DNA of 64,000 nt. Origin: Buddleja alternifolia. Lineage: Eukaryota > Streptophyta > Magnoliopsida > Lamiales > Scrophulariaceae. Position 1 is the first letter of the stretch. Every line of letters begins with the position of its first letter. Positions 1-64,000 of the stretch are shown here, in pieces. The stretch covers positions 9,706,046 through 9,770,045 of the forward strand of contig CM033393.1 of the NCBI GenBank assembly GCA_019426215.1. Direction: 5' to 3'. Both the position numbers and the translations under genes were made by a program. The notes under the pieces were generated by a model. That model saw only the letters and a list, made by a program, of their open reading frames with translations. It searched no databases and had not been told where the DNA came from.

Positions 1-750
1 CCATGTTTTGACCTTCAATCTTCTCTTCTAAGCTCCCTCTCTCTCTATTTTCGTGTGGCAGCTGCTATCCAAGGTGAGTTAGGGTAAAAAATGGCTAAAA
101 GGGGTATTTATAGACCAACCCGCTGCCTCGAATGCCGCGGCGTTCGCTTGTTGAACGCCACGGTGTTGGCTACTGCATGTGAACGCTGCGACATTCGTGG
201 ATGAACGCCGCGGCGTTCATCCCCTGCTGCTCCAGCCAGTTTTGGTAAACTTCGCATAACTTTCTCTACCGATGTCGGAATACACTGATTCAAGATGTTG
301 TAGAATCCTAAAACAAATCTCAAAAACTTTAAAAGAGACACCAAATCCAAAATCAAACGTTAAAGAGGATAAAATTGTCTCACAAGTCACTGAATGAGAA
401 AACTCCATCGTAAGACGTCTCTTCCGATGACGTTTTCACCTCCTTCCTTACATATCGGATCTTTGTCTTCAACATAATAAATGTACCTTTGCCTCTTATC
501 TTTCCATTGGTATAAGAAGTGTGTAATTTGGACATGCGTAGAGAAATCTATTCCATAAACTCTAGCACTGCGCAGACAGTTTGTATCTTTATGCATGATT
601 TACCTTCAATCCTTGTTTTTTTCCTCCAAATGTTATGTTATTCTATAAAATATGAGAAAACAAGGGTCAAAGTATCATATGTGATCAAATTATCAAGGAA
701 ACAATCAAAACTAAGTCGATAAACGGGGGAAAACTAGTGTAAAAATAACA
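1..750 (-). mobile_element. LTR fragment of an unidentified retrotransposon, running off the left edge
   Basis: This block has no homology to the copia element beginning just after it, so it interrupts or truncates that element. Read on the minus strand it looks like an LTR: it opens TGTTATTTTTACAC at 750, has a TATA box (TATAAATA, plus positions 105-112), a CpG-rich palindrome about 90 bp upstream of it, and a pyrimidine-rich transcribed leader towards position 1. A 69-codon minus-strand reading frame (387-596) matches nothing I recognise. The boundary at 750 is inferred from the TG start and the loss of element-B homology. The matching end and its TSD lie outside the window. Confidence 0.5.
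199..222. repeat. 24-bp perfect CpG palindrome in LTR promoter region
   Basis: The core GAACGCCGCGGCGTTC (203-218) is its own reverse complement and the symmetry extends to 199-222. Degenerate half-copies of GAACGCC flank it at about 134-195. It sits upstream of the minus-strand TATA box at 105-112. Confidence 0.85.
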
Positions 751-789
751 TATATCATAGACACTGCTGATCATCACAGCGCTTGTCAA

Positions 790-3700
790 AGTGCTCTTTC
801 ATTTCAATCTGAACTGCACGATTATTGTCTGCAATTTCCTGAAATGCTTTAAGTTTTTCGACAACAGTAGCTTGAGCAGTTCCGCTCATGTGGACAATTT
901 GAGTGTCCAAATTTTTTTATTCGATCTTTGCAAGGTCTTCTTGAATCCAGTGGAGAGCATCTGCGCTTTGTACAGCATGATCACACACTTCTTCCTATGT
1001 TTCTCGTAGGATTAGAGTAAACTCTTGACCACCAGCTTCACTTGGACTAGCCGTTTGAGGAACCGATTTCAGTTTAAACTTGGAAGTGGTCTTCAAGAAT
1101 TCAAGGGAGAGTTGAGTTGCTGAATCAAGAGCTTTGCCTTGCGCTTGTTCCAAATTATCAGCATACTCTACACCCTCAGCAACTGTAACGTCAAGCTTTA
1201 ACTCTGGAAGAGACGCTTCAATAGTTGTGGGTGCACGCCGATTTCAGCATTATAAACACTGGAAACCTAAGGAATAGATGTTGTTTTAGCAACAGCAGGG
1301 GCTTGAGGTTCCATTTCTGTTTGGACGCTTTGAGCAGCCAAGTTCACTTGAGCGTTATCAGCAACAGGCTCAACTAAGGGGACTTCTGGCATAGGTACTT
1401 CCACAAGCGATAGCAGCATGTGGCGATAATAGTCAAATTGAAAGTTCAATTTACCGAGCGCTGTACCCTTGTATGAAAATCAATGCCACTGTCAAGAAGC
1501 TCATAGAGACGACGAGTTGACAAGCAGGTGCCCTGAATGATTGTGTGGAGGGGACTCTCCACTGCCCTAACCCAAATTGGACCTAAGATGTCCAACACAT
1601 GGTTTGGAAATAGCCTTGACTTTGCTTGAGGGAGAAATAGTTCGTTTGTGCGATAAGTCAGAGAGAAGGCTATGAGGCGATTTGTAGAAAGATGAGGAGG
1701 ATTAGTGTTTGCAACATAAAGTCTTTAATACTCTTCCAAATATGGATAAATGGCCTGATTTATGCCCTGATTTTTATCCAGCAAAGAAATGACGTATGAG
1801 TAGTGGACGCTCAGCTCTTTTATGATGGAGGGGAGTAATGTGTAACCCCTGAATGAATTGATGATTGAGCTGTTTATTTTTTGCAGATTTACAGTGAAGA
1901 TGTGATCGAATTGCTTCACTAGATCTATAATCTTAACCATCTACCGTAAGTTCTTGTCACAGTGGCTGGGAGAGAGAGTGAAATCAGACACTGATCGAGT
2001 GCCGCTGCTGGACGCTTTGCCGAAGAAGGTGAGAGGAGATTCTGCAAGCCTTTTGAGCGCTGCTCGCAGAAAGGTCTCAGCAGGTTGTCTGTCGCTTGGC
2101 AAGTCAGAGATTGGTCCTACTTGCATCGAATGCCTTTAGAGGCAATACTTAGCAAACTGACGCTTCTTATCATGCATGCCTATGCCTAATAGATGTGGAG
2201 CATTAATCAACTCCTGAAAATAGTATCTGTTGCCCACGTACGCTTTACACCAAGTCACTTCATTCATACAAAACTCTGATCCAGCGTTGCATATGGCCTT
2301 TATCCCCTCATGATGAATATCTCTTTTAGCCTCAAATCGATAGCGATCCACTTGGTAATTAGGGTTGCAGACGCTATTGAAGAAGTCATCGGCTTCTTTC
2401 TAAACGCAGTCCTTGGTGGACGCTACATGTTCACCAACATGGACGCTCTTGTTTCTCCATAGACGAAGTTGATTTTTTGAATTCAGATTTGCAACACTGT
2501 GCACCACTTCTGGAAAATGCGAATAGCTGTCTTGATTCAAGAGTTTCAACGAGAACACTATAAAAACCTAATTCTGCTTCCTCTGATGGATTGAGGAACT
2601 CAACAGGGAGATGCTCATAGACTCTGATTTTGCAATTTCTTGGAGCAAATCCAGATGGCTTGCTGTGCCCCATATCTAAGAAATATGCCAACTCTACATC
2701 AGAAAGGTGAGTTCTTTAGCCTTGACGCTTCTTATATATGGCAACTGAAGCAGGCACTTGATCAATTTCCTCACCGTTGGCAATGGCCAAAAAATACGCA
2801 CGCTCAACATTGGTTAACTATGAGTGGTATATAATCTGATAGAGTAAATGGTCAAGTTCTACAATTATGGAAATGCCATTCTTGACAATAACGTATCTAT
2901 CTTCATTATATCCTACGGTAATTAAGTCTTTTTCAGCAGCCGGTGGCATGTAATTGATTGAATGATCTATGGTCTTTAATAGATCTAGTTTGAAGAAATG
3001 CCTCTGTTGTGTAGTGTCTTTAGCAACACCCGCCTCGTCCAAGTGTGCTCCTCCTGTACCTTTAAGATGAGTGGTGGTTGGACCCCTTCTGTAGTAGGTG
3101 TCTCAGCATTCACAGTGACACTCTGAGTTTCAGAGAGAGCTTCTGCTGCAACTTTTTTAGCAATGACCACCAATTTCTCCAAGTTCACATCCAGATGTAC
3201 ATCAACTGATGCTTCAACATCATCTATAATGAGAGCTGTAGCACAAGATATATTTGCTATGAGAGCAGGATCTTCTACAGATGTATGAAAAGAGATGCTA
3301 TGGGAAGAAATAAACTTACCCTGAGAACTAGTCTCAACAATAGCTATTTCTGGAACTTAAACGCTTGGTTCAACAGTCACAGGCTCTTTTGGAACAAGAA
3401 CTAATTGACGCTTGCCTGAGCCTCTAGGTCTCTTGAATATTTTCTTAACATTTACCCTTTTAATAGGCTTGAACGCTTTGGCAGAAGCGTCAGGAATAGT
3501 AGGCTCTTCTTCGAAATTGATCTTTTTAATAACCGAGACCAATTTCCGCCTCTTGATTAGTGGAATCTTATCTTCCACGTCCTGATCAGTTTCTTCTTTC
3601 ATATCATCATCCTTGGGAGGAGATACAATTTTAGCAGCCTTGGGTTTTCTGGGTGCCCTTTTCTTTGGTTCAGCTAAATGCTTAACAGCTTCCTCTGGAG

Positions 3701-4524
3701 CAGGATGCTCAGCTTCTTCATCTGATGCTTCACGCACAACTTGGCGTTCAGACAAAGGCTCCACCGCTCCACCACATTTAGGTGGGTTGAGTATATTGTT
3801 CAAGATCCTCTTCCGTAAAAATTTAACCTTGGCTAAAGGTTGGCCAGCTGAATTAACGTAGTCTGCTCTATATAGCAGATCACTGTGAACAACATTATAG
3901 GGCATGTTGATAGTGTCCAAACAATTCCTAAATTTTCTGAACATATACTCATTCCAGTGAACTTTGATATCCATGTGTATGGCGGTCATCATCTGAAATT
4001 GTAGTGGGGTGACCTTATTGAGAGGTCCCACTCTGCATTCAATAAATTTACTACAGAAGTCTGCCAACAAACTGTACTTAGGCAGAATATCCTTCTTGTT
4101 GAAGTTGGGCTTGTATTGCCCGCAGTCCTAGTAACGAATCATTGCCCAAGCTTCCTCAATATGACTTGCAGAGATAGACTCCAAAGCCTCACCCTGATTC
4201 GGCAACTTGAAGTTCTTGGCTATGGACTCTGCGGATAAAATGAATTCCCGAATAAAACTTTTCTTTGGAAAGGAGAAGGAGCAAGAGAGAGAGAGTTTTT
4301 TTTTCCTTTGAAAGCTTTGAAGTTATCTTGAAGGCAGCAACTTCATCAACAAAGTTGTAGGAATATCTAGTTAGAAATGTTTGCAGCCCGACTTTGGCGA
4401 CATAGTCTTGCATATCCTTCATCGGAATATCAGTTTGTTCGGACAAATACTTCCAGTCCAAAATTAGGCCCTCAGTGACCTTGATGGCCTCTTTAGTAAC
4501 ATTGATGGATTTCTTTGGTGCCAT
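790..4524 (-). pseudogene. Extra ORF downstream of pol, copy B (function unknown, env-like position)
   Basis: Starting at the methionine of MAPKKSINVT (4524), this broken gene follows the RNase H of element B and is colinear with the copy in element A (13636-9792). The longest open piece (4070-3357, 237 codons) holds a conserved globular stretch and then a basic, proline- and lysine-rich linker with PKKRAPRKPKAAK. Later pieces lie at 3188-2985, 3042-2818, 2691-2431, 2351-2136, 2126-1941, 1940-1725 and 1449-1267. The N-terminal blocks loosely resemble the plant 'putative transposon protein' domain seen in Athila-type second ORFs; that is weak inference. I see no signal peptide or membrane segment. 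The last ~50 codons present in copy A are lost where the LTR at 1-750 begins. Its position is that of the env-like ORF of Sireviruses. Confidence 0.6.
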
Positions 4525-5330
4525 TAGAGTGTTTGAAAGAGTAGAGATTCAAGGAGGTTTTTGCTTGAGAGGGAGAGAGTTTGTAAAAAGTGAAAGTAAT
4601 TTTTTCTGCAAATTTTGTTTTTAAATGAGACATTTGAAAATTATGGTTTCTCTCATCAATATGATCTTGCCACGTGTAAAATTGATGAATCTCAGCCGTT
4701 TTTAGCTTTAACTCTGGATGTGAAATCCCGAAAAAGAAGTAAAGTTCCCTTTGGTAACTCCCATGTATAAATTTTCACGTCCGGAGTAATTTTTGAAAAA
4801 CGTTTGGCATTTTCAGAGTGTAACGCACGTGCTCATAGTACATTGAGAAGTACTAACTCTGAACCGTCATTTTGAAAATTTTTTGATTACCCACCAGTTT
4901 GATGTGATAGAAGCGCGTGAATAGAAATCAAAATAAATCTTTAAGTTTATCCATCACGTCACTAAATATCTTAAAATAATGCATGATTTTATAAATACCT
5001 TTACTTAGTGTTGAAGGGAATGGATTCAACGTTGAATAAATTTTATCTGATAAACTTTGTGTTGACACTTGAGTTAAAGTCTTTTAAGTTTGAGCATCCA
5101 ACTTATCATACATAAATTGTGAGCGTTGATGATCTATGAAATAGAAAACATTTTTTGTCATTGATGCTTACTGGCTTATACAAGTACAATTTTAAGGTTC
5201 CCTCTAAATTTTATAACTTGTAATAACTTTTCAAAAACCTTTTAGACATAAATAAATTAGATTCCTCCTTAATTGTATGCCTAATAAAGTATGATGCATA
5301 ATGATTAAGTATTTAAATCGATCATGCCTA
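4525..5330 (-). promoter_or_regulatory. Spacer between RNase H and extra ORF, promoter-like (copy B)
   Basis: No coding sequence is visible. On the minus strand, just before the ATG at 4524, there is a CT-rich leader. A G-box CACGTG lies at 4671-4676 (147 bp upstream) and a TATA-like TATTTATAAAAT at 4986-4997. The same three elements occur in the same order in copy A (13637-14387). They could drive the extra ORF separately from the LTR; that is inference. Confidence 0.35.
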
Positions 5331-6575
5331 ATTCACTTCTTAAAGTGAGAAAGCATTGTTTATGGAGCGCTTTGGTGAAGATATTTGCCAATTGTTTGTC
5401 AGTTCTAATGAAATGCATGGAGATATCTTTCTTTTGAACATGGTCATGAAGGAAATGGTATATAATGTTTTGTTCTAGAATGAAGAACAGGATTTTGAGT
5501 AATGGCTAGGGTCCTTTGGTTATCTCTAAGTTGTTGCTTCATCCATAAAATTTGTGCACAACAACTTCCTGCAGCTACATACTCGGCTTCAGCTGTAGAA
5601 GTAACTATCGATTGTTGTTTCTTACTCTTCCATGAAACTAACCTATCTCCTAGACATTGACACGTACCACTAGTACTCTTTCGATCTATTTTGCATCCTG
5701 CAAAATCTGTATATGAGTAACCAATTAAAAGGGGAGTCCCTCGGATACCATAAGCCCACATTTTGTGTGCCTTTTAGGTATTTAAGGATTCTCTTGGCAG
5801 TAATTAAGTGTGACTCTTTAGGATCGACTTAAAAGCGTGCACACATGCATACCAAAAACGTAATATCAGGTCTACTAGCAGTAAGATAAAGAAGTGATCT
5901 AGTGATACTTCTATAATTAGTGATAGTCACTTTCTTCCCACTTTCATCTTTATCTAACTTAAGCATTTGACTCATTGGAATTTTCGAAGATGATGCATCT
6001 TTCATACTGAATTTTTTAATCATATCTTGTGTATATGCCAGTAGGGAGTAGTTTAACTTGTAATCCTAAGAAGAAAGTTAATTCACACATCATGCTCATT
6101 TCAAATCATTCTTGCATCATTTTTGAAAATTTCTCACACAAGCGCTTAGTAGTAGATCCGAAAATAATAGCATCGACATATATTTGGACTAAGAGAATAT
6201 CTTCATCACTGGTAATTTTGAATAGCGTTGTAGCAACGCTGCCTTTTAAAAAACCTTTACCAATAAAGAAAATAAAGAAAGTGTCATACAATGCTCGAGG
6301 TGCTTGCTTAAGGCCATAGTGCGCCTTATCTAGAAGCTAGACCATATTCTTGCCATGGTTGTTGATGAATCCTGGAGGTTGCTCCGCATAAACATCTTAA
6401 TGGATTTTACCATTCAGGAAAGCACTCTTCACATCCATTTGATACACTATGAACTTATTGAACGCTGCATATGCTAGAAACATGCGAATTGCTTCAAGAC
6501 GGGCGATGGGAGCACATGTCTCATCAAAATCAATACCCTCTTCTTGGCAATATCCTTGAGTGAAAAGTCTGGCTT
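5331..6575 (-). pseudogene. Copia RT/RNase H remnant of element B
   Basis: The minus strand encodes the C-terminal half of copia reverse transcriptase followed by RNase H, continuing the pol gene that restarts at 22701. The RT active-site block reads QIYVDAIIFGST, so the second aspartate of the YVDD box is alanine and polymerase activity would be lost. RNase H keeps the GCKIDRKSTSGTC block and the STAEAEYVAAGS block. Compared with copy A, about 47 bp are deleted around 5,520, removing the region that in A encodes the third catalytic aspartate (HCDNQSAL). Several stops and frameshifts break the frame. The 6575 edge is the point where the LTR of element A cuts in. Confidence 0.85.
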
Positions 6576-9500
6576 TGTTTGGTCGGCATACGAAACGTTC
6601 TAGAAAGAGGGGAGGGGTTGAATAGACCCTGAAGTCTTTTTCGACTTCAAATATTTCATATTCAAAATGTTCCGAACGCTTGAAAATGTGGCGCTTAGCT
6701 GAGCGTCTACTTGAAGACGGTTTTGATAAAGTTAACTGAGACTTAAGATTTGAATACTATAACCAATTAGGTTTAAGCATTCAATTTTTTAATCACGGTT
6801 AGCACAGTGGAATGATTGTAAGTCTTCTGTTTGAAAGGTTTTTGCTCACAAAACTTTTTCTTAGTTGCTTTTAGTTTTGAATGATTTTGTCGATGTGTTT
6901 ACTTAACCGATTATGCTGTTATATGATAATAATAAAATCAACAATAAAGTAAAAAAGACAATATTTGTAAGGTTTGTTGGGTGGTGTAATCCCAACTACG
7001 TCCTTTTTCTCGTTTATCACTTGGAGGTAATCCATAAAAATGATTCTCGAAGAATCACACAGAAACTTCTGTAAAATAGGGGAGCGATGGATTTGAATGG
7101 CTTGAGCACCTCGGTCACATCATTTTCTGCTCCAAGACACTTTGATCCTCTTGCTTCTTTCACCCAGAAATAATGCAAGTATCCAACTTCGACTTCTCTC
7201 AGATTGCGAGGCCGGACAAAGGTTTTGTCTAACGGTTTGTTTGATTTTTGGAAGTTCAAACAACTTGGAATATCTCAATAGTAATGTAGGGTTCATCTGA
7301 AAATGATGTTGGAGATATTGGTTGACTGTATCAGGGATTGGAGAAAAGCAAAGAGAATGTTTGATTTGAATATTTGAGCTTTTCTGAAAGTTTAAGGATT
7401 GAGACTTCAATCCATCATTGTTTTGGCTTGTAGGCTGGTTGTTATGCTTTGGCTTGTTGTTGAAGTCTTATTTATAGACTTTCTCGGGTAAAGTGTCCAT
7501 TGGACACATGGTCAGGCGTCGCGCATGAAGTCCTTTTTCCCTAAAATTCTACTGCAAAAATTTGGTGCCGCGGACTTGTAAAGTTGACAGTCCAATGGGA
7601 AGGCTTCTCGTACGTCCTGGAATGCTTATCACATTTAATGCTCTTATCAGCATTTAATGCATTTGAAATAAATGCGCATTGGACATTAATGCTCTGAGTA
7701 TATTTGCGTTTAACTCCTTCTCGACTTCGGAATAACTTCAGGTGAAATCTTGTTGATGGTCCCAAGTGGCATACAAAAGGGTCTAGAAGGGGGGGGGGGG
7801 GATTGAATAGACCCTAAAGTCCTTTTCGACTTTTAAAAATTTGTATCACTTTTGAAGATTCTGAACGTTTGGTAAGCTACGCGCTAGGTCAGACACTTAA
7901 TATAAGATAAATTAGACTTAGTGATTTCAACATTTACCAAAGTAGGGTTATGCTTTAATCGCTTAATCAGGGTTAGCACAGCGGAAATGATTTTAAAGCT
8001 TAGCGTTCTCTTAAACCAAATAGTCGCTTAACCGTTTTAATGCCTTTTCAAAGATATAATATCAAAATGTAAAGTAAAGCAATAAAGCTGTAAATAACAC
8101 AAGATATGTGAGGTTCACTGGGTGATGTAATCCCAGCTACATCCTTCTTTTCCTTTACACTCGGTGGAATTCCACTACATTAATTATCGAAGGATCACAC
8201 AAAGGCTTCTATAAAATAGAGTAAAGGGAAGATGATCTTGAGCTCCTTGATCACACAGGCTTCAGCTCCAATGAAGATCTTCTTCAACAAGCTTCTCTCA
8301 CACAGAAATGCTGCTTGTAGATGAAAAACTTTCTCACTCAAATAAAAAAGGTTGAGGGTTTTTGTCACTGGCTTGTTTGATTTTAAAAAGTTCAAACAAC
8401 TTGGGATATCTCAATAAGAGTGTAAGGTTCTTCTATGAAATGTTTGAGATATCGAAGACTGTCTTTGGAATGTGTATGAAAAGCTTGAAGGATTTTGGTT
8501 ATGGAGTTTTTAAGATTTTCTCTCAAATATTTTATGTAAAGTTTAGACCTTTTCTTGTGCATATACATGTGTATTTATAGAAATTTCTTGGGATTTGTCC
8601 ATTGGACACATGTAGACGTGTGTCTCTCACACAGCTGGTAAATAGTCCCTTTTTTGACATTCCTGAAATTCTATTGTTACTGATTGGACAAGAGCAGACT
8701 GAACTCTGAATCCTGACAGTCTAATCAAAAGGTGGCTTGTCCACAAGTCATAATAGCTTATCACATTTAATGCACTTATCAGGCATTTAATGAGTTTTGA
8801 ATTTATTTTGCGTTGGAAATAAATGTCCGTTGATGATTGCATTTAAGTCCTTCATGACTTGAGAATTTATTTAAAGTGAATTTGATCCTTGTTCGCTTGA
8901 GTAATTTGAGCGCTTGATTCGAAAGTCCTGAAACAGTCCTTTAGTGTTTGACGAACGCCTAAGACAAATCTTCATCTTCACTTGACTTCAGATGCTAATC
9001 TTCAACTTCATTTCTGATAGACTCACCTAGAATTCTATCAGCGACTCGGTATCTAATACTTAGTCTAAAATCTACAAAGATAAAAATTACAAGCCTAACA
9101 AAATAATAAACTTTCAAACGCTTATACAAAAGTTCTATGAAAACATAAACTTACATTCTTTTTGGGTCTAATATAAATCTTATTCTTGTCATGATCAAAA
9201 CGTCTAACATGAAATTTCCTAACACTTGTCTTGATAGACGCTCATTCAACACTGAATGATCCTTAGCAGAATCTTTACATCAATGCTTGGAATAGCTTGA
9301 CGCTTAGACGCTTGCTAGAAATATTCATCTTGATTCAGACTTCAGACGCTTGAATCTTCAGACCTAACTACTAATAAACTCATTTAGAATAATATCAAAT
9401 GCTCATTCTAAGACTACTTAGCCTAACAGTCTAAAATAAAAACAAATAAAGCCTTATACAAATCAAACACTTAAAGCCTATACATGATTTCTAATAAAAT

Positions 9501-9576
9501 CAAACTTACACATTTTGGGGTCTAACATAAATCCTAATTGGCATCATCAAAACATCTAACAAGAAATTTCCGAACA
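6576..9576 (-). repeat. 3' LTR of element A, interrupted by a solo LTR
   Basis: On the minus strand the LTR starts TGTTCGGAAATTT at 9576 directly after the PPT. It is split at 9224/7754 by another LTR and ends at 6576 with a decayed form of the CCAACA terminus. Net length is about 1.52 kb, against 1.39 kb for the 5' LTR, which lacks a block of roughly 135 bp found here near 6,640-6,790. Confidence 0.82.
7754..9224 (-). mobile_element. Solo LTR of the G-type copia family inside the 3' LTR of A
   Basis: The ends are TGATGGTCCC at 7754 and TTTCCTAACA at 9224 (plus strand). They are flanked by the direct repeat CTTGT at 7749-7753 and 9225-9229, and the interrupted LTR resumes in register after it. 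Its sequence matches the G LTR at 61410-63272 in reverse orientation better than the A/B LTRs. There is no internal domain, so it is a solo LTR left by LTR-LTR recombination. A run of 12 or so G follows the left end at about 7,789. Confidence 0.92.
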
Positions 9577-9590
9577 ATTTCCCCCCTGTT
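9577..9590 (-). other. Polypurine tract of element A
   Basis: On the minus strand AACAGGGGGGAAAT immediately precedes the 3' LTR start, as expected for the plus-strand primer. The same arrangement, AAAAAGGGGGAAAT before TGTTAGG, occurs in element G. Confidence 0.85.
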
Positions 9591-9791
9591 GATGATGGCA
9601 ATACTCACTCTTTTATAGTTCAAGAGTAAGACAGCCAAAATACAAAAGTTAGCTTGGAATAAGGTTAGATAAAGTTAGTTAAAGCCTCAACGAGATATTT
9701 TAGCTGGAAACGCACTTTATATATATCAATAAAAGTACAAGCATTTACAAATAAAAATAAAAGATACAAAAGAGACAAGAATATAGATAAT

Positions 9792-12700
9792 TTAACGCTT
9801 GCTCTTCTTCATCAAGCTGTATCTTTTGGTTATTTCTGCTCTGATTGCTTCAGTAAGTTGATCATCTAGAGCTTTCATTGTAGTATGGTCTGCATTGACG
9901 ATGCTCTTCTTTTCATCTTTACTTCTTTTCTCGAAAGCAATTCAGCGCTTATCCCATTCTGCTGGATCATTGCCAATTAGCGTCATCGATTTCCTGAAAC
10001 GCTTTAAGACTTTCGGCAACAGCAGCTTGAGCAGCTCCGCGCATGTGGACAATTTAAGTGTCCAAAGTTTGTGATTCGTTCTTGGAAAGGTTTTCTTGAA
10101 TCCAATGGAGAGCATCTGCGCTTTGTGCAGCATGATCACGCACTTCTTCTAATGTTTCTCGCTAGATTGGAGTAAACTCCTGACCGCCAGCTTCACTTGG
10201 AATAACCGTTTGAGGAATCGATTTCAGTTTAAACTTGGAAATGGTCTTCAAGGATTTAAGGTAGGGTTGAGTTGCTAAATCAAATACTCTGCCTTGTGCT
10301 TGTTCTGATTTATCAGCATACTCTGCAACCTCAGCAACTATAGTGTCAAGCTTTGACTCTGGTAGAGACGCTTCAACAATTGTGGGTGCATGCTTGATTT
10401 CAGCGTCAAAAACATTGGCAACCTCAGGAATAGATGATGTTTCAGTAACAGCGGCCACAGCAGGCACTAGGTTCCATTTCTGTTTGGACACTTTGAGCAG
10501 CCAAGTCCAATTCATCGATATCAGCAACAGGATCAACAGAGGGGGACTTCTGCTGGTAGGGGGTGCTAATAGCATGCGACGATAATAGTCAAATTGAAAT
10601 TTCAGCTTTGCGAGTGTTGTTCCTGTATGGAAATCAGTGGCACTGTCAGAAAGCTCGTAGAGACGATGAGTTGACAAGCAAGTGTCCTGAATGATTGTGC
10701 GGAGGGGACTGTCCACGGCCCTAACCCACATTGGATCAAGGATGTCCAACACATGGCTTCAAATAGCCTTGACTTCGCTTGAAGAATGAGAAAGAGTTCG
10801 CCTGGACGATAAGTCAGAGAGAGGACTATGAGGCGATTTGTAGGAAGACGAGGAGGATTAGTGTTTGCAACATAGAGTCTATAATACTCTTTCAAATACG
10901 GAAAAAAGGCCTGAGTTATGCCTTGATTTCTTTCTAGCAAAGAAATGACGTATGAGTAGTGGTCACTCAGCTCTTTTCTAATGGTGGGGAGTAATGGGTA
11001 ACCTCTGAATGAATTGATGATTAAGCCAATTATTCTTCGCAAATTTTTTGTGAAGATGTGATCGAAATGCATCACTGGAGCCATAATCTTAACCATTTGC
11101 TGTATATTCTCATCACAAAGGCTAGGAGAGATAGTCAAATCAGACACTGATTGAGTGCTGCTGCTGGATGCTTTGCCAGAGAAGGTAAGAGGAGTTTTTG
11201 CAAGCCTTTTGAGCGCTGCTTGCAGAAAAGTCTCAGCAGGATGTCTGACACTTGGCAAGTCAGAGATTGGTCCTACTCTCATCGAACGCTGCTGGAGGCA
11301 ATACTTAGCAAACTGACGCTTCTTGCCATGCATGCCTATGCCAAATAGATGCAGAGCGTTGACCAACTCCTGAAAGGTATATCTGTTGCCCACGTATGCT
11401 TCACACTAAGTCCCTTCATTCATGCAAAAGTCAGCTCCAGCGATGCATATGGCCTTTATGCCATCATGATGAATATCTCTTATAGCCTCTAATCGATAGC
11501 GATCCACTTGGTAATTAACGTTCCAGACGCTATTGAAGAAGTCATCGGCTTCCTCCTGAACGCATTCTTTGATGGACGTTGCACGTTCACCAATATGGAT
11601 GCTCTTGTTTTTCCATAGACGTGGTGGATTTTTTGAATTCTGATTTGCAACACTATGCACCACTTCTGAAAAATGCGAATAACTATCGCGGTTCAAGATT
11701 TCCTCTGATGGATTGAGGTACTCAACAAGGAGATGCTCATAAACCCTTATTTTGTAATTTCTTGGAGCAAATCCATATAGCTTGTTGTGCCCCATATCTA
11801 AGAAACACTCAGCTCCACATCAGCAAGGTGAGTTCTTTGGACTTGACGCTTCTCATATATGGCAACTGAAGTGGGCACTTGATCAATCTCTTCACCGTTG
11901 GCAATGGCCAAATAATACGCATGCCCAACTTCAGTTAATTCTGAGCAATATATCATCTGACAGAGTAGATGGTCAAGCTCTACCATCATGGTAATGTCAT
12001 TCTCCGCAATAATGTATATGCCTTCATTGTATCCTACGAGAATGAAGTCTTCTTCAGCAGCTGGTAGCATGTAATTGATCGAACGATCAATGGTCTTTGA
12101 AGGATCCAGCTTGAAGAAATGCCTCGGTTGTGTAGCATCTTTAGCAACTTCGCCTCATCCAAATGTGTCTCTGTTGTAACCTCTGAGATGAGTAGTGGTT
12201 GGACCCCTTCTGCAGTAGGTCTCTCTCAGCATCCACAGCGAGACTCTGAGTTTCAGAGAGCGCCTTTGCTGCAACTTCTTTGGCAATAGCCACCACTTTC
12301 TCCAAGTTAACATCCAGATGGACATCAAATGGTGCTTCAACAACATTGTAATGAGAGCTTTAGCACAAGATATATCCTCTATAAGATTAGGATCTTGTAT
12401 AGATGTAGGAAAAGAAACAATGTGGGAAGAAATACACTTACCTTGAGAACTAGTCTCAACAACAATTGTTTCTGGAGCTTGAATGCTTGGTTCAACGATC
12501 TCAAGCTCTTTTGGGATGGGAACCAATTGACACTTTCCTGAGCCTCTGGGTCTTTTAAATATTCTCTTAACATTGACCCTTTCAATAGGCTTAGATGCTT
12601 TGGCAGGAGCGTCAGGGATAGTTGACTCTTCTTCAAAATTGATCTTCTTAATTATTGAGACCAAATTCCATCTCTTGATTAGTGGAATCTTATCGTCCAC

Positions 12701-13636
12701 GTCCTCATCAAATTCTTGTTTGTCATCATCATCCTTGGGAGAAGATGGAATTTTAGCAGCCTTGGGCTTTCTGGGAGCCCTCTTCTTTGGTTCAGCTGGA
12801 CACTTCACAGCTTCTTCTGGAGTAGGATGCTCTGCTTCTTCATCTGACGCTTCACGCACTACTTGGCGCTCGGGAAAAGTCTTAGCCGCTCCACTAACTT
12901 TTGGTGGGTTGAGGAGATTGGTCACAATCCTCTTTGCTAAAAACTTAGCCTTGGCCAGAGGTTGGCCAGCAGAATGAACGGAATCTGCTCTCTGTAGCGG
13001 ATCACTCAGAACTACTCCATAGGGTTTGTTGACGGTGTCCAAACAATCTCTAAATCTTCTGAACACATACTCACTCCAGTTAACTTTGATATCCATGAGT
13101 ATGGCGGTCATCATCTGAAATTGCAGTGGGTGACCTTGAAAATTCCCACTCTGCATTTAATAAATTTACCGCAGAAGTCTGCCAACAAATGGTACTTAGG
13201 TAGAATATCTTTCTTGTTAAAGTTGGGCTTGTATTCCACGCCATCATAGTAACGAATCTTTGCCCTAGCTTCCTCAATCTGAATTGCAGAGATAGACTCC
13301 AAAGCCTCACCCTGATTCGACAACTTGAAGTTCTTAGCTATGGACTCTCCGGGTAAAATGAATTCCTGAATAAAACTTTTCTTTGGGAAGGAGAAGGAGC
13401 AAGAGAGAGAGTTTTATCCTCTGTAAGCTTTGCAGTTCTCCAGAAGGCAGCAACTTCATTGACAAAGTAGTAGGAATATCTGGTTAGAAATGTCTGTAGC
13501 CCAGCTTTGGCGACAGAGTCCAGCATATCCCTCATCGGAATATCAGTTTGTTTGGACAAATACTTCCAGTCCACAACTAGGCCCTCGGTGACCTTGATGC
13601 CTCTTCAGTAACGTTGAAGGATTTCTTTGGTGCCAT
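9792..13636 (-). pseudogene. Extra ORF downstream of pol, copy A (~1,280 codons, function unknown)
   Basis: The gene runs from the ATG of MAPKKSFNVT at 13636 to a stop at 9792, after a C-terminus ending LMKKSKR. A one-base deletion relative to copy B shifts the frame near codon 13, and further frameshifts divide it into pieces at 13574-13338, 13323-13111, 13156-12155 (333 codons), 12070-11798, 11795-11406, 11393-10602, 10752-10162 and 10139-9942. Order of parts: an N-terminal conserved block, a charged linker with PKKRAPRKPKAAK and an acidic patch, a central conserved region (FDHIFTKNLRRIIGLIINSF), an Ala/Glu-rich stretch and a helical lysine-rich tail. No membrane segment is evident. It sits between RNase H and the PPT, in sense, like Sirevirus env-like ORFs. 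I cannot assign a function; a captured host gene is possible. Confidence 0.65.
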
Positions 13637-14387
13637 TAGAGTGCTTGAAAGAGTAGAGATTCAAGAGGTTTTTGCTTGAGAGAGAGAGAGAGAGAGTTTT
13701 TGCAGAGAGTTTGTAAAAAGTGAGTATTTTTTTTTGCAAATTTTGTTTTTTAAATGAGATAGTTGAAAATTACGATTTGTCTCGTTAATACAATTTTTCC
13801 ACGTGTAAATTTGATGAATCTTACCAGTTTTTAGATTTAACTGCGGATGTGAAATCCCAAAAAATAAGTAAAGTTACATTTGGTAACTCCTATGTCTAAA
13901 ATTTTTCACGTCCGGAGTAAATTTTGAAAAACGTTTGGCATATTCTATTGGTAACGTACGTGCTCATAATACACTGATACGTACACAATCATGTACAGAC
14001 TCTAAACCATCATTTTGAAAAGTTTTTGATTACCCGCCAGTTAGATGTGATAGGAGCACGTGAATAGAGATCAAAATAAATCTTTAAGTCCATCCATCAC
14101 ATCGCTAAATATTTTAAAATAATGCATGATTTTATAAATACCTTTACTTAGTGTTGCAGGGAATAAATTCAATGCTTAATAAATTTATTCGATAAACTTT
14201 GTGTTGACACTTGAGTTAAAGTCTTTTAGTTTTGAGCGTCCAACTTATCATGCACAAATAGTGTGCATTGATGATCTATGAAAATAGAAAATGTTTTTGA
14301 TCATTGACGCTTACTGGGCTTGTACAAGTACAATTTTAAGGTTCCCCCTAAATTTGATAGCTTGTAGCAACTTTTCAAAAACCCTTT
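13637..14387 (-). promoter_or_regulatory. Spacer with promoter-like signals before extra ORF (copy A)
   Basis: This stretch has no coding sequence. On the minus strand a (CT)n leader lies at about 13,677-13,697, a G-box CACGTG at 13800-13805 (164 bp upstream of the ATG) and a TATA-like TATTTATAAAAT at 14129-14140. All three recur at similar spacing in copy B. Confidence 0.35.
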
Positions 14388-16141
14388 TTAGACATAAATA
14401 AAGTGGAGTCTCTCTGAATTGTATACCCAATAAAGTATGATGCATAATGATTTTGCATTTAAATCAATCATACCTAGTTCACTTCTTAAAGTGAGAAAGC
14501 GTTGTTCATTGAGCGATTTGGTGAAGATATCTACCAATTGTTTTTCTGTACCAATAAATTGCATAGAGATATCTTTCTTTTGAATATGGTCATGAAGAAA
14601 ATGGTAGCTGATGTCAATATGTTTGGTCCTGGAATGAAGAACGGGGTTTTGACTCATGGCTAGGGCGCTTTGGTTATCACAATGAATGGGGGTTGGACCT
14701 AGTATTATACCATAATCTATAAGTTGTGCCCTCATCCATAAAATTTGTGCACAACAACTTCCTGCTGCAACATACTCGACTTCAGCTGTAGAAGTAGCTA
14801 TCGATTGTTGTTTCTTACTATGCCATGAAACTAACCTATCACCTAGAAATTGACATGTACCACTAGTACTCTTTCGATCTATTTTGCATCCTGCAAAATC
14901 TGCATCTGAGCAACCAATTAGTTCAAAAGGATAGTCCCTTAGATACCATAAGCCCACATTTTGAGTTCCTTTTAGGTATTTAAGGATTCTCTTGGCAGCG
15001 ATTAAGTGTGACTTTTGGATCGGCTTGAAAGCATGCACACATGCATACCAAAAACATAATATCAGGTCTACTAGCAGTAAGATAAAGAAGTGATCCAATG
15101 ATACCTCTACAATTAGTGATATCAACCTTCTTCCCATTTTCATCTTTATCTAACTTAAGCATTTGGCTCATTAGAATTTTCGAAGATGATGCATTTACCA
15201 TACCAAATTTCATAATCATATCTCGTATACTTAGTTTGGTTAAATAATAAGCCATTAGGAAGTTGTTTAACTCATAATCTTAAGAAGAAAGTTAATTCAC
15301 CCATCATGATCATTTCAAATTGTTCTTGCATCATTTTTGAAAATTTCTCACACAAACGCTTATTAGTAGATCCGAAAATAATATTATCAACATATATTTG
15401 AACTAAGAGAATATCTTCATCATTGGTAATTTTGAATAACGGTGTATCAACGTTGCCTTTTGAAAAGCCTTTACTAATAAGCAAAATAGAGAGTGTCATA
15501 CCATGCTCGAGGTGCTTGCTTAAGACCATAGAGTGCCTTATCTAGCTTGTAGACTATACTCTTGCCATGGTTGTTGATGAATCTTGGAGGCTGCTCCACA
15601 TAAACTTCTTCTTGGAGTTTACCATTCAGGAAAGCTCTCTTGGCGTCCATTTGATACACTGGAATTTGTTTAATTCTGCATATGCTAGAAAAATGCGAAT
15701 TGCTTCAAGACGAGCGACGGCAGCATAAGTCTCATCAAAATCAATACCCTTTTCTTGGTAATATCATTGAACAACAAGTCTGGCTTTGTTTCTTATAACA
15801 ATACCATTCTCATCCATCTTGTTTCTATAAACCCATCTGATCCCAATTACTCCATAGTGAGTTGGCCTTCGTACTAGCGTCCAAACCTTACTATGCTCAA
15901 ACTGATTCAGCTCTTCTTGCATGGCTTCAATCCAACTTGGCTCACTTAGTGCTTCATCCACTTTCTTAGTTTCCATTTGAGATAAAAAAAAACTCGCGAA
16001 CATGGCCCCATTGAACTTAGAGTCTCCAGTCCTCACAAGAGCTCTAATATCTCCAATAATTTGCTTTGGTGGATGATTACGTAGCCATAGTCTATCTGGC
16101 TGGAACATGTTTAGAGTTTGTTGCGGCGCTTGATCTTGCAT
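14388..16141 (-). pseudogene. Copia RT and RNase H of element A
   Basis: The minus strand encodes the RT domain in pieces at 16141-15764, 15659-15474, 15529-15272 and 15255-14980, then RNase H in one open piece at 15143-14388. RT shows [45 protein letters not shown] and [12 protein letters not shown]. The active-site block is QIYVDNIIFGST: the second aspartate of YVDD is asparagine. RNase H keeps its usual catalytic acids in SDADFAGCKIDRKSTSG, STAEVEYVAAGS and HCDNQSALAMS, and ends near the normal family C-terminus (SRTKHIDISYHFL, then FTKSL). At least three frameshifts occur in RT. The gene once made cDNA in cytoplasmic particles; this copy could not. Confidence 0.9.
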
Positions 16142-17700
16142 TACATTGCCATTAACCTCTTGCGCAGGCGCTTAAAGTTCACAAGTTCTATTTTGCTCTT
16201 GATGATCATTCTCTTCATGATCATCAGAAAATCTTACAATATTATCCTTAATAACCTTATTAGTAACCTTAGGAGCGGGTACAACGATTTTATCATCGTC
16301 GTTACTTTCATCATCAAGAATCAATTTTGACGCTTGATGACACAAATCTCAACTCCCACATCGTTAGCATTAACCTTACTTGGCTCTTGGTTAGAATCAT
16401 CAAAAACAACATGAATAGATTCCTCAACCTTCGATTTGATCTTATTGAGGATGTGAGAATTATTTTCATTTTTGGCATAGCCTAGAAAGATTCCCTCATC
16501 CTCTTTAGGATCAAATGTCTTTAGTCTTTCGGATCCATTATTATGAATAAATTATTTTGAACTAAAAACGTGAATACATGAAACATTTGGCTTACGTTCC
16601 TTCCATAGTTCATATGGTGTTTTGCCATGCTTTCTGTTGATCCTGCAACGATTCTGATTATAACATGCAGTATTAATTACTTCGGCCCAAAACCTGGGAG
16701 GAAGCTTGGACTCAGCTAACATCGTCCTAGCGGCTTCCTTTAGCATTCTATTCCGACGCTCAGCAATACCTTTCTGTTGAGGAGTTCGAGGAGCTGAATA
16801 CTCATCATGTATTCCATTCTCTACACAAAACTTCTCAACAACCTTGTTAGTAAACTCAGTACCGTAATCACTCCTTATTCTTGCAACCTTAAGATTCTAC
16901 AATGTTTAAAGTTGTTGAATAAGCATTGTGAGCTTGTCACATGTTTCATCTTTGTCACAAGTAAGTTGAGAGAAAACATTTACTATCACCAAAGTATACT
17001 TTTATAGCTCATACAAATCGTTTGAATAGGTCCAAACAGATACATGTGAAGTAGTTCAAGTCTCCTAGAGGTAGATAAACAAGGATTTCTCTTGAAAGAT
17101 GATTTAACTTGTTTGCCCATTTGACAAGCATCACCAAGGCGATCCTTATGAAAAGGTCCTTTAGGTAATCCCACTACAAGTTTTAGCGTTATAAGCTGAG
17201 AGATTGTTTTAAAGTTGAGGTGATTCATTTTTCTATGCCATAACCAACCCGTTTTAGATTCATTTTTAGCCACAAAGCATGTTGGGTTGTTATCAATTGT
17301 TAAACCCCAATCTACCAAATAAATATTATTTGTTCTTTTACCTTTCAATTTAGTAGATCCAGTCTTAGCGTCATTAGTATGGCAATAGTCACTTGAAAAT
17401 TTTACTTCAAAACCTTTATCACAAAATTGACTTATGCTTAAAAGATTATACGTAAGACCCTCAACATAATATACATAACATATCATGATGTTCCCCTTAT
17501 GCACAGTACCTATACTTTTGGTTTTACCTTTGGATTGTCACCAAATACATCTTGAGGACCATTGGTAGCTTGGTAGTTGATCAAGAGATCCTTGGAGTCT
17601 GTCATGTGCCTTGACGATCCCCTATCGATGTACCAAACAGATGTATCGACTCTGGCTCTAGGTACCTACATTCAAAGGGAAGTTCTAGTTTTTTTTTTAG
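16142..17700 (-). pseudogene. Copia protease and integrase of element A
   Basis: Reading the minus strand, the aspartic protease start is near 17,630 with WYIDRGSSRHMT, so the catalytic DSG is DRG. The gag_pre-integrase zinc region follows at 17504-16986 with GWLWHRKMNHLN and later GDACQMGKQ. The integrase core continues with ARIRSDYGTEFTN and HDEYSAPRTPQQKG, then 16746-16552 with MLKEAARTMLAESKLPPRFW and GKTPYELW. These are the usual copia D,D,E-region blocks. Stops are scattered between pieces. Integrase would join cDNA to the host chromosome. The C-terminal linker towards RT is low-complexity and frame-broken. Confidence 0.85.
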
Positions 17701-17719
17701 GTACCCATTGTAACTTGGG

Positions 17720-20700
17720 TCCTTTTACATTAGTAGCATTAGTCTGAATTAGAACTTTAAGAACCCATATTTGCTTAGTCTTCATTGCGGGAGTATTAGC
17801 CTTTTTGGGTTTCACTTTGTGTTGTGTGTGCTTCTTGGGTGCATAATAATATCCTTGATTATAATAGTAATCATAATCCCGATCATAATCATAATCATCA
17901 TAGTATTGATAATATGACCTTGATCTTTGTGGGTATTGACGCTGGTATTTCCTTGGCGCTGGCCTAAGGTGTACTTTGGGTGCTTAACGCTTAGCATTTG
18001 ATTCACAATGGTAAAGTTTATCCATAGCCTTTTGAGAGTTTGGATAAACCTCTCTTTGTGAATCATTCACTTTCATCTTTTCTTTGCCTGAGTTAGCTTT
18101 TGCTTTCTCATTTGGCCCCGTACCATTGTCCTTTGGTTCAATAGGTGTTTGACTCTTTGAACTTTTCTCAACAAAAAACACAACCTTTCCTTTGTTGTTT
18201 GCTGTAACATTGAATTTGTTTGGCTGCTTACCGAATTTATTGCATCCTAAATTGGCCTTTTCACCATATAATCTTGTTACCTCAGTCACATTGTCTAGCT
18301 TTCTCAATGCTTTAGACAATGATGAGATGAGCTGCTTTGATTTAGCAAGTCTAGCAATCAGCTCAGCTTCTCTCTTGACTAGCATATCAAGATCACCTTT
18401 TAACTGATTGATTTCAGTCTCAAGTGATTAGTTCTTCTCAATGCATTGTTGTTGAACTTGCAAATCTGCTTTGAGCGTCATGTTTTCACCTCAGAGCGCT
18501 GTTATCTCATCAGACTGATTTTGATATAGTTTGGCGTCGTCTTAACAATCCTTATAATATTCTTTTACTTTGTTAAGCAACTATTCATAATAGGGAGGAT
18601 AAGCTAATTCAGTATTTACCACAGATAGTGAGTCTGAAGACACTACATTATCTTTGGCCATGAGACAAATTACCGTTGAATCATCCACTGGCTCATCATC
18701 ATCACTGCTCTCTTCTGAAGACTCCATATCTTCTGGTGCGGACGTTGGTTCTGATTCCGCTAGCAAACCTTGTTGATGAAGTTTGCTCTTGAATTGGTTT
18801 CTATCTAAGTAATCCTACCTTGTGGGTTTGGATACGTTTGGATAAGGGCAATTTACCTAGTAGTGCCCTGGCTTCCTGTAATTATAACAAAGATTATTTT
18901 TCATCTTTTATTCATTTGTTAACCCTTGGAGTTTGTGGTTTTGAGACCACTGGCGCTGAGAGATGCTTCGGAGAAGCCGCTTGGTACTGAATCGGAGCTG
19001 AGAGAGGAGGGGTAGAATATTGAGGTGCTTGATACTGTTGTTGAGCCAGAGGAGGCGCTTGATAGGAATTCTGCCCGTGATGCTTTGGAGCTTTTCCTTT
19101 CTTCTCATATTTCAGAAACTTTCTGAACCTATTTTGCAACGCTAACTCCTCTTCATCACTAACTTCTGACACCATTCTCTTATTACCCAATTTACCCTTA
19201 ACTGATCTTATTAGCGCTCCAGACTCTATGACACGGTAGAACTCTATGTGTTTTTACAGCAAGAGGACTGGTCGTGTGTAGTAATAAAGTGGACAATTAA
19301 GTCTGTGATGTCGAACCCACAGAGATTTCTATTTTAGCTCTACAAGAATTAATGCAAGTATAAAATTGACATTTTATTATAAATACGATAAGAAATATAA
19401 TTAACCAAAACTTAAATTTAATAAAGATAAAAACAATGGTGATAAAGGTGATTAAGACTCATACATTAACACAGATTTACTCGTTCTATATATGATTGTT
19501 ATTTCATCAAGTTATTAAACTATGATGCATGGTGGAAATTTCTCTAAGATTATTACCACGCGGATCCCTCGCTCATGATAACCTACACTAGATTGGTTAT
19601 AGCAATCTCTACTGCATGCATTAAATAGTAGAATTTTTTCCAAATTTATTCAGATTTATCCCTCCAAACAAACTCGGCTAACAGCATCCATAGTATGTAG
19701 ATATCCCTAGCATCAACTAACTTAAAATATATTATGATTTCCTCTGCACCCTAATTTACTTTCTCTCGAACAGATAAACTAGGCAATAATTCCACACACG
19801 GTAGCTAATCACATGAAGATGATAAAAGCACAAAAATCACAATACATAGCAATCATAGAATTAACTTGAATCAACAACTATCATATATTATTCAAAATTA
19901 ATCCGGCCTTTGCATGGTCTTAATCTAAGAAATTAGTTCATAACAATAAAAGAAAATATACAACGAAATGGAAAAATATTCATAGACAAAATTTATCTAG
20001 ATCTAAAGAACTCCTTTGAGTAGAAGATGATCTTTTTTGTTCCTTCTTCTATGTAATCTTGATCCAAAAGTAACCAAGAATAAAGCTAAACTAAACTAAA
20101 CCCTAATCTAAACAACGTGTGTTTTTCTACCTACTGAACTCTCTCCTCTTTTTCTGCCCCTGCATCTTGTATTTATAGGTGTAGTATTGGAAGAATCCTT
20201 TTAGGTTTGGAATTGAAATTTTCCAAAAAGTGTTCCGCCGACATCAACGTTCGAACGTTACCCCTCCTGGCGTTCGAGTGTTGCTTCAATTCACGTTCAT
20301 GCGTAAGTTCTTCCAACGTTCAGACGTTAAATCACTTGGCGTTCGAACGTTAGACTCTTCTTCTTTGGTTTTACACTTAATACATGGTTTTCTCTATTAT
20401 TTTCCTCAACTGGAAGAACTTATGCCTGTACTCAAATTACCAACTCATTACATGCATTTGTGGCATAAATTAATCATAATTAAGCTTAAACCATGTAAAA
20501 TTATAGTATCAAATCAAGTAAATATCAACCCTATCACTCTACTACTAGACCAACTGCATCACTCGCTGAATTTAACTCAAACTCAAAAGCCTTGAATTTT
20601 GAAGAAGCATCTTCTGGAAGATCCAAACATATTCGATTCTCTCATAGCCAATATTTTCATCAAAAATCTACTGGGAGACTTCTGAAAATCTTAACCACCA

Positions 20701-21214
20701 TTTCCCGATTTTTCCAATCCATGCCTAGAGATGTCAACTCTATAATAAGAGCAGTAAATCTTATATCCAATTGTTCTAGCGTTTCAATAGGAAACATCTT
20801 AAAACCGTTAAACCTTTCCTCGGCAAACGAAAGCTTGTTTTCTTTGATCTAAGCTGACCCACCACAGATTATAGCCAACTTATCCCATATTTCCTTAGTC
20901 GTAGAGCACGACTTGACCTTATTGAACATATTATCATTATCACCGATGGCTGTATATAGAGTGTTCCTACCAACATTATCTAAATTCGCTCTTTGAAGCT
21001 CATTTGTAGACCACTCATGCTTCAGCTTTTCAGCATAACCACCAGGGGTCTCTTCTGTTCCAGACGCTCCAGTAATGACCTTTAAAATTTGAATTAGCCC
21101 ATCTGAAATGATATCACACATTTCATCATCACAAGAATAAAGATAAGTAAATGTTTTTACCTTCCATAAGTCATAATTTGACTCGGTCAAGTTAGGTACT
21201 TTAGCGAATGCCAT
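17720..21214 (-). pseudogene. Copia gag of element A, split by a solo LTR
   Basis: The start ATG at 21214 lies about 80 nt after the PBS and gives MAFAKVPNLTESNYDLWK, a UBN2-type copia gag beginning, open to 20849. The next block (VVKILRSLP) leads to the interruption at 20536-19229, after which gag continues with DEEELALQNRFRKFLKYEKK and a Pro/Gln-rich linker. The zinc knuckle near 18,880 reads CYNYRKPGHY-stop-VNC, so the second cysteine is tyrosine and a stop lies inside the knuckle. A predicted helical segment (18385-17984, REAELIARLAKSKQLISSLS) follows, as in Sirevirus gags. Gag would form the particle; here it is broken by stops, frameshifts and the insertion. Confidence 0.85.
19229..20536 (-). 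mobile_element. Solo LTR of the Athila-like C family in gag of A
   Basis: The ends are TGACACGGTAGAACTC at 19229 and CAACCCTATCA at 20536 (plus strand), with TSD CTCTA at 19224-19228 and 20537-20541. It is the reverse complement of the LTR at 55035-56270. A minus-strand TATA (CCTATAAATACAAG, about 20,167-20,178) is preceded by clustered AACGTTCGAACG-type palindromes at 20,245-20,350. The gag sequence is continuous across the insertion when the LTR and one TSD are removed. Confidence 0.93.
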
Positions 21215-21296
21215 GAAAGAAATTTAAAGCAACTAAATTTAAAAAGGATCTAAACAAGAAGTTATGCTTGAAAATTTAAAAATCTCAACTTCAACC

Positions 21297-21308
21297 GCTC
21301 TGATACCA
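21297..21308 (-). other. Primer-binding site of element A (initiator Met tRNA)
   Basis: The minus strand reads TGGTATCAGAGC two bases after the 5' LTR end, the standard match to the 3' end of plant initiator methionine tRNA. Confidence 0.92.
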
Positions 21309-21310
21309 CT

Positions 21311-22700
21311 TGTTGGTCCCAAGTGGCCTACGAAAGGGTCTAGAAGGGGGAGGTTTGAATAAACCCTAAAGTCTTTATTCAGGGTTAGCACATCGGAATG
21401 ATTTTAAATCTTTTCTTTGAAAGGTTTTAGCGTCACAAAACTTTTTCATAGTTGCTTTTAGTTTTGAATGATTTTGTTGATGTGTTTGCTTAACCGATTA
21501 TGCTATGATATGATAATAATGAAATCAACGATAAAGTAAAGAATACAATATTTGTAATGTTCGTTGGGTAGTGTAATCCCAACTACGTCCTTCTTCTTCT
21601 TTATCACTCGGAGGTAATCCACTAAAATGATTCTCGAAGAATCACATAGAAACTTCTACAAAATAGGGGTGAGATGGATTCGAATGGCTTGATCTCCTTG
21701 GTCAGACAGATTTTTGCTCCAAAACACTTTGATCCTCTTGCTTCTTTCACGCTGAAATAATGCAAGTATCCAACTTCGACTTCACTTAGATCGCGAGGCT
21801 GGACAAGGGTTTTGTCTAACAGTTTGTTTGATTTTTGGAATTTCAAACAACTAGGAATATCTTAATAGTAATGTAGGGTTCTTCTGAAAAAAGATGTTTG
21901 AGATATTTGTTGACTATCTCTGGGATTGGAGAAAAGCAAAGAGAATGTTTGATTTGAATATTCGAGCTTTTCTGAAAGTTTAAGGATTGAGACTTCAATG
22001 CAATAGAGGTTGGCTTCTAAGCTTGTTGTTATGTTTTGGCTTGTTGCTAAAGTCCTATTTATAGACTTTCTCGGGTAAAGTGTCTGTTGGACACATGGTA
22101 AGCTCATTCTCTTGCATGAACAACTTTCGCCTTTTTTCCCTGAAATTCTGCTGCAAAAAGTTGGTTCTGTAGACTTGTAAAGTTTACAGTCCAATGGAAA
22201 GACTTATCCGTACGTCCTGGAGTGATTATCACATTTAATGCTCTTATCAGCATTTAATGCATTTGAAATAAATGCCCGTTGATCAATAATGCTCTGAGTA
22301 TATTTCCATTTAACTTCTTCTGGACTTTGGAATAAATTCAGGTGAAATCTTGTCTAGATAGACGCTTATTCAACACTGAGTGATCCTTAGCTGAATCTTT
22401 ACATCAACGCTTGGAATAACTTGACGCTTAGACGCTTGCTAGAAATCTTCATCTTCATTCAAACTTTAGAAGCTGGAATTTTTAGACCTAACTACTGATA
22501 AACTAACTCAAAATAATATCAGACGCTCAGTCTAAGACTACTTAGCCTAACAATCTAAAATAAAAACAAATAAAGCCTTATACAAATCTAACGCTCAAAG
22601 CCTATAAATGGTTTCTAATAAAATCAAACATACATATTTTGGGGTCTAGCATAAATCCTAATTTTCATCATCAAAACATCTAACAAGAAATTTCCTAACA
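21311..22700 (-). repeat. 5' LTR of element A
   Basis: On the minus strand it starts TGTTAGGAAATTTCTTG at 22700 and ends CCAACA at 21311, beside the PBS. A TATA box (TATAAATA) lies at plus 22056-22063. GACGCTT/AGCGTT motifs are repeated in its first third. It lacks about 135 bp present in the 3' LTR. Confidence 0.92.
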
Positions 22701-24522
22701 TAATACCATTCTCATCCATCTTGTTTCTATAAACCCATCTAGTCCCAATAACTCCTTGGTGAGTTGGCCTTGGTACTGGCGCCTAAACCTTACTACGTTC
22801 AAACTGATTCAACTCTTCTTTTATAGCCTATCGAACTAGGATCACTTAGCGCTTTATCCACTTTCTTAGGTTTCATTTGAGATAAAAAACTCGCGAACAT
22901 GGCCTCATTGAACGTATCGGTTCTAGTCCTCACAGAAGCTCCAATATCTCTAATAATTTGATCTGGTGGATGATGACGTAGCCATAGTCTATCTGGCTGG
23001 AACGGGTTTAGAGGTTGTTGCGGCGCTTGATCTGACATTATATTCCCATTAACATCTTGCACAGGCACTTCAAGTTCACAAATTCTATTTTGCTCTTGAT
23101 AATCATTCTCTTCATGATCATTAGAAGATCTTACAATATTTATCCTTAATATCCTCACGAGTAACTTTAGGAGGGGGCACCAAGATCTCATAATCGTCGT
23201 CACTTTCATCATCAATAATCAATTTTGACGCTTGATGACACAAATCTTCAACTCCTACATCATTAGCATCATCAAAAACAACATGAATAGATTCCTTAAC
23301 CTTCGATTTGATCTTATTGAGGATGCGGAAATTCTTTCCATTTTTTCCATAGCCTAAAATGATTCCCTCATCTGATTTCGGATCAAATATATTTAGGCTT
23401 TGAGATTTATTATTATGAATAAAGCATTTTGAACCAAACACGTGAAAATATGAAACATTTGGCATGCGTCACTTCCATAGTTCATATGGTGTTTTACCAT
23501 GCTGTTTGTTGATCATGCAACGGTTCTGAGTATAACATGTAGTATTGATCGTTCGACCCAAAACCTAGGAGAAAGCTTGGACTCTGCTAACATCATCCTA
23601 GCAGTTTCGTTTAGCATTTTGTTCCAACGCTCAGCAACACCACCATTCTATTGAGGAGTTTTAGGAGTTGAATACTCATGATGTATTCCATTCTTTGCAC
23701 AAAACTTCTCAACAGCCTTGTTAGTAAACTCAGAATCGTGATCGCTCCTTATTCTTGCAACCTTAAGATTTTTCAAAGTTTGAAGTTGCCAAATAAGCAT
23801 TGTGAGCTTGTCACATATTTCATCTTTGGATGAAAGAAATTCCACCCAAGTAAATCGAGAGAAATTATCTACTATCACCAAAGTATACTTTTACCGCTCA
23901 CACTAATCGTTTGAACATCTACTATCTTTTTTGGATGATTTCATTTGTTTGCCCATTTGATAAACATCCCAAAGGCGATCCTTATGAAAAGGTCGTTTAG
24001 GTAATCCATATGCATGATTTAACGCAATAAGCTGAGAGATTGTTTTAAAGTTGAGGTGATTCATTTTTCTATGCCATAACCAACCCATTTTAGATTCATT
24101 TTTAGCCACAAAGCATGTTGGATTGTTATCAATTGTTGAACCCTAATCTACCAAATAAATATTGTTTGTTCTTTTACCTTTTAATTTAGTAGATCCAGTA
24201 TTAACGTCATTAATATAGCAATAGTCACTTGAAAATTTTACTTCAAAACCTTTATCACAAAATTGACTTATGCTTAAAAGATTATGCTTAAGACCCTCAA
24301 CATAATATACATCGCTTATCATGATGTTCCCCCTATGCACAGTACCTAAACCTTTGGTTTTACCTTTGGAGTTGTCACCAAATACAACCTGAGGACCATT
24401 GGTAGGTCGATAGTTGGTCAAGAGATCCTTTGAGCTTGTCATGTGCCTTGACGACCCACTATCGATGTACTAAACAGATGTATCGGCTCTGGCTCTAGGT
24501 ACCTGCAATTAAAGGGCAGTTC
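22701..24522 (-). pseudogene. Protease-integrase-RT start of element B
   Basis: This is the B pol segment between the insertions of A (ends 22700) and H1 (starts 24523). On the minus strand the protease block near 24,460 reads YIDSGSSRHMT with the catalytic DSG intact, but the preceding tryptophan codon is a TAG stop. The gag_pre-integrase piece lies at 24109-23903 (GWLWHRKMNHLNFKT). The integrase core is at 23881-23648 with VDNFSRFTWVEFL, ARIRSDHDSEFTN and HHEYSTPKTPQ followed by TAG where copy A has CAG. The piece 23465-23121 is the integrase C-terminal part and 23215-22799 leads into RT. It complements the RT/RNase H remnant at 5331-6575. Confidence 0.87.
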
Positions 24523-25965
24523 TGTTAGAGTGTATGCCCTTAAATGCCATAAAGATGATAGATTTGTAGGGCATTAACTTGTAACTAAACAATATCCTTT
24601 TATTATATATAAGGCATTATCTTGTTATTTTCTTATAGGCGTTTGTAAGGTGTTAATAAACAACATAAAGTCCTTGAGTATAAGGCAAATCTTCTACTTC
24701 TTATGGGATAGGGAGAATGACACTAGAAGGGTTTGATCCTTATTCTTTAAATAGGGTTCGCAAGTCTAAGAAAGTATTTGACTGGACATCAATACAGAAC
24801 AAGGACTTGCATGATATAAGTTTTGACAGAGAAAGTGTCAGTCGAACACTATGGGAATGATAGTGGAAAATTATGTCATGGACATATAAGTTGGACTAAT
24901 ATGTTCTAACACGGCTTGCATCAGTTTCATCACATTGCTATTCACTCACTGACAGTCAATGATGAAACTGATAAGTTGTGATAGGTACGCGTGAACCTTA
25001 GACCTGAGGAGTCGAGTTGAAGATGTACTTGTGACATCAAGTCTGTCATTAGAGTAGTTAGATCCAAATCACCCTTTGGTGGGATCGACCTCGAAGTGTG
25101 ACTTGATGGGCAAGTAGCATTGTTAACTGATTAGCAAAATGAGACTTATTCTCTCATAAGTGAATGAGCTAAGTATCATATGCAGTCATGAATGAGTGAG
25201 GTTAAAAGTCTTTAGCCAAAGCATAAAATGACCTCGATTCATTATGAGCTAAGCATATGGTCAAGTCATGTGAGTTTGACTAAAACCATGACTCTGACTT
25301 GACTGGAATACAACAATAAAAGGTTTATACATGTACTGTAGCGCCCACCGAGCACCTGGTGGCCCGCCACACCGCAACGCCAGCTCGATCCAGGATATCG
25401 TCCTTTCTCGAGTCAGCGCTAAGCGTCAGACCTATACTAATACTTCATTTGCTGAAATTAAAAATTTTCATTCCAACTAAACCAACCATACATCCTTCAT
25501 CAGTTTTACATAATTCAACAAACACTCTGTCAATTACAGGTCTCCAAGCCAAAACATATACATACCCAATCATACATCCCAAAGCAGCACTTTCTCTAAT
25601 AGCAATGAACTAACGCTTCCTTTACTCCTCATTTCTCCCTTCGTATCCCACACTAAGCTTATCTGAAAAGGAAGAAAGAGGGAGGGGTGAGTCCGAATGA
25701 CTCAGTGAGGTAGGTTACGGATTGCTTTACCTTTATCTTTAAAAGGAATCTGCAACGGAATATTACGGGAGAACAAGATTACACTTATCGAGCAAATCAT
25801 TGGAGAAAATAAACTATCAGAAGGATGAATATCAATCACGATACATACAACAAAACCAAAATGAATAACTCATATACTTTAGTAATCATATCATGTGATC
25901 GTGATCCGTCTCCCAACTGTCCCATACCAGTGGGAGACTTCACACCCTTTGAGAATTCCAAGTGT

Positions 25966-26215
25966 CAGGATTCTAGTGGTGGCTCCTACGGGTTCAAGAG
26001 GTGGCCCCCGTCATCGCGTGGCACTTTGTCCCGCATAGCACTTAGCTCCCTTCACTCTGCCTTTTACGAGTCAAAGCTTTAATCAAGAAGAGGACATATC
26101 GCTGATGGATGCCGGACATTAGGATTCTAGTGGTGGCTCCTACGGGTTCAAGAGGTGGCCCCCGCCGTCGCGTGGCACTTTGTCCCGCATAGCACTTGGC
26201 TCCTTTAGCCGACGG
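25966..26215. repeat. Two-copy ~90-bp tandem motif inside gypsy LTR copy 1
   Basis: A block beginning AGGATTCTAGTGGTGGCTCC and running through CACTTTGTCCCGCATAGCAC occurs at about 25,968-26,053 and again at 26,122-26,206, separated by a short unique spacer. The LTR copy at 37233 has three such blocks. Confidence 0.85.
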
Positions 26216-28325
26216 AATGGAACCAAGGAATACAATGGTTTCAACATGTTAAGAAAGATATTGATTTGATATTCATGCGATAAGACTCACGGAAATTGAC
26301 AACGATTAGACCGAAGAATATTTTGAGGTAAAACATATACCATAGACGTGAAAAGGATAACGTTGGGAATCACGAGATATTGAACTGATCAGAATATTCA
26401 GGAATTAACAATCATCACGAACCATTCAAGAAGATACCGATAAGACATTTGTTAAGGAAACAAAAAAATCACAAGTAGGTAAAGCAAATAAAGAGTTTTA
26501 AGGAAAAAAGAAACCCTCACAGTTACAACTCGATGTCATCGCCTTGTGTCTCGTCTAAACCACAATCCATCCTGCTGTCCAAATACACCGTCATATTCTT
26601 AACTTATAATACTTTATAATCCAACCAAATACAACAAGTTATATCATACTATCCAACCATATAGGCAATTAGGTTCAAACTAGCCCCCTTACATGAGCAA
26701 TATATTTCAACAATTTTTTTAACGCATTCTCGGATTGGAATTTCTTTCTCAAATTTTTCAGGATATCAGATAGGATGCTGAAAAAGTCTACATAATTTTT
26801 CCAGATTTAATTTCCTTGTTAAATTGGGGAATCAATCAACGAAACGGGACAGTCCTGACAGACTTTTTCAGAACAGACAACTTATATTAAAATATTTTTA
26901 TAAAATCCCCTGTTTACGGAAAACTTCCAAAATTTATATGACGTCTCTATAACATATATATACATCTACTTAAAAAATTTTAGAGTAAACCAAAATTTCT
27001 AGGTACACGAAATATCTTCAAAACAGAAACAATTCTCAATTCCGCCGAACAGACTGGCGATTTTGTTCAACGATTTTTAGAAAATTCCACAAAACTCCAA
27101 TACTCACCAAATTTTCCAGAGACGTTATAAACATAACCAAGATAATTCAAAAATTTTATTATAATCAAATTATTGGGTTTGATCTCTGAAATACCGATTT
27201 CAATATCAAAATTAGAAGCTGAAATTTCCATACTTCTTATTTTCATGTCAAAACCAACATGCATGTCCTAGATACTTTTTATAAACTTATTAATTTGAAA
27301 TTAAATTACCCAATGAAGCTTGAAATACAAATATATCCATGGGTATACAAAAATTTAGCCAGATCCTACACCTATTCACACATGCAACTATAATTTCAAC
27401 CCAACATTCACAATCACATCATGCATGCAAGAATCTAACTATCAAGTCAATAACCCATCAATAAAGTATGATTAATATAGCACTAGAGGTGTGAGGATTT
27501 GATACCTAACACTGAGAGAGATGAAACCCACTTCCAATCCATAGCTTGCCAAAATTTCCCCAGCAGCAGATTTTGTCTCTGTGCAAAAGGGTCACGGTTG
27601 GACGACCTTTGTGACCAATTACGAACTTCTGTGTAGAAACCAAAACAACCTTATTCTTCCTCTATCTCTTAGGAAGAAATTAAGACCAATTACACTAAAT
27701 TTGGATATTGTTTGAGCCTACAAATCGACGATCTCCCAACACTGCGCAGCCTGCGTTTTTCCCTTTTCCAGCTTTTGAAATTTTGCTATTTTGTGAGAGG
27801 AATATTGAGGAGCTTTGAACTTCAGCTGGTTTGCTGAGTGTATATATGAAGGTGATGGTCAAAAAGGTAGTGAAAAAAATAAATGGAGATTAATCCTCCA
27901 TGGGCCACGTTTTTAGGCAAGATGAGATGTGATTAGCTTAACATGCCACCTCCTAATCTTCCTCCCCCTATTAGAGCATGTGGCTGTATGTGTATATATA
28001 TATATATGTATGTATATATGTGCATGTGTTTGTGCCTATATATATGTAGGTAGGTATGGACACCTTTAAATATTAGCAATATACAATTGGTGAATCTATC
28101 TATCTTTTTTTTTTTACCGGAACCACCTTATCGGGGGAGGGTGTTTTCGGACCCCTCATCCCTTCTTTATTTCCATAAAAATAAAGCAATAACCAAGGAG
28201 ATCTAACTCCCTCACAAAAATCCTAGAGAAGCAAATAAAAGGAGTACTCACTCCCTTACAAGAAAAATCACTACTATAGAAAGCATAAAAAAGGAGTACT
28301 ACTCCCTTACAAAAATAAAAATCAA

Positions 28326-31300
28326 CTAACATTTATCAATCCATCTGAACCTAAAACTTGGAAAAAGAATATCCATCTTAATGTAAGATTTTGGAGCCTC
28401 GTTTATTCTAATCAAAGTGAAAAACTTATCATCATAACCCATATTTGCCAAATAGTCTCGGCCATGTTCCCTTCTCGGTAGATCTGCGAAAACCGAATAT
28501 CCATTTTGCCTTGCATATTCCTTATTCGTTGGAGAATGTTTTGCAAATTCCAACAACCGGGAGCAGCCTTTGTTATCAAATGCAACACCACCATTGCATC
28601 TAATTCGACCCACACTTTAGTATATCCGTTATTGTAACAAAGTTCCAACCCCTTACAAACACGAAAGAGCTCAGCATAAGTATTCGTAGCTATCTCGATA
28701 TAATCAGCAAAAGCAAAAACCAGCGACCCCGTATGATCCCGAACAATACCACCCGCACCCGCTTCACCAGGATTTCCTCTTGAGGCCCCGTATGTATTCA
28801 ACTTAACCAACCTATCGATGGAGGTAACCACTGGACCCTAACCGAAATCAGTTCCACCGGCCGTCCCCTTTTTATGTTCAAGCATTCTGCCAACCTATCA
28901 TCTTCCTTAAAGTTTTGTGAGGTGAGTAACCCAGTTTTATGAAGGAGTCGGATATATTGTTCCACTCTCATGCGAACCTTAAGCTCGCTAAATTGTGAGT
29001 TATCATGCTTAGCCTTATTCCGTTCTATACAAATGAACCAAGTGATCAATATTGGCAAGAGTGTCCTAACACTTCTGTTACCAACCCCAATTCTCCAAGA
29101 ATTCCACCAAATGTGCAAGTTATTCGTATCAGGTAGAGTGAAATTACACAAATTTGCATAGAAAGCACCAATATTATAGGCACTAATACTTTTAAAGAAT
29201 AAATGTGAAAGCCAGTCAATCTCTCCATTTCTACAACAATAACATTTTGAAGCCAATGAAAAACCATTTCTTTTCATATTAGTATCAAATGGCAGCTAGT
29301 TATGAAATAATCTCCATGCAAAAATAGTCATAGAGGGCTTGAGTTGTTTACTCCATATATCTCGAAAAAGATCACTAACCTCAGCAGCTTCACGAAGTAT
29401 ATTCCATGCAGATTTCATGGTGAATTTGCCACACTTTGAAAGCTTCCAGATGGCTTTATCTTGTGGGGTATTGTTGATATGAATCTCCATAATTCGATTC
29501 ACCGTGTCTGGCAACAGAAACTGGCTAAGCTTGTGTAAATCCCATTTACCTCTTTGCCAATAATCCGATACAAGTGCCGACTCATTGTGCGGGTTCGCCA
29601 CCACCTGACAGAGAGGCCCTTCTCCTAACCAATTATCGAACCAAAAAGAGGCACTCCCTTCTCCTAAGGTCCAAATAATATTCGGCTCAGCAATAATTCT
29701 AATTCTTCCCATTCGTTTCCAAACCTTGAAGGATGTGCATTTCACCGGTGCCACTACAGGATGATTTTTCTCGCAATACTTTTTAATCATAAAACGAGCC
29801 CAAATCGACTTACCTTCTCTTAATTTCCACCACAATTTCACACCAAACGCCTCCACCATGTCACCAAGGCTTCTCACTCCAAGACCTCCTTCAATTTGAG
29901 GATAACAAACCCTATCTCAAGAAGTCCAATGAATTTTTTTAACATTACCATTTGAACCTCAGAAAAAACGATTAAACAATCGCTCAAGACGTTGAGTAAC
30001 ATTTTTTGGTGGTTCTATCATCTGCATAATGTATATTGGCATAGAAAAAAGAACACTTTTAATGAGTGTTAACCGCCCTCCAATGTGTCAGAATCTACTT
30101 TTCCCAACCTCCGATTCGCTTGACAATTTTTTCGATAATATGCTCGAATACTGATGCCCTCTTATGACCTTTGTATAAAGGTGCACCTAAATAAATAAAA
30201 GGAAGGTCCTCCTTCTCAAAGCCCGTGATCTGTTTAATAATTCGTATTCGAGTTCGAGATGCTGTTTTGCAAAAAATAAAAGTCGACTTATCTTTATTGA
30301 TCAATTGCCCCGAAACCTTCTCATAATATGTAATGAAATTTAATAACCGAGAAATCACTCCTTTAGTTCCTTTTGAAAAAATAATAATATCATCTGCATA
30401 CGCGAGATGACTCACTGTAAAACCTCCACCGGTGTCATATTGCATCATTGGGTTTTCATTACAAAGTCTATCCAATCCCCTAGACAAAAATTCAGCTGCA
30501 ATAACAAAGAGAGCAGGCGAAAGTGAGTCTCCCTGACGTAGTCCTCGAGTTGATTTAAAGAATCCCTCACTTGCTCCATTAATTATCACCGAAAACCAGC
30601 AATTTTCAACTGCATGACGAACCCACAAAATCCATATAGACGGAAATCCCAATTTTTCAAGAACCGAATAAAGAAAGGTCCATTGAACCCTGTCATAAGC
30701 CTTTGCCATATCTAGCTTGAGCATTATATTCCCACCACCTTTCTTTTGCTCAATTTCATGACACAACTCTTGTGCCAATAAAATATTATCAATAATGTTA
30801 CGTCCTTTTATAAATCCCGTCTGACAAGGAGAAATTATCTTGTTCATTATCTCTGATAACCTATTCGCCATGATCTTTGTGATCACTTTATTACTTACAT
30901 TGCAAAGACTAATGGGCCGATATTCTTTCCACGATTGGGGTGATTCAACCTTAGGAATTAAGGATATTGTAGTGGACGTATACCCCCTAGGCAATGGTTT
31001 TCCAGAAAAAAAATTCAAGAATCGCCTCCATCAAGTCCTCCTTAATAATGTACCAGCATTTTTGATAGAACATGGATGTAAAACCGTCTGGGCCAGCCAC
31101 ACTATCGGGATTTATACTCCAAACTGCCGTCTTGACTTCCTCTACATCAGGCGTCACACACAGAGCTTGTCTTTCTCTTTTCGATAGCATGTTAGGTATG
31201 CAAGAGAGGTCCGGCTCTTCCAACCTCGGGTTAGGTCCTGTGAAGACTTGTTCAAAATAGTTTGCACCCGATTTTTGAATATCATCCGGGTTGACAAGTT

Positions 31301-32430
31301 CACGGCCATTTTCCATTATGCGATGTATCCGTCCATTGCTCCGCTTCCTCTTCACCCATGCATGATAAAACTTGGTATTCCTTTCTCCATCCTTGAGCCA
31401 ACTGCAAGCCGCTTTTTGTCTCCAAAACTCTTCCACGATAGCTAATTTCTGAGCAAAAACCGCCGCTGCTCTATTCATAGCACATAAGTTCTTATCATTG
31501 GGCTGGACGTCATATTCATGTTCACATTTTCTAGCTCCATCCTCTGCAATTTTAACCGCCTCAAACACATTTCCGAAAATCTCTCGGTTCCATGTTTTCA
31601 AAGCTCTTTTCAAACGAACTAGCTTCCTGTGGAACTTTTCCAAACCTCGACATAATATAGGTTCGTTCCAAGAGGTATTCACCATATCCATAAAATTGTC
31701 ATGTCTAATCCACACATTCAAGAACCGAAAAGAAGAAGGTCTAGAATGTGCATCATCTTTTACCGATAAAAGAAGCGGATTACGATCCGAAAATTTGGAC
31801 CGAGCCAAATGCCTTACCATAAAAGACGGGAACAATTCTTGCAGGTCCTTCGTATAAAAACACGATCTAATCGTTCAAACACTCCCCTTTTTGCATACCA
31901 TGTAAACGGAGTGCCATCATAGCCCGCATCAATGAGATCGCAATCCAAAGTCATATTTCCAAAATCTTCCATGGAGCCACGTTTCGGGGCTGCTCCACCC
32001 CTTTTTTTGTTCCCATGCAAAATAATATTAAAGTCACCACCCACTAGCCAAGGTTCATTAGTAGGGGTTACGTCACGAAGACCATCCCATAGAAATTTCC
32101 TCTCCTCCCTAGTACACTTGGCATGTATCCAAGAGCAGTAAATAGGCCTCCGTAACAGCGTAGATCGAATCCGAACATGCAAAAATTGATCATGGTTAAC
32201 TAAAACATCCACTTCATAATCATCATTAAAAAAGAACCAATATGATTGTTACTATTGCTAATTATATTACTAAAGCCAAACTCACGAATCATCATAAACT
32301 TATCAAGAATAATTTTGGGTTCAATGATAACAAGAAATTTTAATGCATACCTCCGACAAAGTCGCCGTACTCTAGAAACCGACTTCTTGTTCCCTATACC
32401 TCTCATATTCCAAATAAGGGCATTCATCAT
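28326..32430 (-). pseudogene. L1 ORF2 (endonuclease, reverse transcriptase, RNase H)
   Basis: ORF2 starts at 32430 overlapping the ORF1 stop. Endonuclease blocks are LIWNMRGIG and IIEPK (32430-32200), then LVGGDFN, GTPFTWYAKR and RLDRVF (32212-31814). The catalytic SDH motif is SDRNPLL (near 31,790), so the essential histidine is arginine. RT (31018-30095) has LDMAKAYDRVQW, GLRQGDSLSPALF and YADDIIIF and appears intact locally. The zf-RVT region (29877-28798) follows. RNase H (28831-28412) starts KLNTYGASRGNPG, with the first catalytic Asp replaced by Tyr. The pieces use changing frames, with at least six frameshifts, one at an eight-A run near 31,006. The encoded protein would nick DNA and prime reverse transcription in the nucleus; this copy cannot. 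Confidence 0.9.
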
Positions 32431-34155
32431 CTAAACTTTTTAGGGACAGTAGCTTTGGTACTTCTTGTCGTTCGTCTCAGAGATTCTACTTTCGATTGTT
32501 TCCCATCTAACGAGGCTGCCCGTCTATGTTTTCTTGACTTAACTTCATTCCAAGATTCATCACTAGTCTCGTTATCACCAGAATTTATAAGAATCCCATC
32601 ATTATCCGGCGGAAGTAAATCATGCCCGAGAGCGAGACGCTGTAAATTCACATCTTCATCATCATCCGTTTCCTCCTGACTCATTCGTGACTCTCGAATT
32701 TGGGAACTTTCCCTCAATACCATATCTGTGGGTTTGCTTCCTCTTCTAATGATTATATCCGTATCTTGAGACATAAAACTCGACATCTCACTATCTTCTA
32801 GATTACTCAATCCGGCTTCATGATCTCGTTTAGTAAGTCCTTTACCCGTTTTAGCAATAGTTCTGTCAATGGAGCTGCTTATACATGTCTCTTGAACAAT
32901 ATTATCCTGTTCTTGATTAGTAGCCGCTGATTTAATAACTTTTGTGGGTTCTTGATTTAATCTATGCGTTCCTTGCACCAAAGAAAGTATTCCCTGACCA
33001 TCACCTGTAATTACTTTGTCACTTGGCTCAAGAATTATCATTTTTGAAAAACCAATCTTATTAGCATCTGTTTGACCCATATTTTCAACATTTTTATGAA
33101 CATTTGTTGTGTTATCCCTCGATGGTTCTCCCTCTCCTCTAACAGGTAATAAGACACGCCCCTCCCTTCCTACTGGTTCATTTTATCTTGAGCTTGGTTT
33201 CTAGCAAGAATATAAGTAGGCTCCACCATCCTGACCATAGGTCGTTTTCCTCTGTTTTTATCCAACTTCACACGTAAGTCACCCGTTTCTCGACTTTCTT
33301 GATCTTCCCTCTGTTCCTTGGTATGTTCTTCATCTTCTGGATTATTTTTTTGAGCAAAGCACGCAACCACCGAGTGCCCTCTATGACGATAGATACGACA
33401 GTATTCCGGTATTCCCTCATATTGAACTTTGAAAAATCTTATTTTACCATCAATTTGTATTGGAACATCTTGATGTAACTTTTTTAATACATTGACTTCC
33501 ACACACATTCTCGCAACGACAGGGTTATCAATTTCCGTTGTTGCCTCATCCAACTTCAATGGTTTCCCAATCAAACTGGCAACATGATAAAGGAACTGAC
33601 GATGAAACCAATGAGGACGCAGCCCAAATACTTTAATCCATATTGGCATTATGGGTGATTCCTCAGTCGGATTAAAATCCGAAGTCCACTTCAACACACG
33701 CATAGGGAATCCATCAAAATACCAAGTTTGTTTCATCCAAACCCTAGCATAGTCGTTTGGATCAAACAAACGAATCCATACATGTTTATTATCTAAAACC
33801 CCAATTTTAAAACCACTATTGAGCCCCAACGCAGCAAATTTGGCACGAAGGCGCGTCATCGTCGGGTATCCATGTGAGAATTTTCCAACCAAATAATACT
33901 GATATGGAGCAGCAATAAAATCATCCTCCTCTTTCGATAAGAAAATCGTTTTTCGGCCATTAAGAATTGTTGATGTTCCAATCACCTTCGTGTCTACGCC
34001 GTGCACGAACGCCTTTTCGCGACACGAGCGGCTAGTTCCGTAGGGCGGAGATTGCCCTTCAGTTTCTCTGCATAGGATGACGTTTGATTTTCCGATGTAC
34101 TTTTATTGACAACAGCGGTCGGACCCTGGTGGTCTGCCACTGGCGACGGTTCCAT
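32427..34155 (-). pseudogene. L1 ORF1 (DUF4283-type RNA-binding protein)
   Basis: The best start is the ATG at 34155 (MEPSPVADHQG), which continues as SYAEKLKGNLRP before a frameshift near 34,010. The main piece (34006-33170) holds the DUF4283-like domain (YLVGKFSHGYPTMTRLRAKF, WIRLFDPNDYARVW) and then a CCHC knuckle. The knuckle reads YCRIYRHRGHSVVAC, so its second cysteine is lost. The acidic/serine-rich C-terminal part follows in another frame at 33080-32427, ending PKKFR. The stop overlaps the ORF2 start as ATGATGA. ORF1 would bind the element RNA. The missing cysteine and two frameshifts make it inactive. Confidence 0.85.
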
Positions 34156-34534
34156 GGTGGAACCCTAGTTTTCACGTATATGTGTTTCCCTTTCTTTTTC
34201 TTTTTCTTATATATATATATATATTATATAAGAGTATATTTTCAATACATCCAAAACTAATTAACAACGAAGAAGGACATTTACTTGACCAATCTATCTA
34301 TCTATCTATATATATATTAAATGACGTAATGCATCAACTATTCCACAATGATGTGTAAATACTACTAACCTATTTCACCTATAGATATAATAATAGTTAT
34401 TAAGCAAGTAGTAATATATTTTTGGTCGAACACAAATCGCTAAAATCGAATAAATTACGAAATCTAATTAGCGGTAATTATAATGTTTACCTTCGCTTCT
34501 ACGAAATGAGGAACCAAGAATATTGGGTGTTACA

Positions 34535-34825
34535 TGTACGGTATTCACAGCGTATATGGTTTGGAATGATCCTATTCATTCGTTCTCAATTGGGATACGA
34601 TGTGAGCCACGTGACTGGCTAGGTGTTACTCACATCCTTTTGGTTTCCTCCCAATTGCCTTTTGAGATGAATCTAAAGAGTCGCGCTTAAAGGAAGTGCA
34701 AAAAGAAAATCGTAGGAAAAGACTTGAGAGAATTTTCGGTATTGGATATCGAGATTAATTAATTAATCATTAGATGATTTTATTAATTAATTAAGTTAAT
34801 GAATTAATTAATTCCTATATATCGA
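34535..34825 (+). repeat. Duplicated fragment of LTR H1 between two gypsy pieces
   Basis: This 291-bp stretch, starting TGTACGGTATTCACAGC, is near-identical to 40327-40608 (right part of H1) and should follow the gypsy insertion only once. Instead it stands between gypsy LTR copy 1 and gypsy internal DNA. At 34826 the H1 sequence stops abruptly after ATTAATTAATTCC and gypsy integrase begins. Confidence 0.9.
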
Positions 34826-35405
34826 GGTTGAAGGATGCCCCCTTTTCCTATCCTCCTAACACCTTTTCGTGGTGATACTTTAATAAAAACTTGGTCCCCA
34901 ACTTGAAATTCTAAGTCCTTGCGTCATGTGTCGGCATAGCACTTTTGACGACTCTAAGCTACACTCATTCATTGTTTGATGATTTGAACTTTGTGAATGG
35001 CTTCTTGTATCATTTCCACCCACAAGGCCCTTTTTCGTCTATCCAGCGATGGTGCTCTCCAATCATCTAAATCCCAATAGAGCGGGGATCGACATTTTTG
35101 CCCATAAAGTACTTCATAGGGTTCCATTTGGATAGTGGCCTGGTAACTGTTGTTTATAGGCAAGTTCTACTAATGGAAGGTGTGTATCCCAATACCCTCC
35201 AAAGTCTAGGATCCAAGTCCTTAACATATCTTCACTTATCCTTATCACTCTTTCTGATTGTCCATCGGTCTGCGGGTAAAAGGCGGTACTAAAGTTCAAC
35301 TTTGTACCTAGGTCTTCTTGAAACCGTCTTCACAATCTAGATGTAAACTTGAGATCTCTGTCAGAGATGATGCTAACATGTATCCCATGAAGTCGGATAA
35401 TTTCC
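34826..35405 (-). pseudogene. Ty3/gypsy integrase fragment (Del/Tekay-like)
   Basis: The minus strand reads, from 35,405 down, IIRLHGIHVSIISDRDLKFTS, a stop, then LGTKLNFSTAFYPQTDGQSE and later DMLRTWILDFGGYWDTHLPL and YEVLYGQKCRSPLYWD. It continues in frame past a stop to LEFQVGDQVFIKVSP and ends at LQPRYI, just where the family GPY/F motif would complete. This is the catalytic core and the start of the C-terminal domain of a chromovirus-type integrase. Protease, RT and RNase H are not visible upstream. The 34826 edge is a rearrangement junction with the H1 fragment. Confidence 0.87.
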
Positions 35406-37215
35406 TCATTCCCGTGTAGCATCTCTAAGTCGTGGTTGCTCGAGGAGCTAAGACTTGTCTTTCTTATTTGATCGAAGTTATTGCACCTAATTCGTTTTAC
35501 GAATGGGTTCCTATTGGAATGACATGTTTCATCCCAAATAAAGATCGCGTCGGTACATGATGTGCGTTGAGTCCAAGTGATATTTCTATAATTGAATCTT
35601 ACGATAGACCTGATAAGCGGGAAAAATTCACTGAAACATTTGTACTTCTAAAACACTCGTACGATACACTTTGATCGTTGGAATGGTTCTTTGACGAAGC
35701 AATTGAACCTTCCTGGTTTCAATCTTCTTGAAAAGTCTTCTATATAAAGTGTTGACCAAGGCTTGAATTCTTGATCACTTCATACTTGCTTACATAGATC
35801 TTCTGACTTCTATCCATTTTTAGATTCTATGATTGACGCTCCTACCTTTTGCTAGTATCATTGACCGTCGATGCTTGTAGGGCTCTATGAAGATCCTTGT
35901 ACGATGATCCTTTACATGCGTTAGAATCTAAATAGAACAACACTCGGTATTTCTATCAATATGGTGTGCGCAGCTGTATGAATCTTGCTTCGTGAATGTC
36001 GTTATAGATCCCTATATCATGCTTCCGCTGCGCCACTCTATAGTCTCGGCGTTGTTTGTTGTTAAAAAAAAATATATCGAACATAATGACTTTATAAACG
36101 GGCTCAAACTCTCGAGTTTGATGCATTGCTCTAGGTTTGAAGTTATAAGATTTAGTGATTCTATGAAAAAACTTTAGGCTTAAGAATCACTATCGACAGT
36201 CGGCTATGGCGGAATTTGAAGGTAATCAATCATAAGGAATAGTTAGGTCGAATTACTGAAAGATATACAAAACTATTGTTAGCTCATGAACAAGGGTGAA
36301 CAATCTAACCAAGACTTTTGAGTGTCCACTTGAGTGGTTAGAATATATGTATCTCTAGTCGAAAAGTAAAATGTTCAAGGATTTCAAGATATTGAACGAG
36401 ATGACAAGGTGGCTCAGAAAGAGAGATGACCGAGGAATAAGTATGAGGTATTCAAAGAGGTTAAATATTAAATAAAGTTTTACTATCCAAACGAAAGAGA
36501 TGGAATACAAAGAAGTTTCACAACAATCAAATCAAGTTTTAAATGCTTCATGAATATAAGTCAGCAATGACGAGGGGGTTCTTCAAATCTGAAACAATGT
36601 ATAGGTTGTAAGGAAAATGAAAGAAGAATCTCATTTGATAATGGATTTCAAACATTAAATAGTCAACGATTAGGAGTTTCAGGGCTAAAGATAATACAAA
36701 CGTGAGAGCATGATCAATAAGAATAAATGAATAAACAGAAGGTATTGACATAAAAATGGATTAATAGGATTCAAACATTAAGCATGACAAGGTTTTGAGA
36801 TAGATGATGATTACTCTGGACATCAAAATGCTTCAAATGTTGATGATAACAAGACGGAATCAAGTTTTATAACGGATACAACAAGATTAGGGCTTGGAAC
36901 ACTGTTAAGGCAATTTCCATGAGTAAAAGTCTCAAGACTGGCAAGTATCGAAAATGGAGAACTTAACTAGGTTCGAGGGATATGAGCTTACTTGCTCCAA
37001 TTTGCAGTTACCGCTAACCAACTCATCCCTTAAAAGGTCCAACCTCTCAGAGCAAGTAAAAAAAAAACATTACCATTATTCCTTCTCCTATTGATATATC
37101 TAATCTTGTCGCCCATCTAATACATCTTCAAAACTCATCTCCTACGCTCAACCAATCACAACTCCATGCCAAAGTCCAAAGATCTTATCCAAGTATAGCT
37201 CAGGTACTAACCCAA
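35406..37215. other. Non-coding gypsy internal remnant, no gene recognised
   Basis: Between the integrase fragment and the PBS I find no gag, protease or RT motif on either strand, only short chance frames such as 35992-36177 (plus). By position it should be the 5' internal region of the gypsy element. It is either a heavily deleted gag/pol or a non-autonomous leader. The junction at about 35,405 is abrupt: integrase homology stops without a frameshifted continuation. Confidence 0.5.
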
Positions 37216-37227
37216 GCTCTGATACCA
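37216..37227 (-). other. Primer-binding site of the gypsy element (Met tRNA)
   Basis: The minus strand reads TGGTATCAGAGC, five bases downstream of the LTR end at 37233, which fixes 37233-40326 as the 5' LTR and minus as the orientation. Confidence 0.9.
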
Positions 37228-37232
37228 CCAAC

Positions 37233-40200
37233 TGTAGCGCCCACCGAGCACCTGGTGGCCCGCCACACCGCAACGCCAGCTCGATCCAGGATATCGTCCT
37301 TTCTCGAGTCAGCGCTAAGCGTCAGACCTATACTAATACTTCATTTGCTGAAACTAAAATTTTTCATTCCAACTAAACCAACCATACATCCTTCATCAGT
37401 CTTACATAATTCAACAACAACTCTGTCAATTACAGGTCTCCAAGACAAAACATATACATAACCAATCATACATCCCAAAGCAGCACTTTCTCTAATAGCA
37501 ATGAACTAACGCTTCCTTTACTCCTCATTTCTCCCTTCGTATCCCACACTAAGCTTATCTGAAAAGGAAGAAAGAGGGAGGGGTGAGTCCGAATGACTCA
37601 GTGAGGTAGGTTACAGATTGCTTTACCTTTATCTTTAAAAGGAATCTGCAACGGAATATTACAGGAGGAACAAGATTACACTTATCGAGCAAATCATTGA
37701 AAAAAAAAACTATCAGAAGGATGAATATCAATCACGATACATACAACAAAACCAAAATGAATAACTCATATACTTTAGTAATCATATCATGTGATCGTGA
37801 TCCGTCTCCCAACTGTCCCATACCAGCGGGAGACTTCACACCCTTTGAGAATTGCAAGTGTCAGGATTCTAGTGGTGGCTCCTACGGGTTCAAGAGGTGG
37901 CCCCCGCCGTCGGGTGGCACTTTGTCCCGTATAGCACTTAGCTCTCTTCAGTCTGTGAAACTTCCAGGTGTCAGGATTCTAGAGGTGGCTCCTACGGGTT
38001 CAAGAGGTGGCCCCCGTCGTCGCGTGACACTTTGTCCCGCATAGCACTTAGCTCCCTTCACTCTGCCTTATACGAGTCAAAGCTTTAATCAAGAAGAGGA
38101 CATATCGCTGATGGATGCCGGACATTAGGATTCTAGTGGTGGCTCCTACGGTTCAAGAGGTGGCCCTTACCGTCGCGTGGCACTTTGTCCCGCATAGCAC
38201 TTAGCTCCTTTAGCCGTTGGAATGGAACCAAGGAATACAATGGTTTCAACATGTTAAGAAAGATATTGATTTGATATTCATGCGATAAGACTCGCGGAAA
38301 TTGACAATGATTAGACCGAAGAATATTTCGAGGTAAAACATATACCATAGACGTGAAAAGGATAACGTTGGGAACCACGAGATATTGAACCGATTAGAAT
38401 ATTCAGGAATTAACAATCATCACGAACCAATCAAGAAGATACCGATAAGACATTTGTTAAGGAAACATGAAAATCACAAGTAGGTAAAGCAATTAAAAAG
38501 TTTTAAGGAAAAAAGAAACCCTCACAGTTACAACTTGATGTCATCGCCTTGTGTCTCGTCTAAACCACAATCCATTCTGCTGTCCAAATACACCGTCATA
38601 TTCTTAAGTTATAATACTTTATAATCCAACCAAATACAACAAGTTATATCATACTATCCAACCATATAGGCAATTAGGTTCAAACTAGCCCCCTTACATG
38701 CGCAATATATTTCAACAATTTTTTTAACGCATTCTCGGATTGGAATTTCTTTCTCAAATTTTTCAGGATATCAGATAGGATGCTGAAAAAATCTACATAA
38801 TTTTTCCAGATTTAATTTCCTTGTGAAATTGGGGATTCAATCAACGAAACGGGACCGTCCTGCCAGATTTTTTTAAAACAAACAACTTATATTCAAATAT
38901 TTTTATAAAATCCCATGTTTACGGAAAACTTCCAAAATTTATGACGTCTCTATAACATATGTATACAGCCACTGTAAAAAATTTAGAGTAAACCAAAATT
39001 TCCAGGTACACGAAATATCTTCAAAACAGAAACAATTCTCAATTCCGCCGAACAGACTGGCGATTTTGTTCAACGATTTTTAGAAAATTCCACAAAACTC
39101 CAATACTCACCAAATTTTCCAGAGACGTTATAAACATAACCAAGATAATACAGAAAGTTTATTATAATCAAATTATTGGGTTTGATATCTGAAATACCGA
39201 TTTCAATATCAAAATCAGAAGCTGAAATTTCCATAATTCTTATTTTCATGTCAAAACCAACATGCATGTCCTAGATACTTTTTAGAAACTTATTAATTTG
39301 ACATTAAATTACCCAATGAAGCTTGAAATACAAATATATCCATGGGTATACAAGAATTTAGCCAGAGCCAACACCTATTCACACATGCAACTATAATTTC
39401 AACCCAACATTCACAATCACATCATGCATGCAAGAATCTAACTATCAAGTCAATAACCCATCAATAAAGAATGATTAATATATCACTAGAGGTGTGAGGA
39501 TTTGATACCTAACACTGAGAGAGATGAAACACACTTCCAATCCATAGCTTGCCAAAATTTCCCCAGCAGCAGATTTTGTCTCTGTGCAGAAGGGCCACGG
39601 TTGGATGACCTTTGTGACCAATTACGAACTTCTGTGTAGAAACCAAAACAACCTTATTCTTCCTCTATCTCTTAGAAAGAAATTAAGACCAATTACACTA
39701 AATTTGGATATTGTTTGAGCCTACAAATCGAAGATCTCCCAACACTGCGCAGCCTGCGTTTTTCCTTTTTCCAGCTTTTGAAATTTTCCTATTTTGTGAG
39801 AGGAATATTGAGGAGCTTTGAACTTCAGCTGGTTTGCTGAGTGTATATATGAAGGTGATGGTCAAAAAGGTAGTGAAAAAAATAAATGGAGATTAATCCT
39901 CCATGGGTCACGTTTTTAGGCAAGATGAGATGTGATTAGCTTAACATGCCACCTCCTAATCTTCCTCCCCCTATTAGAGCATGTGGCTGTATGTTATATA
40001 TATATGTGCATGTGTTTGTGCCTATATATATGTAGGTAGGTATGGACACCTTTAAATATTAGCAATATACAATTGGTGAATCTATCTATATATATATATA
40101 TATATATATTAAATGACGTAATGCATCAACTATTCCACAATGATGTGTAAATACTACTAACCTATTTCACCTATAGATATAATACTAGGTATTAAGCAAG

Positions 40201-40326
40201 TAGTAATATATTTTTGGTCGAACACAAATTGCTAAAATCGAATAAATTACGAAATCTAGTTAGCGGTAATTATAATGTTTACCTTCGCTTCTACGAAATG
40301 AGGAACCTAGAATATTGGGTGTTACA
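37233..40326 (-). repeat. Del/Tekay-like gypsy 5' LTR, copy 2
   Basis: Minus-strand start TGTAACACCC at 40326 and end GCGCTACA at 37233; 3,094 bp. TSD TGTAC follows at 40327-40331. It matches copy 1 almost throughout, but has three instead of two ~90-bp repeat units, and a (TA)n tract (40087-40109) where copy 1 carries the L1. Confidence 0.9.
37862..38215. repeat. Three-copy ~90-bp tandem motif inside gypsy LTR copy 2
   Basis: Blocks running from AGGATTCTAG to CATAGCACTTAGC occur at about 37,864-37,949, 37,973-38,058 and 38,126-38,210. The middle one is absent from copy 1. It is preceded by GTGAAACTTCCAGG, unlike its neighbours. Confidence 0.85.
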
Positions 40327-41156
40327 TGTACGGTATTCACAGCGTATATGGTTTGGAATGATCCTATTCATTCGTTCTCAATTGGGATACGATGTGAGCC
40401 ACGTGACTGGCTAGGTGTTACTCACATCCTTTTGGTTTCCTCCCAATTGCCTTTTGAGATGAACCTAAAGAGTCGCGCTTAAAGGAAGTGCAAAAAGAAA
40501 ATCGTAGGAAAAGACTTGAGAGAATTTTCGGTATTGGATATCGAGATTAATTAATTAATCATTAGATGATTTTATTAATTAATTAAGTTAATGAATTAAT
40601 TAATTCCTCATGGGAATTTAATTATAATATTAACATGAATTTAATTGATTAGTTAATTAATTTATTTATTGGATAAATAAGATTAATTATTTAATTAATT
40701 AATAAACAAAAGCCCGAAGGCTTAAAAGCCTACAAGTGGGAGTCCAAAGTGGACACCCATATGGGGCTTATGAAGCCTAGGTTATTGTTTTCTATTGTAG
40801 TATATATATACTACTTAGTGAAAAAATAACTAGGTCAAGAGAATTAACTCACAAACTTTCTCTCCAAGTCAAACTCTCCTCCCTTTCTCTCTCTCTCTCT
40901 CACTCTAGCCGTCCATCAAGGTGAAGAAGAAGGTGATTTTCATTTTTGACTCCGGCGTGGCAATTTAGAGACAGCGACGGATTTGCTGTTCAAGAAAGGA
41001 TTGAATAGCTAGTTCAGATTTCAACATACGCGAGAACGGTAATTAATTTCGTAAAACCCAATTTAAATACGAGAAATAGAGATGAGCCACTGGGATTAAA
41101 CTTATAATTCTTCCGCTGCGTTTTTTTGTTTTTATGCAATTTTTCCCAACAAGTTC

Positions 41157-43114
41157 TAGTTATTTTTAGGTACCCATTGTGACTTGGGTCCTTTCACATT
41201 AATAGCGTTAGTCTAAATTAGAACTTTAGGAACCCATATTTGCTTAGTCTTCATTGCGGGAGGATTAACCTTTTTGGGTTTCACCTTGTGTTGTGTGCTT
41301 CTTGGGTGCATAATATTATCGTTGATTATAATAGTAAGCACAATCCCAATCGTAGTCATAATCATCATAGTATTGATAATACGACCTCGATCGTTGTGGA
41401 TACTAATGCTAGTATTTCCTTGGCGCTGGCTTAGGGTGCACCTTGGGCATTTGACGCTTAGCGTTTGATTCGTAGTGGTAAGGTTTCTCCTTAGTCTTTT
41501 GAGCATTTTGATAAACTTTTCTTTGTGAATACCATTATCCTTCGGTTTTAGTAGGTGTTTGACTCTTTGAACCTTTCATAACAAAGAACACACCCTTTCC
41601 TTTGTTGTTTGCTGTAACGTTGGATTTGTTTGGTTGCTTACCGAATTTATTGCATCCTCCTAAACCGGTCTTTTGACCAAACAATCTTGTACCTCAGTCG
41701 CGTTGTCTAACTCTCTTGATGCTTTAGACAATGATGAGATGAGTTGCTCTGATTTAGCAAGTCTAGCAATCATCTCAGCTTCTCTCCTAACTACCATATC
41801 AAGATCACCTTAAAATTGAGTGATTTCAGTCTCAAGTTATTGGTTCTTCTCAATGCATTGTTGCTGAACTTGCAACTCTGCCTTGAGCGTCACGTTTTCA
41901 CCTCTGAGCGTTGAGATCTCATCAGAGTGATTTTGATATAGTCTAGCGGCATCTTGACAATCTTGATAATATTCTTTTACTTTGTCAACCAATTCTTAAT
42001 AAGAGAGACGATAAGGTAATTCAGTATTTACCTCAAATAGTGCGTCTGAAGATGCTTCATCATCTCTGGCCAAGAGACAGAATAGCGTTGAATCATCCAT
42101 TGGCTCAGGTGCGGATGTTGGTTGTGATTCTGCTAGCAAACCTTGTTGACGAAGTTTGCTCTTGAATTGGTTTCTATCCAAGTAATCCTGCCCTGTGAGC
42201 TTGGATATGTTTGGATAAGGGCAATTTACCTGGTAGTGCCCTGGCTTCCTACCATTATAACAAAGATTAGTTTTCATCTTTTGTTCATTTGTTAACCTTG
42301 AAGTTTGTGGTTCTTAGACCACTGGCGCTGAGAGGTTCTGCGGAGAAGACGCTTAGTATTGAATCGGCGTTGAGGAAGGAGGGGAAAAATATTGAGGTTC
42401 TTAATACTATTATAGAGCGGGAGGAGGCGCTTAATAGGAATTCTGTCCTTGATGCTTTGGATCTTTTCCTTTCGTTTCATATTTCAGAAACTTTCTGAAC
42501 CTATTTAGCAACGCTAACTCCTCTTCATCACTAATTTTTGACACCTTTGACTTATTACTCGATTTACCCTTAACTGATGCTATTAGCACTCCAGATTTTG
42601 TAACTGGACCGACTGCATCACTTGTTGAATTCAACTCAAACTCAAAAGCCTTGAGTTCTGAGAAAACATCTTCTGGAGTTAGAAGATCCAACATATTCGA
42701 TTCTCTCTTAGCCGTCGTTTTCATCAAAAATCTACTGGGAGACTTCTGAAAATCTTAACCACCATTTTTCGATTTTACAAATCCATGCATAGGGACGTCA
42801 ACTCTGTAACAAGAGAATTAAATCTTATATCTAACTGTTCTAGCGTCTCATTAGGCAACATCCTGAAACCGTTAAACCTTTCCTTGACAATCGAAAACTT
42901 GTTTTCTTTAATTTAAGCTGACCCACCACAGATTATGGCCAACTTGTCCCATATTTCCTTAGTCGTAGGGCACGACTTGACCTTATTGAACAAATTATCA
43001 TTTTACCGATGGATGTATATAGAGCGTTCCAACCAACATTATCCAAATTCGCTCTCCGACGCTCCTCTGTAGACCACTCATGCTTTTGCTTTTCAATATA
43101 ACCGTCAGGGGTCT
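41157..43114 (-). pseudogene. Gag of element B, middle and C-terminal part
   Basis: Colinear with A gag (17720-20848) on the minus strand. Recognisable pieces are 42727-42431 (DEEELALLNRFRKFLKYETK), the knuckle at 42277-41996 and the low-complexity His/Asn/Ile-rich tail at 41506-41213. The knuckle reads CYNGRKPGHYQVNC: the second cysteine is glycine, whereas copy A has tyrosine. B lacks an LTR at the site where A carries its solo LTR, so it preserves the empty site near 42,600. Multiple frameshifts make it non-functional. Confidence 0.85.
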
Positions 43115-43987
43115 TGATAGGGTTGAGATTTACGTGATTTGATACTTTGATTTCATATGGTTTAAGCTTAATTATGAGTAATTTATGCCACAAATGCATG
43201 TAACGAGTTGGATATTTGAGTACAGCTATAAGTTCTTGCAATTGAGGAAAATATAGGAGAAACACACGCATTCAGGAGAAAACCAAAGAACTAGAGCTGA
43301 CGTATGAACTTGGAGCTACTTAACGTTCGAACGCCAGGAGAAGTTATGCACGAACGTGAGATGAGTTTACGCCCAGACGCCAGGAGGTGTAACGTTCGAA
43401 CATTGATGATGGCAGAACAAATTTGGAAATTTCCAATTCTAAACCTAAAAGGACTCTTCCAATACAACACCTATAAATACAAGATGCAGGAGCAGAGAAA
43501 AGTGAGATGTTCAGTAGATAGAAAACACACGTTAATTAGGGTTAGAGTTTAGTTTAGTTTAGCTTTATTCTTGGTTACTTTTGGATCAAGATTACATAGA
43601 AGAACAAGGAAGAAAGAAGACCATCTTCTGAAAAAAAGGGAGTTCTTTCGATCTAGATAAATTTTGTCTATGAATATTTATCTTTTTCTTTGTATCTTTT
43701 CTTTTATACTTATAAACTAATTTCTTATATTAAGACCATACAAAGGCCGGATTGATCTTGAATAATATATGATAGTTGTTGATTCGAGTTAATTCTATGA
43801 TTGCTATTATGATGATTTTTGTGCTTATATCATCTTCATATGATTAGCTACCATGTGTTGAATTCTTACCTAGTTTATCTGTTTGGGAGAAAGTAAATTA
43901 GGGTGTAGAGAAAATCATAATATCTTCTAAGTTAGTTGATGCTAGGGATAGCTACATACTCAGGATGATGTTAGCCGAGTTGATTTG
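43115..43987 (+). repeat. First LTR of array C, 3' end deleted
   Basis: It aligns with 55035-55,855. TATAAATA lies at 43472-43479, with AACGTTCGAACG-type palindromes upstream (43,318-43,400). It breaks off after GTTAGCCGAGTTGATTTGCAG, joining gag/protease DNA through a short TGCAG overlap. The PBS and gag start are lost. Confidence 0.88.
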
Positions 43988-44616
43988 CAGTTAGCCCAAG
44001 TCCTGATGAATCTGTTTTCATTTTTTCTCTACCTCAAAAGTTTTGTTTACCATTCAGGTTGGCCCTGGAAAGAGAGTGGAGCAAGTTTGATCAAACCATG
44101 GATGATTTACAGAAGGTGAGGGTCAACATGCCCCTTATCGAGTCTATTTTGCAGATGCAGTGTATCTCAAAACTGTTAAAGGACATTCTGATGAATAAAC
44201 AATCTTGGAAGAAAGTCTTCCCGGTAACCACTAACGCAAAACTATCATTACAGTATAAGGATGCAGAACCACTGTCTATCTCATGCACTATAGGAGAAAT
44301 AAAACTGGATCGTGTTTATTTGAACGAAGAAAGCAGATATAATCTACTTTCTTACACATTGTTCAAAAAGTTAGGATTCAGCGAATTAACTTCATCGGAT
44401 ATGGTATTCAAACTTGAAGACGAGTCCTTCAACCGCTTGAAGGGAGTCATGGAGGATGTATTAGTGGAGATTAACAAATACCACTTCCTTGTAGATTTTA
44501 TGATTGGCGACAGGGACGATTTCTGTACCACATCTCTGATCCTAAGAAAATCTTTCCTAGCCACTGGTAAGGCCACACTCGATAAGTTAAATGGTAAGTT
44601 AATCTTGAATATTTGA
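43988..44616 (+). pseudogene. Athila-type protease fragment, unit 1
   Basis: An open frame of 185 codons (44059-44616) matches the Athila region between gag and protease (FDQTMDDLQKVRVNMPLIES, QMQCISKLLKDILMNK) and then the retropepsin-like domain. The block that should hold the catalytic DLGAS reads LNEESRYNLLSYTLFKKLG, so the active-site Asp is missing; the flanks (FMIGDRDD, SLILRKSFLATGKATLD) are well kept. Unit 2 shows the same substitution. The frame ends at 44616, and the expected RT does not follow. Confidence 0.82.
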
Positions 44617-45144
44617 CAAAAACAAATATGTCTTAATGCTTTCAAAGAAAAATATCGTTTATGTGCTTATCTGACTTATTCACAATGAGATACAGTTAGT
44701 CAATTTAGTGTTGAGAAACTGCAGGAACATTCTTCGGACGATCCACGAAAAATGAGTCACAAGGAGTTTAATAAGAAATTATTGGGAGATTGTTTGATCG
44801 ATACAGCAAGATCATCCCCCAAATATTTCTCTTTTTTTGCGCTGAAAAATCCGTCTGCACAGCCGGAGAGTCGCATACTAGTTGCAACGTTCGAACGTGG
44901 GTATCACAACGTTTGGGCGTGGGTCTCCGTTTTTCAAAATCTGCGTCTGTCTGGTGAGTGATTGGCTCAACTTACTCAACAATTTTTCTTTTAAAAGCCG
45001 TCTGGGGCTTGTTGTGTGAATATATTGTGAAGTTTTGGGTTGTGTGGAGTTTGTTATTTGGCATGATTTGTTGAGGGTTGATTATTGTGGGGTTCAAGAA
45101 GTAAGTAGAAAAGGGGTGAATTTTTCAATTTCAATTTCTGAAAA
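44617..45144 (+). other. Spacer where Athila pol should be
   Basis: No RT, RNase H or integrase motif is visible. A 69-codon frame (44752-44961) starts MSHKEFNKKLLGDCLIDTAR and is not recognised. An AACGTTCGAACGT motif at about 44,885-44,897 repeats the LTR palindrome type. Confidence 0.5.
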
Positions 45145-46715
45145 ATGGTGAGAACAAGAGGTGGAGGTGCAGTGGGTAGTTCGTCCAGGGTTGCAAACCC
45201 CATGCCCGAGGGTACACTGGGGGCGGAGGGTGAGCAGTTGGATCCCAGGTTTGATAACCTGCCAGTGCATAGCATTTACAGACAGTTAACTACCTGGACG
45301 ATTCACAAAGATCATCAGATTATTGGGTTTTCTAAGGCGGTCACTGGTGTTATCCGGTTCCATATGCTAGAGCCATTTTACGAGGAGCCACAGAGAGTAA
45401 TGGTACAGTGGGTTCAGGATTTTTACGCCCACGTGACAGAAATGTACTAGAGGGAGGAGTACTTGAATATGAACCACATTCGGGTTCTTGATATTGTGGT
45501 CAACATATCACCCAAGCAGATATTGAGCAATACTAGACTGACATACCGGATGAGTGTGAGTATACTGCCATGCTCGGTGATTCTAGGCATAATTAGGTGG
45601 ATTTGGAGGCATTTCGGGAGGCTATTACAGTAGAGGGCTCTGAGTGGTTAGGTGGGGGTAGTCATCTACACCAAGGGGATCTGACACCTGTGGCTGGGTT
45701 TTAACTATGAATAGGTCAGAAGTGACGAGGGATATGTTAGTGTTATGACTTCAAATGCCATAAAGAAGATAGAGTTATAGGGCATTAAATTGTAACTAAA
45801 CACTCTTATATTAATAAAAGGCTTTTTCATGTGGTTTCTTTTAGGCATTTGTAAGGTTTAGTAAACAACGTAAAGTCCTTGATAGTAAGGAACTAGAGGA
45901 GTTTGATCTTTAGTATCTAAAATGGTTCGCAAGTCGAAGTGAGTATTGACTAGACATCATTACTAGATACAGACTTGTATGATATAAGTTTTGGTAGGGA
46001 AGTGCCAGTCGAACACTATGAATATGTTAGTGGGAACTTATGTCATAGGCACCTCAATTAGACTGATGTGCTCGAACATGGGTCGCACCAGTTTTGTCAC
46101 ATGGATTTTCACTCAATGACAGTCAATGACAAAACTGATAAGTTGTGATACGTACGCGTGTACTTTAGACCTGAGGAATCACGTTGAAGATGTGCTTGTG
46201 ACATCAAGTCTCTCATTAGAGTAGTTAGATCTAATTCACCCGTTGGTGGGGTCGACCTCGAAGTGCGGCTTGATGGGCACGTAGCAATCTTAACTGATTA
46301 GCAAAATGTTATTTATTCTCTCATAAGTGAATGAGCTAAATATCCTATGCAGTCATGAACGAGTGAGGTCAAAGGCTTTGGCCAAAGCATTGGAGATACT
46401 CATGTTGGACATGAAAGTATACTCAATGACCTCGATTCATTATGAGCTGAGCATATGGTCAACTTCTGTGAGTTGACTAAACCATGACTCTTACTTGATT
46501 GGGATATATGAATAAAGGGTTTATACTCGTACGGTATTCACAGCGTGAAAGGATTGGAATGATCCTATTCATTCGTTCTCAATTGGGATACGATGTGGGC
46601 CATGGGACCGACTAGGTGTTACCCACATCCTTTTGATTTTCTCCCAATTGCCTTTTGAGACGAACCTAAAGAGTCGCGTTTAAAGGAATTGCAAAGGAAA
46701 AATTATAGAATAAGA

Positions 46716-48122
46716 TGATAAGAGTCATTTTTACGTGTTTTAAGCCCTTGCTTTTATGTTTTAGATTCATTTATCGCTTGATTTATGCCGCATATGTGTA
46801 TAATATATGTGCTTATTGAGTAAAGGTGGAAAATCATTGCAATCAACGTAAAATGCACAAAAACAGAGTATTTCAGTATATTTTGAAATCGAATTTGAGG
46901 ACGTTTTCTTCTATAAAGTTGTAGAACTCCATCTTGGTGTCACGTGGAAACTTGAATCATCCAAATCCGAGGTCCGTGGAGAAAGTTATGAAGAAAAAAC
47001 AATTGCTGCGCTGAAAAACAAGAAAACGGTTAAGACTTCGCACTGTGGCGCCTAGGCGCCACCTTATCCGCGCCTAGGCGCCAGTCAACTTCTTCCCCAA
47101 GCCACTTAGGCCACCTGGACCGCGCCTAGGCGCCATTTGGGTCACGCCTGGGCGCCGATACAGCGGTTTTGAAGGTATAAAAGCCAAAAATGAAAGGAAA
47201 AAGGGGGGGTTCAAATTCTAAGTGAATTTTTGGGATTTCTTGGGATTGGGACCTCACTTTTCATCACTTTAGAAGAGCAAAAGAGAAGGGAAAGAAGAGA
47301 TTCAAGCCTCCAATTAAAGATTCGATCATCAATGCAGCATAGGGAGTTTCTTAGCTTTAGATTCATCTTTGTCGATGAACATGGATCTTATGCTTAGCTT
47401 TTTCCTTATGCATTTTATGAGCTAAATTGTTGAACTAGGGCCATGAGAAGGCCATGTTGTTAGTATTGTGACAATAAGATCGTTTTCCATTTCAATTCAT
47501 CTATTGCTATGTGTTGTGATTTTGTGGTTGAATGCCTTACATATGCTTGATCACCATGTGTTTGATATCATGCCTTGGTGAATTATTCGAGAGAAAGTTG
47601 ACTTAGGGTGCAATAATTTCACAACATCACCGACCAAATAGGAATTGCCCTAGACATAGGTAAAGATTCCTGGGTGAAGTCGTTCGATTTGAATCGAGAA
47701 AGCTCTAGTTCTTTAATGCATGCTTAGTGGTTAGATTTTCGGGTAGACATACTTAGGAAACCACCAATTAAGTATAGGAGTCTATCACAAGACATCGGTT
47801 ATTCTTTACCTTAGGATCTTTCACCATAGCAATGTATGTCTAATGAATTGGTAATGATCTTAGGATAGCAATACGCAACATGTGCCCGAACATGAGCCTT
47901 AGTCACCTCTTCACCTTGGAAGTTTAACCTCTCTTTACTTTCACTTTAGCTTATTTTACTTTCCTTTTTAGTTAAATCTCTAATTTACTTCCTTTTGTTA
48001 TCGAAAATCATAAAATAAAGTTCAAGTCTCCGTGGTTCGACAACCCGGACTTATTGTCCATTTCTATCACTACACACGACTAGTGCACTTGCTACCAAAG
48101 GACGTTAGCTTCGAGCGTGTCA
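46716..48122 (+). repeat. 5' LTR of element D
   Basis: 1,407 bp, TG...CA, with TATAAAA at 47176-47182 and clustered GGCGCC palindromes just upstream. It retains two neighbouring palindrome units where the 3' LTR has one. Confidence 0.93.
47047..47156. repeat. Cluster of GGCGCCTAGGCGCC palindromes in the D LTR
   Basis: A perfect 14-bp palindrome at 47047-47060, 12-bp versions GCGCCTAGGCGC at 47070-47081 and 47122-47133, and a decayed one at 47145-47156. The cluster ends 20 bp before the TATA box. Confidence 0.9.
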
Positions 48123-48128
48123 AGGTTT

Positions 48129-48146
48129 TGGCGCCGTTGCCGGGGA
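48129..48146 (+). other. Primer-binding site of element D (Asp tRNA)
   Basis: TGGCGCCGTTGCCGGGGA begins six bases after the 5' LTR and is the perfect 18-nt complement of the 3' end, with CCA, of plant Asp tRNA, as in Athila elements. Confidence 0.93.
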
Positions 48147-48203
48147 TCTAACCCGGGTCACCCGCGTGACAGTCGTGAATACTTACCACTATACTACAAC
48201 GAC
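48129..48203 (-). tRNA. Complete tRNA-Asp(GTC)-like sequence including CCA, fused to the PBS
   Basis: The reverse complement of this 75-nt segment is a whole Asp tRNA: 5' acceptor GTCGTTG, D-arm TAGTATAGTGGTAAGTA, anticodon loop CTGTCAC with GTC, T-arm CCGGGTTAGATCCCCGG, 3' acceptor CAACGGC, discriminator G and CCA. The acceptor stem pairs fully (one G-U). Compared with the plant tRNA-Asp sequence as I remember it, I count three changes, all C to A on the tRNA strand. Two spoil the anticodon stem (CACGA against GCGGG) and one alters the T-loop TTCGA to TTAGA, which also damages the Pol III B box. It is therefore unlikely to be a working tRNA gene. Because plant tRNA genes do not encode CCA, the source was probably a mature primer tRNA copied end to end. 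Confidence 0.85.
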
Positions 48204-49696
48204 ATGTAGTAGACGAGTTTTGCTTTGGAGAATTTTTCATTGCTGATTTGAGCTTGGAGCGGATTTCATGTGATTAAGGGTTGCTTTTTACCACCCTTGT
48301 TGTAAGTACTCTCGTTTATCCCCTTTTGAGTGTGTATGATTGAGTCAACATTGAGGGTAATGTTGAGATTAAGTTTGGGGGGGGGGGGGGTTACGAGTAG
48401 TGCTTATTGATTTTATGTGTTGTGTGATTTTGTTTTTAGCTCAAGTTTGAGAGAATCATTGTTATTGCATGTATTTTGTGCTAAATTTTGAGAAAAATCA
48501 AGCATAATTTTTTTTATTTTAGGATGGTTAGCTTGCCAATTGGTGCAATGAGACTTGAGAACTCGAGACAATGGCATGATATCTTGTATATTTCTATTAA
48601 TGGTCTAAAATGAAAATTACACATCTTGATTATGCTCATTTCAACCTTAGTTGAGAGTCAATCTTCCTTAGATGATACACGTTGCACATAAGTCAAAGGT
48701 AGAGGGATTGAAAAGGGTTCCCCATCTCGAGACATGTAAGGAGCACCCCCGGATATATGAACCTAGATTTTTCATGTTGTTTTGATATGATTAGTTGCTT
48801 ATGGGTCCATAATTGTGTTAAATGAATGAATGATTGAGATGAGATTGGTATGACCTCAAAAATCCGGTCAGGCCAACGAGTATTGGAGGTCACCAAAGCA
48901 CCATTGCCTATATACTATACTTGTTGAGCTAATTTGAGCTTTGCTCAAGCCAATCGGGAATGAGTTGAATAAAAGACCTCGTTCTATTTCGTGGCCTTTG
49001 CCACCCGGGTGATTAAGTTCGTAGGAGTGTCTTAACACTTAGCACCCTAAAACCCTCTGGTTTGGGAGTTGTTGACCTAAAGCCCGTTACATGGGTGGCA
49101 AAGAAGATCTAAAGGGGTAGAACATTGCACGAGGCCATATGTTGATTATAAGCTTAAATCGTTTTGAAGTGTGAAATGTCAATGTAAAGTGAATGGAAGT
49201 GAGCACAATTTAACCTTAAGGTTGCCTATGATTCGATGAACTTTATGATCTATCGAAAGTTGGTAGATATGGGGAATGTTTCCGAGCATGGTAGGGATGG
49301 CTTTCGATCATAATGTCCTAGATCTTATCCCACTACACCCTTTGGAAATTGGTTCGATTCTATGTGTTGAATGAGCATTGTCTTCATTTGTGTACATATT
49401 GTTGAGCTTTCTTGTCACTTGATTAGTGTCATTGCATCATAGTTCTTATTTCGAGTTGTAGTGGTTGGTTTGAGCTAAACATCCTTCGATTTTGTGGGTA
49501 TATCGTATGCAAACCCTCACGAGACTATAACTCGTCCTTTGAGGTAACTTAAGGGTTTAAAGGCTTGTTGCACACGCTAAGTGCAACCGGTTACTCCACG
49601 AAAACGAGTTAGTTAGTAGTTTTCTTTTCGTTTCTCCCTTTTTTGATGATGTTTCCATATCCTAGAATTCTTATTGCTCGAGGTCGAGCAATTGAT
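48204..49696 (+). other. Non-coding internal region of element D
   Basis: No ORF of note on either strand. The first ~150 bp are leader; from about 48,345 the sequence matches the Athila-type 3' region (GGGTAATGTTGAGATTAAGT followed by 14 G at 48377-48390). Confidence 0.75.
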
Positions 49697-49711
49697 AACT
49701 GGGAGGGGGGT
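49697..49711 (+). other. Polypurine tract of element D
   Basis: AACTGGGAGGGGGGT lies directly before the 3' LTR start TGATAAGAG at 49712. Confidence 0.88.
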
Positions 49712-51098
49712 TGATAAGAGTCATTTTTACGTGTTTCTAAGCCCTTATGTTTATGTTTTAGATTCATTTATCACTTGATTTATGCCACATATGCGTATAA
49801 TCTATGTGCTTATTGAGTAAAGGTGGAAAATCACGGCAATCGACATAAAGTGCACAAAAATACAGTATTTCAGTATGTTTTGAAATAGAATTTGAGGAAG
49901 TTTTCTTCTATAACGTTGTAGATATCCGTCTTGGCGTCACGTGGCAACTTGAATCATCCAAATCCGAGGTCCGTGGAGAAAGTTATGAAGAAAACACAAT
50001 TGCTGCGCTGAAAAACAAGAAAACGGTTAAGACTTCGTACTGTGGCGCCTAGGCGCCAGTCAACTTCTTCCCCAAGCCACTTAGGCCACCTGGACCGCTC
50101 CTAGGCGCCATTTGGGTCACGCCTGGGTGCCGATACAGCGGTTTTGAAGGTATAAAGGCCAAAAATGAAAGGAAAAAGGGAGGGTTCCAATTCTAAGTGA
50201 ATTTTGGGGATTTCTTGGGATTGGGACCTCACTTTTCATCACTTTAGAAGAGCAAAAGAGAAGGGAAAGAAGAGATTCAAGCCTCCAATTAAAGATTCGA
50301 TCATCAATGCAACATAGGGAGTTTCTTAGCTTTAGATTCATCTTTGTCTATGAACATGGATCTTATGCTTAGCTTTTTCCTTATGCATTTTATGAGCTAA
50401 ATTGTTGAACTAGGGCCATGAGAAGGCCATGTTGTTAGTATTGTGACAATAAGATCGTTTTCCATTTCAATTCATATATTGCTATGTGTTGTGATTTTGT
50501 GGTTGAATGCCTTACATATGCTTGATCACCATGTGTTTGATATCATGCCTAGGTGAATTATTCGAGAGAAAGTTGACTTAGGGTACAATAATTTCACAAC
50601 ATCACCGACCAAATAGGAATTGCCCTAGACATAAGTAAAGATTCCCGGGTGAAGTCGTTCGATTTGAATCGAGAAAGCTCTAGTTCTTTAATGCATGCTT
50701 AGTGGTTAGATTTCCGGGTAGACATACTTAGGAAACCACCAATTAAGTATAGGAGTCTATCACGAGACATCGGTTATTCTTTACCTTAGGTGCTTTCACC
50801 ATAGCAATGTATGTCTAATGAATTGGTAATGATCTTAGGATAGCAATACGCAACATGTGCCCGAACATGAGCCTTAGTCACCTCTCCACCTTGGAAGTTT
50901 AATCTCTCTTTACTTTCGCTTTAGCTTATTTTACTTTCCTTTTTAGTTAAATCTCTAATTTACTTCCTTTTGTTATCGAAAATCATAAAATAAAATTCAA
51001 GTCTCCGTGGTTCGACAACCCGGACTTATTGTCCATTTTTATCACTACACGCGACTAGTGCACTTGCTACCAAAAGCACGTTTGCTTCTAGCGTGTCA
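49712..51098 (+). repeat. 3' LTR of element D
   Basis: 1,387 bp, matching the 5' LTR except for scattered changes and loss of 22 bp between two GCGCCTAGGCGCC units (near 50,060), the deletion expected from slippage between direct repeats. Confidence 0.93.
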
Positions 51099-53733
51099 TA
51101 AGACTTGAGAGATTTTTCGGTATTTGATATCGCAATTACTTAATTAATTAATCATTAGATAATTTTATTAATTAATTTAAGTTAATGTGTTAATTAATTT
51201 CTTTATGGAATTAATTATAGAGTTAACGTGGATTAATCAGTTATTTAATTAAATTATTTATTGGATAAATAATATTAATTAAATAATTAATTAAAATAAA
51301 ATCACAAAATTGGACTAAGCCCGAGGGCATAAGAAACGCCCAAATGGGCGTCCTTAATGCCTTAGTTTAGTTGGGTTAATTATTTCGTGTGTGGTATAAA
51401 TATACTAGTTAGTGAAAAATTAACCCTAGCCTCAAATAATTATCTTTCTCTCCAAGTTAAGACTTTCAAACTTCTCTCTCTCTCTCTAGCCGTCCTCAAG
51501 GAGAAGGAAAAGAAGATCTTTGCTTTCAATTCCGGCGTGGTGATTTAGAGGCAATGGTTGTTTCACTGTTCAGAAAGAGGATTAAAAAGCTGGTTCAGAA
51601 TTTCAATTACCCGAAGAAATGTACAATTTTCTCAAAACATGATTTGTATACACGAAATTAGAAATGAACCACCGTGGGATTTATTTTCCGCTTCGTTTTA
51701 TATGTAAAAACCCAACAGGATAGGGTTGTGTTGGTCTATGCCATCATGCAGCAGAGGAAGATTAATTTGTGGCTCTGATACACAAGGCTTTCATAGGTCA
51801 GATTGAAAAGTATGGGAAGGAGGAGGGGAAGAAGAGGAAGAGAAAGGCAAAGGCGAAGAAGGTGACGAAGAAGAAGACTCCGTTCATCTTCCCTTCTTTG
51901 ATTACAGCATTGTGTTAGACGGCTTACGTGCCAGAGTTTGAGGATGATGTTTCTGAGGAGTGTGGTGTTCCTATCAATTACTCCGATAAGAAGAAGGCAC
52001 CTATAGGGGAAAAGAAAGCAAAGGCTTCACAGGGTCAGAGTTCGAGATCAGTAGCTGCACCAGCACCGACTACTATGACTGATCTCAGGAGGAATGTGAA
52101 CCATCTACAAACCCACATGACTGCATTGGAGGACACTTTTCAGATGGGGATGTCGTTGAAGATGGCTAATTTTTAGCTGATAAGCCAGTACCAGAGGCAA
52201 CTAGCCTCAGAGACGGATTTATCTGCGAGGAGATCTATCAATGCCTATTCCCCTGTCCCGGAGTTCCATCGGCTGCCTGCCTCTACTACTACCCCCGGTG
52301 ATTACATGTTCGATGAGGATCACTTGGATGATGAGGAGAAGGATGATGATGATGATGAGGCTGATGAGGAGTGACATCCTAGATTTGTGTTATCTGTTTT
52401 ATTTTATTATGATGGATGTTAGTTTTTTTTTTTTATTAGTTTTTATGTTTTGTTATTTATTTCAGAGTTTATGGATATTATGCTATAGTTTTATTTTTTA
52501 TGTTGATTATGTTGGATATTTTGATGCTTGTTGAGTTTGTGATAAGTAGTAGTTATCTCTTAAATTACGGGAGTTGGAACGATATTGGAATAGGAGCACT
52601 TTCAGTGAACTTACGTAGAAAAACACGCATGAGGAATTTTGGTTTTCTTTTCAGCATCCTAATCGGTACTATTTTTCTTTTTCTTTTCTTATTTTCTTTA
52701 ATTTCCATTAGTTAGCCTGTGCAACATTGGGGACAATGTTGAAGTTAAGTTTGGGGGTGTTAGGAAAGTAGTAAAGAATGTATACTATATGTTTTAAATT
52801 AAGTTTGGGGGAGGAGTGTCGTTTTTGAAATTTTTGAGATTCATACTTTTATGGTGAAGAAGAATCGAGAATGAAAATGGAAAAAAAAAGGAAAAAAAGA
52901 TTAGTCCTTCCGATTGATGCATTGAAATTGATTAACTTGAAAAAATGGCATGATTTCTTAAATAATTTTGAATTTAATGCAACATATATATTTTGAAATT
53001 GCTTGTGGAGGCCCAAGATGAGATTTGATTTTCTTAGATGATTCACAATGCACATTAGTCGAGGGTAGAGGAGTTGAGAGGATAATCATCTTGAGACACT
53101 TATGGAATTTTTCCCGAAAATATTAACTTAGATTTCTCATAAGGTTATAAGTTGAATAGTTAATTTTGTATGCTAAACAATGAAGAAAAGAGGTTGAATT
53201 TTAATATGACCAAAAGTGGTCAGCTTAATATGTATTGGAGGTGAAAGTTTCATGCCTATATACTGTACTATTATGCTAATTTGAGCTAAGCTCAAGCCAA
53301 AAAGAAAGTTTAATTAAATAGTTGATCTTGTTTTGTTTCGTGGCATTTGACACTCTAGCGATTAAATCCTTAGGAGTGTCTCTACACTTAATGCCCTAAA
53401 ACTATCTAGATTGGGAGTCATTGATCTAAAGTTTATTACATGGGTGCCATAGAAATCCTAAGGGAATAAAACATTGCACTTGATCAAGCCTTAATGAATT
53501 TAAATGGAAAGTTTCATATGAATTTAAAGTTTGAATGCTTGAGTAATGAAATTTAAATGTTATGAGGTTTTCTATGATTCTTGTGCCTTGTGTTGGATCG
53601 AAAGTTGATAGATATGGGATTAATGTCCATAAATTGGTAAGGATGCCTCTCGACTATAATACCTTAGACTTATTTTCACCACATCCTTTGGAGTCTTTTC
53701 GAGTACTGGTGTCACATGAGCAAAAATTAATTG

Positions 53734-53761
<28 letters not shown>

Positions 53762-53764
<3 letters not shown>

Positions 53765-54327
53765 AATGATCCCACATCTGGAAAAAGAGGAAAATGAAAT
53801 AATTTATAAAGAGAACCCTAGGATTCAAGTCTAACAATGGATAACCATTTTGGGCCGTGGTTCAAATGCCCAACTCAAGGTTAAGCTCAGTGGGTTCGAT
53901 GGGATTTCTCTGGTTCAACGGGCTCGTGAGCCCGGGGCGTGACAAATGGTATCAGAATTGGGATTTTGGTGCTACAACATGAAATCTTGGTATCCGCTAT
54001 GAAGTTGCCCGAGGTTCTCGGATCCGCTATGAAGAATAGTCCGAGGCAAATCCGGTGGTAGCCTAGAGAGTCCCGATGCCTGACGACGGATCTTGGACTG
54101 AGTCACGCCGCTACGAGGACGTCGCTCCTCGATAGGGGGGTGATTGTAATGATCCCACATCGGGAAAAAGAGGAAAATGAAATAATTTATAAAGAGAACC
54201 CTAGGATTCAAGTGTAACAATGGATATCCATTTTGGGCCGTGGTTCAAATGCCCAACTCAAGGTTACGCTCAGTGGGTTCGATGAGATTTCTCTGGTCCA
54301 ACGGGCTCTTGAGCTCGGGGCATGACA
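53762..54327 (+). mobile_element. TRIM: 566-bp miniature LTR retrotransposon
   Basis: Two 183-bp terminal repeats, TGTAATGATCCCACATC to GGGGCGTGACA (53762-53944) and its copy (54145-54327), differ at roughly ten positions by eye. A PBS-like TGGTATCAGA (53947-53956) follows the first, and a PPT-like GATAGGGGGGTGAT precedes the second. TSD TATAT flanks the element in a (TA)n tract. The 200-bp interior has no ORF. These are the defining features of terminal-repeat retrotransposons in miniature, mobilised by other elements' proteins. Confidence 0.92.
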
Positions 54328-54507
54328 TATATATATATATAAATATATAATTTTGAGCTTTAAAGGTTGATTTTGTGCCATTGGTTCTTGTTAATTAAGT
54401 CGATGTGTATTGATTAGTTGGGTCTGAAATTTGTTAGATTTTGTGGGTGTATCATTTGCGAACCCTCACGAGACTATACTCGTCCTTTTTGGGTAACATA
54501 AAAGTTT

Positions 54508-54875
54508 GGGATTATTACAAATTACCCCCCTGTGTTAGTTTGAAAAAGATAAAAAAAACCTTCTGTTAAATCAATATGCTAAAACCTCATCTGTTAATGT
54601 AAACCATGCACATAACCCTTTTTTCCTTTAGATAATGATCAAAATGTAGTCCTTAAAACATCTCTATACTTTTGTTTTGTAGTGAATTTCAACCCTACAG
54701 ATAGTGCAAAGGTATAAGAATGTTTTAAAGGCTACATTTTGATCAATTTTCTAACGGGGAAAAGGGTTCCGTGCATGGTTTACATTAACAGAGGAGGGTT
54801 TTTGCATATTGATTTAACAGAGGGTTTTTTTTAGCATTTTCGAACTAACACAGGGAGGTAATTTGAAATAAGCCC
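54508..54875. mobile_element. Foldback MITE with 9-bp TSD (Mutator-like)
   Basis: The termini GGGATTATTACAAATTACC and the complement of GGTAATTTGAAATAAGCCC form an inverted repeat that runs through most of the 368 bp, meeting near 54,690. The flanks TAAAAGTTT (54499-54507) and TAAAGGTTT (54876-54884) are a 9-bp TSD with one mismatch, the length typical of Mutator superfamily elements. There is no coding capacity. Confidence 0.88.
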
Positions 54876-55034
54876 TAAAGGTTTAAAGGCTTATTGCACA
54901 TGCTAAGTGTAATCGTTTACTCCACAAAAGTGAGTTTATCCTTTTTGTTTTGATTTTTGTTTTTATCTCTCTATGATTGTTGTTCTGGATCTTATCATTG
55001 CTCGAGGACGATCATTGTTTAAGTTTGGGTGTGT

Positions 55035-56270
55035 TGATAGGGTTGAGGTTTACATGATTGGATACTATGATTTCTTATGGTTAAAGTTTAATTATGAGTA
55101 ACTTATGCCACAAATGCATGTAATGAGTTGGATATTTGAATACAGGTATAAGGTTTTGCAATTAAGGAAAATAAAGGAGAAAAGCACGTATTCAGGGAAA
55201 AACCAAAGAAATAGAGCTAACGTACGAACGTGGAACTACTTACGTTCGAATGCTGGGAGAAGTTATGCACGAACGTGAGATGAGTTTACGCCCGGACGCC
55301 TAGAGGTGTAACGTTCAAACGTTGATGTCGGCAGAATAGTTTAGAAAATTTCCAATTCTAAACCTAAAACAACTCTTCCAATACTACACCTATAAATACA
55401 AGATACAGGAGCATAATCTAGTTTAGCTTTATTCTTAGTTACTTTTGGATCAAGATTACATAGAAGAAGAAGGAATAAAGAAGATCATTTTCTAAAACAA
55501 AGGGAGTTCTTTAGATCTAGATAAATTTTGTCTATGAACATTTATCTTTTTCTTTGTATCTTTTCTTTTATAGTTATAAACTAATTTCTTAGATTAAGAC
55601 CATACAAAGGCCAGATTCATCTTGAATAATGTATGATAGTTGTTTGATTCGAGTTAATTCTATAACTGCTATGTATTATGATTTTTGTGTTTTTATCATC
55701 TTCATATGATTAGCTACCTTGTGTTGAATTATTGCATATTTTATCTGTTCAGGAGAAAGTAAATTAGGGTGTAGAGAAAATCATAATATCTTCTAAGTTA
55801 GTTGATGCTAGGGATAGCTAAACACTCCGGATACTGTTAGCCGAGTTTATTTGGAGGAATAAATCTGAATAAATTTGGGGAAAATTCTAGTGTGTAATGC
55901 ATGTAGTAGAGATTGCTACAACCAATCTAGTGTAGGTTATCATGAGCGAGGGATCCACGTGATAATAATCTTAAGGAATTTTCCACCATAGCATCATAGT
56001 CTAATAACTTGATGAAATAACAATCATATATGGAACGAGTAAATATTTGCTAATGTATGAGTCTTAATCACCTTTATCATCATTGTTATTATTATTATTT
56101 AATTATATTTCTTAGTTTATTTATAAAAAGCCAATTTTATACTTGCATTAAGTCTTGTAAAGCTAAAATCAAGTCTCTATGGGTTCGACATCCCGAACTT
56201 AATTATCCACTTTATTACTATACTCGACAAGTCCTCTTGCTATAAAAACACGTAGAGTTCTACCGTGGAA
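55035..56270 (+). repeat. Second, complete LTR of array C
   Basis: It starts TGATAGGGTTGAGG and ends near CTACCGTGGA, a decayed form of the CATGTCA end at 58032. TATAAATA is at 55391-55398, with ACGTTCGAA-type motifs upstream (55,222-55,325). It is followed at once by the PBS. Confidence 0.87.
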
Positions 56271-56276
56271 ATTTTT

Positions 56277-56294
56277 TGGCGTCGTTGCTGGGGA
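56277..56294 (+). other. Degenerate Asp-tRNA PBS of array C
   Basis: TGGCGTCGTTGCTGGGGA differs from the D PBS by two C-to-T changes. The following bases (TTTGCTTCTT) do not continue into tRNA sequence, unlike D. Confidence 0.85.
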
Positions 56295-56364
56295 TTTGCT
56301 TCTTTTAGTTTTTGATTTAATTGCAAGTCTAATTTCTTTTTCTTTAATTTTCAGCATTCTCAAT

Positions 56365-57356
56365 ATGGCGGCGAAATTTCACAGTTTACCGCTAAAAGAA
56401 AAAATCATCTGGTTGCAAAACACTATCCGAGATATGAAACCATTAGTAGTTCCACCACGTCCTTGGGATGTATTACCCATGATCAATTTACCTATGCCAA
56501 CTACTGCACTGGTGATAGTAGAGGTCAGTCCGCAACAGAATCAGATACAGACCCTTGTCCCGGTTTCAAAACCCGATTTTACTTATGGGGATTTCAAGAA
56601 GTCAATGAGTGAATTCAATCAAGGGTTGCTAGAAACAAGGCTTCAGATTGAGAATTTGTCACTCCTTAACCCTGCTAAAATATTCGAGGGAGTATCTACA
56701 AGGAACGGAAAGGAATTCGAAGAACAATCCCAGAGTTTTAAGACACTGAAGGAAAGGAGTAAGTCCAAAAGTTCATGCCCAGATATCAACATCCAAACGT
56801 GACATACTCAACGTTTGAGCATGTGTGAATAAGCTAACATTCAATGAGCCACTGTTGACATCCGAATATTTTAATCAAAACGTCTGAACGTGCATCACAC
56901 AACGTTCGAACATGGTGACACCTGACGTTCGAACGCCCTGTGCAGTTATCAAGTCCTAATAAATTTGTTTTCTCTTTTTCTCCACCTCAAAAGTTTCTTT
57001 TACCATTCCCGTTGGCCCTAGAAAGAAAAAGGAGCATGTTTGATCAAACCATGGATGATTTACGGAAGGTAAAGGTCAATATACCCCTTATCGAGTCTAT
57101 TTTGCAGATGCAGTGTATCTCGAAACTGTCAAAGGACATTCTGATGAATAAATAATTTTGGAAGGAAGTCTGCCCAGTAACCACTGCCACAAAACTATCA
57201 TTACAGTATAAGGATGCAGAACCACTGTCCATCTCATGCTCTATAGGAGAAACAAAATTGGATCGTGTTATTTTAAATGAAGAAAGCAGATATAATCTAC
57301 TTCCTTACACATGGTTCAAAAAGTTGGGATTCAGTGAATTAACTTGATTAGATATA
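56365..57356 (+). pseudogene. Athila-type gag linker and protease fragment, unit 2
   Basis: The ATG at 56365 gives MAAKFHSLPLKEKIIW and stays open to 56802. It contains the family linker block GVSTRNGKEFEEQ, normally found after the gag core, but I see no retrotransposon gag core domain or zinc knuckle. After an interval with repeated ACGTTCGAAC motifs (56,810-56,935) the protease block opens at 56940 (FDQTMDDLRKVKVNIPLIES), is cut by a TAA at about 57,153, and continues to KLGFSELT, where it joins LTR DNA. The active-site block again reads LNEESRYNLL without catalytic Asp. Confidence 0.75.
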
Positions 57357-57803
57357 GTTGTTTGATTCGAGTTAATTCTATGATTGCTATGTATGATGAT
57401 TTTTGTGTTTTTATAATCTTCATATGATTAGCTACCATGTGTTAAATTAATGCCTAGTTTATCTGTTTGGGAGAAACTAAATTAGGGTGCAAAGGAAATC
57501 ATAATATCTTCTAAGTTAGTTGATGCTAGGGATAACTACATACTCTGGATGGTGTTAGCCGAGTTTATTTAGAGGGGTAAATTTGAATAAATTTGGGGAA
57601 AATTCTAGTGTTTAATGCATGTAGTAGAGATTGCTACAACCAATCTAGTATAGGTTCTCAAGAGCAAGGGATCCGCGTGATAATAATCTTAAGGAATTTT
57701 CCACCATAGCATCATAGTCTAATAACTTGATGAAATAACAATCATATATGGAACAAGTAATTCTGTGCTAATATATGAATCTTAATCGCCTTTATCATCA
57801 TTG

Positions 57804-57846
<43 letters not shown>

Positions 57847-58032
57847 AATTAAGTTCTGGTTAATTATATCTCTTAGTTTATTTATAAAAAGCCAATTTTA
57901 TACTTGCATTAAATCTTGTAAAGCTAAAATACAAGTCTCTGTGGGTTCGACATCCCGGACTTAATTGTCCACTTTATTACTACACACGACCAGTCCTCTT
58001 TCCGTAAAAACGCATAGAGTTCTACCATGTCA
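57357..58032 (+). repeat. Third LTR of array C, 5' half deleted
   Basis: It matches the second LTR from about 55,641 to its end, and ends CATGTCA at the TSD. The protease coding sequence runs straight into it. Confidence 0.88.
57806..57844. repeat. (TTA)n microsatellite in third C LTR
   Basis: About 13 trinucleotide units; the second LTR has only about five at the matching place (56,085-56,100). Confidence 0.95.
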
Positions 58033-58204
58033 TGTCTCTTCTGTGGCTCCAGGCGCTCTAGTGAGTTGCTTTAAAATTTGAATCGGCCCATATGAAATAA
58101 TATCACACATTTCATCATCACAAGAACAAAGATAAGTAAATGCTTTGACCTTCCATGAGTCATAATTTGACTCGGTCAACTTAGGTACGTTAGCGAAATG
58201 CCAT
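58033..58204 (-). pseudogene. Gag N-terminus of element B
   Basis: The ATG at 58204 corresponds to A's gag start. A one-base insertion (GCATTTCGC instead of GCATTCGC) puts a TAA five codons in. The rest matches A gag to the array C insertion at 58032, beyond which B gag continues at 43114. Confidence 0.85.
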
Positions 58205-58286
58205 GATAGAAGTTAAAGCAACTAAATTTTAAAAAGGATCTAAATAAGCAGTTATGCTTGGAAATTTGAAAATTTCAACTTCAACC

Positions 58287-58298
58287 GCTCTGATACCA
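58287..58298 (-). other. Primer-binding site of element B (Met tRNA)
   Basis: TGGTATCAGAGC on the minus strand, two bases from the LTR end, identical to the site in A. Confidence 0.92.
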
Positions 58299-58300
58299 CT

Positions 58301-59830
58301 TGTTGGTCCAAAGTAGCATACAAAAGGGTTTAGAAAGGGGGGTTGAATAGACCCTGATGTCTTTTTCGACTTCAGAAATTTCGTATTCAAAATGTTGCGA
58401 ACGCTTGAAAATGTAGGTGCTTGGCTAAGCTTCTACTTGAAGACTGTTTTGATAAAATTAACTTAGACGTAAGATTTGAATACTATAACCGAATAGGTTA
58501 ACGGTTCAATTCTTTAATCAGGGTTAGCACAGCAGAATGATTTAAAGTCTTCTTTTTGAAAGGTTTTAGCGTCACAAAGCTTTTTCTTAGTTGCTTTTAG
58601 TTTTGAATGATTTTGTCAATGTGTTTACTTAACCGGTTATGCAATGATATGATAATAATGAAATCGACGGTAAAGTAAAGAACACAATATTTGTAAGGTT
58701 CGTTGGGTGGTGTGATCTCAACTATGTCCTTCTTCTCCTTTACCACTTAGAGGCAATCCACTAAAATGATTCTCGAAGAATCGCACAGAAACTTCTACAA
58801 AATATGGGAGAGATGGATTTGAATGGATTGAGCTCCTTGGTTACATAGATTTCTGCTCCAAGACACTTTGATTCTCTTGCTTCTTTTACCCAAAAATAAT
58901 GCAAGTATCCAACTTTGGCTTCACTTAGATCGCGAGGCTGGACAAGGGTTTTGCTTAACGGTTTGTTTGATTTTTGGAAGTTCAAACAACTTGAAATATC
59001 TCAAAACTAGTGAAGGGTTCTTCTGAAAAAGATGTGAGATATTGGTTAACTGTCTCAAGGATTGGAGAAAAGCAAAGAGAATGTTTTATTTGAATATTCG
59101 AGCTTTTTTTTAATTTTAAGGATTGAGACTTCAATGCAACATAGTTTTGGCTTGTAAGCATGTTCTTGTATATTTTAGCTTGTTGTTGAAGTCCTATCTA
59201 TAGACTGTATCAGGTAAAGTGTCTGTTGGACACATGGTCAAGCGCGTGAACAACTTTCGTCCTTTTTCCCTGAAATTCGGATGCAAAAAGTTGGTGCCGC
59301 AGACTTTTAAAGTTGACAATCCAATGGGAAGGTTTCTTCATACTTCTTGAAGTGCTTATCACATTTGATGCTCTTATCAGTATTTAATGCATTTGAAATT
59401 AATGCCCGTTGGACATTGATGCTCCGAGAATATTTGCTTTAAACTCCTTCTGGACTTCGGAATAAATTTAGGTGAAATCTTATCTTGGTAGACGCTCATT
59501 AAACACTGAATGATCCTTAGTTGAATCTTTACATCATTGCTTGAATTAGCTTGACACTTAGATGCTTGCTAGAAATCTTCATCTTCATTCAGACTTTAGA
59601 CGCTTGAATCTTCAGACCTAACTACTGATAAACTCACTCAGAATAATATCAGACGCTCAGTCTAAGACTACTTAGCCTAACAGTCCAGAATAAAAACAAA
59701 TAAAGCCTTATACAAATCTAACGCTCAAATCCTATACATGATTTCCAATAAAATCAAACTTACATATTATGGGGTTTAACATAAATCCTAATTGTCATCA
59801 TCAAAACATCTAACAAGAAATTTCCTAACA
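58301..59830 (-). repeat. 5' LTR of element B
   Basis: Minus-strand start TGTTAGGAAATTTC at 59830 and end CCAACA at 58301; 1,530 bp. The TATA region reads TATAGATA on the minus strand (about 59,197) instead of TATAAATA, so the promoter is probably weakened. F pol coding sequence starts on its other side. Confidence 0.92.
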
Positions 59831-59831
59831 A

Positions 59832-60513
59832 GATCCATCAGACACTGACAGTGAGATGCCTATTGCTCTTCACAAAGGTCAACGACAATGCACCTACCCC
59901 ATTTCCTCTTTTCTTTCATATGATCATTTATCATCTTCTTCGTGTTCTTTTATTGCTTCTCTTGATTCGGTATCTCTTCCTAAAACTGTCCATGAAGCCG
60001 TGTCCCACCCTGACAGGCATATGGCCATGATAGATGAAATGAATGCCTTAGATGTTAATGGTACTTGGAATCTAGTGAGTTTACCTGCTGGTAAAAAGGT
60101 TATCAGTTGTAAGTGGGTGTTTGCGGTTAAAGTTAATCCTGGTTCTGTGGCTCGCCTTAAAGTCCGCCTTATTGCTAAAGGCTATGCTTAGATTTACGAT
60201 GTGGATTACGCTGACACCTTTTCTCTTGTGGCTAAATTGACATTTGTTCATTTGTTCATGTCTATGGCTGCTACTCATGACTGGCCATTGAACTAGTTAG
60301 ATATTAAAAATGCTTTTTTGCATTGCAATTTATTGGAGGAAGTCTATATGGAGCAACCAACTTGGTTTGTCGCTCAAGGGGAGTATAGGAAAGTCTGTCA
60401 TCTTCGCAAATCTTCGTTTGGGTTGAAACAAAGCCCTCGTGCTTGGTTTAGCAAATTTAGCCAGGAAATTGAAACATTTGGCATGAACAAAAGTAAGTCT
60501 GATCATTCAGTGT
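59832..60513 (+). pseudogene. Copia pol of host element F, RT N-terminal half
   Basis: The plus strand reads DPSDTDSEMPIALHKGQRQ from the element B boundary, then the copia RT start (MIDEMNALDVNGTWNLVSLP, ISCKWVFAVKVNPG, RLIAKGYA, stop, DVDYADTFS). After a second stop it reads LDIKNAFLHCNLLEEVYMEQ and GLKQSPRAWFSKFSQEIETF. Both stops stand where the family has glutamine (CAG to TAG). This lineage differs from A/B. Integrase and gag would lie left of element B, outside the window. The gene is interrupted at SDHSV by element G and resumes at 63273. Confidence 0.92.
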
Positions 60514-61016
60514 TGTTAGGAATTTCATGTTAGATGTTTTGATGATGACAAGATAGGATTTCATGTTAGACCCCAAAAGAATGTAAGTTTACGCTTTCAT
60601 AGAATATATGTATAAGCGTTAGAAAGTTTGTTAGTTTGTTTTGCTTGTAATTTTTATCTTTGTAGATTTTAGACTAAGTGATAGATATTGTGTCGCTAAT
60701 AGAATTCTAGGTGAGTCTATTAGAGATGAAGTTGAAGATCAGCGTCTGAAGTCAGAAGAAGATGAAGAGTTGTCTTAAGCGTTCGTCAAGCGGTTAAGAG
60801 TCTATTTCAGGAGTTATGAATCAAGCGTTCAAGAGAATGTTCTTAGCACCCAGCTAACGCTAAAGGACTATCCAAGGAGTGTTGACTCAAGCGCTTAGCT
60901 ACTCAAGCGCTCAGCAACTCAAGCACTCAGCGACTCAAGCCAGCAACTCAAGCGTCTAGCTTTTAGATTCACCTGAAATATATCCTCAAGTTGTCAACGG
61001 TCATTTATTTCCAACG

Positions 61017-61164
61017 GAAATAAATTTAAAATGCATTAAATGCAAACAAGACAGTATGACTTGTGGACAAGCCACCTTTGTTGACTAGACTGTCAGTCAA
61101 CAAAGGTGGCTTGTCCACAAGGCATACTGTCTTGTTTGCATTTAATGCATTTTGAATTTATTTC
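61017..61164. repeat. 148-bp near-perfect palindrome (70-bp arms, 8-nt loop)
   Basis: Arms 61017-61086 and 61095-61164 are reverse complements with two mismatches; the loop is AGACTGTC. The left arm is ordinary LTR sequence also found at about 61,880-61,950; the right arm has no counterpart in the 3' LTR and is its inverted copy. Confidence 0.93.
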
Positions 61165-61395
61165 AAGGAAACAAGACAGTAAAGGAAGGAAACAAGGTTT
61201 GAATTTTCAGTATAAATCATTACGCTTTCAATTCCATATATATATGAATGATTTATCGCCGAAACACCTTGTTGAAGCTAATCTAATATTAGCTAACTAA
61301 TCTAACTTTCTAAATGTTAACTTATTTTATTTTGGGCTTTTCTTTGAACTCTTAAACTATAAAAGAGTTATAAGAGTTAAGGTCTTGACATCATC

Positions 61396-61409
61396 AAAAA
61401 GGGGGAAAT
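61396..61409 (+). other. Polypurine tract of element G
   Basis: AAAAAGGGGGAAAT immediately precedes the 3' LTR start TGTTAGG at 61410. Confidence 0.92.
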
Positions 61410-63272
61410 TGTTAGGAATTTCATGTTAGATGTTTTGATGATAACAAGATAGGATTTCATGTTAGACCCCAAAAGAATGTAAGTTTACACTTTCATAGAA
61501 TATATGTATAAGCGTTTGAAAGTTTTGTTAGTTTGTTTGGCTTGTAATTTTTATCTTTGTAGATTTTAGACTAAGTGATAGATACTGTGTCGCTAATAGA
61601 ATTCTAGGTGAGTCTATTAGAGATGAAGTTGAAGATCAGCATCTGAAGTCAGAAGAAGATGAAGAGTTGTCTTAAGCGTTCGTCAAGCGCTTAAGAGTCT
61701 ATTTCAGGAGTTATGAATCAAGCGTTCAAGAGAATGTTCTTAGCACCCAGCTAACGCTAAAGGACTATCCAAGGAGTGTTGACTCAAGCGCTCAGCGACT
61801 CAAGTCAGCGACTCAAGCGTCCAGCTTTCAGATTCACCTGAAATATATCCTCAAGTTGTCAACGGTCATTTATTTCCAACGGAAATAAATTCAAAATGCA
61901 AAGAAGACAGTATGACTTGTGGACAAGCCACCTTTGTTGACTAGACTGTCAGCTTTTCAGAATTTAAACCTGCTCCTGTCCAATAGGAATCAGCAGAAAT
62001 TAAGGAATGTCAGGAAAGGGACTATTCGAAACTCTGCGTGAGGTACACGCACCTGAATTGTGTCCAACGGACAATTTCCAAGAAACCCTATAAATAGTTC
62101 CCCTCAGCAAATTCAAAGACAGAGAGAGAAGGTGCGAAGAGCCAAAACTTTGCTGAAACAATTTGAGAGAAAAAGCTTCCAAACTCCATAGCCAATTGAA
62201 ATTCAAGAAAGTTAATTCTTTCAACAAGCAGTATTTTTGTGTAAGAGAAGCTTGTTGAAGAAGATCTTTCTTGAAGCTCCAATATCCTTTAAAGCTTCTC
62301 AAATACATTCCAGACAGTCACCCGATATCTCAAACATCTTCCAAGAAGAACCCTAAACTATTATTGAGGTATCCCAAGTTGTTTGAACTTCCCAACATCA
62401 GACAAACTTGTTACAATAAACCCTCAATACCTTTCATCTGAGTGAGAAAGATTGTTGACTTTCACAAGCAGTATTTTTGAGTAAGAGAAGCTTGTTGAAG
62501 AAGGTCTTTATTGGAGCTGAAGTCTGTGTGATCAAGGAGCTCGAGATCTTCTTTCCAGAAGTAGAGGATTGAAGTGGCTTGTAGCAGAAATCTGTGTGAC
62601 CAAGGAGCTCAAGTCATCCACATTCATCTCTTCCTGTTTCCCTATTTTGTAGAAGTCTCTGTGTGACTCTTCGAGAATCAATTTAGTGGGTTGCCTCCGA
62701 GTGCAAAGGAGAAGAAGGACGTAGCTGGGATTACACCACCCAGTGAACCTTACAAATATCTTGTGTCACTTTATTATTTTAATACTTTGCTCTACATTTG
62801 CATATTATCTTGAAAAAGGCTTTAAAACAGTTAAGCGACTATCTTGGTGAAAAAAAGAACGCTAAGTTTTTAAAATAAGCTTCAGCGTTTGACAAAGCGC
62901 TGAGCACTTCTAAGCGTTCAAAACAATTTAAAAGGAAAGCAGCTAAAGAAAAAATTTTGTAACGCTAAAACATTTTCAAGAGAAGACTTTAAAATACTTC
63001 CGCTGTGCTAACCCTGATTAAGCGACTGAGACATTACCCTACTTTGGTAATAGTTGAAATCACTAAGTCTAAGTTAACTTTATCAAACCAGTCTTCAAGT
63101 AAGTGACTAGTCAAGCGCTTACACTTGTAAGCGACTAGTCAAGCGATTACTATCCTTAAGCGTTCAAAAGAGATTTTAATACGAAACTTTTTGAAGTCGA
63201 AAAAGACTTCAGGGTCTATTCAACCCCCCCCCTCCTTCTAGACCCTTTTCTTATGCCATTGTGGGACCAACA
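61410..63272 (+). repeat. 3' LTR of element G
   Basis: 1,863 bp, TGTTAGG to CCAACA. TATAAATA lies at 62089-62096. Upstream it carries an array of AAGCG(T/C)T motifs (61,670-61,820) and more near its 3' end (62,880-63,160). Confidence 0.93.
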
Positions 63273-64000
63273 AGTGTTTTATAAACACTCTTCTTCTAGC
63301 ATTATTCTTCCAGTTATGTACGTAGATGACATTATTATTACTGGAAGTGATGCTACGGGAATATTGTCTTTGAAGTCTTTTCTTCACAGCCAATTTCAGA
63401 CGAAGTACTTAGGATCATTGAAGTACTTGTTGGAAGTTTAGATGACAAGAAGCAAGAAAGGCATCTCCTTATCTCAAAGGAAATACGTTCTTGATTTGTT
63501 AACAGTGATAGGAAACTTGGGGACAAAACCATTCAGTACTTTGATGTCACCTAATCTACAACTCACAAAGGAAGGAGATTTTTTTGAAGATCGTGAGAAG
63601 TATTGGAGATTGGTTGGGAAACTGAACTATCTTATAGTTACTCGACCTGATATTGCATATTCAGTTAGTGTTGTAAGTCAATTTATGTCTGATCCAATTG
63701 TTCACCATTGGGCTGCTTTAGAACAGATCTTGTGTTACTTGAAGGGAGTGCCTGGACGGGGTATATTTTACAAGAATCATAGTCACACCCATATAGATTG
63801 TTTTTCTGATGCAGATTGGGCAGGATCTAAAAGTGACTGAAAATCCACTACCGGCTACTGTGTTTTCTTTGCAGGGAATTTGGTTTCATGGAAAAGTAAG
63901 AAACAAAATGTCGTATCTCGCTCTAGTGCAGAATCAGAGTATCAAGTTATAGCTCAGTCTACTTGTGAAATAATGTGGATCTATCAGTTATTATCTGAAA
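63273..64000 (+). pseudogene. Copia pol of host element F, RT C-terminus and RNase H
   Basis: Continues the F RT with FYKHSSSSIILPVMYVDDII (active-site YVDD intact at 63319-63330), GLFLHSQFQTKYLG-type blocks, a stop after LLEV at 63,439, then KGISLSQRKYVLDLL and GKLNYLIVTRPDIAYSVSVV. RNase H begins DCFSDADWAGSKSD followed by TGA where the family has CGA (Arg), then KSTTGYCVFFAGNLVSWKSK and SRSSAESEYQVIAQSTCEIM. The last catalytic Asp of RNase H would lie beyond the window. F is the oldest layer seen here. Confidence 0.92.

Follow-up and report, generated by a model that had tools for sequence, protein, structure and literature searches.

Element D, a non-coding LTR retrotransposon in the 64,000-nt stretch of Buddleja alternifolia DNA analysed here (the window), carries the antisense of an entire tRNA-Asp in unbroken continuation of its primer-binding site (PBS). 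We put the probability at about 0.9 that D records a failed tRNA stop during reverse transcription, after which the copied tRNA end was rescued downstream. According to the accessible part of a published account (PMC13191261), m1A58 normally halts plus-strand strong-stop synthesis, copying of an unmodified primer proceeds as far as the 5′ end, and products must have stopped at 58, 55 or 54 to act as active templates; the full-length product is not an active template, so D would need an abnormal rescue.

In our model, plus-strand strong-stop DNA would have passed the modified A58 of the primer tRNA-Asp and run to the tRNA 5′ end. The normal second transfer would then have been blocked for this strand, because the 57 nt beyond the PBS would be unpaired. 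The strand’s 3′ end (...ACTACAACGAC) could have annealed to the minus strand at a GAC ~890 nt downstream of the PBS and been extended from there, yielding a cDNA that contains the full tRNA complement, lacks the leader from the PBS to the landing point and would have integrated normally with a 5-bp target-site duplication (TSD). We infer both this sequence of events and the absence or bypass of m1A58. Legible in the DNA itself are the anatomy of D, its single junction, its unextended sisters, the recurrence of over-extension and the integrated by-products at other loci.

Anatomy of element D

D lies between two TAAGA TSDs (46711–46715 and 51099–51103; all features of D listed here are on the plus strand), recognised from the flanking letters and from comparison with uninterrupted versions, at 34.5 and 40.3 kb, of the repeat into which it inserted. 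Because this target exists elsewhere without the insertion, D did not land beside a tRNA gene, and the contrary case named with the original prediction, insertion next to such a gene, does not apply. The 5′ LTR (46716–48122, TG..CA) is 94.7% identical (K2P 0.038) to the 3′ LTR (49712–51098, delimited by LTR–LTR comparison). A 6-nt spacer, AGGTTT (48123–48128), leads to an 18-nt tRNA-Asp PBS (48129–48146) whose exact letters occur 4607 times in the genome (reversed control 0). The PBS continues into the over-extension at 48147–48203, antisense to the remaining 57 nt of tRNA-Asp up to its mature 5′ end. The final GAC (48201–48203) belongs both to the tRNA 5′ end and to the leader of the sisters, and the join falls somewhere within these three bases. 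Then follow a non-coding internal region common to sister elements (48204–49711, from similarity to six of them) and, ahead of the 3′ LTR, a polypurine-tract-like stretch (49698–49711, by its letters). Within U5, the motif CTATCACTACACACGAC (48064–48080) resembles the antisense of the tRNA-Asp 5′ end, and the equivalent site is the U5 re-entry point in four other copies.

Two programs agree with the original prediction that the 75 nt after the spacer are the antisense of a full tRNA-Asp(GTC) with CCA. ARAGORN reports tRNA-Asp(gtc) on the minus strand of 48129–48203 as the only tRNA in the 64 kb, and the tRNA-model check proposed for this strand gave 44.1 bits against Rfam RF00005 (gathering score 29, E = 4.2e-06). 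The CCA alone is no evidence for a mature tRNA, because the PBS itself starts with TGG. The three predicted C-to-A differences on the tRNA strand are present at indices 28, 31 and 55, relative to the plant tRNA-Asp sequence used for comparison; six gene-like loci of this genome agree with that sequence (73/73 aligned letters at L072, 72/72 at each of L084–L087, 74/75 at L077). Two of the three lie in the anticodon stem, which has two non-standard pairs in the Rfam alignment. These differences fit the age of D (P = 0.17 for at least three in 75 nt, 0.095 for 57 nt) and 12 of 51 LTR CpG columns have decayed in one LTR, mutation counts and CpG decay being measures that cannot separate the date of tRNA acquisition from that of insertion. 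The related element C serves, as foreseen, as a control within the window: its unextended PBS (56277–56294, plus strand, two mismatches) leaves the tRNA after 18 nt and one matching T.

With two TG..CA LTRs, a 5-bp TSD, a tRNA PBS and a purine tract, D has the features of a non-autonomous LTR retrotransposon. The gag-pol coding region of an autonomous element is absent, and D is gene-less, as predicted: only two ORFs of at least 60 aa overlap it, one of 67 aa and one of 74 aa in the 3′ LTR, each on the minus strand. Its tRNA-Asp PBS is a pointer, only suggestive in an element with no coding domain, to the Athila/Tat (OTA) lineage. Elsewhere in the window, 52722–54936 holds a diverged relative of D’s internal non-coding region (67–86% identical in pieces), and 29296–34102 on the minus strand holds LINE-type remnants with RVT_1 and DUF4283, and zf-RVT just below the cut-off. 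Pfam searches of 10 of the 13 window ORFs of at least 180 aa found LINE-type domains in three, one just below its cut-off.

Sister elements and the deletion in D

The window corresponds to G000:C4:9706046-9770045 in its own 853.6-Mb assembly. A search of this assembly with the leader query 48123–48303, in which 40 of 728 candidates were scored, recovered D and 39 sisters. Sister matches mostly begin at query position 79 (range 71–81), at or beside the GAC of the tRNA end, and in 39/39 sister loci fetched it is leader, mostly ...ATTGTGAGTACAT, and not tRNA that stands before the junction site. A PBS, defined by at most four mismatches and a position within 1.3 kb of the site, is recognisable in 16 of the 39; the other 23 have none in the stretch read and are uninformative on PBS length. 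None of the 16 is extended, all ending at 18–19 nt (next base C in 14, the tRNA-matching T in L037 and L052), and their PBS-to-GAC distance is 780–900 nt (885–900 in 13). The 19-nt junction of D occurs once in the genome, as an exact match, with up to two mismatches allowed (reversed control, seven chance matches); by this measure the proposed search for further D copies with the 75-nt segment returned none.

The stretch missing from D encodes an ORF of 209–210 aa in the two sisters read (L015, 9076–9708; L013, 293–922); these two copies and one window ORF had no Pfam match at E 1. The tRNA end probably landed ~890 nt downstream in the cycle concerned and took out the leader together with this ~210-aa ORF, so that the absence of the ORF from D is probably a result of the event. 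Over-extension and deletion together in the cycle that made D are the simplest reading, because there is a single junction, the sisters with a recognisable PBS are unextended and the genome holds no exact tRNA-less fusion of PBS and GAC. The homology at the join is short, at 3 nt, and on a loose score the join site comes only 20th out of ~900 windows in the L015 leader. Alternatively, the leader could have been deleted earlier and the tRNA over-extended in a later cycle. This two-step route is improbable: its intermediate, an element with the PBS joined to GACATGTAG without tRNA, could be unsampled or diverged, but no exact PBS-to-GAC fusion (gap 0–12 nt, no mismatches) exists in the genome, and the shared GAC coincides exactly with the tRNA end. 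Snap-back priming, suggested by a 7-bp inverted repeat where the tRNA ends (46/5000 controls), was also considered and was rejected, since most sisters have the same TGTAGTAG without tRNA.

The sisters also bear on the idea that the long complement is a selected, functional PBS, either an extreme primer over-extension sequence or a packaging aid. Full-length pairing is computed, for unmodified RNA, at −149.2 kcal/mol against −42.1 for 18 nt, and a short primer over-extension sequence is present in lentiviruses (PMC13191261, accessible part). Yet the family-wide conservation to be expected of such a sequence is absent from the 16 informative sisters, the 23 others of the 39 saying nothing on the matter; the junction was found once, the 28 events described below vary in end point or join, and the predicted fold of the antisense RNA is no stronger than that of shuffled sequences (z = −0.98). 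We consider a selected function highly unlikely, and the suggestion that the complement aids priming or packaging finds no support among these sisters; the 75 nt in D are most likely without a present role. The original prediction also held that a single replication cycle reverse transcribed the entire mature tRNA and that the copy was then fixed. The first part is supported, on sequence grounds, by the stop at the mature 5′ end, by a junction found only in D and by 27 further events, and the second, fixation in the lineage, is not supported, the 16 recognisable sister PBSs being unextended.

Over-extension and its outcomes across the genome

A 33-nt query composed of TGG and 30 nt of antisense tRNA-Asp, with at most three mismatches, has 57 matches in the genome and none when reversed; 30 became loci, and a further eight that begin like a PBS were retrieved as six stretches. 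By context, 32 matches stand behind LTR-end-like sequence and a spacer and 25 are gene-like. The latter start without TGG; a T-run follows the gene in 6/6 fetched, and 19 were judged by their letters alone. Among the LTR-context copies, 31 start with TGG and one (L075) with TAG. Twenty-nine of these copies were examined singly, and none of these fetched copies (0/29) has a Pol III T-run; the other three are further units of a tandem array. LTR pairs or TSDs are established only at D, L061, L073 and L081, the LTR context elsewhere being read from end and spacer letters and weakest at L089. The array itself (L091, G000:C7:8854420-8862643) consists of four units at a spacing of ~1.73 kb, and in every unit the PBS is extended to 35 nt. 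Fetched extended loci with an exact PBS number 21, or ~0.46% of 4607, a lower bound because older and shorter copies escape the search. Extended antisense tRNA had no match in the viral_contigs and genome_contigs collections. The 18-nt PBS alone occurs at four loci in viral_contigs, all GC-rich and by eye not plant-like, and these were set aside.

Counting L074 and L088 (98% alike downstream) as one event and the four array units as one, with end point or downstream sequence as the criterion, we obtain 28 distinct events including D. The extension measures 73–75 nt in 13, 71 nt in three, 65–67 nt in two, 56–60 nt in four, 43–46 nt in four, and 35 and 32 nt in one each, every end point being uncertain by the length of letters common to both sides. 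The mature tRNA 5′ end is thus the end point in 13/28 events (P ~1e-8 against a uniform distribution over 32–75).

These copies allow two other origins to be weighed. First, tRNA sequence could have been captured at the DNA level after integration, a tRNA-Asp gene acting as donor to the PBS, with which it shares 15 nt, through break repair or gene conversion. Such genes are present in the genome and, with the PBS supplying TGG, the CCA is compatible with a gene donor; against this stand the 13 stops at the mature 5′ end and the downstream letters of these 13 events, which resemble none of six gene 5′ flanks (scores ≤12–16; gene-versus-gene mean 12.7). Moreover, L073 and L081 hold their tRNA copy within units bounded by perfect TSDs, so it was present at integration. 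Gene capture therefore seems very improbable. Second, a tRNA-derived retropseudogene or SINE might have inserted into the PBS. CCA-bearing tRNA retrocopies do exist, but all 29 singly examined copies lie directly behind the spacer and replace the PBS, a placement that independent insertions would not produce, and we give this origin next to no credence.

On the preferred reading, the extended loci look like integrated remains of the excluded full-length product. An A is the usual error of reverse transcriptase opposite m1A. A for T opposite A58 is found in 2/29 extended copies (L073 and L081), no significant excess over mismatches in general (P = 0.17). D itself shows no error at this position, which makes priming by an unmethylated tRNA equally likely in its case.

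Over-extended ends met several fates. First, they could land further along the leader, as in D and in L061 of the same family, where 43 nt are followed by TGACA, also present in the L039 leader 313 nt past its PBS; the downstream 3′ LTR of L061 is 90.8% identical over 1322 columns. Second, five loci (L063, L071, L082, L078 and L062) return to LTR sequence and then have a second PBS and leader. L063 and L071 re-enter at the U5 site ACGAC, and in L063 U5 tail and spacer, together 48 nt, separate the tRNA copy from the second PBS; re-entry lies 383 nt before the PBS in L082 and 916 nt in L078, and the first part of the source is unplaced in L062. Third, L073 and L081 are mini-elements composed of LTR, PBS, 75 nt and then 43 or 42 nt of U5 to the terminal CA, with perfect TSDs (AGGAC and TTGAT); having integrated as whole units, they place tRNA copying before integration. 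Finally, an inverted LTR stretch of ~400 nt or more lies behind the tRNA copy in L059, L075 and L079, forming large palindromes, and L064, by its letters, returns into tRNA sequence. Local BLAST among the fetched loci found no source for the sequence behind L060, L064–L068, L089, L090 and L093, of which L064 was placed by letters; the sources of the remaining events are unplaced or lie in other repeats.

By hand, 9/12 joins with a placed source share at least 3 nt (D, L061, L063, L064, L071, L073, L075, L079 and L081). The exceptions are L059 and L082, with no or about one nucleotide of homology, and L078, with 8 extra nt; L094, with only a 28-nt inverted match, was excluded. An earlier tally of 8/11 gave P = 5.6e-13, a value that overstates independence, four of the nine using the same U5 site. 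About 50 nt before the PBS (window 48064–48080 and sister LTR ends), U5 holds TACTACACACGAC or a variant of it, which apart from one additional base corresponds to the antisense of the tRNA-Asp 5′ end. None of 200 shuffles equals the motif of D; many other LTR ends do no better than shuffles, and the group with the ACAAAT spacer is without it. We suggest tentatively, and with rather less than even confidence, that tRNA-Asp-primed elements in this plant run through the tRNA stop at a rate that is low and steady, and that a recurrent escape is re-entry of U5 at this near-copy (4/28 events), giving duplicated PBSs and integrase-competent LTR–tRNA–U5 mini-elements. On its letters, the motif may possibly be a second contact for the primer’s 5′ end.

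Elements primed by initiator tRNA-Met were probably over-copied too, in a putative LTR context. For this primer, the extended antisense has 14 genome matches (reversed control 0), of which 10 start without TGG by their letters; four were fetched. L098 and L099 have identical letters and count as one event of 42 nt with a TGG start, preceded by letters resembling those before two Met-type PBSs in the window; L100 starts with TGG and extends ~55 nt by eye, and L101 was left unclassed. The exact 18-nt Met PBS occurs 92 times in the genome, and its rate is not comparable with that of tRNA-Asp.

Relation to known systems

Relative to the literature searched, what is new is the scale, with readable outcomes, in one genome. 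Among the matches listed, titles and opening lines of abstracts of openly accessible papers describe no full-length primer complement beside the PBS in plant elements. Copying beyond m1A58 is known from in vitro work and from cells whose methyltransferase is mutated, and the full-length product is listed as unusable (PMC13191261, accessible part). Here, 28 distinct integrated over-copying events are available for one primer, 13 of them reaching the tRNA 5′ end, with landing sites and some TSDs readable. It thereby becomes possible to test directly what happens to over-extended strong-stop DNA and how tRNA modification acts in plant retrotransposition, and one route to non-coding deletion derivatives comes into view. 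For annotation such tRNA copies are a pitfall, as they too score as tRNA genes.

Among plant elements, Helenus TRIMs are, like D, non-autonomous LTR elements containing tRNA sequence. As far as the accessible part of their description goes (PMC10886601), the tRNA-like part of Helenus is located in the LTR and lacks complementarity to the PBS, whereas that of D is antisense and continuous with the PBS; the window’s only tRNA call lies outside both LTRs of D. Plant Ty3/gypsy elements with a tRNA-Asp PBS (non-chromovirus OTA lineages) have the same PBS type, 5-bp TSD and LTR/purine-tract layout as D; the accessible part of that survey gives a tRNA-Asp PBS in 6% of elements and mentions no full-length complement (Neumann 2019, PMC6317226). 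Unlike those elements, D is non-coding, so no domain shows its lineage.

The closest parallels are retroviral. Over-extended HIV-1 strong-stop DNA and lentiviral primer over-extension are reportedly treated by Muthuswami (2002), a work cited in PMC7599994. In the over-extended plus-strand strong-stop DNA of HIV-1 (product P1), copying of the primer likewise runs beyond m1A58 as far as the 5′ end of the tRNA. In lentiviruses, the primer over-extension sequence downstream of the PBS is likewise complementary to more of the tRNA (PMC13191261, accessible part). In contrast to the lentiviral sequence, no conserved over-extension is seen in the sisters of D examined, and the copy in D is integrated genomic DNA in a plant, full length and joined elsewhere by microhomology.
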